A stretch of DNA of 64,000 bases from Pedobacter jejuensis. GTDB taxonomy: Bacteria > Bacteroidota > Bacteroidia > Sphingobacteriales > Sphingobacteriaceae. The notes below the pieces were generated by a model. The model saw only the letters and a program-made list of their open reading frames with translations, had not been told where the DNA came from and made no database searches. The translations under genes and the position numbers were made by a program. Where the stretch lies: the NCBI RefSeq assembly GCF_003725795.1, contig NZ_RBEE01000014.1, positions 1 to 64,000 on the forward strand. The letters run 5' to 3'. Positions within the stretch are counted from its first letter, which is position 1; each line of letters opens with the position of its first letter. Shown one piece after another: positions 1-64,000 of this stretch.

Positions 1-156
1 TCACAACTACCAGTGAAAAAATGGTGTGATATATTTGGTGAGAAAACAAGAGCAGATTCTGTTTTTGATCGTATCGTTCATCACTCAATAAGAGTTGAAT
101 TATTTGGTGAATCTATGAGAAGGAGAAACTCTAAGATTGAAAACGTATTTTTGTAA
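1..156 (+). CDS. istB: IS21-family helper ATPase IstB, C-terminal end (partial)
   Basis: The frame is open from the first base and stops at TAA 154-156, giving about 51 residues. They read like the end of IstB, the AAA+ helper ATPase that works with the IS21 transposase IstA: a SQLPVKKW start, a D-R-I/L-V-H segment and the late GESMRR motif are typical of that C-terminus. The ATP-binding part lies outside the window. It is followed by IS21-like terminal repeats (244-281), so this is the right-hand end of an insertion sequence pointing into the window. Whether the element is intact cannot be told from here. Confidence 0.75.
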   Translation, partial: SQLPVKKWCDIFGEKTRADSVFDRIVHHSIRVELFGESMRRRNSKIENVFL

Positions 157-300
157 AATAACAGTTGTTAAACAGGACTTAAAAGATCGATTCTAAAAAG
201 CCTTTTTCCACAACAACTTCTGCTTTTTTCAAGCAACAACTCTGGGGGTCAATTTAAAATTGGCGAAAGGGGGTCAAATTTATTGGTATATGCAATATAC
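157..300. mobile_element. Right end of an IS21-family insertion sequence
   Basis: Downstream of the istB stop there are two near-identical motifs, GGGGGTCAATTT at 244-255 and GGGGGTCAAATTT at 269-281. IS21 elements carry such repeated motifs at their ends as transposase binding sites. The exact last base and the target duplication cannot be fixed, because the left end is outside the window. Confidence 0.5.
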
Positions 301-406
301 CTATGAAACATCTTTTTTCAAATGGCAGAAAAAATTTTAACTTTATTGAAGCAAAAAGCACGAAGCTTAAGTTGTCCAAATCACGCCGCTACTGTAAATA
401 ATTACA

Positions 407-1405
407 ATGACTCAACCGCTAGCAGAATATGAACGACTACAGGAAAAATTAAGGAAAGCAAGTGAAGGCATTTACAATAGCAAATTATCATCGGAAGACT
501 ATTCCGTAGAAAAGGCTATACAGCAATCGTCCACTAAACATCATTACCTGCCCCAATACTTCATCGATGGCTTTTTAGCCACTGACGGCCTACTGAGCAT
601 TTATGACAAGCAGAGAGATACTATTAAAAGAGAAAGAAAAGGCAGCGGAGGCGTTTTCTTCGAACCTAATCGCAATAGCACGGACTTTGGTTTTGATAAG
701 CCAATTTCTTTGTTTGAGGAAGCTTATGGAACCATAGACAATCTGTTGCCCGCGGCTATAAGATTGCTCAGAGCTGAATCTGTTACTATTAGCAATGAAA
801 TCTTTATTGAGCTCATGGCAAACATAGATATTTTCATAATCGACCTGTTCTGGAGAAATATTAACACCGATCGATTATTTGATCAGGTGTATGAAAATGG
901 CAAAATGACTGTTACTGTATCAGGATCAAAAGTACTCTCCAATGAAGAAACAGATTCTGTAAAACAGATCCCTGGATTTAAGCAATTAGCAAGATTACAA
1001 ATTTTTAAAACGGCGATGCAAGAGGCGCTAAGCCAAGACCCAAATCGGATTACCAACGGCAATTTGATCAGTTTTCCCTTAGACCAGATTTGCATTGGTG
1101 ACATGCCTTTTTTATTTCCGTTTCCGGCCAAAACCCACACTGCATTGATCCAACTTCCAGTAATTGTTCCCATATCCAAATCGAAAATCTATCTGAGGAA
1201 TGTTGAGCGTACAAAACCCTATGACTTTACAGATACCTGTATGTTCAATGCTCTAATTATTGAACAATCTTCCAAATTCATCTGCAGTTCAAATCCAACC
1301 ATTCTTCAAGCAGCGATAGACTACCATCGTTTTGCTAAAGAAAATGACAGCTTCCAATATTACCGGGATAGCTTATTTCATGATACTACTCCAACCCCGA
1401 ATTAG
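407..1405 (+). CDS. DUF4238 domain-containing protein
   Basis: This 332-residue protein carries the hallmark of DUF4238 near its N-terminus: HHYLPQYF at residues 45-52, followed by a segment like SIYDKQ. Family members are soluble proteins of unknown biochemical function that often occur on mobile or accessory DNA. No signal peptide or membrane segment is evident. The ATG at 407 follows the IS21 end by about 100 bases, and the next gene is on the other strand, so it stands alone. Its place beside a DUF262-HEPN pair and a recombinase suggests island cargo; a defence role would be inference only. Confidence 0.7.
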   Translation: MTQPLAEYERLQEKLRKASEGIYNSKLSSEDYSVEKAIQQSSTKHHYLPQYFIDGFLATDGLLSIYDKQRDTIKRERKGSGGVFFEPNRNSTDFGFDKPISLFEEAYGTIDNLLPAAIRLLRAESVTISNEIFIELMANIDIFIIDLFWRNINTDRLFDQVYENGKMTVTVSGSKVLSNEETDSVKQIPGFKQLARLQIFKTAMQEALSQDPNRITNGNLISFPLDQICIGDMPFLFPFPAKTHTALIQLPVIVPISKSKIYLRNVERTKPYDFTDTCMFNALIIEQSSKFICSSNPTILQAAIDYHRFAKENDSFQYYRDSLFHDTTPTPN

Positions 1406-1539
1406 ATATATTTCAAGCATATTAGAACCTTTCTCTTCAAATTATAGTGATGTATTATAATACACGAAGAAACAACATGCGTCTATTAGGGAATATAAAA
1501 TTGAACATTTGCTATTAAGTAGATTGCAAATAAGTTTAT

Positions 1540-2259
1540 TTATACGAAGTTTTCTTTCAACCCATCCAAATAGATGTTATATAGTTCAATAAAGATTGTG
1601 TCAATTAAGATTAATATTGCAAACCTTACGAAATAGTTGTCATACTTATATTTCTTATCAAACAATGTTGTCAAAGTTGGCAGGTTTTCTTGATAGGACT
1701 GGGTGTTGTGAGCTGACCGGTTTCTATGCGTGTACAACTGCTTATATTTCTCTTGAAGTTCAGTTTGTAGTAATGCAGTAGGTTCAAGAAATTGGGTATC
1801 ATTTAAGATTGTATTATCAGTGAGGAACTCAAGTAAGCTGCGCTGATCTATACTTGATAAATTTGAGTTTGTAAATATCTCTCTAATAAAATCAATTGTG
1901 CTTGTTTGAATTGCAACTTTATTAATTTCTGTAGCAAGAACAAAACTAGGATTATATTTTTTTATTTGTTTCAATAAATCTATGTAAATCATATTTTTCT
2001 CAGCAAATTTCGAACATTCACCGAGAGTTTTATTGCTATATCTATCATACCTATATTCATAATCGTTAGTAGCAATATCCCAACAAATACATTTCATCTT
2101 TTGCTCTTGGAATCCAGTCATTTTTAAAAAAACGGCCTGCAAAATATAATCGCTTAAAGGATAGGTTTCAATTCCATTGCCTATACACGAGTTTGCGTAA
2201 ACAACCTCTTGCAAAATGCTTGTAATTGGTGATAGGATAAAATCTGTATGCCTACTCAT
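1540..2259 (-). CDS. HEPN-domain protein paired with DUF262 protein
   Basis: A 239-residue protein with an R-x4-H motif, RNRSAH at residues 179-184, inside the context YTHRNRSAHN. This is the catalytic signature of HEPN domains, which in many toxins and defence systems act as RNases. The preceding part is helical and has no other recognisable domain. Its ATG (2257-2259) overlaps the last codons of the upstream DUF262 gene by 8 nt, so the two are probably translationally coupled and act together. What is seen is the motif and the overlap; RNase activity and an antiphage or toxin role are inferred. It could instead be a non-catalytic partner of the DUF262 protein. Confidence 0.6.
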   Translation of the reverse strand: MSRHTDFILSPITSILQEVVYANSCIGNGIETYPLSDYILQAVFLKMTGFQEQKMKCICWDIATNDYEYRYDRYSNKTLGECSKFAEKNMIYIDLLKQIKKYNPSFVLATEINKVAIQTSTIDFIREIFTNSNLSSIDQRSLLEFLTDNTILNDTQFLEPTALLQTELQEKYKQLYTHRNRSAHNTQSYQENLPTLTTLFDKKYKYDNYFVRFAILILIDTIFIELYNIYLDGLKENFV

Positions 2260-3439
2260 GAATATACTTTTTATAAATCTCCACTGATGCTGTTATACGT
2301 TGCTTTAAATACTTCAGTGCCCCTGGATTTCGTTTATGAAGCTCACTAGCTTTAAACACCGTAATCTGAGCATCTAGTTCAGCCTTTAAATTATCCTTTT
2401 TGTCAACGTCAATGGTCTTGTTCTCAAAAATAATCTCATAAATTAGACCGAACAAATACATATCCATATCAATGATTGATGGGAACTGTTTTGGTATCAC
2501 TAGTTCCTGGATTGCTTCAGCAAGAAGATCAAGTTTAGGCTGAAATATATTATCTGGGAAAATCTCTATGAATTCTTTAAACAGACCAGATGTATTCTCT
2601 CCAACTATAGAATATATATACTCTTCGTAATAGGCCTCCATTACTGACTTAAAACCTCTTACCAAAGACCCTGTGCCTGCGTTTCTTTCGTATTGTGAAA
2701 GTAAAGACATAAATCGCACGAAATCTGCTTTTGTGTCAACATTTGAATTTTTTACAGAAAGCTCCCTAAAAAATTGTGGGTTAAAGAACTTGTCAAAATC
2801 CTCTTTCAAGAAATAAAGCGAAGCCCTGCTTTCCTGTGCCAATAGGGCTTTGCCTTGGATATTGATATTCCTAAAAACCGAAGAAAAATATTTTTGCTGA
2901 ACCTCGGTTGTGGCAGCATCCGGTACCAGAAATGAAAAACCAAGGAAATTTTTCTCCAAAAAGCCCTCAGGAAGATTGAAGTTTACTGGCTTATAGTTTC
3001 CTTCTATAATTTTTTCTAGTATTTCTACCTTATTAGTCCCCTTTTCTGTAAGTTTTTTTAAATTCCAATCTAACACTTCATCAAGTTCCTCAGGATCTGG
3101 TTCTTCTTCAACACCATCGTCATTATCGCTTGCCAAGCGATCGTATGTAATTTTAAAAAATGCTTTATCTGGGTAAATACCTAAATATGCAAGCAAAATA
3201 CTTGTTAGACGTTGTTGTCCGTCAAGAATGAGATTTTTACTTTTCCCATCAACGGTAAATGCCCCAATGGTTATAGGGGGAACAAATTGCTTGTTCTTAA
3301 TCGTGTTTATTAGTGTACTTACGTCTTTTTCTTCCCAAACAAAAAACCGTTGGTACTTGGGTAGTAAAAGATTTTGCTTCAGGATTAAATCAATCCAGTG
3401 TTTTAGTGAATACTGACCATAATATACTCGATTGTCCAT
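2252..3439 (-). CDS. DUF262 (GmrS/ParB-like) domain protein
   Basis: The 395-residue product begins with a DUF262 domain: YQRFFVW at about residues 29-35, which resembles the family's QRxxVW signature, and DGQQR at 73-77, the nucleotide-binding/nuclease motif of the ParB/Srx-like fold. An acidic insert (about residues 104-126) follows. DUF262 is the N-terminal half of GmrSD-type modification-dependent enzymes, where it binds and hydrolyses nucleotides. The DUF1524 HNH half normally fused to it is not recognisable here; instead the next gene is a HEPN protein overlapping by 8 nt. That arrangement suggests the HEPN protein is the effector. A possible minus-strand -7 box, TACATTTG, lies at 3517-3524. 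Confidence 0.75.
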   Translation of the reverse strand: MDNRVYYGQYSLKHWIDLILKQNLLLPKYQRFFVWEEKDVSTLINTIKNKQFVPPITIGAFTVDGKSKNLILDGQQRLTSILLAYLGIYPDKAFFKITYDRLASDNDDGVEEEPDPEELDEVLDWNLKKLTEKGTNKVEILEKIIEGNYKPVNFNLPEGFLEKNFLGFSFLVPDAATTEVQQKYFSSVFRNINIQGKALLAQESRASLYFLKEDFDKFFNPQFFRELSVKNSNVDTKADFVRFMSLLSQYERNAGTGSLVRGFKSVMEAYYEEYIYSIVGENTSGLFKEFIEIFPDNIFQPKLDLLAEAIQELVIPKQFPSIIDMDMYLFGLIYEIIFENKTIDVDKKDNLKAELDAQITVFKASELHKRNPGALKYLKQRITASVEIYKKYIHE

Positions 3440-3778
3440 TTGTCAACTTAGATTAAGAGTTCTTTTAAACCTACTACCTTTATTTAAAATGTCATAATTG
3501 ATGAAAGCAGGATTACCAAATGTAATAATTATTGTAGTGATTAGTTAGCTATTTTTTATCTGTAGCTATTCTCCTTTTCTACGGATTTCCAATTTGTTCC
3601 TAAATTATTAATTAGATATTTTATTAAACATTAAAGCTTACCAACAAGCGTATGTATCTATAGCAAGAAATTTTTTTCATCAGTAATAAAAGATAATTTA
3701 ATTTTAAAAGGGTTATACCAACCTAACCCATCAACAAATTAACCAAACCCTCATTATTGTTCCTTTAATGAGGAACTC
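3440..3778. promoter_or_regulatory. Intergenic region between DUF262 and the recombinase operon
   Basis: 339 bases of AT-rich DNA separate two divergent units. On the minus strand TACATTTG (3517-3524) fits the Bacteroidota -7 consensus and would give the DUF262-HEPN pair a leader of about 70 nt; no good -33 TTTG is present. No gene or clear repeat is visible. A GGA at 3772-3774 may serve the small ORF at 3779. Confidence 0.35.
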
Positions 3779-3940
3779 ATGAGAAATACATTGATTCGTA
3801 AACAGAACATTACGCCAGAAAAGGCTATAAAAATCTTATCAGAGAGTGGCGTAAATATAGATAAAAAAGATGCCCAAGAAGTATTGGATATCATGTATTT
3901 TTTGGCTAAATTGATAGTTCGCCAAAACTTTAAAAAATGA
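3779..3940 (+). CDS. 53-residue protein coupled to serine recombinase
   Basis: A short ORF that starts at ATG 3779 with an upstream AGGA and ends with TGA at 3938-3940, overlapping the recombinase ATG (3937) in an ATGA junction. The peptide is charged and helical, with a pattern AIKILSESGVNIDKKDA followed by a hydrophobic helix ending in LAKLIV. Small proteins of this kind commonly precede recombinase genes in Bacteroidota, but I know of no proven function. The overlap suggests translational coupling; it could be a recombination directionality factor or regulator, which is inference. A longer upstream start is ruled out because ATG 3768 runs straight into a stop. Confidence 0.6.
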   Translation: MRNTLIRKQNITPEKAIKILSESGVNIDKKDAQEVLDIMYFLAKLIVRQNFKK

Positions 3941-5568
3941 AAATAGCTGATTTATACATAAGGGTAAGTACTGATGAACAAGCAGATAAAGGTTATTCAC
4001 AACGTGACCAAGCGGAACGTTTACAACGCCATTGCGATACCAATAACATCACTGTAAGAAAGATAATCTTCGAAGACCATTCTGCTAAATCATTCATCCG
4101 TCCAGCATGGAGCAAGTTCATAGTTTTATTAAAGAAACAGCGGAATAAATCTGATTTGGTTCTATTCACCAAGTGGGACAGATTTAGCCGAAATGCTCCA
4201 GATGCCTATAATATGATTAGTACCTTGAAATCATTGGGTGTTGAACCGCAGGCCATTGAACAGCCATTGGATATGGATGTGCCTGAAAATAAAATGATGC
4301 TAGCCATTTATTTGACCGCACCAGAGATCGAAAACGACAGACGGGGACTGAATACCTTTTATGGGATGAGAAGAGCAAGAAAGGAAGGCAGGTGGCCAGG
4401 GCTTGCACCAGTTGGGTACATAAACAAATGCAATGACCAGGGAAGAAAATACATTGCCCAGAATGGCAAGCAGGCTGAAATCATGCAATGGGCATTTAAT
4501 GAAATCTCCAAGGCAAAATATTCAACGCAGCAAATCTTCGACCGTTCGGTAGAAATGGGGCTTTTATGTAGCAAGAACAACTTTTTAAGATTGGTTAGAA
4601 ACCCAATTTACTGCGGGAATATCCTCATTCCCAAGTATAAGGATGAGGAGGCCTATTTTGTCAAGGGTCAACATGAGCCGATAATTTCAGAAAATTTATT
4701 TTATGAAGTTCAGGATGTGCTTAGCGGCAAGAAGAAAAGTTTCCGCACAAAGATTATGGCGGACGACAAAGTCCCTTTAAAAGGATTTATATATTGCTCA
4801 AATTGTACACGGACTTTATGTGGAAGTGCGTCCAGAGGAAGGAACGCATATTATTATTATTACCACTGTTCATCTCAATGCGGGTGTAGGCTAAAGGCTC
4901 ACGAAGTAAATAAAGAGTTTGTCACTTATCTGGATAAACTTAGTTTGAATATTAAAGCTGCTACACTTTTTAAGCGGGTCATTTTGGATGAATATGCAAT
5001 GGACAGTCAGGAGAACAGAGAGTATAAGGCACATCTGGTAAAAACACTGACCGAAGCCAATAATAAGGTAACTAGGGCAAGGGAACTGTTGCTATTGGGA
5101 GACATTAGTGGAATTGAATACCGAGATGTAAAGGCCGAGGGGGATGAAATAGCCTGCAGGATTGAGGCGAAACTGGAGGATATCAAGCACAACAAATATA
5201 CAGTTACACAGCTGGAACCGATCATTGACAAGGCAATTGTAACTTTCACAAATCTAAATGCAATCTTCTCTAAATCAGACATTAGCGAAAAAAGAAGGCT
5301 GATTGGTTCGATGTTCTCTGAAAAATTCGATTTTTTTAATCTAAAACATCGAACCGCTAAACTCACACAGAACTTCAACCGTATCTATTTGATTAACAAA
5401 GAATTAGAAGGCAAAAAAAAGGGGCAAAAGACTGTTAAAAATCTTTTGCCCCGTACGGGGTGGCTGATGGGGCTCGAACCCACGACCCTCGGCACCACAA
5501 ACCAATACTCTAACCAACTGAGCTACAACCACCGTGTTTTTTCAGAGCAACAAAAGTACGACTTTTAA
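3937..5568 (+). CDS. Large serine recombinase (island integrase)
   Basis: A site-specific recombinase with an N-terminal resolvase domain (LYIRVSTDEQ, catalytic Ser11; DRFSR at 81-85; END-R-R around 132-136), a recombinase domain from about 155, a zinc-ribbon with CSNC near residue 288 and a later Cys cluster, and a coiled coil around 370-420. It would catalyse integration and excision of the island. From about residue 495 the frame is encoded by the tRNA-His terminator and the antisense strand of the tRNA; this gives a GLEPTTL-type tail that is not a protein domain. The element probably created this extension when it inserted. The start overlaps the 53-residue ORF by 4 nt. Confidence 0.88.
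   Translation: MKIADLYIRVSTDEQADKGYSQRDQAERLQRHCDTNNITVRKIIFEDHSAKSFIRPAWSKFIVLLKKQRNKSDLVLFTKWDRFSRNAPDAYNMISTLKSLGVEPQAIEQPLDMDVPENKMMLAIYLTAPEIENDRRGLNTFYGMRRARKEGRWPGLAPVGYINKCNDQGRKYIAQNGKQAEIMQWAFNEISKAKYSTQQIFDRSVEMGLLCSKNNFLRLVRNPIYCGNILIPKYKDEEAYFVKGQHEPIISENLFYEVQDVLSGKKKSFRTKIMADDKVPLKGFIYCSNCTRTLCGSASRGRNAYYYYYHCSSQCGCRLKAHEVNKEFVTYLDKLSLNIKAATLFKRVILDEYAMDSQENREYKAHLVKTLTEANNKVTRARELLLLGDISGIEYRDVKAEGDEIACRIEAKLEDIKHNKYTVTQLEPIIDKAIVTFTNLNAIFSKSDISEKRRLIGSMFSEKFDFFNLKHRTAKLTQNFNRIYLINKELEGKKKGQKTVKNLLPRTGWLMGLEPTTLGTTNQYSNQLSYNHRVFSEQQKYDF
5421..5452 (-). terminator. Rho-independent terminator of tRNA-His
   Basis: A perfect 11-bp stem (5421-5431 with 5442-5452, arms GGGGCAAAAGA and its complement) with a 10-nt loop. 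On the minus strand it is followed by a run of eight T. It lies directly after the 3' end of tRNA-His and inside the recombinase frame. Confidence 0.85.
5459..5533 (-). tRNA. tRNA-His (anticodon GTG)
   Basis: On the minus strand the sequence folds as a 75-nt cloverleaf: acceptor pairs G1-C72 onward plus the additional G-1:C73 pair that is diagnostic of tRNA-His, D arm GCTC/GAGT, anticodon loop TTGTGGT with anticodon GTG, and T loop TTCGAAC. CCA is not encoded; the genome reads CCG after C73, so the tail must be added enzymatically. The 3' end faces the recombinase and the island, consistent with use as an integration target. Confidence 0.93.
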
Positions 5569-5708
5569 TATTTCCTGCAAATATTTTTTCATAAAGTATT
5601 TACAACTAATTTTAAATGGCTATTATTCAATTATTTGAATTTGAAATATTTTTTATTAAATATCCATAAGCAGCAATTTTAAACCTAAAAACATAACTTT
5701 ACAACCTT

Positions 5709-6182
5709 ATGATCGAGATTTATACAGACGGTGCAGCAAGCGGAAATCCTGGTCCGGGAGGATATGGAGCGATTTTACGATCGGGCAAACATGAAAAGGA
5801 ACTTAGTGGTGGATTTAGAATGACCACCAATAACCGTATGGAATTACTTGCCGTAATTAAAGGCTTGGAAGCGCTAAAAAGCCCGAACCAGCAAGTCACA
5901 ATTTACTCAGATTCTAAATATGTGGTTGATGCAGTTGAAAAAAAATGGGTCTTCGGTTGGGTAACAAAAAACTTTAAAGACAAGAAAAATAAAGACTTAT
6001 GGATGAGGTTTCTTCAACTATACAAACTGCATCAGGTAAAATTTACTTGGATTAAAGGTCACAACGATCATCCAGAAAACGAACGTTGTGACAGATTAGC
6101 TGTTGCGGCATCGCAAAACAAACAGAATTTAGCTATTGATACCTTTTTTGAAGCTGAACGTAATAAGCCAACTTTGCTATAG
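5709..6182 (+). CDS. rnhA: Ribonuclease HI
   Basis: This 157-residue enzyme cleaves the RNA strand of RNA-DNA hybrids in the cytoplasm, for example R-loops and Okazaki primers. The DEDD active site is complete: Asp7 in IYTDGAASGNPGPGG, Glu45 in NNRMELLAV, Asp68 in IYSDSKYVV and Asp128 in ERCDRLAVAA; the supporting His118 in KGHND is also present. Length is normal for bacterial RNase HI. A TAACTTTA box at 5694-5701 is close to the usual -7 element, giving a very short leader. It is the first core gene after tRNA-His and converges on fbp with one base between the stops. Confidence 0.96.
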   Translation: MIEIYTDGAASGNPGPGGYGAILRSGKHEKELSGGFRMTTNNRMELLAVIKGLEALKSPNQQVTIYSDSKYVVDAVEKKWVFGWVTKNFKDKKNKDLWMRFLQLYKLHQVKFTWIKGHNDHPENERCDRLAVAASQNKQNLAIDTFFEAERNKPTLL

Positions 6183-6183
6183 C

Positions 6184-7263
6184 TTAATCAATTCCGCCAA
6201 CTATTCCTAAATTTTCTAACTGCGCTTCAACTTTGCCATTTAAAATTTTTGGTGCACCGGTATAAATCATCATCATTTCTTCAGCTTTTTCTACCATTGT
6301 TTTCGAACCAATAAAAATAGGAACACGTTGATGTAGTTCAGTTGGTTCAATATCTAGAATGCGTTCGAAACCTGTAGAAGCCTTCCCTCCTGCTTGCTCT
6401 ATAATAAAAGCCATCGGATTGCATTCGTATAATAACCTTAATTTGCCACTTGGCGATTTTGATGTTGTTGGATAGATATAAATCCCGCCTTTTATTAAAT
6501 TTCGGTGAATATCGCCAACCATTGAGCCAATGTAACGAGAGGTGTAAGGGCGATTTGTAGCATCATCTTCTACCTGGCAATATTTTAAATATTTTTTCAC
6601 ACCATCAGGAAAATGCACATAATTTCCTTCGTTTATCGAATATAAATAACCCACTTCAGGCATTTTCATTTCCGCATGCGACAGGCAAAATTCGCCAATT
6701 GATGGATCTAATGTAAATCCGTTTACGCCTTTACCAGTTGTGTAAACCAACATAGTAGATGAACCGTAAATAATATAGCCTGCTGCAACTTGCTGAGTAC
6801 CTTTTTGCAGAACATCGGTTAAACTGGCTTTTCCATCAATAGATTTGCGGCGATAGATAGAAAAAATTGTACCTACAGCAACATTTACATCTGTATTCGA
6901 TGAACCATCTAATGGATCAATACATACAATATATTTGGCATTTTGAGATACTGGAGATTCAATATGAATAATTTCATTTTCCTCTTCTGTAGCTACAATA
7001 CAACATTCACCACCACTGGTTAAAGCCGCAATAAATTGCTCATTTGCGTAAACATCCAATTTTTTCTGCTCCTCACCTTGGATATTTGTTGTGCCGATAT
7101 CACCAAGTATGTCAACCAAACCAGCTTTGTTAACCTCTCTGTTTACAATTTTAGCAGCTATGGCAATGTCTCGTAAAAGCCTGGATAATTCACCTTTAGC
7201 ATAAGGGAAATCTGCTTGTTTTTCAATGATAAATTGTCCTAGTGTTTTAACTCCACATACCAT
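6184..7263 (-). CDS. fbp: Class 1 fructose-1,6-bisphosphatase
   Basis: This 359-residue enzyme hydrolyses fructose 1,6-bisphosphate to fructose 6-phosphate in gluconeogenesis. Metal-binding motifs are intact: ATEEE at 91-95 and [14 protein letters not shown] beginning at 115. Later segments [16 protein letters not shown] and the [15 protein letters not shown] substrate-binding region also match class 1 enzymes. Length fits the family. The upstream phosphoesterase gene on the same strand ends 19 bases away, so the two may be co-transcribed. Confidence 0.96.
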
Positions 7264-7282
7264 ACTTAGTGTACTTTTTACA

Positions 7283-7774
7283 TTATCTACCTGATAACTC
7301 TATAACTTCTAAGGTATGAATATTTTCGTCAGTTACGCAAAAACGAATCAAAGTTCTTACTTTGTGCCAACCCTGTTTTCCTGCCGCACCAGGGTTAATG
7401 TGCAAAAAATTAAGCTTTTTATCCATCATAACCTTTAAAATATGTGAATGTCCGCTTATAAAAAGATTTGGTGGGTTAGTGTATATTTCTGATTTTATGG
7501 AAGCTGAATATTTACCCGGATATCCGCCTATATGCTTCATTAAGACGTTTATCCCTTCACAGCTAAACCGATTTTGTTCAGGAAACTCAGAGCGAATGGC
7601 TATATCATCGATGTTTCCATAAACACCTCTAAGTGGCTTAAAGGCAGCAAGCGGTGCTGCAACATCATCTCCAAAATCACCCGCATGCCAAATTTCATCG
7701 CAACTATCAAAGTGCTTAAAAACAGCATCATCTAAAAAACTATGCGTATCAGATATCAATCCTATTCGCTTCAT
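7283..7774 (-). CDS. Metallophosphoesterase (YfcE/MJ0936-like)
   Basis: A 163-residue calcineurin-like phosphoesterase. The dinuclear metal site is readable: Asp9 and His11 in ISDTH, Asp33 in HAGDFGDD, Asn54 in GNIDD, His81, and His109/His111 in GHSH. Proteins of this short type are phosphodiesterases with broad activity in vitro; the natural substrate is not known. It precedes fbp on the same strand with a 19-base gap. Confidence 0.85.
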
Positions 7775-7846
7775 ATCATTTTTTAATTTATTTCGTACGA
7801 GACAAGCTTTCCAACTTAAGGATTTTACATACTAAACAAAATATCG

Positions 7847-8560
7847 TTAAAAGGCTAAAAAGAAGTCTGCTAATAATCTTTTGTATTGTGCCGTATGGAC
7901 CCTTAGTGATTCATAAATATAGAAATCGTACTCATTCAATCTATCGTTTTGTTTCGACAAACAAATAATTTGCCGTATTTCTGGTTTGGTTTTGTCAGAA
8001 TAGATATGAACTTTTTCTATCACATGTAATCCTACAGATGCAGCTAGACCAATAACATCATTAGCTTGCTTCAGCGGTAGAATTAACCAAATGCTACCAA
8101 CATCACTTAATAAACCGTACGATTTATGAATCAGCGCAGCAAAAAAATCTTCATCTGCATGTCTAGCAATACCTTTTCGCTCTTCTTCATTTTTTAAATC
8201 GTTGACAAAAAAAGGTGGATTAGATACAATTAAATCGTACTTTTTATCAGTATTAAAGTCTTCATAAGAGCAATTATAAACCTTCACAAAACTTGAGAAA
8301 GGCGACTTAGCTGCATTTTGCTTTGCAGTTTCAGCAGCTAAATGATCAATTTCTACAGCATCAATAGTTGCATTTTTATATCGTTGCGCCAACATTAAAG
8401 CAATAACTCCTGTTCCTGTGCCAATATCTAAAATATTTTTTGGTTGATTTTGACAACAAGCCGAACCAATCAGTACACCATCGGTATTGATTTTCATCGC
8501 ACAATCAGTTTGATTTATTTCAAATTGTTTAAACTTAAAAATTGAGTTATTTTTCGCCAC
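7847..8560 (-). CDS. trmN6: tRNA1(Val) adenine-37 N6-methyltransferase
   Basis: A 237-residue SAM-dependent methyltransferase: DIGTGTG at 45-51 is motif I and SNPPFF at 113-118 is the NPPF motif of N6-adenine methylases. The family member in E. coli (YfiC/TrmN6) modifies A37 of tRNA-Val. The start is GTG at 8560, supported by AAGGA about ten bases upstream; the next in-frame ATG would cut the conserved N-terminus. Gene neighbours give no further clue. Confidence 0.85.
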   Translation of the reverse strand: MAKNNSIFKFKQFEINQTDCAMKINTDGVLIGSACCQNQPKNILDIGTGTGVIALMLAQRYKNATIDAVEIDHLAAETAKQNAAKSPFSSFVKVYNCSYEDFNTDKKYDLIVSNPPFFVNDLKNEEERKGIARHADEDFFAALIHKSYGLLSDVGSIWLILPLKQANDVIGLAASVGLHVIEKVHIYSDKTKPEIRQIICLSKQNDRLNEYDFYIYESLRVHTAQYKRLLADFFLAF

Positions 8561-8706
8561 CCGCAGTCCTTATAATTAAATTAGAATAAAATGTTATCAA
8601 CAATATAAAATCTATTCAAAACATTGATTTTAAGAATATTAAGTAATTTAAGCTTATTTATATAAGTTGAAATTTGTTACTGTTAATAATTCTGACAAAC
8701 GTTTGT

Positions 8707-8737
8707 TTTGCATCTTGCCTGCAGTAACCTATGTTTG
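8707..8737 (+). promoter_or_regulatory. Bacteroidota promoter for a small RNA
   Basis: TTTG (8707-8710), 19 bases, then TATGTTTG (8730-8737): an exact match to the TTTG-N19-21-TAnnTTTG sigma-ABfr consensus. No protein gene follows on this strand; a terminator lies about 80 bases downstream. Confidence 0.6.
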
Positions 8738-8742
8738 TTTAG

Positions 8743-8846
8743 CAATTTGAATGTACCGTGTATATACCGGTCTTTGAGTTGTGAAAATAATTAAATACTC
8801 GATCGGTATCTAAGTAGCCAACAACTCAATTGTTGGCTATTTTTTT
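8743..8846 (+). ncRNA. Candidate small RNA of about 100 nt
   Basis: Between a consensus promoter (8707-8737) and a strong terminator (8815-8846) there is no ORF of note. The predicted transcript can form a stem TACCGGTC (8765-8772) with GATCGGTA (8801-8808) and the terminator hairpin. Within the first loop TTGAGTTGT (8774-8782) is perfectly complementary to ACAACTCAA (8821-8829), which overlaps the terminator arm and loop, so two mutually exclusive folds are possible. It lies between divergent trmN6 and a convergent glyoxalase-like gene. I do not recognise it as a known RNA family. Confidence 0.5.
8815..8846 (+). terminator. Rho-independent terminator
   Basis: A perfect 10-bp stem, TAGCCAACAA (8815-8824) with 8830-8839, loop CTCAA, followed by seven T. 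It ends the candidate small RNA on the plus strand and its T run overlaps the stop codon of the convergent glyoxalase-like gene. Confidence 0.8.
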
Positions 8847-9228
8847 ATTGTTCATACAATTCTAGTGGCAAACCATCAGGGTCTGTAAAAAAGGTAAAAC
8901 GTTTGCCTGTTATTTCATCTATCCTTATCGGTTCTGTTTCAATTTCTAAGTCATTTAATCGCTTTATTTCTTTTTCAATATCATCAACCTCAAATGCCAA
9001 ATGCCGCAAACCCTGTGCTTCTGGTCTTGAGGGCCTTTCTGGAGGATTTTCAAAGGAAAACAATTCTATTTGATATATCCCGTTTACAGCTAAATCTAGC
9101 TTATATGATTTTCTTTCTGCTCTATAAAATTCATTTACAACGGTCAATCCTAGCTTATCTACATAAAAATTTTTCGATTTTTGATAATCAGAACAAATAA
9201 TTGCGATATGATGAATACGGTTAAACAT
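8845..9228 (-). CDS. VOC-family glyoxalase-like protein (YaeR/GloA2 type)
   Basis: A 127-residue single vicinal-oxygen-chelate domain. The metal ligand pattern is present: His7, Glu55, His76 and Glu123 (in PDGLPLELYEQ). Such proteins resemble E. coli YaeR and class I glyoxalases; the substrate is not established, so lactoylglutathione lyase activity should not be assumed. It is a single-gene unit, convergent with a small-RNA candidate. Confidence 0.8.
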   Translation of the reverse strand: MFNRIHHIAIICSDYQKSKNFYVDKLGLTVVNEFYRAERKSYKLDLAVNGIYQIELFSFENPPERPSRPEAQGLRHLAFEVDDIEKEIKRLNDLEIETEPIRIDEITGKRFTFFTDPDGLPLELYEQ

Positions 9229-9440
9229 TTATTAATGGAATTTTGAATGTATGAATTATTGAATGAGAGCAAAGTTGCATAAAAAATGAATTAATGAAAG
9301 GAAAATTATGAATGGTGAAGTACGAAATAATTAGCAATTCATTTAACATTCAACAATCGAGCAATCCAACAAATAAACTATTTCCAATTATTCAAAATTA
9401 TCTCATTCAATCACTCATTCCTTCACTCATTAAATTTAAA
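9229..9440. repeat. Low-complexity GAATGA / TCATTC spacer
   Basis: The spacer before purL contains scattered GAATGA-type words in its first half and TCATTC/TCACTCATT words in its second half, giving inverted complementarity. The same words make up the larger array at 47956-48382. Confidence 0.4.
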
Positions 9441-9445
9441 AAACC

Positions 9446-9453
9446 TAAATTTG
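9446..9453 (+). promoter_or_regulatory. -7 box of purL
   Basis: TAAATTTG matches TAnnTTTG and lies 18 bases before the ATG at 9472, implying a leader of about a dozen bases. This position also argues against the in-frame TTG at 9451 as the start. No clear -33 TTTG. Confidence 0.5.
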
Positions 9454-9471
9454 CAACTTCAAAAAAAAAGC

Positions 9472-12400
9472 ATGATTCATTTCTTCTTAAATCAATCCGA
9501 CACAGTTTTTGTATTGCAAACAAACCAATCCATATCAGCAACTGATGTTACAAAATTAGAGTGGTTATTCGGCGGTGCCAAATTACAAAATGAAACTGCG
9601 CTAAGCGGTTTTTTTATTGGTCCGAGGGCAGCAATGATAACACCCTGGAGCACAAACGCGGTAGAGATAACGCAAAATATGGATATTCATGGCATCATCA
9701 GAATTGAAGAATTTAAGAAAGTAGTTGAAGATTATTCGGATTACGACCCAATGCTTTCGCAGAAATACGACACGCTTACGCAAAACATTTTTACTATTGA
9801 TATTAAGCCTGAGCCAATTTTAGAGATTGATGATATAGCAACATACAACAAACAAGAAGGACTTTCATTAAGTGATGAAGAAGTAGAATATTTAGTTTCT
9901 TTAGCCAAAAAATTAGAAAGACCATTAACGGATTCAGAAGTTTTCGGTTTTTCTCAAGTAAATTCAGAACACTGCCGTCATAAAATTTTTAATGGAAAAT
10001 TTGTAATTGATGGTGTTGAACAACCTTCATCGTTATTTAAGTTAATCCGCAAAACATCCGAAGAAAACCCAAATGATATTGTTTCGGCTTACAAAGATAA
10101 CGTAGCATTTATTAAAGGCCCGGTGGTACAACAATTTGCGCCAAAACGAGCTGATGAACCTGATTACTATGCAACAAGTAACTTCGAATCGGTAATTTCA
10201 TTAAAAGCTGAAACACATAATTTTCCAACCACAGTTGAACCTTTTAATGGTGCTGCAACAGGTTCGGGAGGTGAAATTAGAGATAGATTAGCCGGCGGAC
10301 AAGGTTCTTTGCCTTTAGCAGGAACAGCTGTTTACATGACAGCATTATCCCGTCTGGAAGACAATCGCCCATGGGAAAAAGGTGTTGAAGAGCGTAAGTG
10401 GTTGTATCAAACCCCAATGGATATTTTAATCAAAGCATCAAACGGTGCTACTGATTTTGGAAATAAATTTGGCCAGCCATTAATTACAGGTTCTGTTTTA
10501 ACTTTCGAACACGAGCACATCGACGAGCTTAGCAATACATCCCGTAAGTTAGGTTTCGATAAAGTAATTATGCTAGCGGGTGGTGTTGGATATGGCAAAG
10601 CGAGTCAGGCGCAAAAACACAAGCCAAAAGAAGGCGATAACATTGTAATTCTTGGTGGCGAAAATTATAGAATCGGAATGGGCGGTGCAGCAGTTTCATC
10701 TGCAGATACCGGTCAGCATGGTTCGGGGATTGAACTAAATGCCATTCAACGTTCTAATCCTGAAATGCAAAAAAGAGCGGCAAATGCTGTTCGTGGAATG
10801 GTAGAAAGTGAAGAAAATTTTATTGTTTCAATACATGATCATGGTGCTGGTGGGCATCTAAACTGCCTTTCAGAACTCGTGGAAGAAACCGGTGGTTTAA
10901 TCAATTTAGATAAATTACCTGTTGGCGACCCTACCCTTTCTGCAAAGGAAATTATTGGAAACGAATCGCAAGAACGTATGGGATTGGTTATTGGCAACGA
11001 ACATATCGAAACCTTACAAAAAATAGCAGATCGCGAGCGTTCTCCAATGTACACCGTTGGAAAAGTAACTGATAATCATCGTTTTACTTTCAAATCGGAA
11101 ACTACAGGATTAAAGCCAATGGATTTCGAATTGAAAGACATGTTTGGTAGTTCGCCAAAAGTTATAATGGAAGATAAAAAGCTGGATAGAACATACGAAG
11201 CTTTAACTTATCAAACAGAAAAACTTAACGAATATTTAGAGCAAGTGCTTCAGCTAGAAGCTGTAGCATCAAAAGATTGGCTTACAAATAAAGTAGATCG
11301 CTGTGTTGGTGGTCGCGTTGCCAAGCAACAAACTGCCGGACCACTACAGTTACCATTAAATAACTGTGGCGTAATGGCTTTAGATTTTCTAGGCAAAGAA
11401 GGGATTGCAACATCAGTTGGTCATGCACCGATTTCGGCTTTAATTGATCCAGCTGCAGGAAGTAGAATTGCAATTGCAGAATCGCTTTCAAATATTGTTT
11501 GGGCACCACTTAAAGATGGATTAAAAAGTGTTTCACTTTCTGCAAACTGGATGTGGGCTTGTAAAAACGAAGGTGAAGATGCAAGATTATACGAAGCCGT
11601 TAAAGCTTGTTCGGACTTCGCCATTGAGTTAGGAATCAATATTCCAACAGGAAAAGATTCACTTTCAATGAAACAGAAATATCCGGATGGCGATGTAATT
11701 GCCCCAGGAACAGTTATTATTTCTGCAGGTGGAAATTGCAATGACATTACTAAAGTGGTTGAGCCCGTGCTTCAAAAAGATAGCGGCTCGATTTACTACA
11801 TCAATCTTTCTAATGACACTTATAAACTAGGTGGCTCTTCTTTCGCACAAATATTAAATAAGGTAGGAACAGAAACCCCTGATGTTAAAGATGCTGCAAA
11901 ATTAAAAAATGCTTTCAACACTATTCAACAGTTAATTAAAGACGAGAAAATACAAGCCGGACATGACATCGGTAGTGGCGGTTTAATTACCACGCTATTG
12001 GAAATGTGTTTTGCAGATAATGATTTAGGCGCTAATGTAGATTTATCTGCCTTGCAGGAATCAGACCTAATCAAATTACTTTTCGCTGAAAACATTGCTT
12101 TGGTTTTCCAGGCAGATTCCAGTGTCGAATCGATATTATCTTCAAACAATGTAGAGTTTTTCAAAATTGGTGAAGTAACTTCAAAATCAACGTTAGAAAT
12201 TAAAAACTCTACAGATAGTTTAAGTTTTAAGATTGATCATTTACGTGATGTTTGGTTTAAAACTTCGTACCTATTAGATAAAAAACAAAGCGGTCCTGTT
12301 AAAGCTAAAGAACGTTTTGATAATTATAAAAATCAGCCGCTCAAATATACTTTTCCTAAGCAATTTGATGGGAAAAAACCAATCTTCGATAATAGTAACC

Positions 12401-13149
12401 CAAAACCTAAAGCTGCGATAATTCGCGAAAAAGGAAGCAACTCTGAACGAGAATTGGCAAATGCAATGTTTCTTGCAGGTTTCGATGTTAAAGATGTACA
12501 CATGACAGATTTAATTTCGGGCAGAGAAACACTCGAAGACATCCAATTTATTGGTGCTGTTGGTGGTTTCTCCAATTCTGATGTGTTGGGTTCGGCAAAA
12601 GGATGGGCTGGTGCATTTATGTACAATGAAAAGGCCAGAGTTGCCTTAGAAAAATTCTTTGCCCGTCCAGATACACTTTCAGTTGGCGTTTGTAATGGTT
12701 GCCAGTTATTTGTTGAGCTTGGTTTAATTAACAAAGACCATGAAGAAAAACCAAAAATGCTTCATAACGAAAGCCATAAACATGAGAGTGTTTTTACTTC
12801 TTTAACGGTAGCAGAAAATAATTCGGTAATGCTTTCAACTTTAGCAGGCAGTACATTGGGTGTTTGGGTATCACACGGTGAAGGTCGATTTAGTTTACCT
12901 TATTCTGAAGATAAATATAGCATCGTGGCTAAATATGCTTATGACAATTATCCGGCAAGCCCGAATGGTTCTGATTACAATACAGCGATGATGTGTGATA
13001 CGACTGGTCGCCATTTGGTAATGATGCCGCACATTGAACGCTCGTTATTTCAATGGCACTGGGCAAATTATCCAAAAGGACGTAAAGATGAGGTTTCGCC
13101 ATGGATGGAAGCTTTTGTGAATGCCAGAAAATGGATTGAAAAAATTTAA
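9472..13149 (+). CDS. purL: Phosphoribosylformylglycinamidine synthase (single-chain)
   Basis: A 1225-residue FGAM synthase that converts FGAR, glutamine and ATP to FGAM in purine synthesis. The order is N-terminal domain, two PurM-like synthetase halves (SQVNSEHCRHKIF near 165, KAETHNFPTTVEPF, GGRVAKQQTAGPL) and a C-terminal glutaminase with Cys in VGVCNGCQLF and His/Glu in MPHIERSLFQWHW. This is the large form used by Proteobacteria, eukaryotes and Bacteroidota rather than split PurLQS. The start is placed at ATG 9472 (MIHFFLNQ), since the upstream TTG overlaps the promoter box. purM lies 3.7 kb downstream on the same strand but not in the same operon. Confidence 0.97.
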   Translation: MIHFFLNQSDTVFVLQTNQSISATDVTKLEWLFGGAKLQNETALSGFFIGPRAAMITPWSTNAVEITQNMDIHGIIRIEEFKKVVEDYSDYDPMLSQKYDTLTQNIFTIDIKPEPILEIDDIATYNKQEGLSLSDEEVEYLVSLAKKLERPLTDSEVFGFSQVNSEHCRHKIFNGKFVIDGVEQPSSLFKLIRKTSEENPNDIVSAYKDNVAFIKGPVVQQFAPKRADEPDYYATSNFESVISLKAETHNFPTTVEPFNGAATGSGGEIRDRLAGGQGSLPLAGTAVYMTALSRLEDNRPWEKGVEERKWLYQTPMDILIKASNGATDFGNKFGQPLITGSVLTFEHEHIDELSNTSRKLGFDKVIMLAGGVGYGKASQAQKHKPKEGDNIVILGGENYRIGMGGAAVSSADTGQHGSGIELNAIQRSNPEMQKRAANAVRGMVESEENFIVSIHDHGAGGHLNCLSELVEETGGLINLDKLPVGDPTLSAKEIIGNESQERMGLVIGNEHIETLQKIADRERSPMYTVGKVTDNHRFTFKSETTGLKPMDFELKDMFGSSPKVIMEDKKLDRTYEALTYQTEKLNEYLEQVLQLEAVASKDWLTNKVDRCVGGRVAKQQTAGPLQLPLNNCGVMALDFLGKEGIATSVGHAPISALIDPAAGSRIAIAESLSNIVWAPLKDGLKSVSLSANWMWACKNEGEDARLYEAVKACSDFAIELGINIPTGKDSLSMKQKYPDGDVIAPGTVIISAGGNCNDITKVVEPVLQKDSGSIYYINLSNDTYKLGGSSFAQILNKVGTETPDVKDAAKLKNAFNTIQQLIKDEKIQAGHDIGSGGLITTLLEMCFADNDLGANVDLSALQESDLIKLLFAENIALVFQADSSVESILSSNNVEFFKIGEVTSKSTLEIKNSTDSLSFKIDHLRDVWFKTSYLLDKKQSGPVKAKERFDNYKNQPLKYTFPKQFDGKKPIFDNSNPKPKAAIIREKGSNSERELANAMFLAGFDVKDVHMTDLISGRETLEDIQFIGAVGGFSNSDVLGSAKGWAGAFMYNEKARVALEKFFARPDTLSVGVCNGCQLFVELGLINKDHEEKPKMLHNESHKHESVFTSLTVAENNSVMLSTLAGSTLGVWVSHGEGRFSLPYSEDKYSIVAKYAYDNYPASPNGSDYNTAMMCDTTGRHLVMMPHIERSLFQWHWANYPKGRKDEVSPWMEAFVNARKWIEKI

Positions 13150-13260
13150 GGATGTAAGATGGGAAATGGATGTAAAATGGATGATGGGAAATGGAAAAAA
13201 TTCATCTTCCATTTTACCTTCTTCCATCTCACATTCCCCATCATCTTCCATCTAACATAC
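13150..13260. repeat. GATGGGAAATGG / CCATCTTCC inverted spacer repeat
   Basis: The spacer after purL is purine-rich (GATGGGAAATGG words) in its first half and pyrimidine-rich (CTTCCAT, CCATC words) in its second, so it can fold back on itself. Related CCATC-rich sequence occurs at 16684-16760 and 25619-25690, so this appears to be a dispersed intergenic element. Confidence 0.45.
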
Positions 13261-13275
13261 CTCCCTCTTACATTA

Positions 13276-14115
13276 CTAATTTCCTAGCGTAAAATTTATC
13301 GGCAAATTGTATCTTACTCTTACTGGCGTTCCTTTATTTTTACCAGGTTTCCAAGCAGGCGATTTTTTTATTACTTTCATTGCCTCTTCATCACATCCAG
13401 AGCCAATTCCTCTTACTAAAGTTACGTTACTTATCGAGCCATCTTTTTCAACTACAAAGCTTAAAAATACTTTACCGGTTGTTCCTTTTTCCTGCGCTTC
13501 AAAAGGATATCTCAAATTCCGCTGAATGTATTTTGCCCATGCTTTCATTCCACCTTCAAACTCTGGATATTCATCTACACCTGGCAAATCGATAACTTCA
13601 TTTCCTGATGCAGTACCGCTATCATTGCCATTAACATCTCCATCACCTTTTCCAGTATTTGTAGAGATAACTAAATTAGGCTTGATTTCGCCATCCTGAG
13701 TTTTATCACTAATAACTGCGTTTTGAATATCACTTATAGTTGGAGGTTCAGGAATATCAATTTCATCAACAACAACAATTTTAGATGGCATTGCAACTGT
13801 TTTTACTTTTATGGGTTCTGTTTTTTCAGGCTCTACCTTTTTCTCTGGTTCAGGTTTCTTCATCGAATGAATTACATCCGTTAATTCGACTGTTTTCGTA
13901 ATCGTTGTTGCTTCGATTTTCTCTGGAAAGAGTTTACCATAGATAAATGGTGTTATGAAAAAGAGCACAAAAACGCAACTCGCTATAAAGAGCGATTTTG
14001 TTAAAATTGATGATGATTGTGCTCTAAGTACATAAGCACCATAATTTTTGTTTCTGCCTGCGAATACAATATCGAGCCACTCGGTTTTGTAAACATTGAA
14101 TGAAGAGTTGAACAT
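13276..14115 (-). CDS. TonB family energy-transducing protein
   Basis: A 279-residue TonB-like protein. It has an N-terminal cytoplasmic segment, one membrane helix at about residues 40-60, a Pro/Glu/Lys-rich periplasmic spacer (KKPEPEKKVEPEKTEP from about 90) and a C-terminal TonB domain (about 190-279) with YPFEAQEKGTTGKVFLSFVV and the GSGCDEEAMKVIKKSPAW pattern. It would couple the proton motive force, through ExbBD, to outer-membrane receptors such as the one at 18180-21536. The genes for ExbBD are not nearby. It is divergent from glutamine synthetase. Confidence 0.9.
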   Translation of the reverse strand: MFNSSFNVYKTEWLDIVFAGRNKNYGAYVLRAQSSSILTKSLFIASCVFVLFFITPFIYGKLFPEKIEATTITKTVELTDVIHSMKKPEPEKKVEPEKTEPIKVKTVAMPSKIVVVDEIDIPEPPTISDIQNAVISDKTQDGEIKPNLVISTNTGKGDGDVNGNDSGTASGNEVIDLPGVDEYPEFEGGMKAWAKYIQRNLRYPFEAQEKGTTGKVFLSFVVEKDGSISNVTLVRGIGSGCDEEAMKVIKKSPAWKPGKNKGTPVRVRYNLPINFTLGN

Positions 14116-14290
14116 AGCTTTAGTTTTTTATTATGATGATGTAGGAAAACTCATAATTCCATAAAGCGCTGAAACATCAATTTTATTTATGAAAAATGAA
14201 ATAATCAACATCAAAAACATTTTTTAATTTCATTTTCAATAATTTTTAGAATTTTAATTGAATTGTTTCATAAAAATTAAGAAAATATAC

Positions 14291-14298
14291 TATTTTTG
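14291..14298 (+). promoter_or_regulatory. -7 box of glutamine synthetase gene
   Basis: TATTTTTG matches TAnnTTTG, 21 bases before the start codon at 14319. A proper -33 TTTG is not seen. Confidence 0.4.
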
Positions 14299-14318
14299 AC
14301 AAAAAACATAACAAATTA

Positions 14319-16493
14319 ATGAAAAGCTTAAGAACCATCGCATTAAAAGAGGCTCAAAACAGAATTTCACCAGAAGTTAAATCACCATCAGCAAAAATTT
14401 CTGACTTTTTTGGCGCTAATGTATTTGATAAGAGAAAAATGAGAGATTTCTTATCTAAAGACGTGTATGAGAAGTTAATATCATCCATCAACCAGGGTGA
14501 ATTAATTAACACTGATGACGCAAATCAAATTGCTACAGCTATGAAAGCTTGGGCAATGAGTGCTGGCGCAACACATTATACACACTGGTTCCAACCATTA
14601 ACAGGAACAACTGCAGAAAAGCATGATTCATTTTTTGAGCCAAGTGGCGATGGTGCTATCGAGAAATTTGCAGGAAGCGCCCTAGTTCAACAAGAACCAG
14701 ATGCATCAAGTTTCCCGAATGGTGGTATTCGTAATACCTTCGAAGCTCGTGGTTACACTGCATGGGATCCTTCATCGCCTGCATTCATCATGGAAAGTAA
14801 AGCTGGTAAAACACTTTGTATCCCTACAGTTTTTGTATCATATACCGGTGAAGCCTTGGATTATAAAGCACCTTTGTTAAAAGCATTAGCTGCGCTTGAT
14901 AAAGCTGCTGTTGATGTTTGCCAATATTTCGATAAAAGCATTACTAAAGTAAATGCTTCTTTAGGTATCGAACAAGAATATTTCTTAGTTGATGAGTCAT
15001 TGTTTAATGCTCGTCCGGATTTATTATTAACTGGTCGTGCTTTATTCGGACACATGTCTGCTAAAGGACAACAGTTAGAAGATCATTACTTCGGTTCAAT
15101 TCCTGAGCGTGTATTTAGTTACATGGTTGATTTTGAAAATGAGGCTTTAAAATTAGGTATTCCTTTAAAAACCCGTCATAACGAAGTTGCGCCTTCTCAA
15201 TTCGAGTGTGCACCTATTTACGAAGAAATCAATTTAGCTATCGATCATAATCAATTGTTGATGGATTTGATGGAAAAAGTTGCTCGTCGTCACCATTTCC
15301 GTGTTTTATTGCACGAAAAACCTTATGCGGGTATCAATGGTTCGGGTAAACACAACAACTGGTCGTTAATTACAGATACAGGTAAAAATTTATTAGCACC
15401 TGGTAAAACGCCAAAAAACAACTTAATGTTTCTTGCTTTCTTTGTAAATACAATTAAAGCTGTTAGCGAACATGCAGATTTATTACGTGCAAGTATTGCA
15501 TCGGTAAGTAATGACCACCGTTTAGGTGCAAATGAAGCGCCACCAGCAATTATCTCTATCTTCCTTGGTTCTCAATTGAACGATGTTTTAGATGAGATTG
15601 AGCACTCACGCATCAGCAAAAAAATTAAAGAAGATAATGCGCTTTGGTTGGGCATTCCTAAAATTCCACAAATTTTGTTGGATAATACAGATCGTAACCG
15701 TACATCTCCTTTTGCTTTTACTGGTAATAAATTTGAGTTAAGAGCTGTTGGTTCATCGGCTAACTCTTCTGCACCAATGACTATCTTAAATGCCATCATG
15801 GCAGAGCAGTTGGTTAAATTTAAAACTGAAGTTGATAAATTAATCAAGAAAGGTGATAAAAAAGACATCGCATTATTAACTGTAATCAAAAAATACATTA
15901 AAGAATCGAAATCTATTCGTTTTGAAGGTAATGGTTACAGTCAGGAGTGGGAAGATGAAGCTGCAACACGCGGTTTATCAAACATCAAAACTACACCTAA
16001 AGCTTTAGATGCTTATTTAACTGAAAAATCTGCTGATTTATTTAACTCAACAGGAATTTACAGCAAACGTGAAATTCATGCTCGTCATGAAATCATGTTG
16101 GAAAACTTCTATAAAAAATTACAAATTGAAGCTCGTGTAATGGGCGAAGTTGCAAACACTGCAATTATCCCAGCTGCAATTGCCTATCAAAACTCGTTAA
16201 TTGCTAACGTTAAAGGTTTAAAAGAAATTGGTGTTGATAGCAAAGTTTCATTAGACATCGTTAAAAAATTAACGGAACATTTAGAAATTGTTAAAACCAA
16301 TATCGATGCGATGTTAGAAGAACGTAAATTAACCAACAAAATCGAAGATACTCGTGAAAAAGCAATTGCTTACGATGAGAAAGTTAAAACATACTTCGAA
16401 GTTATCCGCTACCATGCAGATAAATTAGAACAAATTGTTGATGATAGCGTTTGGCCTTTACCAAAATTCAGAGAATTATTATTCATGAAATAA
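14319..16493 (+). CDS. glnN: Glutamine synthetase type III
   Basis: A 724-residue GSIII enzyme that makes glutamine from glutamate, ammonia and ATP. Length is far above GSI (about 470) and right for GSIII. The GSIII N-terminal region comes first, then the catalytic core with ASLGIEQEYFLVD, NEVAPSQFECAPIYEE, the HHFRVLLHEKPYAGINGSGKHNNWS block and NRTSPFAFTGNKFELRAVGSS split across conserved segments. GSIII is common in Bacteroidota. It is a single-gene unit with its own promoter box and a terminator at 16521-16550. Confidence 0.96.
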   Translation: MKSLRTIALKEAQNRISPEVKSPSAKISDFFGANVFDKRKMRDFLSKDVYEKLISSINQGELINTDDANQIATAMKAWAMSAGATHYTHWFQPLTGTTAEKHDSFFEPSGDGAIEKFAGSALVQQEPDASSFPNGGIRNTFEARGYTAWDPSSPAFIMESKAGKTLCIPTVFVSYTGEALDYKAPLLKALAALDKAAVDVCQYFDKSITKVNASLGIEQEYFLVDESLFNARPDLLLTGRALFGHMSAKGQQLEDHYFGSIPERVFSYMVDFENEALKLGIPLKTRHNEVAPSQFECAPIYEEINLAIDHNQLLMDLMEKVARRHHFRVLLHEKPYAGINGSGKHNNWSLITDTGKNLLAPGKTPKNNLMFLAFFVNTIKAVSEHADLLRASIASVSNDHRLGANEAPPAIISIFLGSQLNDVLDEIEHSRISKKIKEDNALWLGIPKIPQILLDNTDRNRTSPFAFTGNKFELRAVGSSANSSAPMTILNAIMAEQLVKFKTEVDKLIKKGDKKDIALLTVIKKYIKESKSIRFEGNGYSQEWEDEAATRGLSNIKTTPKALDAYLTEKSADLFNSTGIYSKREIHARHEIMLENFYKKLQIEARVMGEVANTAIIPAAIAYQNSLIANVKGLKEIGVDSKVSLDIVKKLTEHLEIVKTNIDAMLEERKLTNKIEDTREKAIAYDEKVKTYFEVIRYHADKLEQIVDDSVWPLPKFRELLFMK

Positions 16494-16520
16494 ATTTTGA
16501 ACCGTAAGGTTTAAGGTATA

Positions 16521-16552
16521 GGGCGTAAGGTTAAACTTTACGCCCTTTTTTT
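16521..16552 (+). terminator. Terminator of glutamine synthetase gene
   Basis: Stem GGGCGTAAGG (16521-16530) with CTTTACGCCC (16536-16545), one G-T pair, followed by a seven-T run. It lies 28 bases after the stop codon. Confidence 0.85.
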
Positions 16553-16820
16553 ATTAAGATTTTTAGGATGATAGGATTTTAAGATTCAGGTGTTCAAAAT
16601 CTAAATGTTTTAGAGAATAGGTATTATTGGATAATAGGATTTTAAGATTATAGCATTCAAACTTGAATGCCCTTACATTTCATAATTTTGGATTCCAATT
16701 CCCATCACCCATCTTACATCACCCATCTCCCATCTTATATCCCTCATTTTCCATTTCTATTATTTTACAGGTGAAATTAAAACATCTGACTTCAGTCTTC
16801 GGACTCCGGACTTTTTCATT

Positions 16821-16828
16821 TATCTTTG
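16821..16828 (+). promoter_or_regulatory. -7 box of purM, nearly leaderless
   Basis: TATCTTTG fits TAnnTTTG and ends only 7 bases before the ATG at 16836. The expected start of transcription is within a few bases of the start codon, so the mRNA is probably leaderless or nearly so. Confidence 0.55.
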
Positions 16829-16835
16829 CGGCAAC

Positions 16836-18017
16836 ATGAGTGATAACAGGTACAATCAACGTGGCGTTTCGGCCTCAAAAGAAGATGTGCACAATGCCAT
16901 CAAAAATATCGACAAAGGAATTTTCCCGAAAGCATTTTGTAAAATCATCCCAGATATTTTAGGTGGAGAAGATGATTATTGCAACATTATGCATGCCGAT
17001 GGTGCAGGTACCAAATCATCCTTGGCTTATGTATATTGGAAAGAAACCAACGATATCTCTGTTTGGAAAGGCATTGCGCAAGATGCTATTATCATGAACC
17101 TCGACGATTTAATCTGCGTTGGTGCAACTGATAATATATTGCTTTCTTCAACAATAGGTAGAAATAAAAATTTAATCCCAGGCGAAGTTATTGCTGCCGT
17201 GATTAATGGAACAGAAGAAATTCTTGCTGATTTACGCGAACAGGGCATCTCTATATACTCAACAGGAGGCGAAACTGCAGATGTTGGCGATTTAGTTAGA
17301 ACCATTATTGTAGATTCTACGGTAACTTGCCGCATGAAACGTGATGACGTAATTAGCAACGACAATATCAAACCTGGGAATGTGGTTGTAGGACTGGCTT
17401 CATACGGTCAAGCTACTTACGAAACGGAATATAATGGTGGAATGGGTTCTAACGGATTAACCTCTGCCCGTCATGATGTATTTAATAAAACAATAGCTAA
17501 CACTTATCCAGAAAGTTTCGATGCTGCTGTGCCTTATGATTTGGTTTTTTCTGGAAATAAAAAATTAACCGATGAAGTCGAAATCGATGGTTTTGGAAAA
17601 ATAACCGTTGGCAAACTTGTGCTATCTCCTACCCGAACTTATGCTCCAATAATAAAAAAAATCTTAAAACATTACCGAAATCAAATTGATGGTATTGTGC
17701 ATTGTAGTGGCGGCGCTCAAACTAAAGTATTGCATTTTGTAAATGATGATATCCACGTAATTAAAGATAATCTATTTACAGTTCCACCCCTATTTAAATT
17801 GATTCAGGAAGAATCTGGCACTGATTGGAAAGAAATGTACAAAGTGTTTAATATGGGCCACCGCATGGAACTTTACGTACCTGAAGAAATAGCCGCTAAT
17901 ATTATTGAAATTGCTAAAAGCTTTAATGTGGATGCTCAAATAATTGGCCGTGTAGAAAAAGGCGACAAAAAGCAAGTGACAATAAATAGCGAAAAAGGAA
18001 GGTTTGTTTATAATTAG
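16836..18017 (+). CDS. purM: Phosphoribosylformylglycinamidine cyclo-ligase (AIR synthetase)
   Basis: A 393-residue PurM-family protein that closes FGAM to AIR with ATP. The N-terminal AIRS segment has HADGAGTKSSLAY, then QDAIIMNLDDLICVGA, and STGGETADVGDLV, all typical of the family; the C-terminal domain contains GIVHCSGGAQTKVLHF and FNMGHRMELYV. It is longer than E. coli PurM (about 345), as in Bacteroidota. A strong terminator follows at 18034-18070. Confidence 0.92.
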   Translation: MSDNRYNQRGVSASKEDVHNAIKNIDKGIFPKAFCKIIPDILGGEDDYCNIMHADGAGTKSSLAYVYWKETNDISVWKGIAQDAIIMNLDDLICVGATDNILLSSTIGRNKNLIPGEVIAAVINGTEEILADLREQGISIYSTGGETADVGDLVRTIIVDSTVTCRMKRDDVISNDNIKPGNVVVGLASYGQATYETEYNGGMGSNGLTSARHDVFNKTIANTYPESFDAAVPYDLVFSGNKKLTDEVEIDGFGKITVGKLVLSPTRTYAPIIKKILKHYRNQIDGIVHCSGGAQTKVLHFVNDDIHVIKDNLFTVPPLFKLIQEESGTDWKEMYKVFNMGHRMELYVPEEIAANIIEIAKSFNVDAQIIGRVEKGDKKQVTINSEKGRFVYN

Positions 18018-18033
18018 TTAGACCGAAAATACT

Positions 18034-18070
18034 AAAGCCGTGCAGATTTCGAAGTCTGCACGGCTTTTTT
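18034..18070 (+). terminator. Terminator of purM
   Basis: Perfect 13-bp stem AAAGCCGTGCAGA (18034-18046) with 18055-18067, and a short loop TTTCGAAG, followed by T residues. Confidence 0.9.
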
Positions 18071-18131
18071 GTATCTATTAATGTAATCTTTTACAGATTT
18101 AAGTAACACGCAATAATTTTATTTATAAAAA

Positions 18132-18157
18132 AAAGTCCCGATTTTCATCGGGACTTT
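18132..18157 (-). terminator. Terminator of the TonB-dependent receptor gene
   Basis: Stem AAAGTCCCGAT (18132-18142) with ATCGGGACTTT (18147-18157) and a TTTC loop; on the minus strand a run of T follows. It lies 23 bases beyond the receptor stop codon. Confidence 0.88.
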
Positions 18158-18179
18158 CAACTATATTAAATTTTAAATC

Positions 18180-21100
18180 TTAGTTAAAATTATAACGAAC
18201 ACCAAACTGCATGTAGTAGGTTGAAGCTATTGTTTGAGAAGTTCCAAAAGTACTTCTAGTTAAATCATTACTTGTCGCACCCATTCTAAATGTTGGTCTG
18301 GTTGTATTGTTAATTGCTGCAACGTTCTGAGGAACTAAAATTGCACTTTGATTAACAAAATTTACATTTCCCCACTTACGGTTTAACAAATTACCTACGT
18401 TAAATATATCAACAGTAAACTGGAAAGAATTTTTAGTTTTACCAAAATCTTTGAAGACTTCCTGGGTTAATCTGAAGTCAAATTGATTCCTCCAAGGAGA
18501 CGTACCTGCATTACGTTCAGCATACTCACCTCTGTGTTTACTTAAATATTTGTCTTGTGATATATAAGCTTCAAATGCATCGCTTTGTTCCTGCGCTGTA
18601 TAAGCTCTTCCGTAACCATTAGTTCCTGCAGGGATCGCAACGAATGTTATTTCAGAAGCATCTCTTGGTATGTAAATTAAGTCATTCCCAGATTGACCAT
18701 CTCTATTAAAGTCAGAACTATAAGTATAAGAGAAACGACCTTGTTGGCTACCTTCATAGAATAAAGAGAATGAAGTAGCTAAATTTCCAAAATATGATTT
18801 TCTGTAAGAAATATTAGCAATGAAACGATCTGGATTTAAGTTACTAGAATAACTTAAAGTCGGCGTATTTGGATTACTCGAAGTTTGAGGAATAGACCAT
18901 AAGTTTAATAATTGGTCACCACCACCATCACCATAGTTACGTTGATCTGATCTGGTGTAAGCTACCATGGCAGAAAGTCCACCTTGAAATTGCTTTGTTA
19001 ATTGAGCAGTAGCTTGCCAATTATAACCACCTTTGGCATTCGTCATTCTAATAACATTGAAGCCAGATGAACTTGTTGCAGCTGCAGTAGTCGCAACTTG
19101 GCCCGCTGCAGTTAAAGAAACATTTTGTCTAGCAAATGCACCTCCTGAAGTTGTCGGAGCTAAACCTGCTGAAGGAAACATTGGTCTTGTATCTCCATAA
19201 CCACTTATCGCTAAGTTAGTTGGATTAACTAAATTAATATTTTGAGCAACTGCAACATTCAAATCTCTTCCATAAATACCTTCTAATGTACCAACTACAC
19301 CCCAAGGTAACTTAATATCAAATGCTAAGCTAGATTTCCAAGTTTGGGGAAATTTAAGATTTGGAGACATTACACTAATGCTACTTGGAATCGACGTTCC
19401 TGCGGCTGGCGCTGCTGAAAGTAAATTGGGTGCAATACTAGGATTAAAAAATGGTGTATTTGCTTGACCAGAATAGGTTTGTGTATATTGAAGTAAGCCT
19501 GCATCACCCGATTGAGAAACAATCCAAACGAATGGAATACGACCTGTAAAAATACCAGTACCACCTCTTACTTGGAAAGAGCGGTCGCCAAATACATTCC
19601 AGTTAAAACCAAAACGTGGAGAATATGATATTCTATTTTCAGGCAATAAACCAGTATCAACTTTTTGACCTGCAAAATTTAAACCAGCTACTAATGGATG
19701 TGTTCTAACTTCAGTAACATCAGGGTAACTTGCTTGCTCAACACGCAAACCAGCAGTTAATTTTAAACGATCTGTAACAGTAAATTCATCTTGTAAATAA
19801 GCAGAGTATTGATTGAACTTAAAGCTTGGATAAGCTTGAGAACCATCAGCTGTCAAAGGATAAGTAACCGCATAATTTGAAGGCTTTGCATTATTTACAA
19901 AATCATTCCATGAGTTAAAAACGTAGTAACCAGTTCCGAAACGTTGAAAGCCATTTTTAGTTGTACTAAATTCTGCTTGTAAACCTAATGTTATATTATG
20001 TTTACCAAGCGCCAAACTTAAATCGTCACTGTATGTATAGCCTTTAACATCTCTTAAATTTCCATAAGTAAATGGCTCATAACCAAATGTTGTAGCAACA
20101 TTCGCTCCATCTAATATATCTACTAAAGGAAAAGGAGAACTATCAGAAGTTCTAGGGTCATTTTGGTGAGAATATGTTGCACGTGCAACATTCGTAACTT
20201 TGCTTCCAAATGATGAAGTTAATTCCGCAACACCTGAATATAAGTTAGCTGCTTGATAATAATTTGAATTAAAGAAAGATAAAGCATTTACCGATCCTCT
20301 GTTATTTGTAGCCCCAAAAGTAACACCTGAACCTGTAGTAGATGTACTTAAAGATGAAGGAGACTGACTTTCTACCTGGTTATAACGAACACTGAAGCGA
20401 TGATTTTTAGAAATGTTCCAATCTAACCTGGCAAACATTTTTTCGTTATCACTAATATTTGAATAGCCCTGATATGGACCTGTTTTATAACCATATTTAG
20501 CATCTAAATATGAAGATACAGTATTTAAAAAGTCTGCAGTTGGTTTTGCTACAAATGATGGAGTACCTGGTGCACCAAATGCTAAGCCAGGTGTAGAAGC
20601 AATTTTCGTTGTTCCTGGAGCTATAGTATGCTTCTTTTCGTAATTTACAAAAAAGAATAATTTATCTTTAATAATTGGACCTCCTAAACTGAAACCATAG
20701 TTTTTCTCATCTAATTTCTGAAGAGTTGGAATTCTATATGATTCACCAATTCTTTTACCTTGTTGGTCATCGCCACGCATTGTGTAAAATGCATTTCCTT
20801 GAAAACTATTTGTACCTGAACGAGTTACTGCAGTAACAGAACCACCTGTAAAACCAGTTTGGCGAACATCGAATGGAGTTACATTAATTGAGATCTGCTC
20901 TAATGCATCTATAGATATTGGAGAACCACCCGCTGGGATATTCTGACCAATACCAAATTGATTGTTAAAGTTAGCTCCATCTACAGTAAAGTTATTCGAA
21001 CGATAATTACCACCTCCAATTGAAGTGCCGTTTGCTTGAGGAGTTAAACGCGTTAAATCATTTACGCTACGAGTAATAGTAGGCAAGCTCTGAATTTGAG

Positions 21101-21536
21101 CTTTACTTATAACAGTTGATGTACCATTTCTGCTAGAATTCAGGATTGTATTGTTACCCTGACCAACAACTTTCACCTCAGATAAAGTTGAACTATTATC
21201 TGATAAAGTTAAATTTAATAAATACGGCTCACCTAATTTTAAGTAAATTTCAGTTTGCTTATCAGCCTTGTAACCTACAAAACTAACTTCAACTGTGTAT
21301 GGTCCGCCAACACGCATACCACCAATTGTAAAACGACCATCGTTATTAGTTGATACCGTATAAACAGTACCTGTGGGCGTGTGCGTAGCTTTAATGCTTG
21401 CGCCAGGCAAAGTGCCTTTGTCATCCTTAATGGTTCCTGTCATAGATGATGTAGTTACCTGTGCATTAACACTAAAGGTAATCGCTACAAAAGCCACAAT
21501 AACAAGCATTAATCTTAAAAGTAAAGATTTCTTCAT
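18180..21536 (-). CDS. TonB-dependent receptor, Oar-like
   Basis: A 1118-residue outer-membrane receptor. The start is set at 21536 because it begins a clean signal peptide (MKKSLLLRLMLVIVAFVA, cleavage after VNAQ) and an upstream in-frame TTG overlaps the promoter box. A carboxypeptidase-regulatory-like beta domain (about 30-115) is followed by a plug with VDGANFNNQFGIGQN and GFTGGSVTAVTRSGTN, and then a long barrel ending in the aromatic YYMQFGVRYNFN. This layout matches the Oar/OmpA-related receptors of Bacteroidota, whose ligand is usually unknown. There is no SusD partner next to it, so a glycan-uptake role is not supported. Confidence 0.92.
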   Translation of the reverse strand: MKKSLLLRLMLVIVAFVAITFSVNAQVTTSSMTGTIKDDKGTLPGASIKATHTPTGTVYTVSTNNDGRFTIGGMRVGGPYTVEVSFVGYKADKQTEIYLKLGEPYLLNLTLSDNSSTLSEVKVVGQGNNTILNSSRNGTSTVISKAQIQSLPTITRSVNDLTRLTPQANGTSIGGGNYRSNNFTVDGANFNNQFGIGQNIPAGGSPISIDALEQISINVTPFDVRQTGFTGGSVTAVTRSGTNSFQGNAFYTMRGDDQQGKRIGESYRIPTLQKLDEKNYGFSLGGPIIKDKLFFFVNYEKKHTIAPGTTKIASTPGLAFGAPGTPSFVAKPTADFLNTVSSYLDAKYGYKTGPYQGYSNISDNEKMFARLDWNISKNHRFSVRYNQVESQSPSSLSTSTTGSGVTFGATNNRGSVNALSFFNSNYYQAANLYSGVAELTSSFGSKVTNVARATYSHQNDPRTSDSSPFPLVDILDGANVATTFGYEPFTYGNLRDVKGYTYSDDLSLALGKHNITLGLQAEFSTTKNGFQRFGTGYYVFNSWNDFVNNAKPSNYAVTYPLTADGSQAYPSFKFNQYSAYLQDEFTVTDRLKLTAGLRVEQASYPDVTEVRTHPLVAGLNFAGQKVDTGLLPENRISYSPRFGFNWNVFGDRSFQVRGGTGIFTGRIPFVWIVSQSGDAGLLQYTQTYSGQANTPFFNPSIAPNLLSAAPAAGTSIPSSISVMSPNLKFPQTWKSSLAFDIKLPWGVVGTLEGIYGRDLNVAVAQNINLVNPTNLAISGYGDTRPMFPSAGLAPTTSGGAFARQNVSLTAAGQVATTAAATSSSGFNVIRMTNAKGGYNWQATAQLTKQFQGGLSAMVAYTRSDQRNYGDGGGDQLLNLWSIPQTSSNPNTPTLSYSSNLNPDRFIANISYRKSYFGNLATSFSLFYEGSQQGRFSYTYSSDFNRDGQSGNDLIYIPRDASEITFVAIPAGTNGYGRAYTAQEQSDAFEAYISQDKYLSKHRGEYAERNAGTSPWRNQFDFRLTQEVFKDFGKTKNSFQFTVDIFNVGNLLNRKWGNVNFVNQSAILVPQNVAAINNTTRPTFRMGATSNDLTRSTFGTSQTIASTYYMQFGVRYNFN

Positions 21537-21593
21537 ACTTTGATTTTTAAATTTGTTTTTTTTGAATAATAAATCGGGGAAGATTTTATGCCG

Positions 21594-21601
21594 CAAATGT
21601 A
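21594..21601 (-). promoter_or_regulatory. -7 box of the TonB-dependent receptor gene
   Basis: TACATTTG on the minus strand matches TAnnTTTG and gives a leader of about 50 bases to the start at 21536. No TTTG at -33. Confidence 0.45.
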
Positions 21602-22124
21602 CTTATTAATTTTTAACACATTTTAACATCCAATGTTAAATAATTATTAATTCTATCAATACTTTTCAACAATTAACATCAATTATTTAGGCGTTCACTA
21701 TGAGCATATTAACAATTAACCTAATCAGTTGTAAATTATTAGCAAACACGCATCTCAAAAACTTATAAATGATATAAATAAATGGTTTACGATAAAATAT
21801 TTAAGCTTTATATGCTTTAATTGTAAATTCTGGATAATTTATTTCTGTATCTAAATAATCACCCAATCAATTAACATTTTTTTTTTAGTTTTGACGATTG
21901 GTGTGCAAGATTAAATCACCAATAACGTAATGCAGATATTTATATAGATGCGGGATTAATTTGCATTCAGCGAAGACCTCTTTAACCAAAGATTACTTGA
22001 AATACAAAACATTTACAATACAAATCTCTTTAGTGTAGAGAAAACCTTCTATAATTAACTACTTAAATTGTTAATAAGTTGCAGAAGTTTATATCTACAA
22101 GTAAAAAATAAACTATAAAAACAG
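21602..22124. other. AT-rich divergent intergenic region
   Basis: About 520 bases separate the divergent receptor gene and lpdA. The sequence is very AT-rich with no gene, no long repeat and no convincing consensus promoter for lpdA. TTAATTTG-like words near 21958 and a purine-rich stretch close to the lpdA start are the only hints. Confidence 0.3.
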
Positions 22125-23513
22125 ATGAATTACGACGTTATTGTTTTAGGCAGCGGCCCAGGTGGTTATGTAGCTGCAATCAGAGCTTCTCAATTAGGAC
22201 TAAAAGTTGCTATTGTTGAGCGTGAATCATTAGGTGGAATTTGTTTAAACTGGGGATGTATCCCAACTAAAGCACTTTTAAAAAGTGCACAGGTTTTTGA
22301 ATATATTAATCACGCTGCTGATTATGGAATTACAACATCTGGTGCCACAGCAGATTTTGCAGCAGTAGTAAAACGAAGCCGCGGTGTAGCCGATGGTATG
22401 AGTAAAGGCGTTCAATTTTTAATGAAAAAAAATAAAATTGACGTAATTATGGGTACTGGTAAGGTTAAGCCAGGAAACAAATTAGAGGTTAATGGTGCTG
22501 ATGGTTCTCAACAAGAATTAACAGCTAAAAATATTATTATAGCAACCGGAGCACGTTCGAGAGAATTGCCAAACCTGAAGCAAGACGGTAAGAAAATTAT
22601 TGGTTATCGCCAGGCAATGGTTTTACCTGAGCAACCTAAAAGCATGGTTGTTGTTGGTTCTGGTGCGATTGGTGTTGAGTTTGCCTATTTTTATGCTACA
22701 ATGGGTACGAAAGTAACTATCGTAGAATTTATGGAAAACATAGTACCTGTTGAAGATGAAGATGTTTCTAAACAATTATTACGTAGCCTTAAAAAAGTTG
22801 GTATCGATGTAATGACTTCTGCTTCTGTTGAAGCTGTTGACACGAGCGGTTCCGGCTGTAAAGTATCGGTAAAAACGGCTTCTGGTATGCAAACTATCGA
22901 AGCGGATATCGTTCTATCTGCAGCTGGTATTGTTGCCAACATCGAAAACATTGGTTTAGAAGAAACTGGTATTAAAACAGAAAAAGGAAAAATTGTTACG
23001 GATGAATTCTATAATACATCGGTAAAAGGTTATTATGCTATTGGTGATGCAGTTGGCGGACAAGCTTTAGCTCACGTTGCATCAGCTGAAGGAATTATTT
23101 GTGTAGAGAAAATTGCTGGTCAGCATGTTGAGCCATTAGATTATAACAATATCCCTGGATGCACGTATTGCACACCAGAAATAGCATCAGTTGGTTATAC
23201 AGAAAAAGCAGCAAAAGCAGCTGGTTACGAGTTGAAAATTGGTAAGTTTCCATTTTCTGCATCGGGTAAAGCAAGTGCTGCAGGCGCAAAAGATGGTTTC
23301 GTAAAACTTATTTTTGATGCTAAATATGGAGAATTATTAGGCGCCCACATGATTGGTACTAATGTTACTGAAATGATTGCCGAAATTGTTGTTGCTCGTA
23401 AATTAGAAACAACAGGTCATGAGATGATAAAATCTGTTCACCCGCACCCAACCATGAGCGAAGCCATTATGGAAGCTGCCGCTGATGCTTACGGAGAAGT
23501 GATACATTTGTAA
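22125..23513 (+). CDS. lpdA: Dihydrolipoyl dehydrogenase
   Basis: A 462-residue flavoprotein that reoxidises dihydrolipoyl groups of 2-oxoacid dehydrogenase complexes and the glycine cleavage system. FAD-binding GSGPGGYVAA is at 9-18, the redox disulfide Cys40/Cys45 is in GGICLNWGCIPTK, an NAD-binding VVGSGAIGVEFAYF lies near 174, and the C-terminal catalytic His/Glu is in SVHPHPTMSEAIMEAA. All key residues are intact. No E1 or E2 genes are adjacent, so it likely serves several complexes. Confidence 0.95.
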   Translation: MNYDVIVLGSGPGGYVAAIRASQLGLKVAIVERESLGGICLNWGCIPTKALLKSAQVFEYINHAADYGITTSGATADFAAVVKRSRGVADGMSKGVQFLMKKNKIDVIMGTGKVKPGNKLEVNGADGSQQELTAKNIIIATGARSRELPNLKQDGKKIIGYRQAMVLPEQPKSMVVVGSGAIGVEFAYFYATMGTKVTIVEFMENIVPVEDEDVSKQLLRSLKKVGIDVMTSASVEAVDTSGSGCKVSVKTASGMQTIEADIVLSAAGIVANIENIGLEETGIKTEKGKIVTDEFYNTSVKGYYAIGDAVGGQALAHVASAEGIICVEKIAGQHVEPLDYNNIPGCTYCTPEIASVGYTEKAAKAAGYELKIGKFPFSASGKASAAGAKDGFVKLIFDAKYGELLGAHMIGTNVTEMIAEIVVARKLETTGHEMIKSVHPHPTMSEAIMEAAADAYGEVIHL

Positions 23514-23634
23514 GGAAGGTTTATGGTTGAAGGCTGAAGGTTTAAGGCTGAAGAATGCAGAAATACTGCAAGTCTATAATTTTAATCAATTTAATCGTTA
23601 AGTTTATTTTCCATAAATAAAATCATAATAAATC

Positions 23635-23670
23635 AAAACCCTTTAGTTTGTTCTAAAGGGTTTTGTATTT
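23635..23670 (+). terminator. Terminator of lpdA
   Basis: Perfect 12-bp stem AAAACCCTTTAG (23635-23646) with 23653-23664, loop TTTGTT, followed by a T-rich tail. Confidence 0.85.
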
Positions 23671-23689
23671 TTATAGGCTATTTTTCTAA

Positions 23690-23720
23690 TAAACCCTAAA
23701 CCCTAAACCCTAAACCCTAA
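23690..23720 (+). repeat. Tandem TAAACCC heptamer repeat before a start codon
   Basis: Four perfect TAAACCC units (23690-23717) plus TAA abut the ATG at 23721 of the metallo-hydrolase gene, occupying the ribosome-binding region. The unit is the same as plant-type telomere DNA by coincidence of sequence. A simple repeat here could vary in copy number and alter spacing of the promoter or translation start. Confidence 0.9.
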
Positions 23721-24560
23721 ATGAAACTCCACACCATTAATACTGGCTTATTTAAACTTGATGGCGGCGCAATGTTTGGCGTTGTGCCAAAAGCAATATG
23801 GCAAAAAACAAACCCCGCTGATGCTAATAACCTTTGTACTTGGGCTATGCGATGCCTTTTAATCGAAGATAGTAATAGCCTTACCTTAATAGATACAGGA
23901 ATTGGAAATAAGCAAGATGAAAAGTTTTTTAGCCACTATTATTTGCATGGCGATGATTCGATTGATAAATCCTTAGCAAATTTAGGTTTTAGTACAGCAG
24001 ATATTACCGATGTATTTCTAACCCATCTGCATTTCGACCATGTTGGCGGCGCAGTAATTCGTGATGGAGAAAAGCTTATTCCAGCATTTAAAAACGCAAC
24101 TTATTGGAGCAATGAAAAACATTGGCAATGGGCTGTTGAACCGAATGCCAGAGAAAAGGCGTCTTTTTTAAAAGAAAACATTTTGCCGATTCAGCAAAGC
24201 GGACAATTAAAATTCATTTCAGAGCAAGAAAATATTGAATGGAGAAAAGGAATTAACATTGGCTTTGCTTATGGACATACCGATGCCATGATGCTTCCTA
24301 AAATAAATTACAAAGGTAAAACCATTGTTTACATGGCTGATTTACTTCCATCGGTTGGTCACCTGCCCCTTCCCTATGTAATGGCTTATGACATGTTTCC
24401 GTTGCAAACACTAACCGAAAAACAAGCTTTTTTGGAAGAAGCAGTAGACCATAATTACATTCTGTATCTGGAGCACGATCCAATTCATGAATGTTGTACC
24501 CTGCAAAGAACTGAGAAAGGAATCCGTGTAGCAGAAACTTTTAATTTAAGCGATATTTAA
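23721..24560 (+). CDS. MBL-fold metallo-hydrolase
   Basis: A 279-residue metallo-beta-lactamase-fold hydrolase with the zinc motif THLHFDHVGG (His102, His104, Asp106, His107) and a later Asp in VYMADLLPS followed by a His-containing LEHDP. Family members hydrolyse lactones, thioesters or phosphoesters; the substrate cannot be read here. The start codon abuts a TAAACCC repeat and the following acetyltransferase begins 2 bases after its stop, so the two form an operon. Confidence 0.82.
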   Translation: MKLHTINTGLFKLDGGAMFGVVPKAIWQKTNPADANNLCTWAMRCLLIEDSNSLTLIDTGIGNKQDEKFFSHYYLHGDDSIDKSLANLGFSTADITDVFLTHLHFDHVGGAVIRDGEKLIPAFKNATYWSNEKHWQWAVEPNAREKASFLKENILPIQQSGQLKFISEQENIEWRKGINIGFAYGHTDAMMLPKINYKGKTIVYMADLLPSVGHLPLPYVMAYDMFPLQTLTEKQAFLEEAVDHNYILYLEHDPIHECCTLQRTEKGIRVAETFNLSDI

Positions 24561-24562
24561 TA

Positions 24563-25129
24563 ATGATTCGCAAAGCAAAAATTAGCGATGCAAAAGCTGT
24601 TGCCCCGCTAATTATTCGGGCAATGGGCGAGCTAGCTTACAAATTCAGCAATACGAATAATCATGGTGCTACAATAAAATTATTTGAACATTTCTTTAAA
24701 GAAGCCAATAACCAGTATAGTTTTGAAAATACATTAGTTTATACTAATGAAAACGATGAAGTACTAGGTTCCATAAACGCTTATAACGGTGCAAAGTTGA
24801 TAGAACTCAGGACTAATTTTTTAACTTACCTTTCCCTTCATTGTGGTTTAGAAAATTTTATTCCAGAACCCGAAACGCAAGCTGGCGAATTTTATCTAGA
24901 CACAATTAGTGTTAACCCAACCTCACAAGGTAAAGGCATCGGCAAACAATTAATTGATGCCGGCATTAATTGGGCAGCAGAATTAGGACATACAAAAGTA
25001 GGTTTACTGGTTGAAACCAATAATGACAAAGCATTGAAGCTTTATCAAAACAAAGGTTTCGAGATTAGTGATGAAAAACAATTTATTGGTGGAAGTTATC
25101 ATCACATGATTTATCATATCGCGGCTTAA
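24563..25129 (+). CDS. GNAT family N-acetyltransferase
   Basis: A 188-residue acetyltransferase. The acetyl-CoA loop is seen in ISVNPTSQGKGIGKQLID (Q-x-x-G-x-G/A type) and the C-terminal YQNKGFEISDEKQFIGGSYHHMIYHI strand pattern fits the fold. The acceptor is unknown. It begins 2 bases after the metallo-hydrolase stop codon, so the pair are likely co-translated. Confidence 0.85.
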   Translation: MIRKAKISDAKAVAPLIIRAMGELAYKFSNTNNHGATIKLFEHFFKEANNQYSFENTLVYTNENDEVLGSINAYNGAKLIELRTNFLTYLSLHCGLENFIPEPETQAGEFYLDTISVNPTSQGKGIGKQLIDAGINWAAELGHTKVGLLVETNNDKALKLYQNKGFEISDEKQFIGGSYHHMIYHIAA

Positions 25130-25207
25130 ATCTTTACGATGTAATATCAAGAATTTATTTCCATTTTTATTTGTATTTAATCTAAATAATAGCAATTTTT
25201 GCATCAG

Positions 25208-25567
25208 ATGGAAAAAGCTTGTATCAATATTAACGAACTGATTAACGTATTCTCAACTAAACAAGGTTCTATTTATCAATCTGATAAGTTAAACTGCTTT
25301 TTTGTTGATTTCGGTGGTAAGTTTGCTCGTTACAATTGTCTATCACTTCGCAAATTAAAAAAAGTAGTTGAAGATATTGATATTGATGCACTTCTATTAA
25401 ATACCCATAAAGCTGATTTTGAACTCGTAACTTTTAATGGCTGCGAACATATTTATTTGTTGAACGCTTGCGAAATTGTTGCCTTAAAGGAATTATTACA
25501 AGGTACTTTTACTATGTTCAAGCTCAATCATTTAATTAGCGATTGCTTACATAGATTGGTTGTTTAG
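25208..25567 (+). CDS. Conserved hypothetical protein (119 residues)
   Basis: I do not recognise a family. The start is put at ATG 25208; the upstream in-frame TTG at 25199 overlaps a TTTTTGC promoter-like box. The product is small, cysteine-containing (about five Cys), without signal peptide or membrane helices, and predicted to be globular. It lies between an acetyltransferase and ferritin on the same strand, but a pyrimidine repeat separates it from ferritin, so it is probably a separate unit. Confidence 0.55.
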   Translation: MEKACININELINVFSTKQGSIYQSDKLNCFFVDFGGKFARYNCLSLRKLKKVVEDIDIDALLLNTHKADFELVTFNGCEHIYLLNACEIVALKELLQGTFTMFKLNHLISDCLHRLVV

Positions 25568-25618
25568 CGATATTGGTTAATGGAATAGGAAAAAATTAGC
25601 AATCAACTGAGTACTTAC

Positions 25619-25690
25619 TTCTTCTATTTTCCATCTACCCTACGCCATCATCCATTTCCCATCATCCATCTTATATCTTACATCTTCTTT
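25619..25690. repeat. CCATC-rich pyrimidine spacer repeat
   Basis: Words such as CCATCATCCA, TTTCCCATC and CATCTTATATC repeat here, like those at 13200-13260 and 16684-16760. It looks like a third copy of a dispersed intergenic element. Confidence 0.4.
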
Positions 25691-25750
25691 ACAACAATTT
25701 AGACTAATTTCATATAGCAAATATTGCACACAATATGCTTATTAAGATGT

Positions 25751-25758
25751 TACATTTG
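25751..25758 (+). promoter_or_regulatory. -7 box of ferritin gene
   Basis: TACATTTG matches TAnnTTTG, 26 bases before the ATG at 25784. An ATTG lies 24 bases upstream, slightly too far for a standard -33. Confidence 0.45.
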
Positions 25759-25783
25759 TACTATTAGTTAAGCAAGTAAAATT

Positions 25784-26311
25784 ATGAAAGACTTAATGCG
25801 TATTAAATGTTTAATATCACAGGATATTGAAACACTTTTAAATCAGCAAATAAAAAAAGAGGCACACTCTTCATCACTATATTTATCAATGTCGTCTTGG
25901 TGCGACCAGAATGGATTTGATTTTTCGGCAGATTACTTCGCAAAACAATCTGAAGAAGAAAGAATGCACCAGTTAAAATTGTTCAAATACGTTTTAGATA
26001 TGGGTGGAAATGCCATCTCACCAGAGGTGAATGGAATTAAAACAGATTTTGCAGGCTTTAGAGAAGTTTTTGAAGATGCCTTGGAAGCTGAAATTGCCAT
26101 TACCCAAAGCTTTAAAAACATTTATGCAAAATGCCAAAACGAACAAGATTTTGTTACGATGGAATTTTTGAACTGGTTCTTGAAAGAACAACGTGAAGAA
26201 GAATATAAAGCTCGCCGTGCTTTAGAGTTATTTGAAGTTATTGGTGAAGAAGGTACAGGAAGATGGGAAATTGACAAACATGTTAATAAAATTACCTATT
26301 CGGAACAATAA
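25784..26311 (+). CDS. ftnA: Bacterial non-haem ferritin
   Basis: A 175-residue four-helix ferritin that oxidises Fe(II) and stores iron in a 24-mer. Ferroxidase ligands are readable in helix A (KKEAHSSSLYLSM), helix B (SEEERMHQLKLFKY) and helix C (EAEIAITQSFKNIY), with the late QREEEYKARRALEL segment matching FtnA. Length is normal for FtnA. It is a single gene with its own promoter box and terminator. Confidence 0.93.
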   Translation: MKDLMRIKCLISQDIETLLNQQIKKEAHSSSLYLSMSSWCDQNGFDFSADYFAKQSEEERMHQLKLFKYVLDMGGNAISPEVNGIKTDFAGFREVFEDALEAEIAITQSFKNIYAKCQNEQDFVTMEFLNWFLKEQREEEYKARRALELFEVIGEEGTGRWEIDKHVNKITYSEQ

Positions 26312-26332
26312 GCAACGAAATAAAAATTTTAG

Positions 26333-26368
26333 AAAAGCTATCTTAATTAAATTTAAGGTAGCTTTTTC
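26333..26368 (+). terminator. Terminator of ferritin gene
   Basis: Stem AAAAGCTATCTTAA (26333-26346) with 26353-26366, with one T-G pair and a TTAAAT loop, ending in a T run 20 bases after the stop codon. Confidence 0.8.
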
Positions 26369-26505
26369 TGTTGCAAAACTATTTTAAGGTGAAATATAAT
26401 CAGGTAGATTATAAATTGGATAAAAAACGTCAGACAAATTATTAAACCTTAAGTTGAATTATTAATCTTTATACCCAATCGTATCTCAAACTTAAAAAAC
26501 AAAAA

Positions 26506-26529
26506 AAGCTTCTTTTTACAAAGAAGCTT
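26506..26529 (-). terminator. Minus-strand terminator
   Basis: Perfect 10-bp stem AAGCTTCTTT (26506-26515) with 26520-26529, loop TTAC; on the minus strand it is followed by seven T, G, then six T. The plus-strand tail is weak. Confidence 0.7.
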
Positions 26530-26590
26530 AATTTAGTTTAGGTTGTTTGGTTTATGTTGATTATGAATATCCTGTTTTGAACGTTTTTAT

Positions 26591-26620
26591 AAAAAAAGCG
26601 CCGTTACCAGCGCTTTTTTT
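26591..26620. terminator. Bidirectional terminator-like hairpin
   Basis: Stem AAAAAAAGCGC (26591-26601) with GCGCTTTTTTT (26610-26620), loop CGTTACCA. T runs exist on both strands. Confidence 0.65.
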
Positions 26621-26654
26621 AAACCAAATATATAATAATAATTAACGAGCATTA

Positions 26655-26684
26655 CAAATATACGAAGATCTCTAACATTTCAAA
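26655..26684 (-). promoter_or_regulatory. Minus-strand consensus promoter
   Basis: Reading the minus strand: TTTG (26684-26681), 18 bases, TATATTTG (26662-26655). This fits the Bacteroidota consensus; a second TATATTTG box is at 26625-26632. No protein gene follows on this strand. Confidence 0.5.
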
Positions 26685-26852
26685 TAATTTTATTCAAATT
26701 TTTAATTTATTTTTTAATTAATATGTAATTACCTATAAATCAGTAAAAATAAATTAAAAAAATAGCCAATTAATTTATTAAAATTAATTTTTTTATAAAA
26801 AACTTGGTAATTATACTTTCAAAATCATACTTTAAGCAAATATTTAAGTTAT

Positions 26853-28301
26853 ATGATAGAATATTTTATAAAAAATTACTTAAATCACCCCAACACTTAC
26901 GATGAAATGTTCCTGAATAGTGATAACTATCGAAATCACTATTCAAATTTCATTAATAATTTCTCTAAAGAATCTCTTGACAATCTGAACAAAAAGGAAG
27001 AACTGGCTAAAAAATTATTCATGAGCCAGGGAATTACCTTTACGGTTTATGATAGCGGCGAAGGAATAGAGAAAATTTTTCCTTTTGACATCATCCCACG
27101 TATCATTACTTCTAGTGAATGGTCGTTTATTGAAAAAGGAATTAAACAACGCTTAAAAGCTTTAAACCTTTTTTTAAAAGATGTTTACAGCAATCAATTT
27201 ATTTTGAAGGACAAGATTGTTCCAACGAACGTAATTTATTCTTGTCCGCATTTTTTGCGTGAGATGCATAATGTAAATGTATTGCATGATATTTACATAC
27301 ACATTGCTGGCATCGATTTAATCCGCGACCATGACGGAACTTTTTACGTGCTAGAAGATAACCTCCGTACGCCATCAGGAGTAAGTTACATGCTCGAGAA
27401 TAGAGAAATTACCAAAAGGCTTTTTCCTGATCTTATTCCACAATGTGGTGTTAGAAGCGTTACAGAATACCCGGCAATTTTATACAAAAACCTAATGGCA
27501 CTTTCGCCAAGGGCAGTTTCTAACCCTACGATTGTGATGCTTAGTCCGGGAATGTACAATTCTGCATATTATGAACATACCACACTTGCCAGGTTGATGG
27601 GTGTAGAATTGGTAGAAGGGCGTGACTTGGTTGTAAAAAACCAGAAGGTATTTATGAAAACAACCATCGGTTTACAGCAAATCGATGTGATTTATCGCCG
27701 CGTTGATGATGATTATTTGGATCCTTTGGTATTTAATCCGAATAGTGTTCTAGGCGTAGCTGGCTTAATGGGCGCTTATCGAAAAGGTAACGTTGCAATC
27801 GTAAATGCCGTTGGGAATGGTGTTGCTGATGATAAAGCCGTTTATACCTACGTTCCAGATATGATTAAATATTACCTGAATGAAGAACCCATTTTAAAAA
27901 ATGTACCCACCTACCAATTAAGCAATCGCGATGAACTGGAATATGTTTTCGAGAACATCAATAAAATGGTTATTAAAAAAACCAATGGAAGCGGCGGTTA
28001 CGGGATGTTGATGGGACATGCAGCTAGCGAACAAGAAACAGAAGAATATAAACTCGAAATTTTAAAAGATCCAAGAAACTTTATAGCACAGCCAACAATT
28101 AGCTTGTCTTCTGCGCCTTGTTTTATCAATGGAAAACTATCTCCAAGACGGATAGATTTAAGGCCTTTTGCACTCAACGGACCAGATGGTATTTCGATTG
28201 TACCAGGTGGGTTGACAAGAGTTGCTTTGAAAGAAGGCTCGCTGGTGGTAAATAGTTCGCAAGGCGGCGGCAGTAAAGATACATGGGTTTTAACTTCTTA
28301 G
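26853..28301 (+). CDS. Circularly permuted type 2 ATP-grasp protein
   Basis: A 482-residue protein of the DUF404/DUF407 (circularly permuted ATP-grasp) family. Signs are the PFDIIPRIITSSEW start, GIDLIRDHDGTFYVLEDNLRTPSGVSYMLENR, the IDVIYRRVDDDYLDP segment and the KKTNGSGGYGMLMG glycine-rich loop. It is predicted to form amide bonds on an unknown acceptor. It is followed 9 bases later by an alpha-E protein and then a transglutaminase, the conserved trio for which a peptide-synthesis/modification role has been proposed. The substrate is unknown. Confidence 0.9.
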   Translation: MIEYFIKNYLNHPNTYDEMFLNSDNYRNHYSNFINNFSKESLDNLNKKEELAKKLFMSQGITFTVYDSGEGIEKIFPFDIIPRIITSSEWSFIEKGIKQRLKALNLFLKDVYSNQFILKDKIVPTNVIYSCPHFLREMHNVNVLHDIYIHIAGIDLIRDHDGTFYVLEDNLRTPSGVSYMLENREITKRLFPDLIPQCGVRSVTEYPAILYKNLMALSPRAVSNPTIVMLSPGMYNSAYYEHTTLARLMGVELVEGRDLVVKNQKVFMKTTIGLQQIDVIYRRVDDDYLDPLVFNPNSVLGVAGLMGAYRKGNVAIVNAVGNGVADDKAVYTYVPDMIKYYLNEEPILKNVPTYQLSNRDELEYVFENINKMVIKKTNGSGGYGMLMGHAASEQETEEYKLEILKDPRNFIAQPTISLSSAPCFINGKLSPRRIDLRPFALNGPDGISIVPGGLTRVALKEGSLVVNSSQGGGSKDTWVLTS

Positions 28302-28310
28302 AATACAAAT

Positions 28311-29246
28311 ATGTTAAGTAGAGTAGCTTCAAGCTTATATTGGTTAAGCAGATACGTGGAGCGCAGCGACGGTATGTTGCGCATGTTAAAAATAAATTAC
28401 GCTTCATCTCAAGATACCATACAGGAATTCACATGGAAACCTGTAATTAGAATTTTTTCGTCTGATGATGAAAATGAATTGTTAAACATTCAGCATGATA
28501 GTCGTGCTGTTATAGAATACCTTTTATTAAATAGAGAAAATCCAAATTCGATTTTAAATATTATTACACTTGCCAGAGAGAATGCAAGAAGTGTGCAAGA
28601 GCATATTCCAAAAGATTTATGGCAATGCTTAAATGAATATTACCACACCGTAAAAGATGAAAAGTTGTTGTGGTATGTACAAAAAGACGACCCTATAACC
28701 GCTTTGGATATCCTGATTAAACAAGTAATGTTATATCACGGCACAGCCGATAGTGCTATGGAGCGTGGAGAAAGCAGAAGTTTTATGAAAATCGGAAAGC
28801 ATCTCGAAAGAAGTATTCAATCAATTGATATTTTGGATATCAAATTTAGTTCGATAACCACCAATCCAGATTTGTTAACCGATATTGCTTATTGGAAACA
28901 CCTGCTCCTATCTTTAGGCGGCTATGAACTGTACTTAAAAACCTATCGACAAGGATTTGATGCGAAAAATATTATCGAATTGGTAATGTTAAATAATGAT
29001 TTCCCACGTTCGGCACTGTATTCTATGAACAATATCGAACGGTATTTCGGCCGTTTAAAAAGCGAAAATAATATCGAACATTATAATAATCTATCCTTTA
29101 AAATAGGGAGATTAAAAAGCATGATTACCTATAGTTCGGTAAATACTATGGGCGAAGAGCAGTTACATGATTATTTAACGCAAATCAGATCTGAAGTTTT
29201 TGGTATCGGAAATTCTTTAAATGAATATTATTTTGCAAATTCATAA
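28311..29246 (+). CDS. Alpha-E domain-containing protein (DUF403)
   Basis: A 311-residue all-helical protein with the alpha-E hallmark LSRVASSLYWLSRYVERSDG near the N-terminus (residues 2-21 in part) and E-R-S/N-Q-x2 motifs in MERGESRSFMKIGKHLERSIQS. Family members accompany the circularly permuted ATP-grasp enzyme and probably act with it. It begins 9 bases after the ATP-grasp stop and precedes the transglutaminase by 45 bases. No catalytic function has been shown for the family to my knowledge. Confidence 0.9.
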   Translation: MLSRVASSLYWLSRYVERSDGMLRMLKINYASSQDTIQEFTWKPVIRIFSSDDENELLNIQHDSRAVIEYLLLNRENPNSILNIITLARENARSVQEHIPKDLWQCLNEYYHTVKDEKLLWYVQKDDPITALDILIKQVMLYHGTADSAMERGESRSFMKIGKHLERSIQSIDILDIKFSSITTNPDLLTDIAYWKHLLLSLGGYELYLKTYRQGFDAKNIIELVMLNNDFPRSALYSMNNIERYFGRLKSENNIEHYNNLSFKIGRLKSMITYSSVNTMGEEQLHDYLTQIRSEVFGIGNSLNEYYFANS

Positions 29247-29291
29247 TTCATCCCGGTAGGTTCAAATAAAAATAATTTAACGAAAGCATTT

Positions 29292-30281
29292 ATGCCATTA
29301 TTTAAAATTAAACACATTACCAATTACAAGTACGAATTGCCTGTTCGGGATAGCGCAAATCAGATTATTTTATTCCCGATTAAAGATGATTTTCAGAAAG
29401 TTGTTCAGCATGATTTGAATATTTCTGGGAGTCCTGAAATTGAAATATTTATTGATTATTATGGAAATGAAGTTGGAACTTTTACACAAAATGAACCGCA
29501 CAATCAATTAAAAATATTTTCGAAGGTTTGTGTAGAAACTTTTCCAAAACCATTACCGCAAGATGATATGTTTAGTAGCGAGCAATGGACCAGTTTGGAT
29601 TTACTGAAATTCGAAGTGCCTTATATTGATTATTTAAGACAAGATTATTTCGATGGGATTGTAGCTTTAAAGGATACTGCATTATCTATTAAAAATGATG
29701 ATGATACGCCTTACCAAACTGCCATAAAATATTGCGAGCATGTATTTCATAATTTCGAATACATTAAGGGGATTACTGCAGTAGATACTACTATTGAAGA
29801 AATTATGAAGTTAAAAGCAGGTGTTTGTCAGGATTTTGCGCATGTTTTAACTGCAATGCTCCGATTGACTGGTATCCCTGCCCGTTATGTAAGTGGTTAC
29901 ATTTGCCCAAATAGAGATGGTATGAGAGGCGAAGGTGCAACACACGCCTGGGCTGAAGCGTACCTACCAGAATATGGTTGGCTAGGGCTCGATCCAACTA
30001 ACAATTGCATCGCAAATGAAAACCATGTTCGCTTGGCCGTAGGTAGAAATTTTACAGATTGCTCACCAGTTAAAGGTGTTTACAAAGGTGGCTTTGAACA
30101 CATTATGGAAGTTAATGTTTCTGTAGGTTATAATGACGAAGATTTTAATGAAAATGAGAACTACTTTCAACCAAAAGAAGTTAATTACTCAAAACCATCA
30201 GCAACGGTAACTTCTGCAAGAAAGCAAAACAGCTATCAGCAGTATATGGAGGCAATGCAGCAGCAACAACAACAACAATAG
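29292..30281 (+). CDS. Transglutaminase-like protease family protein
   Basis: A 329-residue protein with N-terminal beta region and a transglutaminase core. The triad is complete: Cys179 in KAGVCQDFAHV, His218 in GATHAWAEAY and Asp234 in GLDPTNN. No signal peptide, so it acts in the cytoplasm. It is the third gene of the ATP-grasp / alpha-E / transglutaminase operon and may cleave or crosslink the product made there. The C-terminus ends in a run of seven glutamines coded by CAG/CAA repeats, a possible length-variable tail. Confidence 0.9.
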   Translation: MPLFKIKHITNYKYELPVRDSANQIILFPIKDDFQKVVQHDLNISGSPEIEIFIDYYGNEVGTFTQNEPHNQLKIFSKVCVETFPKPLPQDDMFSSEQWTSLDLLKFEVPYIDYLRQDYFDGIVALKDTALSIKNDDDTPYQTAIKYCEHVFHNFEYIKGITAVDTTIEEIMKLKAGVCQDFAHVLTAMLRLTGIPARYVSGYICPNRDGMRGEGATHAWAEAYLPEYGWLGLDPTNNCIANENHVRLAVGRNFTDCSPVKGVYKGGFEHIMEVNVSVGYNDEDFNENENYFQPKEVNYSKPSATVTSARKQNSYQQYMEAMQQQQQQQ

Positions 30282-30372
30282 ACTAGGATTTATTAGGATT
30301 TTGGGATTATAAGATAAAGGAGGATAAGATCATAAATTTATTTAGATTTTAGGATTAAAGGATAATCAGGAT
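30282..30372. repeat. TAGGATTT-type intergenic repeat
   Basis: Words TAGGATTT, GGATTTTGGGATT, and TTTTAGGATT recur here, related to TAGGATTTTAAGATT at 16572 and 16634. It appears to be a second dispersed repeat family in this chromosome. Confidence 0.35.
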
Positions 30373-30462
30373 TCAAGCTAAGAGGCAGGAGTTTTTTAAT
30401 GGATGTTGATTAGAAATTACAAATTGAAATCTAGGAACTGCCAACAGGTAAAGTTTTTTTTC

Positions 30463-30470
30463 TAAATTTG
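30463..30470 (+). promoter_or_regulatory. -7 box of asnS
   Basis: TAAATTTG matches TAnnTTTG, 20 bases before the ATG at 30491, followed by GCGCC as is common in this group. Confidence 0.5.
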
Positions 30471-30490
30471 CGCCTTTTACAAATAAGAAT

Positions 30491-31939
30491 ATGATTAAGA
30501 GACAGCAAATTAAAGATTTATTAAAATCGACTGCATTTGGCACAGAAGTAACGGTTATGGGATGGGTTAGAACTTTCCGAAATAATCAGTTTATTGCTTT
30601 AAATGATGGAAGTTGCATGAGCAATATCCAGGTAGTTATTGATTTTAATAATTTACCCGATGAGCTGTTGAAAAGGATAACCACAGGCGCTTCAATTGCT
30701 GCAACAGGAATGTTAATTGAATCATTAGGAAAAGGACAAAGTGTAGAAATTAAAGCAAGTAAAGTGGAGATTTTAGGTGACAGCGACCCTGAAAAATTTC
30801 CTTTACAGCCTAAAAAACACAGTTTGGAGTTTTTACGTGAAATTGCTCACCTGCGTTTCCGTACCAATACTTTTAATGCCGTTTTTAAAGTTCGCCATGC
30901 TTTAGCATTTGCAATACATCAGTTTTACAACGAGCGTGGTTTTGTGTATATGCATACTCCGGTAATAACAGCTAGCGATGCAGAAGGTGCCGGAGAAATG
31001 TTTAAGGTTACTACTTTAGATTTTGACAACACGCCCCGAACTGAAAATGGAAAGGTAGATTTTTCTCAGGATTTCTTTGCTCGTGCAACTAATTTAACGG
31101 TTTCTGGTCAGCTGGAAGGGGAATTAGCTGCCATGGCTTTCGGACAGATTTACACTTTCGGACCTACATTCAGGGCAGAAAATTCTAACACCACACGCCA
31201 CTTAGCTGAGTTTTGGATGATTGAACCCGAAGTTGCTTTTGCTGATTTGGAGGATAACATGCAACTTGCCGAGGACATGATGAAGTATGTTATTAAATAT
31301 GCTTTAGATAATTGCAAAGATGAATTGGAGTTTCTAAATACACGTTTAGCGGAAGAGGATAAGCAAAAACCACAAAACGAGCGCAGTGAATTTAGTCTTT
31401 TAGAAAAACTAGATTTCTGCCTGGCAAATGATTTTGAACGTTTAACTTATACAGAAGCCATCAGAATTTTAAAATCATCGAAACCAAATCAAAAAAAGCA
31501 ATTTAAATACCTAATTGATGAATGGGGAGCTGATTTACAAAGCGAACACGAACGCTATTTAGTAGAAAAACACTTTAAAAAACCAGTAATTTTAACCGAT
31601 TATCCTGCTGATATAAAATCTTTCTACATGCGTCAGAACGAACCGGATGCTGAAGGAAGACAAACTGTTGCTGCAATGGATATTTTATTTCCAGGAATTG
31701 GTGAAATGATTGGCGGCTCTCAACGTGAAGAACGCCTGGATAGACTTACCAAACGTATGGAAGATATGAATATACCACAGGATGAACTTTGGTGGTATTT
31801 AGATACTCGCCGTTTTGGCTCAGCGCCACATGCTGGTTTCGGTTTAGGATTTGAGCGTTTGGTATTGTTTGTTACCGGAATGACCAATATTCGTGATGTA
31901 ATTGCGTTTCCTCGTTTTCCTAAAAACGCAGAATTTTAG
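30491..31939 (+). CDS. asnS: Asparagine-tRNA ligase
   Basis: A 482-residue class II aminoacyl-tRNA synthetase. The N-terminal OB-fold anticodon domain ([21 protein letters not shown]) precedes motif 1 ([24 protein letters not shown]), motif 2 ([25 protein letters not shown]) and motif 3 ([29 protein letters not shown]). The [13 protein letters not shown] and [11 protein letters not shown] segments distinguish AsnRS from AspRS. Length is normal. Confidence 0.96.
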
Positions 31940-31972
31940 TTGCTTTTTAGATTTACGATTATGCACCAAGAC

Positions 31973-32014
31973 TTACGAAGTTTCCTAGGCTCATTGCCCT
32001 TCGAAACTTCGTAA
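31973..32014. terminator. Intergenic hairpin between convergent asnS and lactate oxidoreductase gene
   Basis: Perfect 12-bp inverted repeat TTACGAAGTTTC (31973-31984) with 32003-32014 and an 18-base loop; no T run. It may act as a bidirectional terminator or mRNA end-stabiliser. Confidence 0.4.
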
Positions 32015-32030
32015 ATCTATAGCCATAAGT

Positions 32031-33185
32031 CTAAAGCGATTTAGATAAATGCTTTGGCAAATCCTCTACTCTTTCGCAACCGAGCTGATCCATAACTTGT
32101 TTAAGTTGGGTTTTCAGCATTCCAATAGTATGGTTGCCACCTTCGTTTCCTAGCGCACCAACACCGTACATAAAAGTTCTGCCTAAAAAAGTGAAATCGG
32201 CACCAGCAGCAATCGTTCTTGCTACATCTGGTCCTGAGCGAATACCACTATCCATCATCACCGTAATCTTATCTTTGTATTTTTCAGCGATGGGAACTAA
32301 TGGTTTGATGGAAGATTGTCCTGCATCCAATTGTCTGCCTCCATGGTTAGAAACAATAATACCGTCTAAACCTAAACTTATTGCCATTTGCGCATCTTCT
32401 TCGGTTGCAACACCCTTTAACACTAGTTTACCTTTCCACTTACTGCGAATAGAAGAAATTCTTTCAGCATTTAATCTACCAGAAAACGTCTTATTCATGT
32501 ATAGGCCAAGCTGTTTCATGTTTAATCCTTTGGGCATATAAGGCTTCATGGTTTCAAACGCTGGCTGACCATGAAACAAAGTTTTTAAAGCCCATTCTGG
32601 TCTGCCCACAATTTGCAGCATGTTTCTTAGCGACATTTTAGGCGGCATCGCCAATCCGTTACGAATATCTCTTGGTCGGAAACCGAAACTTGGCACATCG
32701 CAAAGAATTACCAAAACCTTACAACCAGCTGCTTCAGCACGATTTATAATGTCATCAGTAATTTTACTTTCTGCAGGATGATACAACTGATACCAAGCAC
32801 TGCCTTCTGTAATTTCCATTATTCTTTCGATAGAAGACGTACTTACTGTACTCAATACGAATGGAATATTATGTTCAAAAGCCGCTTTGGCTAGTATTTC
32901 TGGAGCATTTGGCCAGATTAATCCTTGTAAACCAACTGGTGCAATACCAAAGGGAGCATCGTAAGTATGCCCGAAAAGGGTTGTTTTTAGGGATGCCTCT
33001 GTAAAGTTTTTTAAATAATAAGGTAGCAATTCTAGATTTCTAATGTCTTCCGTATTTCGAAATAGGTTTACATCTTCATTACACCCACCATCTAAATATT
33101 CAAAAGCAAAACGTGGCATTTTAGATTTTGCCTTATTTCTTAAATCATCGATAGAAGGATAATCTGCGTTATATTTCCAGCTCAT
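32031..33185 (-). CDS. lldD: FMN-dependent alpha-hydroxy-acid oxidoreductase (L-lactate dehydrogenase type)
   Basis: A 384-residue (S)-2-hydroxy-acid oxidase/dehydrogenase. The TIM-barrel FMN motifs are intact: SNHGGRQLD at 279-287 with catalytic His281 and Arg284, APVGLQGL near 82, and the late DSGIRSGPDV and GRTFMYG phosphate-binding segments. It ends a minus-strand operon with the rhamnose genes. The aldolase-dehydrogenase of that operon makes L-lactate, so oxidation of L-lactate to pyruvate is the likely job; glycolate or mandelate oxidation is less likely. The stop of the kinase gene upstream is 12 bases away. Confidence 0.85.
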   Translation of the reverse strand: MSWKYNADYPSIDDLRNKAKSKMPRFAFEYLDGGCNEDVNLFRNTEDIRNLELLPYYLKNFTEASLKTTLFGHTYDAPFGIAPVGLQGLIWPNAPEILAKAAFEHNIPFVLSTVSTSSIERIMEITEGSAWYQLYHPAESKITDDIINRAEAAGCKVLVILCDVPSFGFRPRDIRNGLAMPPKMSLRNMLQIVGRPEWALKTLFHGQPAFETMKPYMPKGLNMKQLGLYMNKTFSGRLNAERISSIRSKWKGKLVLKGVATEEDAQMAISLGLDGIIVSNHGGRQLDAGQSSIKPLVPIAEKYKDKITVMMDSGIRSGPDVARTIAAGADFTFLGRTFMYGVGALGNEGGNHTIGMLKTQLKQVMDQLGCERVEDLPKHLSKSL

Positions 33186-33197
33186 TTTGTGTTATAT

Positions 33198-34583
33198 TTA
33201 TAATTGTATGCTGCGTTGAATAGCAGAATAATATTTTAGTTGAATCATATCGGTAGGTGCGGGATTTGAGTTCCACGCATCATTGATAGAAAGTGCAGTT
33301 CCAATCGCAGTTGCCTGAGAAACTGATGATGCATAAACCTCAATGTCAGGAATTGCCGTAGCCAATAAGTGCATGTAAATTGCATTTTTACCAAAACCAC
33401 CATCTACAAAAATTCTTTTAACACCTTGATTTAAAATAAGTTTTAAAGAATAAACCTGTTGCTTTACCAAATCAAAAATTAATTGGTGATAAGCTTCTTC
33501 GGCAGTTTTAAACTGATTTAGATCTCTCTCGGGAAATGCAGAATGAGCAGAAAATTCTGTTTGAAGTATTGCGTTTTCGGGAATTTTATTTGCCAAGTTT
33601 AATATCATTGCAGGATTAAACTTCAGGTGCTTAAAAATGTAAGCGGCTCTATCGAAATGGTCGGCAATTCTTTTTAATTGCAATTCATGTTCATAACCGG
33701 CAAAAATTCTCGATGCTTTTACAGCCTTTCCTTTGTAATGCATATAGCAAAGACAATCTTGCTTTAATTCATCGGCCGTTAAAGTTTGCTGATTAAAGGG
33801 ATTTAAGCTGATGCACCAGGTTCCTGTTGATAGTAATATAAAAGGTGTAGAAAAATTAGCCAAATATGGTATTAGCGCTGCTGAACTATCATGCAAACCC
33901 ACTCCTACTTTCACATCCAAACCTTCGAAACGCATTTTTAAGCTAGAGTCTGCAGGAGTAAATTCTCCAAATTTTCTATCTAGCCCCTCTGCCAAAACCC
34001 AATCGTGATATGTATTTTTATTAAAATCCCAAAGTTGTGTGTGGCAACCAATGCTAGTTATATCGGCAACTGCTTTACCTGTAATTAAATAGCTTAAATA
34101 TTGTGGCAGATGCAAAGCAAATTTAATCTTTGCAAATACATCAGGCTTTTCCCTTTTAAGGCGATATAATTGCATACCCGAATTTAAACTACCCAAAATA
34201 GGTGAAGCCGTTTCTAGTGAAATTTTCTCTTCACCTCCATACGTTTCATAAAATTGATTTTTTAAATCTTCCGGATATTCTTTTAAGTAATTATATAATG
34301 GTGTTAGTGGCTCACCGTTTTCATCAAGGTAAACGAAACTTGCGCCATAGGTTGAAAAATTGATTGCTTTTATATTAAATTCTTTGAGCTGCATTACCTG
34401 GTTTAGTGAATCGTAAACCGATGAACGTAAACTATCCAAATTTTCACAGGGCTCTCCATCATCGTCTTTCGTTTCCACAAAACGGGCAGAACGTTCGTAA
34501 ACGATATTATAATTCTCGTCGATTAAAAACAACTTTTTATTTGTTTTTCCTACATCAAATATGGCTGCAACGGCTTTTGGCAT
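33198..34583 (-). CDS. rhaB: FGGY sugar kinase, probable L-rhamnulose kinase
   Basis: A 461-residue FGGY-family kinase. N-terminal AIFDVGKTNKKLFLI carries the phosphate-binding loop; LLSTGTWCISLNP and VDGGFGKNAIY are the ATP-side motifs. It sits between rhaI (14 bases upstream) and the lactate oxidoreductase (12 bases downstream), in an operon with rhaT and the aldolase fusion. Rhamnulose phosphorylation is inferred from that context; the sequence alone says only FGGY kinase. Confidence 0.85.
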   Translation of the reverse strand: MPKAVAAIFDVGKTNKKLFLIDENYNIVYERSARFVETKDDDGEPCENLDSLRSSVYDSLNQVMQLKEFNIKAINFSTYGASFVYLDENGEPLTPLYNYLKEYPEDLKNQFYETYGGEEKISLETASPILGSLNSGMQLYRLKREKPDVFAKIKFALHLPQYLSYLITGKAVADITSIGCHTQLWDFNKNTYHDWVLAEGLDRKFGEFTPADSSLKMRFEGLDVKVGVGLHDSSAALIPYLANFSTPFILLSTGTWCISLNPFNQQTLTADELKQDCLCYMHYKGKAVKASRIFAGYEHELQLKRIADHFDRAAYIFKHLKFNPAMILNLANKIPENAILQTEFSAHSAFPERDLNQFKTAEEAYHQLIFDLVKQQVYSLKLILNQGVKRIFVDGGFGKNAIYMHLLATAIPDIEVYASSVSQATAIGTALSINDAWNSNPAPTDMIQLKYYSAIQRSIQL

Positions 34584-34597
34584 GTTTTCTTATGTAA

Positions 34598-35881
34598 TTA
34601 TAAACCTGTTGCAACTGTTCCTAAACCTCTGGTTTCAACCAATTGCTTGCGAACACTTAAATCGCGGTATAAACCAATTGGCGATAATGCTGCATTTGCT
34701 CGTAACCTTGCTTCGGCTACCAATGCTCTTAAATCACTTCGAAAAGTATGTTGCAGAATTTCTTGCGCTTTAGCAACATCATTATTTTCTTGTGCGGCGA
34801 TTAATGATTTTCTATCAACCAATAAAGCTTGTGCATAAGCAATCATAATTGCCTCAACCGATTGTAATAAATCTTCCAATGGATCTTTCACATTGTGAGA
34901 AGCATCAATCATCCAACCTAAATCCTTTGCATGGTTCATTCCTTTGGCATCCATACCTTCAACCAATTCGTTAAAAATTAGAAATAGTTGATAAGGTTTA
35001 ATGCTACCCGCTGTCAAATCATCATCGCCATATTTAGAATCATTGAAGTGAAAACCACCTAACTTACCTTCCATCAACAGTAATGAAACGATTTGTTCGA
35101 TGTTTGCGTTGGGTAAATGGTGACCTAAATCTACCAAAGTATATGCTTTTTTACCAAGTTTAGAAGCGTAAAGGAGCGATTGTCCCCAATCACCCACAGT
35201 GGTTGAATAAAAATTCGGCTCGAAGGCTTTGTATTCAACAAACATTTTCCAGTCATCCGGCAAAGCCGAATAAATTTCTTGTAAACTTTCTAAAGTATTT
35301 TCAAAAGCTTTGCGAAAGTTTAACTGACCAGGAAAACAAGAACCATCTGCAAGCCAAACGGTCAAAGCATCAGAACCCAGTGCAATTCCATGTTTTATAA
35401 CTTCGATATTATGTTCTATTGCTTGTTTGCGAATATCTTTATTTACGTTTTGTAAAGAACCAAATTTATAACTGTGTGCACTTCCAGCCTGATCTTGAAA
35501 TGTGTTCGAATTCATGGCATCGAACTTTAATCCATATCCTGAGGCTAAACTTTTTAAAGCCTCTGCATTTTGTGGAATATCCCATGGAATGTGTAGCGAA
35601 ATTGCGCCACTTGCTCCGTTTAATGCATGAAGCAAACCAACGTCTTCAATTTTCTCTTCAATAGTTCGGGGTTCACCACCTGTTATGGCAAATCTTCCGA
35701 AACGTGTTCCGCCAGTTCCTAGTGCCCAACTTGGTATTGCGATTTGAAAATCAACAAGTTTTCGAATCACACTTTCTAAATCAATTTGCGACCATTCCTC
35801 TTTCAAAAAATTAAGCTTACGCTGATGAGCGGTTAAAAGGGAATCGTTATGTTTTTCTATTTGATTATGCTCAATATTCAT
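34598..35881 (-). CDS. rhaI: L-rhamnose isomerase (RhaI/TIM-barrel type)
   Basis: A 427-residue sugar isomerase that interconverts L-rhamnose and L-rhamnulose. It matches the Pseudomonas-stutzeri-like RhaI family rather than E. coli RhaA: PSWALGTGGTRFGRF, EYKAFEPNFYSTT, LVDLGHHLPNANIEQ and GGFHFNDSKYGDDD supply metal and substrate ligands (Glu, Asp, His). The start is put at 35881 (MNIEHNQIEK); a longer frame upstream lacks support. It is the third gene of the rhamnose operon, followed 14 bases later by the kinase. Confidence 0.88.
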   Translation of the reverse strand: MNIEHNQIEKHNDSLLTAHQRKLNFLKEEWSQIDLESVIRKLVDFQIAIPSWALGTGGTRFGRFAITGGEPRTIEEKIEDVGLLHALNGASGAISLHIPWDIPQNAEALKSLASGYGLKFDAMNSNTFQDQAGSAHSYKFGSLQNVNKDIRKQAIEHNIEVIKHGIALGSDALTVWLADGSCFPGQLNFRKAFENTLESLQEIYSALPDDWKMFVEYKAFEPNFYSTTVGDWGQSLLYASKLGKKAYTLVDLGHHLPNANIEQIVSLLLMEGKLGGFHFNDSKYGDDDLTAGSIKPYQLFLIFNELVEGMDAKGMNHAKDLGWMIDASHNVKDPLEDLLQSVEAIMIAYAQALLVDRKSLIAAQENNDVAKAQEILQHTFRSDLRALVAEARLRANAALSPIGLYRDLSVRKQLVETRGLGTVATGL

Positions 35882-35945
35882 TGGTATTCGATTAAAGCAG
35901 CTTGTAAACAACAAACTGAGGTTAGGTAATATTTAATTCTTTGTT

Positions 35946-35969
35946 TCGGTCTGTGGGGACACAGACCGA
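35946..35969 (-). other. Intercistronic hairpin in the rhamnose operon
   Basis: Perfect 10-bp stem TCGGTCTGTG (35946-35955) with CACAGACCGA (35960-35969) and a GGGA tetraloop (TCCC on the transcribed strand), between the aldolase fusion gene and rhaI. No T run follows on the minus strand, so it is more likely an mRNA-processing or stability element than a terminator. Confidence 0.55.
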
Positions 35970-35983
35970 GGAGAATATTTCAA

Positions 35984-38104
35984 CTATCTTACAAATGCCA
36001 TGGCAACTCCGCCATCTACATTTAAAACATTTCCTGTTGATTTTTGTAATAATCCGCCCACAAAAGCGAAACATGCATTTGCGATATCATCAGGTAAAAT
36101 AATTTGATTTAATAAAGTACGTTTTGCATAATAAGCAGGCAATTCGGCAACGGTAACGCCATAAGCTTTTGCTCTGCCTTCGGCCCAACCACCAGCCCAA
36201 ATATTGCTGTCGCTGATAACTGCATCGGGATTTACCACGTTTACGCGAATATTATCTACTCCCAATTCGGCGGCATTTAATCTGCTTAAATGTAGCTGAG
36301 CTGCTTTTGCACTTCCATAACCTGCGTTATTTGGACCGCTTACTAATGCATTCTTACTTACAATATTAATGATATCACCACCAATACTTTGCTTTTGCAT
36401 CGTATTTGTTGCAGCCTGGGTAATAAAAAATTGCCCTTTAACTAAAACATCATAAAGCAAATCCCAATCCTGTTCGGTATGGTCGCCAATGGTTTTAGAG
36501 ATTGATAAACCTGCGTTATTTACAACAATATCAATTCCACCAAATGCAAGTGCAGCCGAATCAAAAGCAGCATTAATATCTGCCTGGCTGGTTACATTTA
36601 AAATAGCAGTTGCGTAAGAATCTTTTCCAAACTGAGATTTAAATTCCTCACCAGCAGCTTCTAACCGTTCAGCATTCATGTCATTTAAAATCACCACACC
36701 ACCTTCAGCAACAAATTTCTTTGCAATTGCCTTTCCAATTCCACCGGCACTACCTGTAATTAAAGCAATTTTTCCGGTTAGCGGTTTTGGTTTTGGCATA
36801 CGTTGTAATTTTGCTTCCTCTAACAACCAATATTCAATGTTAAAAGCTTCTTGATGTGGCAGAGAAGTATATTCAGAGATTGCCTCCGCTCCTTTCATTA
36901 CATTAATTGCATTGATATAAAATTCTGCTGCAACTCTTGCGGTTTGCTTATCCTTAGAGAAAGTAAACATTCCGATACCAGGGTACAAAATTACAACCGG
37001 ATTTGTATCACGAATTGCAGGACTATTTGGATGTTTACAGGTTTCATAATAATCTGTGTACATCGCCCGATAATCTTCGAAAGCAGGTTCTAAAGTTTCT
37101 TTTAAAGCTTTCGTATCCGATAAATCAGCATCTGCCGCAAGCGTTAAAACTAACGGACTTATTTTAGTTCTCAAAAAATGATCGGGACAACTTGTTCCCA
37201 TAGGTGCCAATCGTTCTAAATCATTTGAATTGATGAACTCTAAAACACGGGCATCATCGGTAAAATGACCAATCATATGTTGTTTTGAAGAACATAAACC
37301 ACGTAATACTGGTGCTAAAGTAGCAGCCTGATTTTTACGTTTATCCGCCTCGGCACTTTCTATTTTTTGTCCGCCGAACACTAAACCTTTTTTACCATAA
37401 TTCTGCGCTAAATAATCAGAGCAAATTTCGATAACTTCTAAAGTGTTGATATAACTTTCGTAAGCTGTATTGCCCCATGTAAATAAACCATGAGAACCCA
37501 GCATAATACCACGAATACCCGGATTTTCATCTAAGCATTTTTTTAAGGTTAAACCCAATTCAAAACCAGGTTTTTTCCATTCTACCCAACCGATTGTACC
37601 ACCAAATAATTCTTCAGTAATTTTTTTCCCATCTTTTGCTGCTGCAATGGCGATAGCGGCATCAGGATGTAAATGGTCTATATGCGCAAAAGGTAAAAAT
37701 CCGTGTAATGGTGTGTCAATTGATGGTGCCTTTGAACTCAAATCGAAAATACAATGATTAAATAATTCAACCATCTCATCTTCATGTTCTACGCCGCGAT
37801 AAATGTTTTTCAAACTTCTTAATCTATCGACATAAAGCGCAGCCAGACCACTTTTTTTCAATGTACCTAAATCGCCGCCAGAACCTTTAACCCACATTAC
37901 TTCAGTTTCTGAGCCGGTAAGCGGGTCTTTTTCTAATAATTTACATGAAGTATTGCCACCACCGTAATTGGTTAAACGCAAATCGGCACCTAATAAATTT
38001 GAACGGTAAATTAATAATGCTACTTCATCTCCAGCTAATTTAGCAGCTTCTTCTTCATCCCATAAGTAGCTTACGTACTTATAATTTGTTTCTTTAACAG
38101 ACAT
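35984..38104 (-). CDS. rhaEW: Bifunctional rhamnulose-1-phosphate aldolase / lactaldehyde dehydrogenase
   Basis: A 706-residue fusion. The N-terminal class II aldolase region (about 1-430) has GGGNTSCK, the zinc-type H-x-H in HGFLPFAHIDHLHPD and GSHGLFTWG. The C-terminal short-chain dehydrogenase (about 440-706) has TGSAGGIGKAIA, NNAGLS and YGSAK with the catalytic Tyr and Lys intact. This corresponds to the RhaEW arrangement known in Bacteroidota, which cleaves rhamnulose 1-phosphate to DHAP and L-lactaldehyde and oxidises the latter to L-lactate. It follows rhaT by 28 bases. Confidence 0.88.
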   Translation of the reverse strand: MSVKETNYKYVSYLWDEEEAAKLAGDEVALLIYRSNLLGADLRLTNYGGGNTSCKLLEKDPLTGSETEVMWVKGSGGDLGTLKKSGLAALYVDRLRSLKNIYRGVEHEDEMVELFNHCIFDLSSKAPSIDTPLHGFLPFAHIDHLHPDAAIAIAAAKDGKKITEELFGGTIGWVEWKKPGFELGLTLKKCLDENPGIRGIMLGSHGLFTWGNTAYESYINTLEVIEICSDYLAQNYGKKGLVFGGQKIESAEADKRKNQAATLAPVLRGLCSSKQHMIGHFTDDARVLEFINSNDLERLAPMGTSCPDHFLRTKISPLVLTLAADADLSDTKALKETLEPAFEDYRAMYTDYYETCKHPNSPAIRDTNPVVILYPGIGMFTFSKDKQTARVAAEFYINAINVMKGAEAISEYTSLPHQEAFNIEYWLLEEAKLQRMPKPKPLTGKIALITGSAGGIGKAIAKKFVAEGGVVILNDMNAERLEAAGEEFKSQFGKDSYATAILNVTSQADINAAFDSAALAFGGIDIVVNNAGLSISKTIGDHTEQDWDLLYDVLVKGQFFITQAATNTMQKQSIGGDIINIVSKNALVSGPNNAGYGSAKAAQLHLSRLNAAELGVDNIRVNVVNPDAVISDSNIWAGGWAEGRAKAYGVTVAELPAYYAKRTLLNQIILPDDIANACFAFVGGLLQKSTGNVLNVDGGVAMAFVR

Positions 38105-38132
38105 CTATATTGATATTTTATTTTTCTAAAAT

Positions 38133-39224
38133 TTATTTAATTGAATTTCCATAACCTACGATAAGTACAGAAATGATGATGGTTAAAATCCCCACGATAA
38201 CAGTAGTGAATGTTTTTTTGGAAACACCTTTCCATTCTTTTAATATTAAGCCCCAAACGTTAGCGATTAAAATGATAAACGCCATGTGTAAAATCCAGGA
38301 ACTTGCACCATTGCCCATTTTACTTTCGCCCATGCCATAAAAGAAAAACTGCAAGAACCAGGTTGTACCAGCGAGCGCTGAGAAAATATAATTTTTTAAC
38401 AATGGAGTACTTGCCTTTGTGTAATCGCCAAAAGTTTTATTCCTTGCATTTAAAGCCATACACCAGATAAAATTTGTAGTCAAGCCACCCCAAAGTACAA
38501 TAATGTATGTTACATTATTTTGAAAAAGAAAGTTTCCGGTTTCAGCAGGATTTATAGCTTTCCAAACTGCATTTGCCGCATCGGCCATTGGTTTACCCGC
38601 CTCAATACCAAAGTTAAAACAAGCGCTTAATACTCCCGAAACAATGCCAACAAATAAGCCCAAACCAAATTTAAACTCAGTTTTAACTTCCATTCCATGC
38701 GGGTCGGTAACATCTGTTTTAATTTCTTTTTCTTTCATCATCCCCGCTTTGCCGCAAATTATAATACCCAAAACGCAGACTAACAAGCCGAGGAGAACCA
38801 TTCTTCCCCAATCTGTTGTGATAAACATTGTAAAAGTGTCTTTACCGGCCTGAGGGAAGAAATCAAAATAAATGGATGGCAAAATTGAACCAAGCACCAT
38901 GCAAAGGCCCAAAATAATACTACTGCCTAATGAAACACCTAAATAACGGACGCCTAAACCATAAGTTAAACCGCCAATACCCCATAAAATACCGAAGAAG
39001 TAGGTTAACCACAAAATACTACCACTTGTACCAGATATAATTGCTGTAAAATTTGGTACGGTTAGAAATGCTGCAAGAGGCGGAACAATTAACCAGGAAA
39101 ATATGCCACCAACAATCCAATAGCTTTCCCAGGCCCAGCCTTTTACTTTTTTATACGGAATGTAGAAACTCCCGGAAGCAAAACCTCCGATAAAATGAAA
39201 AATTACGCCTAAAATTGCTTGCAT
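38133..39224 (-). CDS. rhaT: L-rhamnose/proton symporter
   Basis: A 363-residue protein with ten hydrophobic segments, matching RhaT of the drug/metabolite transporter superfamily: GGFASGSFYIPYKKVKGWAWESYW at the start and GLTYGLGVRYLGVSLGSSIILG in the middle. It imports L-rhamnose across the inner membrane. First gene of the minus-strand rhamnose operon, divergent from the GntR regulator; its start is 118 bases from that gene's probable start. Confidence 0.92.
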   Translation of the reverse strand: MQAILGVIFHFIGGFASGSFYIPYKKVKGWAWESYWIVGGIFSWLIVPPLAAFLTVPNFTAIISGTSGSILWLTYFFGILWGIGGLTYGLGVRYLGVSLGSSIILGLCMVLGSILPSIYFDFFPQAGKDTFTMFITTDWGRMVLLGLLVCVLGIIICGKAGMMKEKEIKTDVTDPHGMEVKTEFKFGLGLFVGIVSGVLSACFNFGIEAGKPMADAANAVWKAINPAETGNFLFQNNVTYIIVLWGGLTTNFIWCMALNARNKTFGDYTKASTPLLKNYIFSALAGTTWFLQFFFYGMGESKMGNGASSWILHMAFIILIANVWGLILKEWKGVSKKTFTTVIVGILTIIISVLIVGYGNSIK

Positions 39225-39264
39225 ACTATTGGTTTTATATTTGGTTTTCGAATGTAGAAATTGA

Positions 39265-39302
39265 AATAAACTTAACTGTTATGTACTGTCATGCTGTTAA
39301 GC
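39265..39302. promoter_or_regulatory. Operator candidate for the rhamnose GntR regulator
   Basis: In the divergent rhaT-regulator spacer there is a CTTAAC (from about 39271)/GTTAAG (39294-39300) inverted pair enclosing repeated CTGTTATG, CTGTCATG and CTGTTAAG words. The spacing and position, just before a TATATTTG box, suit a dimeric GntR operator that could control both directions. No experimental motif is known to me. Confidence 0.35.
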
Positions 39303-39314
39303 ATTGCGTTTTGT

Positions 39315-39322
39315 TATATTTG
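39315..39322 (+). promoter_or_regulatory. -7 box of the GntR regulator gene
   Basis: TATATTTG matches TAnnTTTG. Since it lies after the TTG at 39304, it argues for a later start of translation, for example TTG 39343, with a leader of about 14 bases. Confidence 0.5.
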
Positions 39323-39342
39323 ATGAAAATAATTCCTTCGTT

Positions 39343-40374
39343 TTGAAATCAGAAGATTTAATTAGCCATATTATTATTGATGAATATTCTGCTACACCAA
39401 AGTATAAGCAACTGGTTAATACAATTTTATACGCAATAGAAACTGGAAAAATAACGCAAGGCAATATGCTGCCGTCCATAAACGAACTCAGTTTTGTTTT
39501 AGAAATATCGAGAGATACAGCAGAAAAGGGCTATCGTAGATTGAGAAAACTAGGTGTTATAGAATCTATCCCCGGAAAAGGGTATTTTGTTATAAATACC
39601 GATTTTTCCAGAAAGCTTAAAATTTGTTTGTTGTTTAACAAACTTAGTACGCATAAAAAAATTATTTACGATTCGTTCACCAAAGCCATTGGAGAGCAGG
39701 CAGCAATTGATCTATACATTTACAATAATGATTTTTCGCTTTTTAAAAGCTTGCTAAACAACAAAAAAGAAGGCTATACACATTACGTAATCATTCCTCA
39801 TTTTAACGAAGGAGACGAAAAAGCACAGGATATTATCAATGCAATACCAAGAGAAAAACTTGTCATTTTAGATAAACTTTTGCCTGGAATTACGGATGAT
39901 TACGCAGCAGTTTATGAAAATTTTGCCCAAGATATTTACAGTGCTTTAGAACAGGCACTTGTACCACTTTCGAAGTATAATACTTTAAAAATCCTCTTCC
40001 CAAAAAACACATATTTCCCAAAAGAAATTTTAGATGGTTTTTATAAATTTTGTCAGCAATATGCTTTCAATCATAAGGTTGTAGATAATATTTTAGTTGA
40101 AGAAATTAACAAAGGCGAAGTTTATATTAGTTTAATGGAGGATGATTTGGTAACGCTTATTGAACGCCTACTTGCACTCGAGATGGAAGTTGGTAAGGAT
40201 GTTGGCGTAATTTCATACAATGAAATACCTTTGAAAAGAATTATTTTGAACGGCATTACAACCATTTCTACAGACTTTGCAATGCTTGGAACGGAAGCCG
40301 CAAATTGTATTTTAAATAATATCAGGGAAAAGATTCATGTTCCATTTTACTTGAATTTGAGAAAATCGTTGTAA
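39343..40374 (+). CDS. GntR-family transcriptional regulator of the rhamnose operon
   Basis: A winged-helix GntR regulator of about 343 residues. The DNA-binding domain begins near YKQLVNTILYAIETGKI and includes TQGNMLPSINELSFVLEISRDTAEKGYRRLRKLGVIES split over the helix-turn-helix; the rest resembles a sugar-binding LacI-like domain (SYNEIPLKRIILNGITTIS). No in-frame ATG exists near the beginning; TTG 39343 is chosen because a promoter box overlaps the earlier TTG at 39304. Its divergent position to rhaT suggests it controls rhamnose genes in response to a rhamnose intermediate. The effector is unknown. Confidence 0.82.
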   Translation: MKSEDLISHIIIDEYSATPKYKQLVNTILYAIETGKITQGNMLPSINELSFVLEISRDTAEKGYRRLRKLGVIESIPGKGYFVINTDFSRKLKICLLFNKLSTHKKIIYDSFTKAIGEQAAIDLYIYNNDFSLFKSLLNNKKEGYTHYVIIPHFNEGDEKAQDIINAIPREKLVILDKLLPGITDDYAAVYENFAQDIYSALEQALVPLSKYNTLKILFPKNTYFPKEILDGFYKFCQQYAFNHKVVDNILVEEINKGEVYISLMEDDLVTLIERLLALEMEVGKDVGVISYNEIPLKRIILNGITTISTDFAMLGTEAANCILNNIREKIHVPFYLNLRKSL

Positions 40375-40596
40375 AATTTTAGCCACAGATAAAAAGTGAT
40401 TCTTGGTAGTTATTTTATTTGCACCACATCTGCGAAAATCTGTGAGCCCTGCGGGAATAAAATAACCTAAAACCTCTCGCTGATCTATGCAGATTACAAT
40501 TTAAAATATTCCACTCGAAAAATCGAGAAATAAATAACTCATTCAAACATAATATAGATATAATCTCCACAAAAATTTTTTAATTCAAATAAATAA

Positions 40597-40620
40597 ACGT
40601 TAATTAGACATTTATTTATT
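40597..40620 (+). promoter_or_regulatory. AraR operator candidate upstream of araB
   Basis: ACGTTAATT (40597-40605) followed by an ATTTATTTATT tract (40610-40620), 4-27 bases before the araB start. ACGTTAATT recurs on the minus strand upstream of galM (55034-55042), again beside ATTTATTTATT-like sequence. The pair suggests a shared operator for the Nudix-type AraR encoded at 55803. Confidence 0.4.
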
Positions 40621-40623
40621 GTT

Positions 40624-42324
40624 ATGAGCACAGCAAATTATGTAATCGGAGTAGATTACGGGACAGATTCTGTCCGTTCCGTTCTGGTTGATACCGCAGA
40701 TGGAAAGGAAATTTCCTCTTCAGTTTTTCTTTATCCGCGATGGCAAAAGGGTTTATATTGTAAGCCATCCCAAAATCAATTCAGGCAACATCCTTTAGAT
40801 TACGTTGAAGGCTTAACACATACCATTAAAGAATGTATTGCAAAAGCTGGAGGTGAAAATATCGCAGCCTTTGTAAAGGGAATTTCAGTGGATACAACTG
40901 GATCAAGTCCCGTGGCTGTTGACGAAACAGGAACACCACTAGCTTTAAAACCCGAATTTGCTGAAAATCCAAATGCAATGTTTGTGCTTTGGAAAGATCA
41001 TACCGCTGTAAAAGAAGCAGCAGAAATTAACAATCACGCTACAAAATTTCCAATTAACTACCTAAAATATGTTGGCGGCATTTATTCTTCAGAATGGTTT
41101 TGGTCTAAATTATTGCGCACTTTAAGGGTCGATGCACAGGTAAGAAAAAACACCGTTTCCTGGGTTGAACATTGCGATTGGATTCCATTTTTATTAAGCG
41201 GACAATCTGATATCAAGGATATGAAACGCAGTCGCTGTGCAGCAGGACATAAAGCGCTTTGGGCTGAAGAATTTGATGGTTTACCCCCTGAAGAGTTTTT
41301 TGCAACGTTAGACCCACTATTGAAAGGTTTCAGAGCCTCGTTATTTAATGATACCTACACATCAGATGTATCAGCAGGAAATTTAAGTTCAGAATGGGCA
41401 GAAAAATTAGGCTTAAGTACCGATGTAGTTATAGGTGTTGGAGCTTTCGACGCACACATGGGTGCAGTTGGCGGACAAATTGAACCATATTATTTAAGTA
41501 AAGTAATGGGAACCAGCACTTGTGATATTCTGGTTGCGCCAAATAAAGATATTGAAGGCAAACTGGTTAACGGAATTTGCGGTCAGGTAAACGGTTCGGT
41601 TATTCCGGGTATGGCAGGTTTAGAAGCTGGTCAATCGGCCTTTGGCGATGTTTATGCCTGGTTTAAAAATTTAATAAGCTGGCCTATAAATAATTTACTG
41701 TCCGAATCTACATTAATTGATGAGCATACTGCCCTAGCTTTAAAAGAAGAACTAGAAAAGAAGATAATTGCGAATTTAAGTAAACAAGCCTCAGAATTAC
41801 CTATTGATGATTACCCGGAATTAGCATTAGATTGGTTAAACGGACGACGAACTCCAGATGCCAATCAAGAGTTAAAAGGTGCAATAACAGGTTTGAGTTT
41901 AGGAACCGATGCACCAAGATTTTTCCGAGCTTTGGCTGCTGCCACCTGTTTCGGTGCAAAAAGCATTGTTGATAGATTTGAAGACCAGGGTGTACCTGTA
42001 AAAGGAATTATTGGAATTGGTGGTGTAGCTAAGAAATCGGCTTATATTATGCAAATGATGGCCGATGTTCTAGAAATGCCAATTCGCATTCACCGTTTTG
42101 AGCATACCTGCGCTTTAGGTGCTGCAATGTTTGCAGCAGTTGCAGCAGGCATTTACCCAGATATAGAAACTGCCATGGCAGCCATGGGAACTGGTTTTGA
42201 AAAAGAATACCATCCTCAGATTCAAAATACGAAAATTTATCGCCAGCATTACCAACAGTATTTAGGCTTAGGGCGATATATTGAAAAATACAATAAAAAA
42301 GATGTAAAACCGTACCTATCATGA
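40624..42324 (+). CDS. araB: Ribulokinase
   Basis: A 566-residue FGGY kinase phosphorylating L-ribulose. YVIGVDYGTDSVRSVLVD is the N-terminal phosphate loop, GVGAFDAHMGAVGG holds the catalytic Asp, and GIIGIGGVAKKSAYIMQM is the ATP-side motif. The length and the MDM.. and GTSTCDILV blocks are those of AraB. It is first in the araBD pair; araD overlaps its end by 4 nt (ATGA). A candidate operator is at 40597-40620. Confidence 0.95.
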   Translation: MSTANYVIGVDYGTDSVRSVLVDTADGKEISSSVFLYPRWQKGLYCKPSQNQFRQHPLDYVEGLTHTIKECIAKAGGENIAAFVKGISVDTTGSSPVAVDETGTPLALKPEFAENPNAMFVLWKDHTAVKEAAEINNHATKFPINYLKYVGGIYSSEWFWSKLLRTLRVDAQVRKNTVSWVEHCDWIPFLLSGQSDIKDMKRSRCAAGHKALWAEEFDGLPPEEFFATLDPLLKGFRASLFNDTYTSDVSAGNLSSEWAEKLGLSTDVVIGVGAFDAHMGAVGGQIEPYYLSKVMGTSTCDILVAPNKDIEGKLVNGICGQVNGSVIPGMAGLEAGQSAFGDVYAWFKNLISWPINNLLSESTLIDEHTALALKEELEKKIIANLSKQASELPIDDYPELALDWLNGRRTPDANQELKGAITGLSLGTDAPRFFRALAAATCFGAKSIVDRFEDQGVPVKGIIGIGGVAKKSAYIMQMMADVLEMPIRIHRFEHTCALGAAMFAAVAAGIYPDIETAMAAMGTGFEKEYHPQIQNTKIYRQHYQQYLGLGRYIEKYNKKDVKPYLS

Positions 42325-43019
42325 GCAACTATCAAGATATAAAAGAGCAGGCTTATGCAGCAAATATGCAATTGCCAAAACTAGGTTTGGTGCTTTTTAC
42401 ATTTGGTAATGTTAGTGCTGCCGATAGAAACAAAGGCGTTTTTGCAATAAAACCTAGCGGTGTGCCTTATGAGGATTTATCTGTAGAAAAAATGGTAATT
42501 GTTGATTTTGACGGAAATACTGTTGAAGGAAATTTACGTCCATCATCTGATACCAAAACCCACGCTGTTCTTTACAAACATTGGGAAAATATTGGAGGCA
42601 TTGTACATACACATTCTACTTATGGCACAGCCTGGGCACAAGCACAAAGGGCAATTCCTATTTTCGGCACCACCCATGCCGACCATTTAACGGTTGATAT
42701 TCCTTGCGCTCCGCCAATGGATGATGAAATGATTAAAGGGAATTACGAGTATGAAACGGGCTTCCAAATCATGAATCATTTTGAAGGTTTGGGACTGAGC
42801 TATGAAGAAGTCGAAATGATTTTAGTTGGTAATCATGCTCCTTTTACCTGGGGTAAAACAGCTGAAAAAGCTGTTTACAATAGCGCTGTACTAGAAGCTG
42901 TTGCAAAAATGGCCATACTTACCGAGCAAATAAATGCAACTGCACCGAGATTAAAAGACTCACTAATTAAAAAACATTACGAGCGTAAACATGGTGATGG
43001 AGCTTATTACGGGCAATAG
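42321..43019 (+). CDS. araD: L-ribulose-5-phosphate 4-epimerase
   Basis: A 232-residue class II aldolase-fold epimerase that converts L-ribulose 5-phosphate to D-xylulose 5-phosphate. FGNVSAADR and KPSGVPYEDL bind the substrate phosphate, and the zinc ligands are in HTHSTYGTAWAQ and THADHL with a later His in GNHAPFTWG. It overlaps araB by 4 nt. The following 322 bases before araA contain a repeat element. Confidence 0.95.
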   Translation: MSNYQDIKEQAYAANMQLPKLGLVLFTFGNVSAADRNKGVFAIKPSGVPYEDLSVEKMVIVDFDGNTVEGNLRPSSDTKTHAVLYKHWENIGGIVHTHSTYGTAWAQAQRAIPIFGTTHADHLTVDIPCAPPMDDEMIKGNYEYETGFQIMNHFEGLGLSYEEVEMILVGNHAPFTWGKTAEKAVYNSAVLEAVAKMAILTEQINATAPRLKDSLIKKHYERKHGDGAYYGQ

Positions 43020-43079
43020 GTTTAGCATAATGATGAAGGAGCAAGGATAAAAGAGCATCTTAAAAAGATTATAAAAAAT

Positions 43080-43305
43080 ATTTGTAAAGCAATTGCAGTA
43101 TTGCTTCAGTTACCATAGCCCCGCCATTCGCTATAGCTCCGATAGAAAAAATCGGAGGCTGTCGCTGCTGTCGGGTTTAAGTTTGAAAGGCTTACCTAAG
43201 TAAAATAAACCTGATTGGAGTGAACATCCCGATTTTTCATCGGGATAAAACGGAAAGCAGGACTATCGGAACCGATAAAAGCCGAAGCCTGCTTTTCAAA
43301 TAAAG
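43080..43305. repeat. Dispersed palindromic repeat element between araD and araA
   Basis: A gene-free stretch with nested inverted repeats: CTCCGAT/ATCGGAG near 43138-43156, ATCCCGAT (43226-43233) with ATCGGGAT (43239-43246), and GAAAGCAGG (43253-43261) with CCTGCTTTTC (43288-43297) enclosing TATCGG/CCGATA. The layout looks like a repetitive extragenic element seen in Sphingobacteriaceae; it may form stable RNA structures inside the ara operon. Copy number elsewhere cannot be assessed. Confidence 0.5.
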
Positions 43306-43341
43306 AAAAAGAAAAAATAATTAATTTCTAACCATAATAAA

Positions 43342-44832
43342 ATGATTGATTTAAAAAAATTACAGGTTTGGTTTATTACAGGTACCCAAGATTTGTACGG
43401 AGAAGAAACCTTAAAACAAGTTGCAATACACGCAGAAGAAGTTGCAAAATCGTTAAATAACAATGAGAAAATTTCTGTTTCTGTTGTATTTAAGCCTATT
43501 GTAAAAAATACAGATGAAATTTTTGAAACCTTACAAAGCGCAAATACAGATAAGAATTGTATTGGCGTTGTAACCTGGATGCACACTTTCTCTCCTGCTA
43601 AAATGTGGATAAGAGGTTTAAATGTGTTACAAAAACCTCTGCTTCATTTACATACACAATTTAATCGTGATATACCGTGGAATACCATTGATATGGATTT
43701 TATGAATCTGAACCAAAGTGCACACGGCGATAGAGAATTTGGCTTTATGGTTACACGCATGAGAAAGGATAGAAAAGTTGTTGTTGGCCATTGGGAGGAT
43801 GAAGAGGTTGCATCTCAAATTGATACATGGTGCCGTGCTGCAGCTGGCTGGCATGATTGGCAAGGCGCTAAGTTTGTGCGTTTTGGGGATAACATGCGCT
43901 ATGTTGCCGTTACTGATGGCGATAAAGTAGAAGCTGAAATGAAGTTTGGTTTTTCTGTAAACACTTATGGCATTGGCGATTTGGTAGCGATAATTAATCA
44001 AATAGATGAAGAAGCGATTCAGAATTTATTAAAAGAATATGAAGAAACTTATGAAATCGCCGACGATTTAAAAGCTGGTGGCGCTAGACATTCTTCTGTT
44101 TACGAAGCCGCTAAAATTGAATTGGGTTTAAGAAAGTTTTTAGAAGATGGTAATTTCAAAGGCTTCTCAGATACGTTTGAGGACTTACATGGAATGATTC
44201 AATTACCTGGAATCGCAGCACAACGTTTAATGGCCGATGGCTACGGTTTCGCTGGTGAAGGTGATTGGAAAACAGCTGCTTTGGTGCGTGCTTGCAAAGT
44301 TATGGGTGCAGGTTTAGCTGGCGGAAATGCATTTATGGAAGATTATACCTACCATTTCGACCCGGCAAATTCGATGGTTTTAGGCTCACACATGCTCGAG
44401 GTTGATGCTTCATTAGCAAAAGGAAAAGCAAGTCTAGAAGTTCATCCATTAGGAATTGGCGGCAAAGCAGACCCAGCCCGTTTGGTTTTTAATGTTGCGG
44501 GTGGCGATGCATTAAATGCATCTTTGATTGATATGGGCAATCGTTTCCGTCTGTTAGTCAACGAAGTAAAAGCAGTAGAAGCTGAATACGATTTACCTAA
44601 CTTACCAGTTGCGAGAGTGCTTTGGAAACCACTTCCTGATATGAAAACGGGTTGTGCTGCATGGATTTATGCCGGTGGTGCACATCACACTGCTTACAGC
44701 CAAAATTTAACTACAGAACATCTATCTGATTTTGCAAATATTGCAGGCATTGAGTATATTAATATTGGCGAAGACACAAAAATTAATCAATTTAGAAACG
44801 AACTTCAGTGGAACGATAACTTCTATAAATAA
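43342..44832 (+). CDS. araA: L-arabinose isomerase
   Basis: A 496-residue enzyme that converts L-arabinose to L-ribulose. The N-terminal [19 protein letters not shown] is diagnostic; [28 protein letters not shown] and the late His-containing [10 protein letters not shown] supply metal and substrate contacts. Length is normal. The sodium symporter follows 21 bases later, so they are co-transcribed; a repeat element separates it from araD. Confidence 0.96.
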
Positions 44833-44853
44833 CTAACCAAATAAACCCGAATT

Positions 44854-46554
44854 ATGAATACTTTTTCTACGGTAGATTATACCGTTTTCATCTTCTACTT
44901 TATTCTAATTTCCGCCTACGGATTTTGGATTTATAGTAGAAAGAAAAATAAAGCCACGTCAGGAAGTCACGACTTCTTCTTAGCCGAAGGCTCTTTAACC
45001 TGGTGGGCAATTGGTGCATCACTTATTGCTTCTAACATTTCTGCCGAGCAATTTATAGGTATGAGTGGACAAGGCTTTCAGGTAGGTATGGCCGTTGCCG
45101 CTTATGAATGGGTTGCTGCTATTGCTTTAATCATTGTAGCTGTGTGGTTTATTCCGGTTTACCTAAAAAATAAAATCTTTACCATGCCGCAGTTTTTGCA
45201 AACACGGTATAATGAAACGGTGAGTTTAATCATGGCAATATTTTGGTTATTCCTGTACATTTTTGTAAACCTTACGTCAATTTTATACCTAGGTTCTATT
45301 GCCATTAGCAGCATGGTAGACCCAGCATATTTTAAATATATTGTTGTTGGTTTGGCTGCATTCTCTTTAATTATCACCCTTGGTGGGATGAAAGTGATTG
45401 GCTTTACAGATGTAATTCAGGTTATCGTTTTAATCGCCGGTGGATTGGTTACTACCTATATTGCATTAACAATGGTTAGTGATCATTTCGGCTTAGGTAA
45501 AGATGCTATTGCAGGTTTTAAAATGCTGATGAAGGATTCTCCAGATCACTTTAAAATGATTTTGGCTAAGCCTGATGCAAATTCATCGCAAGAATATGTG
45601 AATAAATACTTGGCTTTACCTGGTATTGCAATGTATTTCGCGGGTCAGTGGATTGTGAATTTAAACTATTGGGGTTGCAATCAATACATTACTCAAAGAG
45701 CCTTAGGTGCCGATTTAAAAACAGCTAGAACCGGTATTTTATTTGCCGGATTTTTGAAATTGGGTATGCCGATTATTGTAATGTTACCTGGTATTGCAGC
45801 TTATGTTTTGCATAGAAATGGAGCATTACAGCATGAAATGGCACCCGATGGAAAGGTAATTGCAGATAACGCATACTCTGCGGTATTAACTTTCTTACCT
45901 AACGGATTAAAAGGGTTATCGTTAGCGGCGTTAACAGCAGCTATTGTGGCTTCTTTAGCAGGTAAGGCAAATAGTATTTCAACAATCTGGACACTAGATA
46001 TTTACAAAAAATACATCAATAAAAATGCTGATGATAGAAAATTAGTTATCGTTGGGCGAGTGAGTATTTTTGTAGCAATTGTAATGTCGGTTATTTTAAC
46101 CTGGGATGATTTATTAGGAATTGGTGGCGAGGGTGGCTTTACCTTCATTCAAAAATATACGGGCTTTATTAGTCCGGGTGTGTTTGCCATGTTCCTTTTG
46201 GGGATGTTCTGGAAGCGTACAACAGGTACGGCCGCAATTGCTGGTTTAGTAACCGGATTTTTGCTTTCAGTGGTGTTTAATAATTATGCGCCAATATGGT
46301 TTGGGCATGAAAACTTTTTATACACCGCCTACTTAAACAAAGATGGTATTTATGAAATCCCTTTCTTAATTTGCATGGGCCTATCATTCTTATTTACCAT
46401 GATTGTGATGGTTGGATTGAGTTTATTAGGTCCGAAAGTGAATCCAAAAGCATTCGAATTAGATAAATCGATGTTTAAAGTTGCGCCATCAACATTAGTT
46501 TTAATTGTAGTTACATTACTTTTAATTACACTGATTTACGTTAAATTCTGGTAG
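44854..46554 (+). CDS. Sodium/sugar symporter (SSS family), probable arabinose transporter
   Basis: A 566-residue membrane protein with about 14 hydrophobic segments. LIASNISAEQFIGMSGQGF is the SGLT-type sodium site region, and GQWIVNLNYWGCNQYITQRALGA matches the family's central motif. It is last in the araBDA cluster and separated from araA by 21 bases, so L-arabinose uptake is the likely role; other pentoses are possible. A terminator follows at 46571. Confidence 0.9.
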   Translation: MNTFSTVDYTVFIFYFILISAYGFWIYSRKKNKATSGSHDFFLAEGSLTWWAIGASLIASNISAEQFIGMSGQGFQVGMAVAAYEWVAAIALIIVAVWFIPVYLKNKIFTMPQFLQTRYNETVSLIMAIFWLFLYIFVNLTSILYLGSIAISSMVDPAYFKYIVVGLAAFSLIITLGGMKVIGFTDVIQVIVLIAGGLVTTYIALTMVSDHFGLGKDAIAGFKMLMKDSPDHFKMILAKPDANSSQEYVNKYLALPGIAMYFAGQWIVNLNYWGCNQYITQRALGADLKTARTGILFAGFLKLGMPIIVMLPGIAAYVLHRNGALQHEMAPDGKVIADNAYSAVLTFLPNGLKGLSLAALTAAIVASLAGKANSISTIWTLDIYKKYINKNADDRKLVIVGRVSIFVAIVMSVILTWDDLLGIGGEGGFTFIQKYTGFISPGVFAMFLLGMFWKRTTGTAAIAGLVTGFLLSVVFNNYAPIWFGHENFLYTAYLNKDGIYEIPFLICMGLSFLFTMIVMVGLSLLGPKVNPKAFELDKSMFKVAPSTLVLIVVTLLLITLIYVKFW

Positions 46555-46570
46555 TTCAAACCTTAATAAA

Positions 46571-46610
46571 AAAGGGCAATTTTCTTTAAAAGAAAATTGT
46601 CCTTTTTTTT
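46571..46610 (+). terminator. Terminator of the arabinose operon
   Basis: Near-perfect inverted repeat, AAAGGGCAATTTTC (46571-46584) with its complement ending at 46605 (one G-T pair), followed by eight T. Confidence 0.88.
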
Positions 46611-46634
46611 AAGAAAACATTGTAATAACTATTT

Positions 46635-46709
46635 TGGCGTTTTAACACGCTGTCCGCTGTATCTTTTTGGAGAAAAACCAAAAAGGATGCCGCTTCCATC
46701 GTTAACGCA
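46635..46709. repeat. REP-like intergenic palindrome
   Basis: Within the 376-base spacer between the symporter and the zinc dehydrogenase, GGCGTT ... AACGC ends bracket an inner CTTTTTGG (46663-46670) / CCAAAAAGG (46678-46686) hairpin and TCCGCT/GCCGCT words. This resembles a repetitive element common in Sphingobacteriaceae genomes. The rest of the spacer (46711-46930) shows nothing. Confidence 0.45.
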
Positions 46710-46930
46710 CCCATAGTTTAAACACTTGATGGTAAAAACAAATTTTAAAATCCAATGTTAAATGATGGCTATTTTTAGCCTAAAGGAAGCTGATAGTACT
46801 AATAAAATAAAGTGATGTCTATTAGTGGGCGTTATCAATAAAACCTTGGAACACCATGGCAGATTGATTTGAATGAAAAAGCTTCAGTAATCACGATTTG
46901 ATTATCAAAGCCACTATGAAACATGGATTG

Positions 46931-47950
46931 TTAATCTTCCATACTTACCATTGCTTTTATCACCCCATTTTTCGGGTCTAACCAGCTTGCAAAATCTTCC
47001 TTTACGTTGTCAAATTTCACCTGATGGGTAATGTAATTGGTAGGATTTACCAAACCAGCTTTCATTGATTTAATAACATTTTCAAAATCTTCTATAGTTG
47101 CATTCCTGCTGCTCATTAAGGTAGATTCTCTTTTATGAAATTCTGGATGGTTAAAAACCAAATCGCCTTTCTGTAAACCGATTAATACAAATCTTGCGCC
47201 ATGTGCCATATAATTTATAGCATTATTTATCGCTTTTTGATTTCCGGTTGCATCAATTACAACAGTAGGCATATCGCCATTTGTTATTGCACTTAATTGC
47301 TCAATAACATCAGCAGATAAAGCATTGATTACATATGGAACAGCTAATTTTTCTTTACAGAATGCCAATCTAGAATCGTTAATATCTAAAGCAATTACAT
47401 TTGCACCGGCAATTCTGGCAAATTCCATTGTGCCCAAACCAATTGGTCCGGCGCCAATAACCAGTACAAATTCGCCAGGTTTTACATCGGCCCTACGAAC
47501 ACCATGAGCACCAATAGCTAAAGGTTCTACTAATGCCAATTCATCATAACTTAAACCTTCGCCATGCAAAAGTGTACGCGAAGGAACCTGCAGATACTCT
47601 CGCATTCCGCCATCAACATGAACACCGCAAACCTCCATTTTCACACAGCAATTTGGTTTATTCATCCGGCAGGCAATACATTCGCCACAATTGTAATACG
47701 GAATAAAAGTTACCGCCTCACCTATCTTAAAACCATCAGCACCATCAGCCTCAACCAATTCTCCGGAAAGTTCGTGACCTAAAATTCGAGGATAATTAAA
47801 AAATGGTTGTGTTCCTTCGAAGGCATGCAGGTCGGTTCCACAGATGCCAATCCGTTTTATTTTGATAATAGCGTGATCTTTTTTAAGCTTTAGTTTTTCC
47901 GTTTGCGAATATTCAAAAGTTCCGGGAGTGATGCAGGTAAGGGTTTTCAT
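46931..47950 (-). CDS. Zinc-dependent alcohol dehydrogenase (MDR family)
   Basis: A 339-residue medium-chain dehydrogenase. Catalytic zinc ligands Cys37, His59 and Glu60 are in GICGTD and GHELSGE; structural zinc Cys88, Cys91, Cys94 and Cys102 follow the CxxCxxCx7C spacing; the Rossmann motif VIGAGPIGLG is near 163. Such enzymes oxidise sorbitol, threonine or sugar acids. It lies in the fucose cluster, downstream of the fucose dehydrogenase on the same strand but separated by a 430-base repeat, so a role in oxidising fucose or a related sugar acid is plausible. It does not replace the missing L-fuconate dehydratase in any known way. Confidence 0.82.
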   Translation of the reverse strand: MKTLTCITPGTFEYSQTEKLKLKKDHAIIKIKRIGICGTDLHAFEGTQPFFNYPRILGHELSGELVEADGADGFKIGEAVTFIPYYNCGECIACRMNKPNCCVKMEVCGVHVDGGMREYLQVPSRTLLHGEGLSYDELALVEPLAIGAHGVRRADVKPGEFVLVIGAGPIGLGTMEFARIAGANVIALDINDSRLAFCKEKLAVPYVINALSADVIEQLSAITNGDMPTVVIDATGNQKAINNAINYMAHGARFVLIGLQKGDLVFNHPEFHKRESTLMSSRNATIEDFENVIKSMKAGLVNPTNYITHQVKFDNVKEDFASWLDPKNGVIKAMVSMED

Positions 47951-47955
47951 TTAGT

Positions 47956-48382
47956 TTATTTAATGAGAAAATTTTGAATGAGTGAATTTTGAATGAGAGA
48001 AATTTTGAATGAAAGAAATTTTAAATGAGTGAATTTTGAATGAGAGAATGAGTGAATGTTTAATGCGAAATTTGAATGAGAGAATTTTAAATGAGTGAAT
48101 TTTAAATGAGTGAATGTTTAATGCGAAATTTGAATGAGAGAATTTTGAATGAGAGAATGAGTGAATGTTTAATGCGATTTTATATCACTCGATTATTCAC
48201 TCAATCTATCATTCATTCATTGATTAAACATTTGCAATTATTCTATCATTCACTCAATCTATCAGTCAATCATTTATAAAAATTTTGCAATTATTCTATC
48301 ATTCACTCAATCTATCATTCAATCATTTATAAAAGGCTGCAATTTATTCTATCATTCACTCAATCTATCATTCAATAATTTA
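47956..48382. repeat. GAATGAG / CTCATTC low-complexity array with three 53-bp tandem units
   Basis: The first half (to about 48178) is built of GAATGAG, GAGTGAATG and TTTAATGCGAAATT words; the second half is its rough inverse, with CACTCAATCTATC words. Within it a unit beginning GCAATTATTCTATCATTC occurs at 48234, 48287 and 48339 (period 52-53). The halves can pair into a long imperfect hairpin. The array lies between two co-oriented genes of the fucose cluster and has no spacers, so it is not a CRISPR. Confidence 0.75.
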
Positions 48383-49171
48383 TTACGCGTTAGCTAAAGC
48401 CCTATCCAAATGCACATATCCACCATCAACATGGATAATTTGTCCGGTGGTATGGCTTGATTTATTTGAAATTAAAAAGGCTGTCATGTTAGCGATTTCT
48501 TCTGCAGTTGTCATCCTATTTTCAAGAGGAATTTTTGATGTAATTTCGTCCAATTTGGCTTGTGCATCGGGCAAAGTTTCAACCCAGGTTTCGTAGGCAG
48601 GAGTCCAACATTCGGCTACAACAACCGCATTAACCCGGATACCATATTTTAGTAATTCTACAGCCCATTCGCGGGTTAGTGCATTTCTTCCGCCATTTGC
48701 GGCTGCATAAGCCGATGTATTTCCTTGGCCGGTTTCTGCAGTTTTCGAAGTAATATTAACAATTGAACCTTTACTTTTAATTAACTCTGGCAAAGCGTGG
48801 TGTGCCATCAAATAATAGTGCACCACGTTTTTATGTAATGATGCCATGAAATCTTCGTAATTACCATTTTCCAATCCTACGCCATCGTTAACGCCTGCAT
48901 TGTTTACCAAGCCATCAATTCTTCCGAATTTAGCTACGATTTCTGCTACAACTTTTTCGCAATCTTTCGGATTAGAAAGTTCTGCAACAAATTGAGCTGC
49001 TTGTCCACCATTCGCAGCAATTGCTTCAACAACCTTCTGGTTATCTTCAGCTTTTCTGCCAACGATAACAGCTATTGCACTTTCCTTAGCAAAAACTTCT
49101 GCAATACTACGTCCAATGCCTTTCGCAGCACCCGTAACAATGATAACTTTATCCTTTAACTGTAAATCCAT
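48383..49171 (-). CDS. Short-chain dehydrogenase, probable L-fucose dehydrogenase
   Basis: A 262-residue SDR. TGAAKGIG is at 13-20, NNAGVNDGVGLENG at 90-103, Ser142 in NITSKTA, and Tyr155 in SAYAAAN. NAGVNDG and the C-terminal HVDGGYVHLDRAL resemble bacterial L-fucose dehydrogenases of the non-phosphorylating pathway. The position of the catalytic lysine (YxxxK) is Asn159, encoded AAT (48697-48695); this would be unusual for an active SDR unless Lys is replaced elsewhere. It lies 32 bases after fucP, in one operon. Oxidation of L-fucose to the lactone is inferred. Confidence 0.8.
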   Translation of the reverse strand: MDLQLKDKVIIVTGAAKGIGRSIAEVFAKESAIAVIVGRKAEDNQKVVEAIAANGGQAAQFVAELSNPKDCEKVVAEIVAKFGRIDGLVNNAGVNDGVGLENGNYEDFMASLHKNVVHYYLMAHHALPELIKSKGSIVNITSKTAETGQGNTSAYAAANGGRNALTREWAVELLKYGIRVNAVVVAECWTPAYETWVETLPDAQAKLDEITSKIPLENRMTTAEEIANMTAFLISNKSSHTTGQIIHVDGGYVHLDRALANA

Positions 49172-49203
49172 ATAAATTAGTACTTGATAAAAATTTTTAA
49201 TAA

Positions 49204-50532
49204 TTAATCCTTTAAGCTAATTTCTCCTTCAATCTGTATTGGCTTCCAAACTTTCCAACCATAAAAGAGAACAACTATAAAGCATAATAACGGAACTAAG
49301 TATCCGTATTGAATGTTTTTTGTTATATCAGAAATATAACCTAAACCCAATGGTAGCAGGGCACCACCAACTATCGACATTACGATAAGCGATGAGCCGA
49401 TTTTTGTATCTGAGCCTAAGCCAGCTATACCCATACTAAATATAGTTGGAAACATAATAGACATAAAAAATGCTACACCAATTAAAGCATAAATGGTAAT
49501 TGCTCCATTACCAAATATTGCTACACAGGTAAGCAAAGCACTTGTTAATGCATAAAACATTAATAAACGATTCGGAGCAAAATATTTCATTAAAAAGGTT
49601 CCTGCAAACCGACCTACCATAAAAGCTAGTCCAGCCGCACCAGAATACCAACTTGCTTCAGATGCATCAATATTAGCAGATACGGTAACAAATCTGATAA
49701 AAAAACTCAACACACAAACCTGCGCACCAACATAAAAAAATTGAGCTATGATAGCCAAGCGCAAATGACTGTGGCGTAAAGCGTGTATTATTTTTGCCAA
49801 GGCACTTCTATCCTTACCTTCCGTTAGTTCTTTATCCTCTTTAATATCGGGTAATTTTGTGAAAATAAATAATATGGTTACCAGTATAATAATCAAACCC
49901 AAAATTAAATATGGTCCTTTAACACTACTTGCTTCATGTGTTAAATAAGCTTCCTTAACTTCTGGAAGCATTTTTGCTAGTTCACTATCGGTATAATTAA
50001 CGCCTGAAAGTATAAATTTTCCACCCACAATTGGCGCCATAAATGCGGCAAAACCATTAAACGATTGAGAAAAATTTAACCGTTGGGTTGCTGTTTCTGG
50101 CGGACCTAAAACGGTTACGTAAGGATTGGCTGCAGTTTCTAAAAACGTTAACCCACAAGCAATTACAAATAATGCCCCTAAAAAAAATACATATTGGCGA
50201 GTATCTGCCGCAGGTAAAAATAATAGACAACCAACAGCAAAGAGCGATAGACCTAAAATTATTCCGCTTTTATAGCCCCACCTGCGCATAACGTAACCAG
50301 CAGGTAAAGCCATTAAGAAATAGGCTATAAAAACCGAAAAATCAACTAACGATGTTTCTAAATCAGTAAGGCGAAATGCTTTCTTAAGGTGAGGAATTAA
50401 AACAGGATCCAGGTTATGAACAAATCCCCAGAAAAAAAACAAGCTTGTAATTAAAATGAGTGGCAATAAGTATTTTTTGCCTGATGATGGCTCTCCTTCT
50501 GTTACAATTTGCTGCTGTGTGTGTTGGTTCAT
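49204..50532 (-). CDS. fucP: L-fucose/proton symporter
   Basis: A 442-residue major facilitator protein with about twelve membrane segments. The N-terminal LFFFWGFVHNLDPVLIPHLKKAF and FLETAANPYVTVLGPPETATQRLNFSQSFNG (in parts) are typical of FucP, and the GYVMRRWGYKSGI segment fits the MFS signature. It imports L-fucose and heads the minus-strand half of the fucose cluster. A minus-strand TATATTTG at 50766-50773 is a possible promoter box. Confidence 0.9.
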   Translation of the reverse strand: MNQHTQQQIVTEGEPSSGKKYLLPLILITSLFFFWGFVHNLDPVLIPHLKKAFRLTDLETSLVDFSVFIAYFLMALPAGYVMRRWGYKSGIILGLSLFAVGCLLFLPAADTRQYVFFLGALFVIACGLTFLETAANPYVTVLGPPETATQRLNFSQSFNGFAAFMAPIVGGKFILSGVNYTDSELAKMLPEVKEAYLTHEASSVKGPYLILGLIIILVTILFIFTKLPDIKEDKELTEGKDRSALAKIIHALRHSHLRLAIIAQFFYVGAQVCVLSFFIRFVTVSANIDASEASWYSGAAGLAFMVGRFAGTFLMKYFAPNRLLMFYALTSALLTCVAIFGNGAITIYALIGVAFFMSIMFPTIFSMGIAGLGSDTKIGSSLIVMSIVGGALLPLGLGYISDITKNIQYGYLVPLLCFIVVLFYGWKVWKPIQIEGEISLKD

Positions 50533-51027
50533 TATATTTGGCTTTATTAATTGATTTAATGTGTGCTAATTACGTTTACATGGATTTACTTAAAAAATTT
50601 AATTTTTGAGGACGTGAAGGCAGTTTTTATAGAATTTAAGCGTATTTCTAATCGAATTTTTCTGCAAAGCCAATGTCTAAAATTAGTTTATAAATGGTTG
50701 TTAATAGCTTCAGTTAACTTAAATCGATATTAGATAAAAGGCCTAAAAAGCGAAGGTACCAATACCAAATATATATGTTTTTTTAATTACGAAACCATAT
50801 ATTAATTATCCAAATTATACAAGAACATCGCTTCAATTTGCAAAATGTCGCTTCCAAATTTAAATAGTATGGTAATATCAGCCAATATTTAGATAAAAAG
50901 TTAAAATTTAATTCAAAATAATCTGTTTAATTTGTAAGGTGGAAGTTTAATAGATATAAGGTAGATACCATTACTTTAAAACTAAAATTGCTATTTTAAC
51001 TGCATAATCAAATATAACCCTAGATAG
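50533..51027. promoter_or_regulatory. Divergent regulatory region of the fucose cluster
   Basis: 495 bases of AT-rich DNA between fucP and the plus-strand fucose genes. The best promoter signal is a minus-strand TATATTTG at 50766-50773, which would give fucP a leader of about 230 bases. Plus-strand signals are weak. No gene, hairpin terminator or strong palindrome is seen. Confidence 0.35.
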
Positions 51028-51792
51028 ATGTTTTCATTACAAAATAAACGAGCAGTAGTAACAGGTGGAGGAAGCGGAATTGGAAAAGCAATTGCAACTA
51101 TTCTCGCCAAACAAGGCGCAGAAGTACACATCATTGAACTTGGTTTAGAACAAGCCGAAACAGCTCTAAACGAAATTTCTGCAGCTGGCGCAAAAGCTTT
51201 TAGTTACGCCTGCGATGTTTCCGACCATAATGCCGTTAAAGAAGTTTTTGCGAAAATTGGCAAAATAAATATTCTGGTTAATAATGCGGGCATTGCACAT
51301 ATTGGCAAGGCAGATACAACCGAAGAATCAGATTTCGATCGCGTTATGAAAGTGAACGTAAAAGGAGTTTACAATTGTTTGTACGCTGCAATTCCGCAAT
51401 TAAGGTTGGCAGGTGGCGGTGTAATTATCAATATGGCCTCAATCGCATCATTAATTGGTTTGCCTGATCGCTTTGTGTACAGCGCTGCAAAAGGTGCAGT
51501 TAAAGCAATGACTATGAGTGTCGCGAAAGATTACATTAACGAAAATATTAGGTGCAATTCAATTTCTCCGGCTCGTGTACATACACCCTTTGTTGATGGC
51601 TTTCTACAAAAAAACTATCCCGATAATATCCCGGAAATGTTCGAAAAACTTTCTAAAACCCAACCCATTGGCAGAATGGCGAAGCCAGAGGAAGTTGGTG
51701 CTTTAGCTTTATATTTATGCAGTGATGAAGCCTCATTTATAACCGGTTGCGATTACCCTATTGATGGTGGTTTTACTACTTTAAACAACTAA
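51028..51792 (+). CDS. Short-chain dehydrogenase, probable 2-keto-3-deoxy-L-fuconate dehydrogenase
   Basis: A 254-residue SDR with intact motifs: TGGGSGIG at 12-19, NNAG at 85-88, catalytic Ser138, Tyr151 and Lys155 (YSAAK). The closest match by pattern is the dehydrogenase that oxidises 2-keto-3-deoxy-L-fuconate at C4 in the non-phosphorylating fucose route. It starts the plus-strand half of the cluster and is followed 25 bases later by the diketo-acid hydrolase that would use its product. Confidence 0.82.
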   Translation: MFSLQNKRAVVTGGGSGIGKAIATILAKQGAEVHIIELGLEQAETALNEISAAGAKAFSYACDVSDHNAVKEVFAKIGKINILVNNAGIAHIGKADTTEESDFDRVMKVNVKGVYNCLYAAIPQLRLAGGGVIINMASIASLIGLPDRFVYSAAKGAVKAMTMSVAKDYINENIRCNSISPARVHTPFVDGFLQKNYPDNIPEMFEKLSKTQPIGRMAKPEEVGALALYLCSDEASFITGCDYPIDGGFTTLNN

Positions 51793-51817
51793 AAAATACA
51801 ATAATAAATATTATACA

Positions 51818-52675
51818 ATGAAATTAATACGATTTGGCGAAGCAGGATTTGAAAAACCCGGAGTAATTATAAATGATAAATACTATGATGTTTCTTCGCT
51901 GGTAGATGACTATAATGAAGAGTTTTTTGCAGGTGATGCGATTAAAAAATTAGCGGCTGATATTCAAACAATTAACCTACCAGAAGTTGATAAAAGTGTA
52001 CGTTTGGGTGCTGCCCTTGCTCGTCCATCAAAAATAATATGTGTTGGCTTAAATTATAAAGACCATGCAGCAGAAACAAATGCACAAATTCCATCAGAGC
52101 CCATTTTGTTTTTTAAAGCCACCTCTGCAATTGTTGGTCCGAATGATAATTTAGTAATTCCTAAAAACAGCAAAAAAACCGATTGGGAAGTTGAACTTGC
52201 TATCGTGATTGGTAAAAAAGCAAGTTATGTTTCGGAAGAAAATGCTTTGGAACATATTGCAGGTTACGTTTTACACAACGATTATAGCGAACGTGAATTT
52301 CAATTGGAAAGAAACGGACAATGGGTTAAAGGAAAAAGCTGTGATACTTTTGCTCCTATCGGACCATTTATTGCCACACCAGATGAAATTAAGGACGTGC
52401 ATAATTTACGTTTATGGTTAACCGTTAATGGCAAAACATTGCAAGATGGAAATACATCAAACCTGATTTTTAATGTGCCGTTCATGGTATCGTACATTAG
52501 CCAATTTATGACGCTTTTACCCGGCGATGTTATTACCACAGGAACACCAGCTGGAGTTGGTTTGGGCCAAAAACCAGAGCCTTGGTATTTAAAACCTGGT
52601 GATGTTGTAGAATTGGGAATTGATGGTTTGGGTAGCAGCAAACAAACTGCCGTAGCTTACAAAGAAAACTTATAA
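51818..52675 (+). CDS. Fumarylacetoacetate-hydrolase-family enzyme, probable 2,4-diketo-3-deoxy-L-fuconate hydrolase
   Basis: A 285-residue FAH-superfamily hydrolase. The metal motif is in the FAH fold: KIICVGLNYKDHAAETN, DWEVELAIVIGK, GYVLHNDYSEREFQ with Glu and Asp ligands, and TTGTPAGVGLG. Such proteins are often labelled ureidoglycolate lyase, but its neighbours (dehydrogenase, mutarotase, lactonase) support hydrolysis of 2,4-diketo-3-deoxy-L-fuconate to pyruvate and L-lactate. The mutarotase ATG overlaps its TAA by one base. Confidence 0.85.
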   Translation: MKLIRFGEAGFEKPGVIINDKYYDVSSLVDDYNEEFFAGDAIKKLAADIQTINLPEVDKSVRLGAALARPSKIICVGLNYKDHAAETNAQIPSEPILFFKATSAIVGPNDNLVIPKNSKKTDWEVELAIVIGKKASYVSEENALEHIAGYVLHNDYSEREFQLERNGQWVKGKSCDTFAPIGPFIATPDEIKDVHNLRLWLTVNGKTLQDGNTSNLIFNVPFMVSYISQFMTLLPGDVITTGTPAGVGLGQKPEPWYLKPGDVVELGIDGLGSSKQTAVAYKENL

Positions 52676-53004
52676 TGAAAAGACACTGTTTTGCACTCGA
52701 TTTAATCGATGATGATAAGCTTATTGCTGAGTATAAGAAATATCACGCTGCCGTGTGGCCAGAAATTTTAGACAGCATAAAATCGGCAGGTGTAGAAGAT
52801 TTGGAAATCTACCTATTTGCCAACCGGTTATTTATGATAATGGAGGTAAATGAGACCTTCTCATTCGAAGCCAAAACCAAATCCGATTTAGAAAATCCAA
52901 AGGTTCAGGAGTGGGAAAAACTGATGTGGAATTATCAAAAAGCGATGCCTGGTGCTAAACCTGGCGAAAAATGGATATTGATGGAAAATATTTTCAAACT
53001 GTAA
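52675..53004 (+). CDS. L-fucose/L-rhamnose mutarotase (DUF718)
   Basis: A 109-residue RhaM-type mutarotase that interconverts anomers of a 6-deoxysugar. KRHCFALDL, the central HAAVWPEILDSIKSAGV (with the catalytic His) and LFMIMEV match the family. In this cluster L-fucose is the likely substrate rather than rhamnose, since it lies between fucose genes with a one-base overlap to the hydrolase gene and 10 bases to the lactonase gene. Confidence 0.85.
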   Translation: MKRHCFALDLIDDDKLIAEYKKYHAAVWPEILDSIKSAGVEDLEIYLFANRLFMIMEVNETFSFEAKTKSDLENPKVQEWEKLMWNYQKAMPGAKPGEKWILMENIFKL

Positions 53005-53014
53005 TCTTTCAAAA

Positions 53015-53836
53015 ATGATTGATGCTCATGTACATTTTTGGAATTTTGATCCTATAAGAGATTCATGGATTAATGAAGAGATGAATGCCATTCGCAAAGA
53101 TTTCTCGCCAAAAAATTTAATCAGAACTTTTAACGATTTACAAATTACAGGTTGTATTGCGGTTCAGGCCAATCAAACTGAAAGCGAAAATGATTTTTTG
53201 ATTACTCTTGCCGAGCAAAACGACATCATTAAAGGTATTGTTGGCTGGGTTGATTTAAAAAGCGAAAACTTAGAAGAAAGATTGAAATATTGGTCGGCAT
53301 TTAAAAAAATTAAAGGTTGGCGACACGTATTGCAGGCAGAAAACGCTGATTTTATTCTGGCTGATGATTTTGCCAATGGAATAAAACTGCTACAGAAATT
53401 CGGTTATACTTATGATCTGTTATGCTACCATAATCAGCTGCACAATATAATTAAGCTGGTAGATAAAATACCAAACCAATCTTTTGTTTTAGATCATTGC
53501 GGAAAACCTGATGTTAAAAGTCAAAACTTAAAAACATGGAGCGCAAACATTAAAACGCTTGCTCAAAACCCAAATGTATGTTGCAAAATATCTGCCCTAC
53601 TTGTTGAGGCCGATTGGAAAAACTGGAAAGAAATAGAAATTTTCAATTGCTTCGATGTAATATTTGAACATTTTGGAACAGAAAGAATTATGTATGGCAG
53701 CGATTGGCCCGTTGTTTTGTTAAGCCGACCATACAACGATTGGTTTAAACTGGTAACAAAATATACCTCAAATTTCAGTATTCAGGAAAAACAAAACCTC
53801 TTCCTGAATACTGCTTCTTCATTTTATAAATTATAA
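53015..53836 (+). CDS. Amidohydrolase, probable L-fucono-1,5-lactonase
   Basis: A 273-residue amidohydrolase-superfamily enzyme. The N-terminal H-x-H motif is HVHFWNFD (His5 and His7), a His is in VLDHCGKPD, and YGSDWPV supplies the C-terminal Asp. It matches L-fuconolactonases of the non-phosphorylating route, which hydrolyse the lactone made by fucose dehydrogenase. It ends the plus-strand fucose operon; 8 bases separate it from the convergent mutarotase-lipoprotein gene. Confidence 0.82.
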   Translation: MIDAHVHFWNFDPIRDSWINEEMNAIRKDFSPKNLIRTFNDLQITGCIAVQANQTESENDFLITLAEQNDIIKGIVGWVDLKSENLEERLKYWSAFKKIKGWRHVLQAENADFILADDFANGIKLLQKFGYTYDLLCYHNQLHNIIKLVDKIPNQSFVLDHCGKPDVKSQNLKTWSANIKTLAQNPNVCCKISALLVEADWKNWKEIEIFNCFDVIFEHFGTERIMYGSDWPVVLLSRPYNDWFKLVTKYTSNFSIQEKQNLFLNTASSFYKL

Positions 53837-53844
53837 AAACCGAT

Positions 53845-54996
53845 TTATTTTAAGAATTTGTAAGTGGTTGTGGTTTTGTAAACATCACCTGCTTCTAATA
53901 CGGTTGAAGCAAAATTAGGATGATTTGGTGCATCAGGAAAATGCTGTGTTTCTAAACAAAAAGCCGAACGATATGGGTAAGATTTACCACCTTTTCCATC
54001 GGTATCTTTACCTGTTAAAAAGTTTCCACTGTAAAATTGCAGACCTGGCTCACTGGTGTAAACTTCCATTGCAATACCAGTAACGGTACTTTTTACTACT
54101 GCAATCGCTTTTTTATCATCATGTTTATTCAAAGCAAAATTATGATCATAGCCTTTACCAAATGTTAGTTGCTGGTCTTTATCTCCAATGTTTTTACCAA
54201 TCGTTTTAGCCTTATTAAAATCAAAAGCTGTACCCGCAACAGGCTGTAATTTGCCAGTTGGAATTAAGGTAGAATCAACCGGAGTGTAAGCATTGGCATC
54301 GATCAATAATTCATGATCCAAAATTGTGGCATTTCCTTCACCATTTAAATTAAAGTAAGCGTGGTTGGTTAAGTTAACAATCGTATTCTTGTCTGATTTA
54401 GCTGTATAATCAATTTTTAATGCATTATCATCTGTTAATGAATAAGTTACAGTAACATCCAATTTACCAGGGTATCCGGCTTCACCATCTTTTGATGAAT
54501 AGGTAAGTTCTAATTTTTGTGAATCAACTAATTTCGCATCCCAAACTTTAGAGAAAAATCCATCTGTACCACCGTGTAAAGTATTTACACCATCGTTTAG
54601 TTGCAATTGATATGCTTTGCCATCCAAACTAAATTTTCCCTTAGCGATTCTATTTCCGTAACGACCAATTAATGCACCGAAAAACGGTTCGCCTTTTTTA
54701 CGATACGCACCAATACTATCGTAACCTAAAACAACATCAGTAAGTTTATTATTTTTATCTGGCACCAAAAGTGAAACCACTCGCCCACCATAATTTGTAA
54801 TAGAAACTGATGCGCCTTGTTTGTTTTTTAAAGTATAAATTGAAACTGTTTTTCCATCAATTGTAGCATTGTAAGTAGCTGAGTCGGTTTTGGTATTTTC
54901 TGTTGTTGTTTTTTCGGTTGAAGAATTACAAGAAAATATTGTGGTAGATAAACATAATGTTGCAATTGATATTGCTGAAAGAATATTTCTTTTCAT
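53845..54996 (-). CDS. galM: Aldose 1-epimerase lipoprotein
   Basis: A 383-residue galactose-mutarotase-fold protein. The start carries a lipoprotein signal with lipobox IFSC (Cys23), so the enzyme is exported and anchored. The active site has GRYGNRIAKGKFSL, the His in NLTNHAYFNLNG and the Glu in FCLETQHFPDAPNHPNF. It would equilibrate anomers of sugars in the periplasm. Its promoter region shares ACGTTAATT with the araB upstream site, suggesting joint control with arabinose genes. Confidence 0.9.
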   Translation of the reverse strand: MKRNILSAISIATLCLSTTIFSCNSSTEKTTTENTKTDSATYNATIDGKTVSIYTLKNKQGASVSITNYGGRVVSLLVPDKNNKLTDVVLGYDSIGAYRKKGEPFFGALIGRYGNRIAKGKFSLDGKAYQLQLNDGVNTLHGGTDGFFSKVWDAKLVDSQKLELTYSSKDGEAGYPGKLDVTVTYSLTDDNALKIDYTAKSDKNTIVNLTNHAYFNLNGEGNATILDHELLIDANAYTPVDSTLIPTGKLQPVAGTAFDFNKAKTIGKNIGDKDQQLTFGKGYDHNFALNKHDDKKAIAVVKSTVTGIAMEVYTSEPGLQFYSGNFLTGKDTDGKGGKSYPYRSAFCLETQHFPDAPNHPNFASTVLEAGDVYKTTTTYKFLK

Positions 54997-55022
54997 AAGG
55001 ATTTAATTTGGTTAAGGCTAAA

Positions 55023-55047
55023 GTAATAAATAAATTAACGTTATTTC
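55023..55047. promoter_or_regulatory. AraR operator candidate between galM and HAD-araR
   Basis: On the minus strand ACGTTAATT (55042-55034) is followed by ATTTATTTATT-like sequence, as upstream of araB. The core TAACGTTA (55036-55043) is palindromic. It sits in the 130-base divergent spacer, so it could regulate galM and the HAD-araR pair together, including autoregulation. Confidence 0.4.
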
Positions 55048-55128
55048 AACGATTATAAGTATAATTTGCTTTATAATTGAAGGTAACATTTATCACGTCA
55101 AAAAAATCATATAATTTAGCCTCACAAT

Positions 55129-55800
55129 ATGCAAGTTTTAGATTTCAAGCCCAAAGCAATTATTTTCGATTTAAATGGAACCATGATAAATGATATGGAA
55201 TATCATACAAAAGCATGGCATTCTATCATTACGGAAGATTTGGGTGAAAATAACTCTTATGAGTCGGTTAAAAAAGAAATGTATGGCAAAAACCCTGAGG
55301 TTTTAGAACGCATTTTCGGAAAAGATAGATTCACGCCTGAAGAAATCATAAGCCTTTCTAATGAAAAAGAAAGACGCTATCAAGAAGGTTATTTCCCTTA
55401 TCTTAAGTTAATTGACGGACTTGATGAATTTTTAGAACAAGCAAAAAATGAAGGGATTAGCATGGCAATAGGTTCTGCAGCAATATTATTTAATATAGAT
55501 TTTGTGCTTGATGGTTTAAAAATAAGAAGCTATTTTGATGGCATTGTTAGTGCTGATGATGTTGAAATCAGCAAACCACACCCCGAAACTTTTTTAAAAG
55601 CAGCAAATTTACTTGGTGTAAATCCTGCAGAATGCCTTGTGTTTGAAGATGCTCCAAAAGGAGTAGAATCTGCACAAAATGCGGGAATGAAATGTATTGT
55701 ACTAACAACAACGCATGATTCGGAAGAATTTGCCGGATATTCAAATATTATAGGATTTATTGATAACTTCAAAAATCCAATTTTAACAACGCTTTTATAA
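55129..55800 (+). CDS. HAD-superfamily phosphatase (beta-phosphoglucomutase-like)
   Basis: A 223-residue HAD hydrolase: motif I IIFDLNGTMIND, motif II with IAIGSAA, and motif III/IV DAPKGVESAQNAGMKC. In motif I the second acidic residue of DxD is Asn16 (D14-L-N16), whereas most phosphatases have Asp there as general acid/base. Some HAD proteins of Bacteroidota seem to carry this form, so activity is possible but altered. It begins the araR unit, with the AraR start 2 bases after its stop. Sugar-phosphate dephosphorylation is inferred from context. Confidence 0.8.
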   Translation: MQVLDFKPKAIIFDLNGTMINDMEYHTKAWHSIITEDLGENNSYESVKKEMYGKNPEVLERIFGKDRFTPEEIISLSNEKERRYQEGYFPYLKLIDGLDEFLEQAKNEGISMAIGSAAILFNIDFVLDGLKIRSYFDGIVSADDVEISKPHPETFLKAANLLGVNPAECLVFEDAPKGVESAQNAGMKCIVLTTTHDSEEFAGYSNIIGFIDNFKNPILTTLL

Positions 55801-55802
55801 AA

Positions 55803-56501
55803 ATGGCCAAATATATAAACCAAAACCCTGTTCTTGTTGCTGTAGATTGTATAATTTTTGGATACGATGGCGAACAGCTTAAACTTCTAGTGATAAAAAG
55901 AGCCATAGAACCTGTTAAGGATCAATGGAGTTTAATGGGCGGTTTTATTGGTCCGGAAGAAGATTTAGATGGAGCTGCAAAGCGCATCTTATTAGAACTT
56001 ACTGGTTTGCACGATGTTTATCTGGAACAATTGCAAGCTTATGGTCAACCCGACCGTGACCCAATTGAGCGAACAATTTCTGTAGTTTATTTTGCACTAA
56101 TTGATATAAACAAATACAGTAAACAAATTAACGACCAATACCATGCAGAATGGTTTAAAATAAAAGAAGTGCCAGAACTTATTTTTGACCATAATATAAT
56201 GGTTAAAGCAGCAATGGATAAAATTCGTTATCAAGCTGCGTTGCACCCGATATTATTTGAATTGCTACCTAAAAAATTTACCATACCACAGTTGCAAAAT
56301 TTGTATGAGCAGGTGTATGATTCACCTATTGATAATAGAAATTTTATTCGAAAAATAACAGCAAGTGGTTTATTAATTAAACAAACTGAAAAAGATAAAT
56401 CAAGTTCGAGAAGAGGAGCTTTTTATTTTAAATTGGATAAACTGAAACATAAAGCTCAGTTTCAATCATTTCTTAGTTTTATTGCTAGACCAAAAGGTTA
56501 A
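55803..56501 (+). CDS. araR: Nudix-like transcriptional regulator AraR
   Basis: A 232-residue regulator with an N-terminal Nudix-like domain and a C-terminal winged helix (about 160-232). The Nudix box (47-69) is degenerate: in the canonical REUxEE segment here R61-I62-L63-L64-E65-L66, two catalytic glutamates are replaced by Ile and Leu, so hydrolase activity is unlikely. The layout matches AraR of Bacteroidota, which senses L-arabinose and represses ara genes. It forms a unit with the HAD gene. Its stop overlaps that of the convergent AraC gene. Putative operators are at 40597 and 55023. Confidence 0.85.
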   Translation: MAKYINQNPVLVAVDCIIFGYDGEQLKLLVIKRAIEPVKDQWSLMGGFIGPEEDLDGAAKRILLELTGLHDVYLEQLQAYGQPDRDPIERTISVVYFALIDINKYSKQINDQYHAEWFKIKEVPELIFDHNIMVKAAMDKIRYQAALHPILFELLPKKFTIPQLQNLYEQVYDSPIDNRNFIRKITASGLLIKQTEKDKSSSRRGAFYFKLDKLKHKAQFQSFLSFIARPKG

Positions 56502-57274
56502 TTTAATCGCCGAAATTCTAATGCCGAAATGCCTTTAGAACGTTTAAAATTGCTTACAAAAGAATTGGTCTGTTCGAAACCTAGTATTTCAGCAATCATT
56601 GATATAGAATAGTCTGTATGTATTAAAAGCTCTTCTGCCTCACGAATTAATCTTGCAAAAAGCAATTCAGGCAAATTTTTAGCAAAAGCTTTCTTTAAAA
56701 AGGCGTTAAGCTTTCTTGATGACATACCCATTCCTGATGCATAAAACTCTGTGGTCCGTTCGCTTTTAAAATATTGCTCTAATATTGCTCTGAACCTTAA
56801 AACCTGTTGCAGTTCATCAATACTTAAGTCCATTAATTCGGCATTTAAAACCGCCGAAAATCCAAGCAATAAAGATAAATATTGCGCTAAATAAGAAACA
56901 TCTCTTTCTGCTAAAATTTCTCTTTTCAATTGCTCTAACAGGCTATATGCCTTAAGAGCTTGAGGACTGCTCAAATCTTTAAAAGACAAAGCCATAAACA
57001 GATTACGCGATTGCGAATCTCTATGTTGAAGTAAAAACTCTGAATATAAAAGCGAGCTAAAACTTAACCAATATGCTGAAGTGAGCTCTCCTTCTAAACG
57101 GATTATGCCTTCTTCGGGTATGAAAAAAACTCGTCCGGGGCAAAGTACATAATCACCAGAGTTCATGCACAATAAACCTGTTGCCTCTTTTATAATGAGC
57201 ACTCGAATAGGATAGTTGGCATTTAGCGCTTTATCCCTTTTATAACTACCCTTGATATTTTCAAGTTGTATCAT
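56498..57274 (-). CDS. AraC-family transcriptional regulator
   Basis: A 258-residue regulator with an N-terminal cupin-like sensor region (SGDYVLCPGRVFFIPEEGIIRL) and a C-terminal two-HTH AraC domain (about 165-258) ending in MIAEILGFEQTNSFVSNFKRSKGISALEFRRL, in parts. Effector and targets are not known; its place beside araR and the sugar genes suggests sugar metabolism but does not prove it. Convergent with araR, with overlapping stop codons. Confidence 0.88.
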   Translation of the reverse strand: MIQLENIKGSYKRDKALNANYPIRVLIIKEATGLLCMNSGDYVLCPGRVFFIPEEGIIRLEGELTSAYWLSFSSLLYSEFLLQHRDSQSRNLFMALSFKDLSSPQALKAYSLLEQLKREILAERDVSYLAQYLSLLLGFSAVLNAELMDLSIDELQQVLRFRAILEQYFKSERTTEFYASGMGMSSRKLNAFLKKAFAKNLPELLFARLIREAEELLIHTDYSISMIAEILGFEQTNSFVSNFKRSKGISALEFRRLN

Positions 57275-57598
57275 TTTATATCAAAGTATCTTGTTTGTAT
57301 TAAGACAGCATAATACACTTAATTACTACTACTAAGAAAACAGAATCTTAAATTTTTGGCATTAAAATATAAGTTTTATTGTCAAAAAGATGCTCCTTTT
57401 GTTTTCTGAATAAATTTTTAATAACAAACGATTAAAAAGGCAAATTGTTTATTAAGCCCCAAAGCTATAAAAAATTACATATCTGCCAATGAATTGACAA
57501 CAAAACTACTTGATTATTAGTAATATTAATAATACAATAAATTAATGTTTTGGTAAAATATAAAACCATATAAGTTTCGATTTGTTGTTATCTGTACC
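57275..57598. other. AT-rich intergenic region
   Basis: 324 bases between the AraC gene and a lipoprotein gene. Very AT-rich, no gene, no clear repeat and no strong promoter match. Nothing further is visible. Confidence 0.3.
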
Positions 57599-57964
57599 AT
57601 GAAAAACTATTTTTTAATTGCAATACTATGTGTTTTTTGTATCGCATGCAAAAAGGATATTCCCGAACCAGATGTTGTTCGATTGCAAGTTTATTCAACA
57701 AAAATTAAGCATACCAATTATAATGAACCAGATATTTTATTTTGGTATATGCGTGGTGCAAGCAAAGGTGGATATTACTACATGACCTCTACCAGAGAAA
57801 TTTCTGATTTTAGCGACTATACTTTTACTTATTCAGCAAATGTGCCTAGCGATTTATCTGGTAAAACGGCAATTAGAGATATTGTGGTTCAAATAAATCA
57901 GCTTAATGGAGAGATGTATTATGATATTACTGGTAAAAGTTCATCGTCTTTAATTGTAAACTAG
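57599..57964 (+). CDS. Hypothetical lipoprotein (121 residues)
   Basis: The product has a lipoprotein signal with lipobox CIAC (Cys17) followed by KKDIPEPD. The rest is beta-rich with Tyr-rich segments (YYYMTSTREIS, YDITGKSSSS) and no family I recognise. It would be anchored in a membrane facing the periplasm or surface. It lies 68 bases before the Hsp70-like gene on the same strand. Confidence 0.6.
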   Translation: MKNYFLIAILCVFCIACKKDIPEPDVVRLQVYSTKIKHTNYNEPDILFWYMRGASKGGYYYMTSTREISDFSDYTFTYSANVPSDLSGKTAIRDIVVQINQLNGEMYYDITGKSSSSLIVN

Positions 57965-58032
57965 TACATTCCATCATTATTTTTTATACTTTCGCAACCC
58001 GATTTAATTTAATACAATAATTTTTTCAAGCG

Positions 58033-59304
58033 ATGTGTAAGTTTCTATATGGAATTGATTTTGGAACAACCAATTCTGCCCTTTCTATTTATGATGAAGA
58101 GAAGAAGGAAATCATAGCCACAATTTCAATACCATCGCTTATTTACTTTAAGCATGCAACTTCTATATCTGATGAAGCAAATTATGTTGTTGGCGAACAA
58201 GCGATAGAAGAGTATTTAAATGATGGAATGAAGGGTCGCTTTATAAAATCTATTAAACAAATTCTATCCAGAAGCACATTTACAGAAACACGCATCCAAA
58301 ATAAAAGGTATAATGCATCTGATTTAGTAACCTTAATTTTAAAGGATTTAAAAGCAAAAGCTGATGAAATTACCGGTTACAATTGTACTAAGGCAGTTAT
58401 CGGCCGACCTGTATTTTTTGATGATGACAATACACAGAAAGATACTTTAGCACAAACGCGTTTAAATAAAGCAGCAGAAAACGCAGGATTTACAGATGTT
58501 CGTTTTCAATTTGAACCGATTGGGGCTGCTTTTGCTTATGAAAAAACCATAGCTAAAAAAGAGAAAGTGTTGGTTGCCGATTTAGGCGGTGGTACAACAG
58601 ATTTTACTTACCTAATCCTCGACCCAGATAAAGTTGGCAGTACAGATAGAAGAAAAGATATGATAGCATCTGGCGGAATTTATATTGGAGGTGATAGTTT
58701 AGACTCGGCTTTTATGTGGGAGAAAGGAACACCTTATTTTGGAAAAAATACAACATATGAAGCAACTCGTGGACAAATTTTAAATGTACCAAAATCCTTA
58801 TTTGCAAATATTTGCTCTTGGGATAAAATGAATTTCTTTAATGGCCAACGCATTCAAAAAGATATTGAAGATTATTATTATTTCTCGGGCAACGACAGGA
58901 AGTTCAAAAATCTTATTACCCTGATAGAAAATAACTTAGGATATTCTGTTTTTCAATCCATAGAAAAAACCAAAATTGAATTATCTGATAAGTTATCCTC
59001 AAATTTCTTTTATTCGAATATGGGAATAGAGATTAATGAAACAATTTCTTTGACTGATTATGAAAACGTTATTGAAAAAGATGTGCAGAGGATAAGCGAA
59101 TATTTAGATAAATTTTTGGCAACATATAAAATAAATCCTACAGATATAGATTGCCTTTTTCTTACAGGTGGAACATCAATGGTTGCTTCCATTCAAAGTT
59201 TATTTAAAAATAAATTCCCACACATTCCGATGAATTCTGGAGATAATTTTAAAAGCGTTGCCAAAGGTTTAGCCTATAGTGGTTATCTTTTCGAAGCCAA
59301 TTAA
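58033..59304 (+). CDS. Hsp70-family ATPase (YegD-like)
   Basis: A 423-residue actin/Hsp70-fold ATPase. Phosphate-1 loop GIDFGTTNSALSIY near the N-terminus, phosphate-2 VADLGGGTTDFTYLIL, and adenosine-binding LFLTGGTSMVASI are present. There is no substrate-binding domain of DnaK type; overall it matches the YegD group. Function is not known; a chaperone or scaffold role is possible. A TACTTTCGC box near 57988-57996 could be its promoter. The convergent esterase gene ends 4 bases beyond its stop. Confidence 0.82.
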   Translation: MCKFLYGIDFGTTNSALSIYDEEKKEIIATISIPSLIYFKHATSISDEANYVVGEQAIEEYLNDGMKGRFIKSIKQILSRSTFTETRIQNKRYNASDLVTLILKDLKAKADEITGYNCTKAVIGRPVFFDDDNTQKDTLAQTRLNKAAENAGFTDVRFQFEPIGAAFAYEKTIAKKEKVLVADLGGGTTDFTYLILDPDKVGSTDRRKDMIASGGIYIGGDSLDSAFMWEKGTPYFGKNTTYEATRGQILNVPKSLFANICSWDKMNFFNGQRIQKDIEDYYYFSGNDRKFKNLITLIENNLGYSVFQSIEKTKIELSDKLSSNFFYSNMGIEINETISLTDYENVIEKDVQRISEYLDKFLATYKINPTDIDCLFLTGGTSMVASIQSLFKNKFPHIPMNSGDNFKSVAKGLAYSGYLFEAN

Positions 59305-59308
59305 GAAA

Positions 59309-60946
59309 TTATTTTACGTAGGTTTTATCTAAAAATAAATATCTGGCTCGCTCTTTTTCTTGTTCCAATTCATTAGCCGTATTTAAACCGATATTCATGT
59401 ATGATGCAGCGTTTTTCTTAACTGGCGACCATTTCGGTAATCCGTTACCATTCGGGTTACCTGTTTTTATAAAATTCGCAAAATACCTAAGCATTGTATC
59501 TGATATCTTCTGGTCTTCAGCCGCCCATGCGTAAACCGGATTAGAATTTAAATTGCCCATTGCATACTCAATTTCAAATGCATGTGGAGCACCATCAGAA
59601 GTTAAGGGCTTTGAAATCGGTTTTGTATTGCCTGAATTTAAACTTATGCCACCAGCCAAACCAGGTACAGCTTGTGCAAATTTCGGTGTCATAGGAGGTT
59701 TTGATTTAGAAAAAAGATATCTGTAAACTGGTTTATCTGTAGTTTTCGCCTGCAAATCAAGCCATTTCCAACTGCTGTAAGCAATAAACCTATCGCTTGC
59801 CAATGCTGTTGCCGAAACAACAACTTCATCAGGATTTGTGGCGGGATACAATTTTAAAACTTCATCAGCATCATTAGGATAAAGTTGTTTCAATTTCTTA
59901 GAATAATTTTCAGTAGTTGGAGCATCGCCTCCCATCAATGCCTGGAATGGAACTTCAGCAGAATTCCATCCTGCCAGCAATGGTACTTTTGCCTGTTCGC
60001 CTGCAGAAAATGTTTCGACTAAATTTTTTGTAAGAAAATAGCCGTCGATATTTGCAGCGGTTTTAAAAGCACCTGGTTTGGTTGATTCATCGAGTAACTG
60101 CTCTGCTGTCATTGCTCTTAAATCAACTAGTGATTTTGCATCAATTTTTGTTGCAAATGCTAATCCATTTTTTTCTGCTGCATCGAGTGTTACAGGTGCT
60201 AGTGTCGGATTAATCATTGCACCGCTCTCTCCTATTGCACCAGCAAACAAATTTTTAGAAATCGGTGAAGCCATTTGTGCAGAAACCGAAATGGAACCTG
60301 CAGATTCGCCAGCAATGGTGACTTTTTTAGGGTCGCCACCAAAATTTTTAATATTTTCTTGTACCCATAGTAAAGCCATTCGTTGGTCGAGCAAACCATA
60401 ATTCCCTGATGATTTATTTGAGGATTCTTTAGTAAGTTCTGGATGCGCCATGAAACCAAAAATACCTAGCCTGTAGTTTATAGTAAGCACCACGATTCCT
60501 TGCTTTGCCATCGCTTCGCCATCATAACGAGGTTCAGAGCCATCACCTGCAACATAACCGCCACCATAAAAATAAACCAAAACAGGTAATTTATCTTTAA
60601 AAGTTTTTGAGGGTGTCCAAACATTTAAGTACAAACAGTCTTCACCCATTCCCGATGAACGGAAACCCATATCGCCAAAAGGTTTCTTTTGCATAGCGTT
60701 GTTCCCAAATTTATCAGCTTTTAATACGTTTGTCCAATTATTTACTGGCTCTGGAGCTTTCCAACGTAAATTCCCAATCGGTGCTTTTGCAAACGGGATA
60801 CCTTTAAATGTGGTTATTCCTGCATTTTCTGATGTGCCTTCTACAATTCCGTTGGAAATTTTTACTTGATTTGTGTTTGTATTTTGAGCAGAGAGATTAA
60901 GATGCAAAATTATTGCAGCTACAAGAAAGAAGCTAAAACGTTTCAT
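59309..60946 (-). CDS. Secreted type-B carboxylesterase
   Basis: A 545-residue carboxylesterase-family protein with a signal peptide (MKRFSFFLVAAIILHL, cleavage about LSAQ). EDCLYLNVW is at 102-110, catalytic Ser215 lies in AGESAGS, and the late DGAPHAFEIEYAMG contributes the His. These alpha/beta hydrolases cleave carboxyl esters in the periplasm or outside. The natural ester is unknown. Single gene, convergent with the Hsp70-like gene. Confidence 0.88.
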   Translation of the reverse strand: MKRFSFFLVAAIILHLNLSAQNTNTNQVKISNGIVEGTSENAGITTFKGIPFAKAPIGNLRWKAPEPVNNWTNVLKADKFGNNAMQKKPFGDMGFRSSGMGEDCLYLNVWTPSKTFKDKLPVLVYFYGGGYVAGDGSEPRYDGEAMAKQGIVVLTINYRLGIFGFMAHPELTKESSNKSSGNYGLLDQRMALLWVQENIKNFGGDPKKVTIAGESAGSISVSAQMASPISKNLFAGAIGESGAMINPTLAPVTLDAAEKNGLAFATKIDAKSLVDLRAMTAEQLLDESTKPGAFKTAANIDGYFLTKNLVETFSAGEQAKVPLLAGWNSAEVPFQALMGGDAPTTENYSKKLKQLYPNDADEVLKLYPATNPDEVVVSATALASDRFIAYSSWKWLDLQAKTTDKPVYRYLFSKSKPPMTPKFAQAVPGLAGGISLNSGNTKPISKPLTSDGAPHAFEIEYAMGNLNSNPVYAWAAEDQKISDTMLRYFANFIKTGNPNGNGLPKWSPVKKNAASYMNIGLNTANELEQEKERARYLFLDKTYVK

Positions 60947-61474
60947 AATAATTGGTTAGGGATGGATTTATTATGCCATCAAGTTAGCAGTAATAAATTA
61001 GAAAAATAGAAGTCAACTAAATTATTACATATTTAGTTAAACCCTGATGAATCAAGCCAATGGCCCAAACATCTATGCATTAATGGAAAATAAAGCAGTG
61101 TTTTAAATATTAACTTTTTTTGCCGCCAAAAATTACGCAAAAAACGCTAATGCCTCCAAGAATGAAAACTACTCCAAGTATAAAATTAAGTGTATCGCCC
61201 ATTTGGTTAAGGTATGCGTTATAAATGACATTAAGCCGACTTTACTTTTAATTAAGCATTCCATTTGGGAATAAAAATTTTCATCTCATTTGTTGCAAGT
61301 TTTACCAAAAAATCCAGAATCTGTTTTTGTGAAAATCTGTGCTTTGGTGGCAAGAAAATAATGCCCTAGATATTTTGCCACAGAAACGCAGAAACCTCAG
61401 AACATGGTACACTTTATTCCGTGAAAATCTGTGCTTCGGTGGCAAGAAAAAACCTAAGACTCTGTGTTAAATTA
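60947..61474. other. Intergenic region with a 30-bp direct repeat
   Basis: 528 bases between two minus-strand genes. A 30-base unit (61329-61358) recurs at 61421-61450 with one mismatch; similar wording, ending in AATCTGTG, occurs at 40430-40445. A possible 30-residue membrane ORF is noted at 61110-61202. No terminator is evident for the pseudogene. Confidence 0.45.
61110..61202 (-). CDS. Possible small membrane protein (30 residues)
   Basis: ATG 61202 to TAA 61110. The product is a single hydrophobic helix (LNFILGVVFILGG and ISVFCVIF) flanked by an acidic start (MGDT) and a basic tail (GGKKS), the layout of a one-span membrane peptide. It lies in a gene-free stretch. There is no clear ribosome-binding site, so it could be chance. 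Confidence 0.3.
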   Translation of the reverse strand: MGDTLNFILGVVFILGGISVFCVIFGGKKS

Positions 61475-63022
61475 TTATTTAAGCAGTTTTAATAAAACTC
61501 CATTTGTCCACCCGAAACCATCTTGAAGAGGATATTCTCCGCCACCACCAATACTGTTCGGATTAACCACATCATATTTTTCCATCAACTTACCCGTTTG
61601 CTTAAAAACAGCGATATTTCGATTAACCCATCTATCCGTAATTGTTTGCGCTAATTTCCTGTAACCATAATTATTTAATCCATCAATGCTAACCCATTGC
61701 AAAGGCGCCCAGGCATTAGGCGAATCCCACTGTTCGCCAGTGGTTTTTAATGTAGTTGTCAATCCTCCTGATTTTAGAAATTTGGCTTCGAGTTTTGAAG
61801 CAACCAACTTTGCCTGAGCAAGGTTTGCGATTTTAAAATACAATGGAAACATTGCAGCAAGCGTTTCCTGTTTAGAAAAACTTTGGCTCTTCCAATTGTA
61901 ATCGGTAAAGAAATTTAAATCCTTATTCCAGAAATATTTAAGAATAGCAGCTTTGCGGTTTTTGGCCTTCGTAAGGAACAAATTTGCCTTCTTTACATCT
62001 CCAGATTGCTGATTCGCCATTGCTATTACACTCTCCAGATTAAACATCAAAGTATTTAAATCAACCGGCAACAAATCTGTCGTAATGATTTGGCTGTAGC
62101 TTTTTCCATCAGCAAACCATCTGCTACTAAAATCCCAACCAGATTCTGCTGCAGAACGCACATTACGCAAAAAGGCATCAGGCGCTTGTTTGGTTTTTTT
62201 CGAAGCCTCAAAATCTTCTTTGTACGATTCTTCCCTTGGCCAATTGCCTGCATCATAGTACCTGTTTAATACTACTCCATCTTGTAATTTAACAACATGG
62301 TTTATTGCTTTATTCTTCTGTAGGTTTTCAGCACCTTTCATCCAAAAATTATATTCAAGTTCTAGCACATCTTTATAATCACTAAGCTTTATTTTAGCAT
62401 CACTTTTTGCTAACAACTGAACCATCAAAGAAAAAAATGGAGGTTGCGAACGTGTTAAATAATAGCTTCTGTTACCATTGGGAATAAAACCATATTTACG
62501 GATAAGAAATGCGAAATTATCAATCATATCTTTAATTACCTGCGTTTTACCAGCCTTTTGTAAACCCAGCATGGTGAAGTAAGAATCCCAATACTAAATT
62601 TCCCTAAACCTCCCTCCCGGAACAATGTATGGTTTAGGCAATGGCAATAAAGAAGTTGTGATGGAAGAAATTGTATCAGGATTTCTTTTGAGCACTTGCC
62701 AAAGTGTATCCAAATGTTTTTTTATTCCGGCATTAATGTCTGATTGATAAGCCGCAGTATGGCTTTCTGGTAAGCTAAAATACTTATTTACAAATACCTT
62801 TAAATCAAAGTCACTCTTATCTTTTTCCGATAAATAAGTATCTATAATCGTTGCAGGTTTTTGTTTTGGTATGGCATCAGCAAAAGATTTACTGTCAGGA
62901 TAAATACCTGATAACTGAACTTTTTCAAACAAACCCGGGTAGGTTAACCTCGGACTAAGCTCGTGTTGAGCAAAAAGATGGCAAGAAATAAATAATAAGC
63001 CAAGTAAAAATATTCTTCTCAT
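61475..63022 (-). pseudogene. treA: Trehalase (GH37) interrupted by an in-frame TAG
   Basis: The frame is 516 codons, the usual length for a periplasmic GH37 trehalase, and has a signal peptide (MRRIFLLGLLFISCHLFAQ). One TAG at 62594-62596 interrupts it within signature 1, PGGRFREI-stop-YWDSYF; the stop sits where the signature has a Tyr. Downstream, the second signature QWDSPNAWAPLQW, the acid Asp in ESGWDFSSRW and the base Glu in GGGGEYPLQDGFGW are intact, and both halves are in one frame. A recent nonsense change or a sequencing error would explain it; stop read-through is possible but unsupported. The downstream half could restart at ATG 62572. Confidence 0.85.
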
Positions 63023-63096
63023 AATAATAACATTGTTATGAAAGATATGCAATTCTATTCAAATTTATTCTAGCTTTAAATAAACCAAATATCCCT

Positions 63097-63558
63097 ATGA
63101 AAATTTACGCACCTCTGCTTATTACAATCCTATTCTTATCAGCCTGCAATCAGTCTCCAAAAGAGATAGATAAAGTTGGCTCAAAAATTAATGGTACCTG
63201 GAAATTAGTTTCAAGCCTATCGATTACAAAAGGTGATACGGTGAATACATCGCCACCAAAAAATGTGGAAATGATTAAAATCTTAAACGACACGCATTTC
63301 GCCTTTTTTAAACATGACTTAAATAAAGGAAAAGGAACTGATGCAACTTTTGATTCGGGAAGTGGTACCTATTCATTAAATGGCGACAATTACAAAGAAC
63401 ACCTGGCATATTGCAGCGCCAGAGAATGGGAAAATCATGATTTTAATTTTAAGGTTACACTAAATCAAGATACTCTAACGCAAAGTGGAATAGAAAAGAT
63501 TGAAAATTTAAATATCAACCGAGAAATAGTGGAAGTTTATGTTCGAGTTATGAAATAA
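63097..63558 (+). CDS. Lipocalin-like lipoprotein
   Basis: A 153-residue lipoprotein with lipobox LSAC (Cys17) and a lipocalin-like beta domain: GTWKLVSSLSI, a central FAFFKHDLNKG and late beta strands. Such domains bind small hydrophobic molecules in the periplasm, but no ligand can be named. It lies divergent to the trehalase pseudogene and convergent with the sensor kinase, with no bases between the stop codons. Confidence 0.62.
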   Translation: MKIYAPLLITILFLSACNQSPKEIDKVGSKINGTWKLVSSLSITKGDTVNTSPPKNVEMIKILNDTHFAFFKHDLNKGKGTDATFDSGSGTYSLNGDNYKEHLAYCSAREWENHDFNFKVTLNQDTLTQSGIEKIENLNINREIVEVYVRVMK

Positions 63559-64000
63559 CTATTTTAAAGGTATTTTTAAGGTAAAGCATGTCTGCTCATC
63601 ATTAGACGTTACAAAAATTTTACCATTATGCGCTTTAGCAATTTCTGATACAATAAATAACCCTAAACCTAATCCTTTTTGATTTGGCTCTACATCACCA
63701 CGAGAAAATGGCTGAAATAATCTTTCTATTGCAGCGGTAGAAATTTGTTTACCAGAATTGGTAACCGATAATTCAAATTCTTCCTTATCACTTGAAGCAT
63801 TTACATAAATTGGAGATGCAATATTTCCATAACTTAATGCATTACCTAGCAAATTTGAAAATAGCTGTGCAATTCTCTTTCCATCACAATTTACAGGATG
63901 TTTTAAATCAAAATTAACTTCAATGGTATGGTTAGGAAAATTGGCTTCTAATTCAGTTATTACTTCAGCTAAAGTACTATCCAAAGATTCATTTTTCAAT
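63559..64000 (-). CDS. Sensor histidine kinase, C-terminal part (partial)
   Basis: The window ends inside this gene; about 147 C-terminal residues are visible. They form a HATPase_c domain with the N-box LFSNLLGNALSYGN, a degenerate G1 box SVTNSGKQI and the G2 box GLGLGLFIVSEIAKAHNG. The dimerisation His and sensor lie beyond the edge. The signal and partner regulator are unknown. Confidence 0.85.
   Translation of the reverse strand, partial: LKNESLDSTLAEVITELEANFPNHTIEVNFDLKHPVNCDGKRIAQLFSNLLGNALSYGNIASPIYVNASSDKEEFELSVTNSGKQISTAAIERLFQPFSRGDVEPNQKGLGLGLFIVSEIAKAHNGKIFVTSNDEQTCFTLKIPLK

Follow-up and report, generated by a model that had tools for sequence, protein, structure and literature searches.

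The only full-length GH37 trehalase gene of this Pedobacter carries a single in-frame TAG in place of a signature tyrosine codon, and with a probability of about 0.72 we attribute it to a real and recent single-base nonsense mutation. The gene lies near the end of the window, by which we mean the whole stretch of 64,000 nucleotides that was analysed (the first part of contig 14, C14 below), and our best reading is that a dispensable enzyme has here become a nonsense pseudogene of young age. That the TAG base is real is inferred. The comparison with related genomes, the other premature stops in the same genome, and the decoding machinery that the genome encodes are presented in turn.

Interrupted trehalase frame

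Translation of the minus strand from 63022 to 61475 gave a frame that counts 516 codons up to and including its TAA terminator. A single stop interrupts it, the TAG of codon 143, which stands between PGGRFREI and YWDSYF (Table 1). The original prediction was of a full-length trehalase whose two halves share one frame and are separated by one TAG inside the signature motif, and this was borne out both by the translation and by a profile search of the genome, in which the frame read through the TAG matched Pfam Trehalase PF01204 with 484.7 bits (E 3.8e-145, model positions 2-509), a score that makes the trehalase identity more than a matter of chance. The cut-off of PF01204 was exceeded by the full frame and by each piece separately, with 400.1 bits for the C-terminal 365 amino acids alone (model positions 138-509) and 41.2 bits for the N-terminal 142 amino acids alone (model positions 2-129). 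Nowhere else in the 4.80 Mb genome did PF01204 match over its full length, the second match being a rhamnosidase-like protein on contig C23 with 23.5 bits. Read by eye from the sequence, the start of the N-terminal remnant suggests a signal peptide, and an alternative TTG start at 63052 gives a remnant of 152 amino acids. The ATG of codon 151, from which translation could restart, is located eight codons 3' of the TAG.

Table 1. Positions of the trehalase features and of the premature stops resolved in the genome scan (positions in the window, or contig:position where a contig is named)
Feature	Position	Strand	Description
GH37 periplasmic trehalase (TreA-like) frame	61475..63022	-	516 codons, terminator counted; a single internal TAG disrupts it
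Internal TAG, codon 143	62594..62596	-	Tyr position of signature 1 (PGGRFREI[Y]YWD)
N-terminal remnant, 142 aa from ATG at 63022	62597..63022	-	signal-peptide-like start (MRRIFLLGLLFISCHLFAQ) and first part of trehalase domain
C-terminal open frame, ATG codon 151, 365 aa	61475..62572	-	both catalytic residues and signature 2; without secretion signal and without signature 1
Catalytic acid Asp, codon 297 (E. coli Asp312 equivalent)	62132..62134	-	alignment to 2jf4; intact
Catalytic base Glu, codon 481 (E. coli Glu496 equivalent)	61580..61582	-	alignment to 2jf4; intact
Scan stop, TAG for Q	C23:200942		Q in 5/7 relatives, Y in 2; nearest relative Q
Scan stop, TAG for E	C23:256200		E in 4/6 relatives, I in 1, Y in 1; nearest relative E
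Scan stop, TGA for G	C4:55870		G in 17/17 relatives
Scan stop, TAG for E	C12:51337		E in 1/1 relative

Catalytic residues and similarity to solved trehalases

An alignment with chain 2jf4, the periplasmic trehalase of E. coli, located the catalytic Asp and Glu; its residue numbers were taken to differ from the chain index by 30, according to our own count. Both residues are kept, and signature 2, QWDSPNAWAP, is also intact from codon 431 onward, in agreement with the earlier expectation that the remaining catalytic motifs would be undamaged. Asp312 and Glu496 are given as the catalytic pair of trehalase in PMC7658089, and the Glu469 printed for the catalytic base in PMC7411730 would seem to be a slip for Glu496. 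The signature 1 motif, PGGRFxExY, is described in PMC9450901, and it was not found here in one uninterrupted protein, its Tyr codon being TAG.

The two trehalase pieces separately match the solved trehalases 5z66 and 2jf4, and do so collinearly. In family, in the catalytic Asp and Glu, and in signature 2, the encoded protein resembles E. coli GH37 TreA/Tre37A (PDB 2jf4, 2jg0, 2jjb, 2wyn) as well as the periplasmic trehalase 5z66/5z6h, while it differs from E. coli TreA in that the frame is stopped at the position which corresponds, in the alignment to 2jf4 and by our own numbering, to Tyr157.

The stop codon position in related genomes

To the site of codon 143, all 20 full-length relatives (L003-L022) contribute either Tyr or Phe, with 16 TAT, 1 TAC and 3 TTT codons. 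In a second set, which comprised 80 loci of the genome collection and overlapped partly with the first, Tyr or Phe was found in 79 of the 80 loci (TAT 58, TAC 16, TTC 3, TTT 1, and L139 with Tyr in a variant motif), the other locus, L155, being one whose site the motif pattern did not read; the tallies leave out further genomes with a DNA match, such as G102, G107, G116, G119, G121 and G127. No stop was thus detected at this site in the relatives whose site was read (20/20 and 79/80), and the claim that the stop had replaced the signature Tyr held against these homologues. An apparent single TAA inside the trehalase of relative G003 was considered as a second internal stop and rejected, as it is the terminator of that gene.

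The nearest other trehalase copy in a DNA search of 148 genomes, our own included, was that of Pedobacter mendelii with 79% DNA identity, and among the best 80 of 107 loci the top named match was likewise P. mendelii CCM 8939 (86% for the C-terminal part), with other Pedobacter ranking next. The P. mendelii trehalase (L079) shares 83.5% amino acid identity over 526 positions with the protein described here and is located between the same flanking genes in the same order; unlike the present gene, it is intact, with TAT at the site. Between about 32 kb and 68 kb, contig 14 and P. mendelii C3 are collinear, the flanking genes are whole, and no other interrupted orthologue was detected. In positions 1-32000 of the window, no open reading frame matched P. 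mendelii C3:80001-180000, which places a break of synteny near 32 kb.

By our own count, the GH37 gene was found in 19 of 59 same-genus relatives, one of which has it divided between two contigs, and the remaining same-genus relatives gave no match better than 8.1e-15, so that the gene is dispensable in the genus.

Selection on the trehalase gene

In comparison to the P. mendelii copy, the trehalase showed a dN of 0.102 and a dS of 1.66, the latter near saturation, for a ratio of 0.062. On a tree built with FastTree, 14 private amino acid changes were counted here in comparison to 21 in the intact copy of P. mendelii (p 0.31), and the 95% upper bound for the rate ratio was 1.37. Private changes at otherwise invariant columns of 23 aligned copies numbered 1 here and 0 to 4 in the others. 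Among the single-outgroup rate tests, 1 of 21 was nominally uneven, with P. mendelii as the faster lineage (L015, 13 versus 28). Neither the dN/dS ratio nor the count of private changes therefore gave any sign of relaxed selection, and by our estimate there is room for no more than about eight additional changes over 1,244 nonsynonymous sites, which under neutrality would amount to less than some 1% of the branch.

Because the protein has changed no faster than that of P. mendelii, the stop is either recent or an error, which is what the original prediction had proposed; the kept frame and motifs, purifying selection in both halves, and a stop shared with no relative that was read all fit this proposal. 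The lack of decay beyond the stop is expected of a very recent stop, and also of an error or of a stop that is efficiently read through. A sequencing or assembly error, in which case the isolate would keep its Tyr codon here and make a normal trehalase, is unlikely though it deserves some weight, as it would agree with the undetectable relaxation of selection, with a change of a single base in a draft of 45 contigs, and with the lack of any independent copy of the species to set beside it: no second copy was found among the 148 genomes or among the best 80 of 107 loci, the latter a set in which records of this or a very near genome may be missing. The quality of the assembly, rated 100% complete with a contamination of 0.08, speaks against an error, as do the premature stops found in other genes.

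Premature stops elsewhere in the genome

When 159 kb of contig 14 was compared with 300 kb of P. mendelii at an identity of at least 60%, 39 orthologues were obtained, two of which are interrupted here, the trehalase gene and a TPR-histidine kinase gene, whereas none of the 39 is broken in P. mendelii; the reverse comparison thus argues against error, although the difference (2/39 versus 0/39) is not significant. The kinase gene (C14:79045-81372, L075/L076), 15 kb downstream of the window, contains two in-frame stops 123 bases apart, a TAG at 80830-80832 and a TAA at 80707-80709, both at codons for Tyr in P. mendelii, and shows no indels over 776 codons. In four more distant homologues, the two sites are occupied by Y/Y in three cases and by F/N in one.

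A scan for stops based on coding potential was applied to C14 (159,093 b), C23 (675,542 b), C12 (435,248 b) and C4:1-80000, which together cover 1,349,883 of 4,795,808 bases, or 28% of the genome. Two earlier versions, limited to C14 and C23:1-400000, returned 8 and 14 candidates, and the final version on all four returned 137, many of which were taken for noise or true gene borders; the picks were made by eye and do not form an exhaustive set. The stop of the trehalase fell below the thresholds of all versions, and C23:256200 was present in earlier versions and absent from the final list. Nine picks were examined, and 4 of the 9 were resolved against relatives (Table 1), which together with the kinase gene makes five genes besides the trehalase. 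We take the gene at C23:200942 to be rhamnosidase-like, that at C23:256200 DUF2071-like, and that at C4:55870 methyltransferase-like.

The other picks were less clear. The site of a TAA at C4:27231, in what is presumably an ABC ATPase-like gene, is occupied by T or V in distant homologues and by H, T or N in paralogues, and for the TGA at C14:136020 the search of relatives returned no homologue. C23:67733 and C23:277 are further picks with candidate stops, and the candidate at C12:195742 we assume to be a true gene border.

The first three resolved stops, in the trehalase and twice in the kinase, all fell at Tyr, which raised the idea that stops are tolerated only at Tyr through suppression by tRNA-Tyr. 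This idea was rejected, since the seven resolved stops in six genes of the 28% sample replace Y, Y, Y, Q, E, G and E according to the commonest residue in relatives. These picks, which were made by eye and are not a full count, suggest ordinary nonsense mutation in six genes with no special decoding rule. As a check for a mutator, mutS was looked for and found present and intact. If errors were to account for all seven stops that homologues support in the 1.35 Mb, including the two in the kinase gene, they would have to occur at about 1e-4 per base, by our own estimate with roughly 5% of coding substitutions taken as nonsense, and such a rate of about 1 in 10,000 makes a real mutation likelier than an error.

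Bacterial genomes commonly contain pseudogenes; in Salmonella Typhimurium LT2, 90 of 4,711 genes (1.91%) are pseudogenes according to PMC11078800. The present gene is similar to the bacterial nonsense pseudogenes described there in that a dispensable gene, conserved in other respects, is cut short by a stop, with more such genes in the same genome, and is unlike them in being very young, with no further decay detectable.

Decoding of UAG

Readthrough to a useful extent, for instance by tRNA-Tyr misreading UAG, would yield a little full-length wild-type enzyme, and we regard this as improbable. The residue lost is the one that tRNA-Tyr would restore, the rest of the trehalase is under purifying selection, and the Tyr sites of the first three stops pointed the same way, yet the other stops of the genome, at Gln, Glu, Gly and Glu, are at odds with a Tyr-only tolerance, and the stop is found in no relative that was read. 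No CTA or TTA anticodon was found among the 47 named tRNAs of 48 hits, in a search that scored 150 of 501 first-look candidates and could miss a very odd suppressor tRNA; the single tRNA-Tyr has the anticodon GTA. RF1 (prfA) is intact, and TAG serves as a normal terminator, ending 6 of the 27 listed genes between 32 and 64 kb. Taken together, the lack of a matching tRNA, the intact release factor and the normal use of TAG make a full-length product unlikely. A low-level readthrough by a near-cognate tRNA-Tyr, restoring the wild-type residue and keeping a trickle of active periplasmic trehalase, is very improbable; if it were true, Tyr-to-UAG changes would have milder effects in this organism than nonsense changes of other kinds.

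Several irregular tRNA-like elements were observed. The one unnamed hit, at C23:387517-387578 (L074/L159), is a partial tRNA-family match of 35.3 bits (model 5-66) with no ARAGORN call. A tandem array at C41:18121-18663 (L062) contains six tRNA-like repeats called tRNA-Lys by ARAGORN, with low Rfam scores, a different anticodon arm from that of the adjacent tRNA-Val genes and, as seen by eye, terminator-like hairpins between them; these were considered as suppressors and rejected, as the neighbouring tRNA-Val appears to be the origin of the repeats. Within the window, a 543-aa open frame at 3937-5568 (+) overlaps a tRNA-His gene at 5457-5532 (-), so that the end of the frame merits attention.

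Probable consequences for trehalose utilization

With the TAG as a true stop, translation would end after 142 residues and give a secreted stub without the catalytic residues, and ribosomes restarting at codon 151 would make a product of 365 residues that lacks both a secretion signal and signature 1. Since the stub would be secreted and the restart product has no signal, the pieces would be found in different compartments and no working enzyme would be formed. That the gene functions nevertheless as two pieces, or in a shortened form started from the ATG just past the stop, is extremely improbable: the C-terminal part keeps both catalytic residues, while the secretion signal, as judged by eye, is on the N-terminal and not the C-terminal piece, signature 1 is split between the two, and the arrangement occurs in no relative that was read. 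No published broken bacterial GH37 gene of this kind was found in titles and abstract openings, mostly outside subscription journals.

Other genes related to trehalose are present. At C4:46019-49706, a bifunctional trehalose-phosphate synthase/phosphatase (C4:46019) has as a near neighbour a GH15 protein (C4:48609) that contains a TREH_N domain and whose best NCBIfam match is the archaeal trehalase TreH1 with 326.8 bits in comparison to a cut-off of 820, so that a trehalase activity is only possible. This locus may represent a trehalose cycle that does not depend on the broken GH37 gene. The genome also encodes two GH65 proteins, one of which scored above the cut-off for kojibiose hydrolase.

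Under the preferred reading of a recent nonsense mutation, the cell has most likely lost periplasmic trehalose hydrolysis by the GH37 enzyme, as far as can be judged from the genome. The trehalase gene should thus be flagged as disrupted and predictions of growth on trehalose for this strain corrected accordingly. If the TAG base is real, the gene would represent a dispensable secreted glycosidase caught just after its inactivation.
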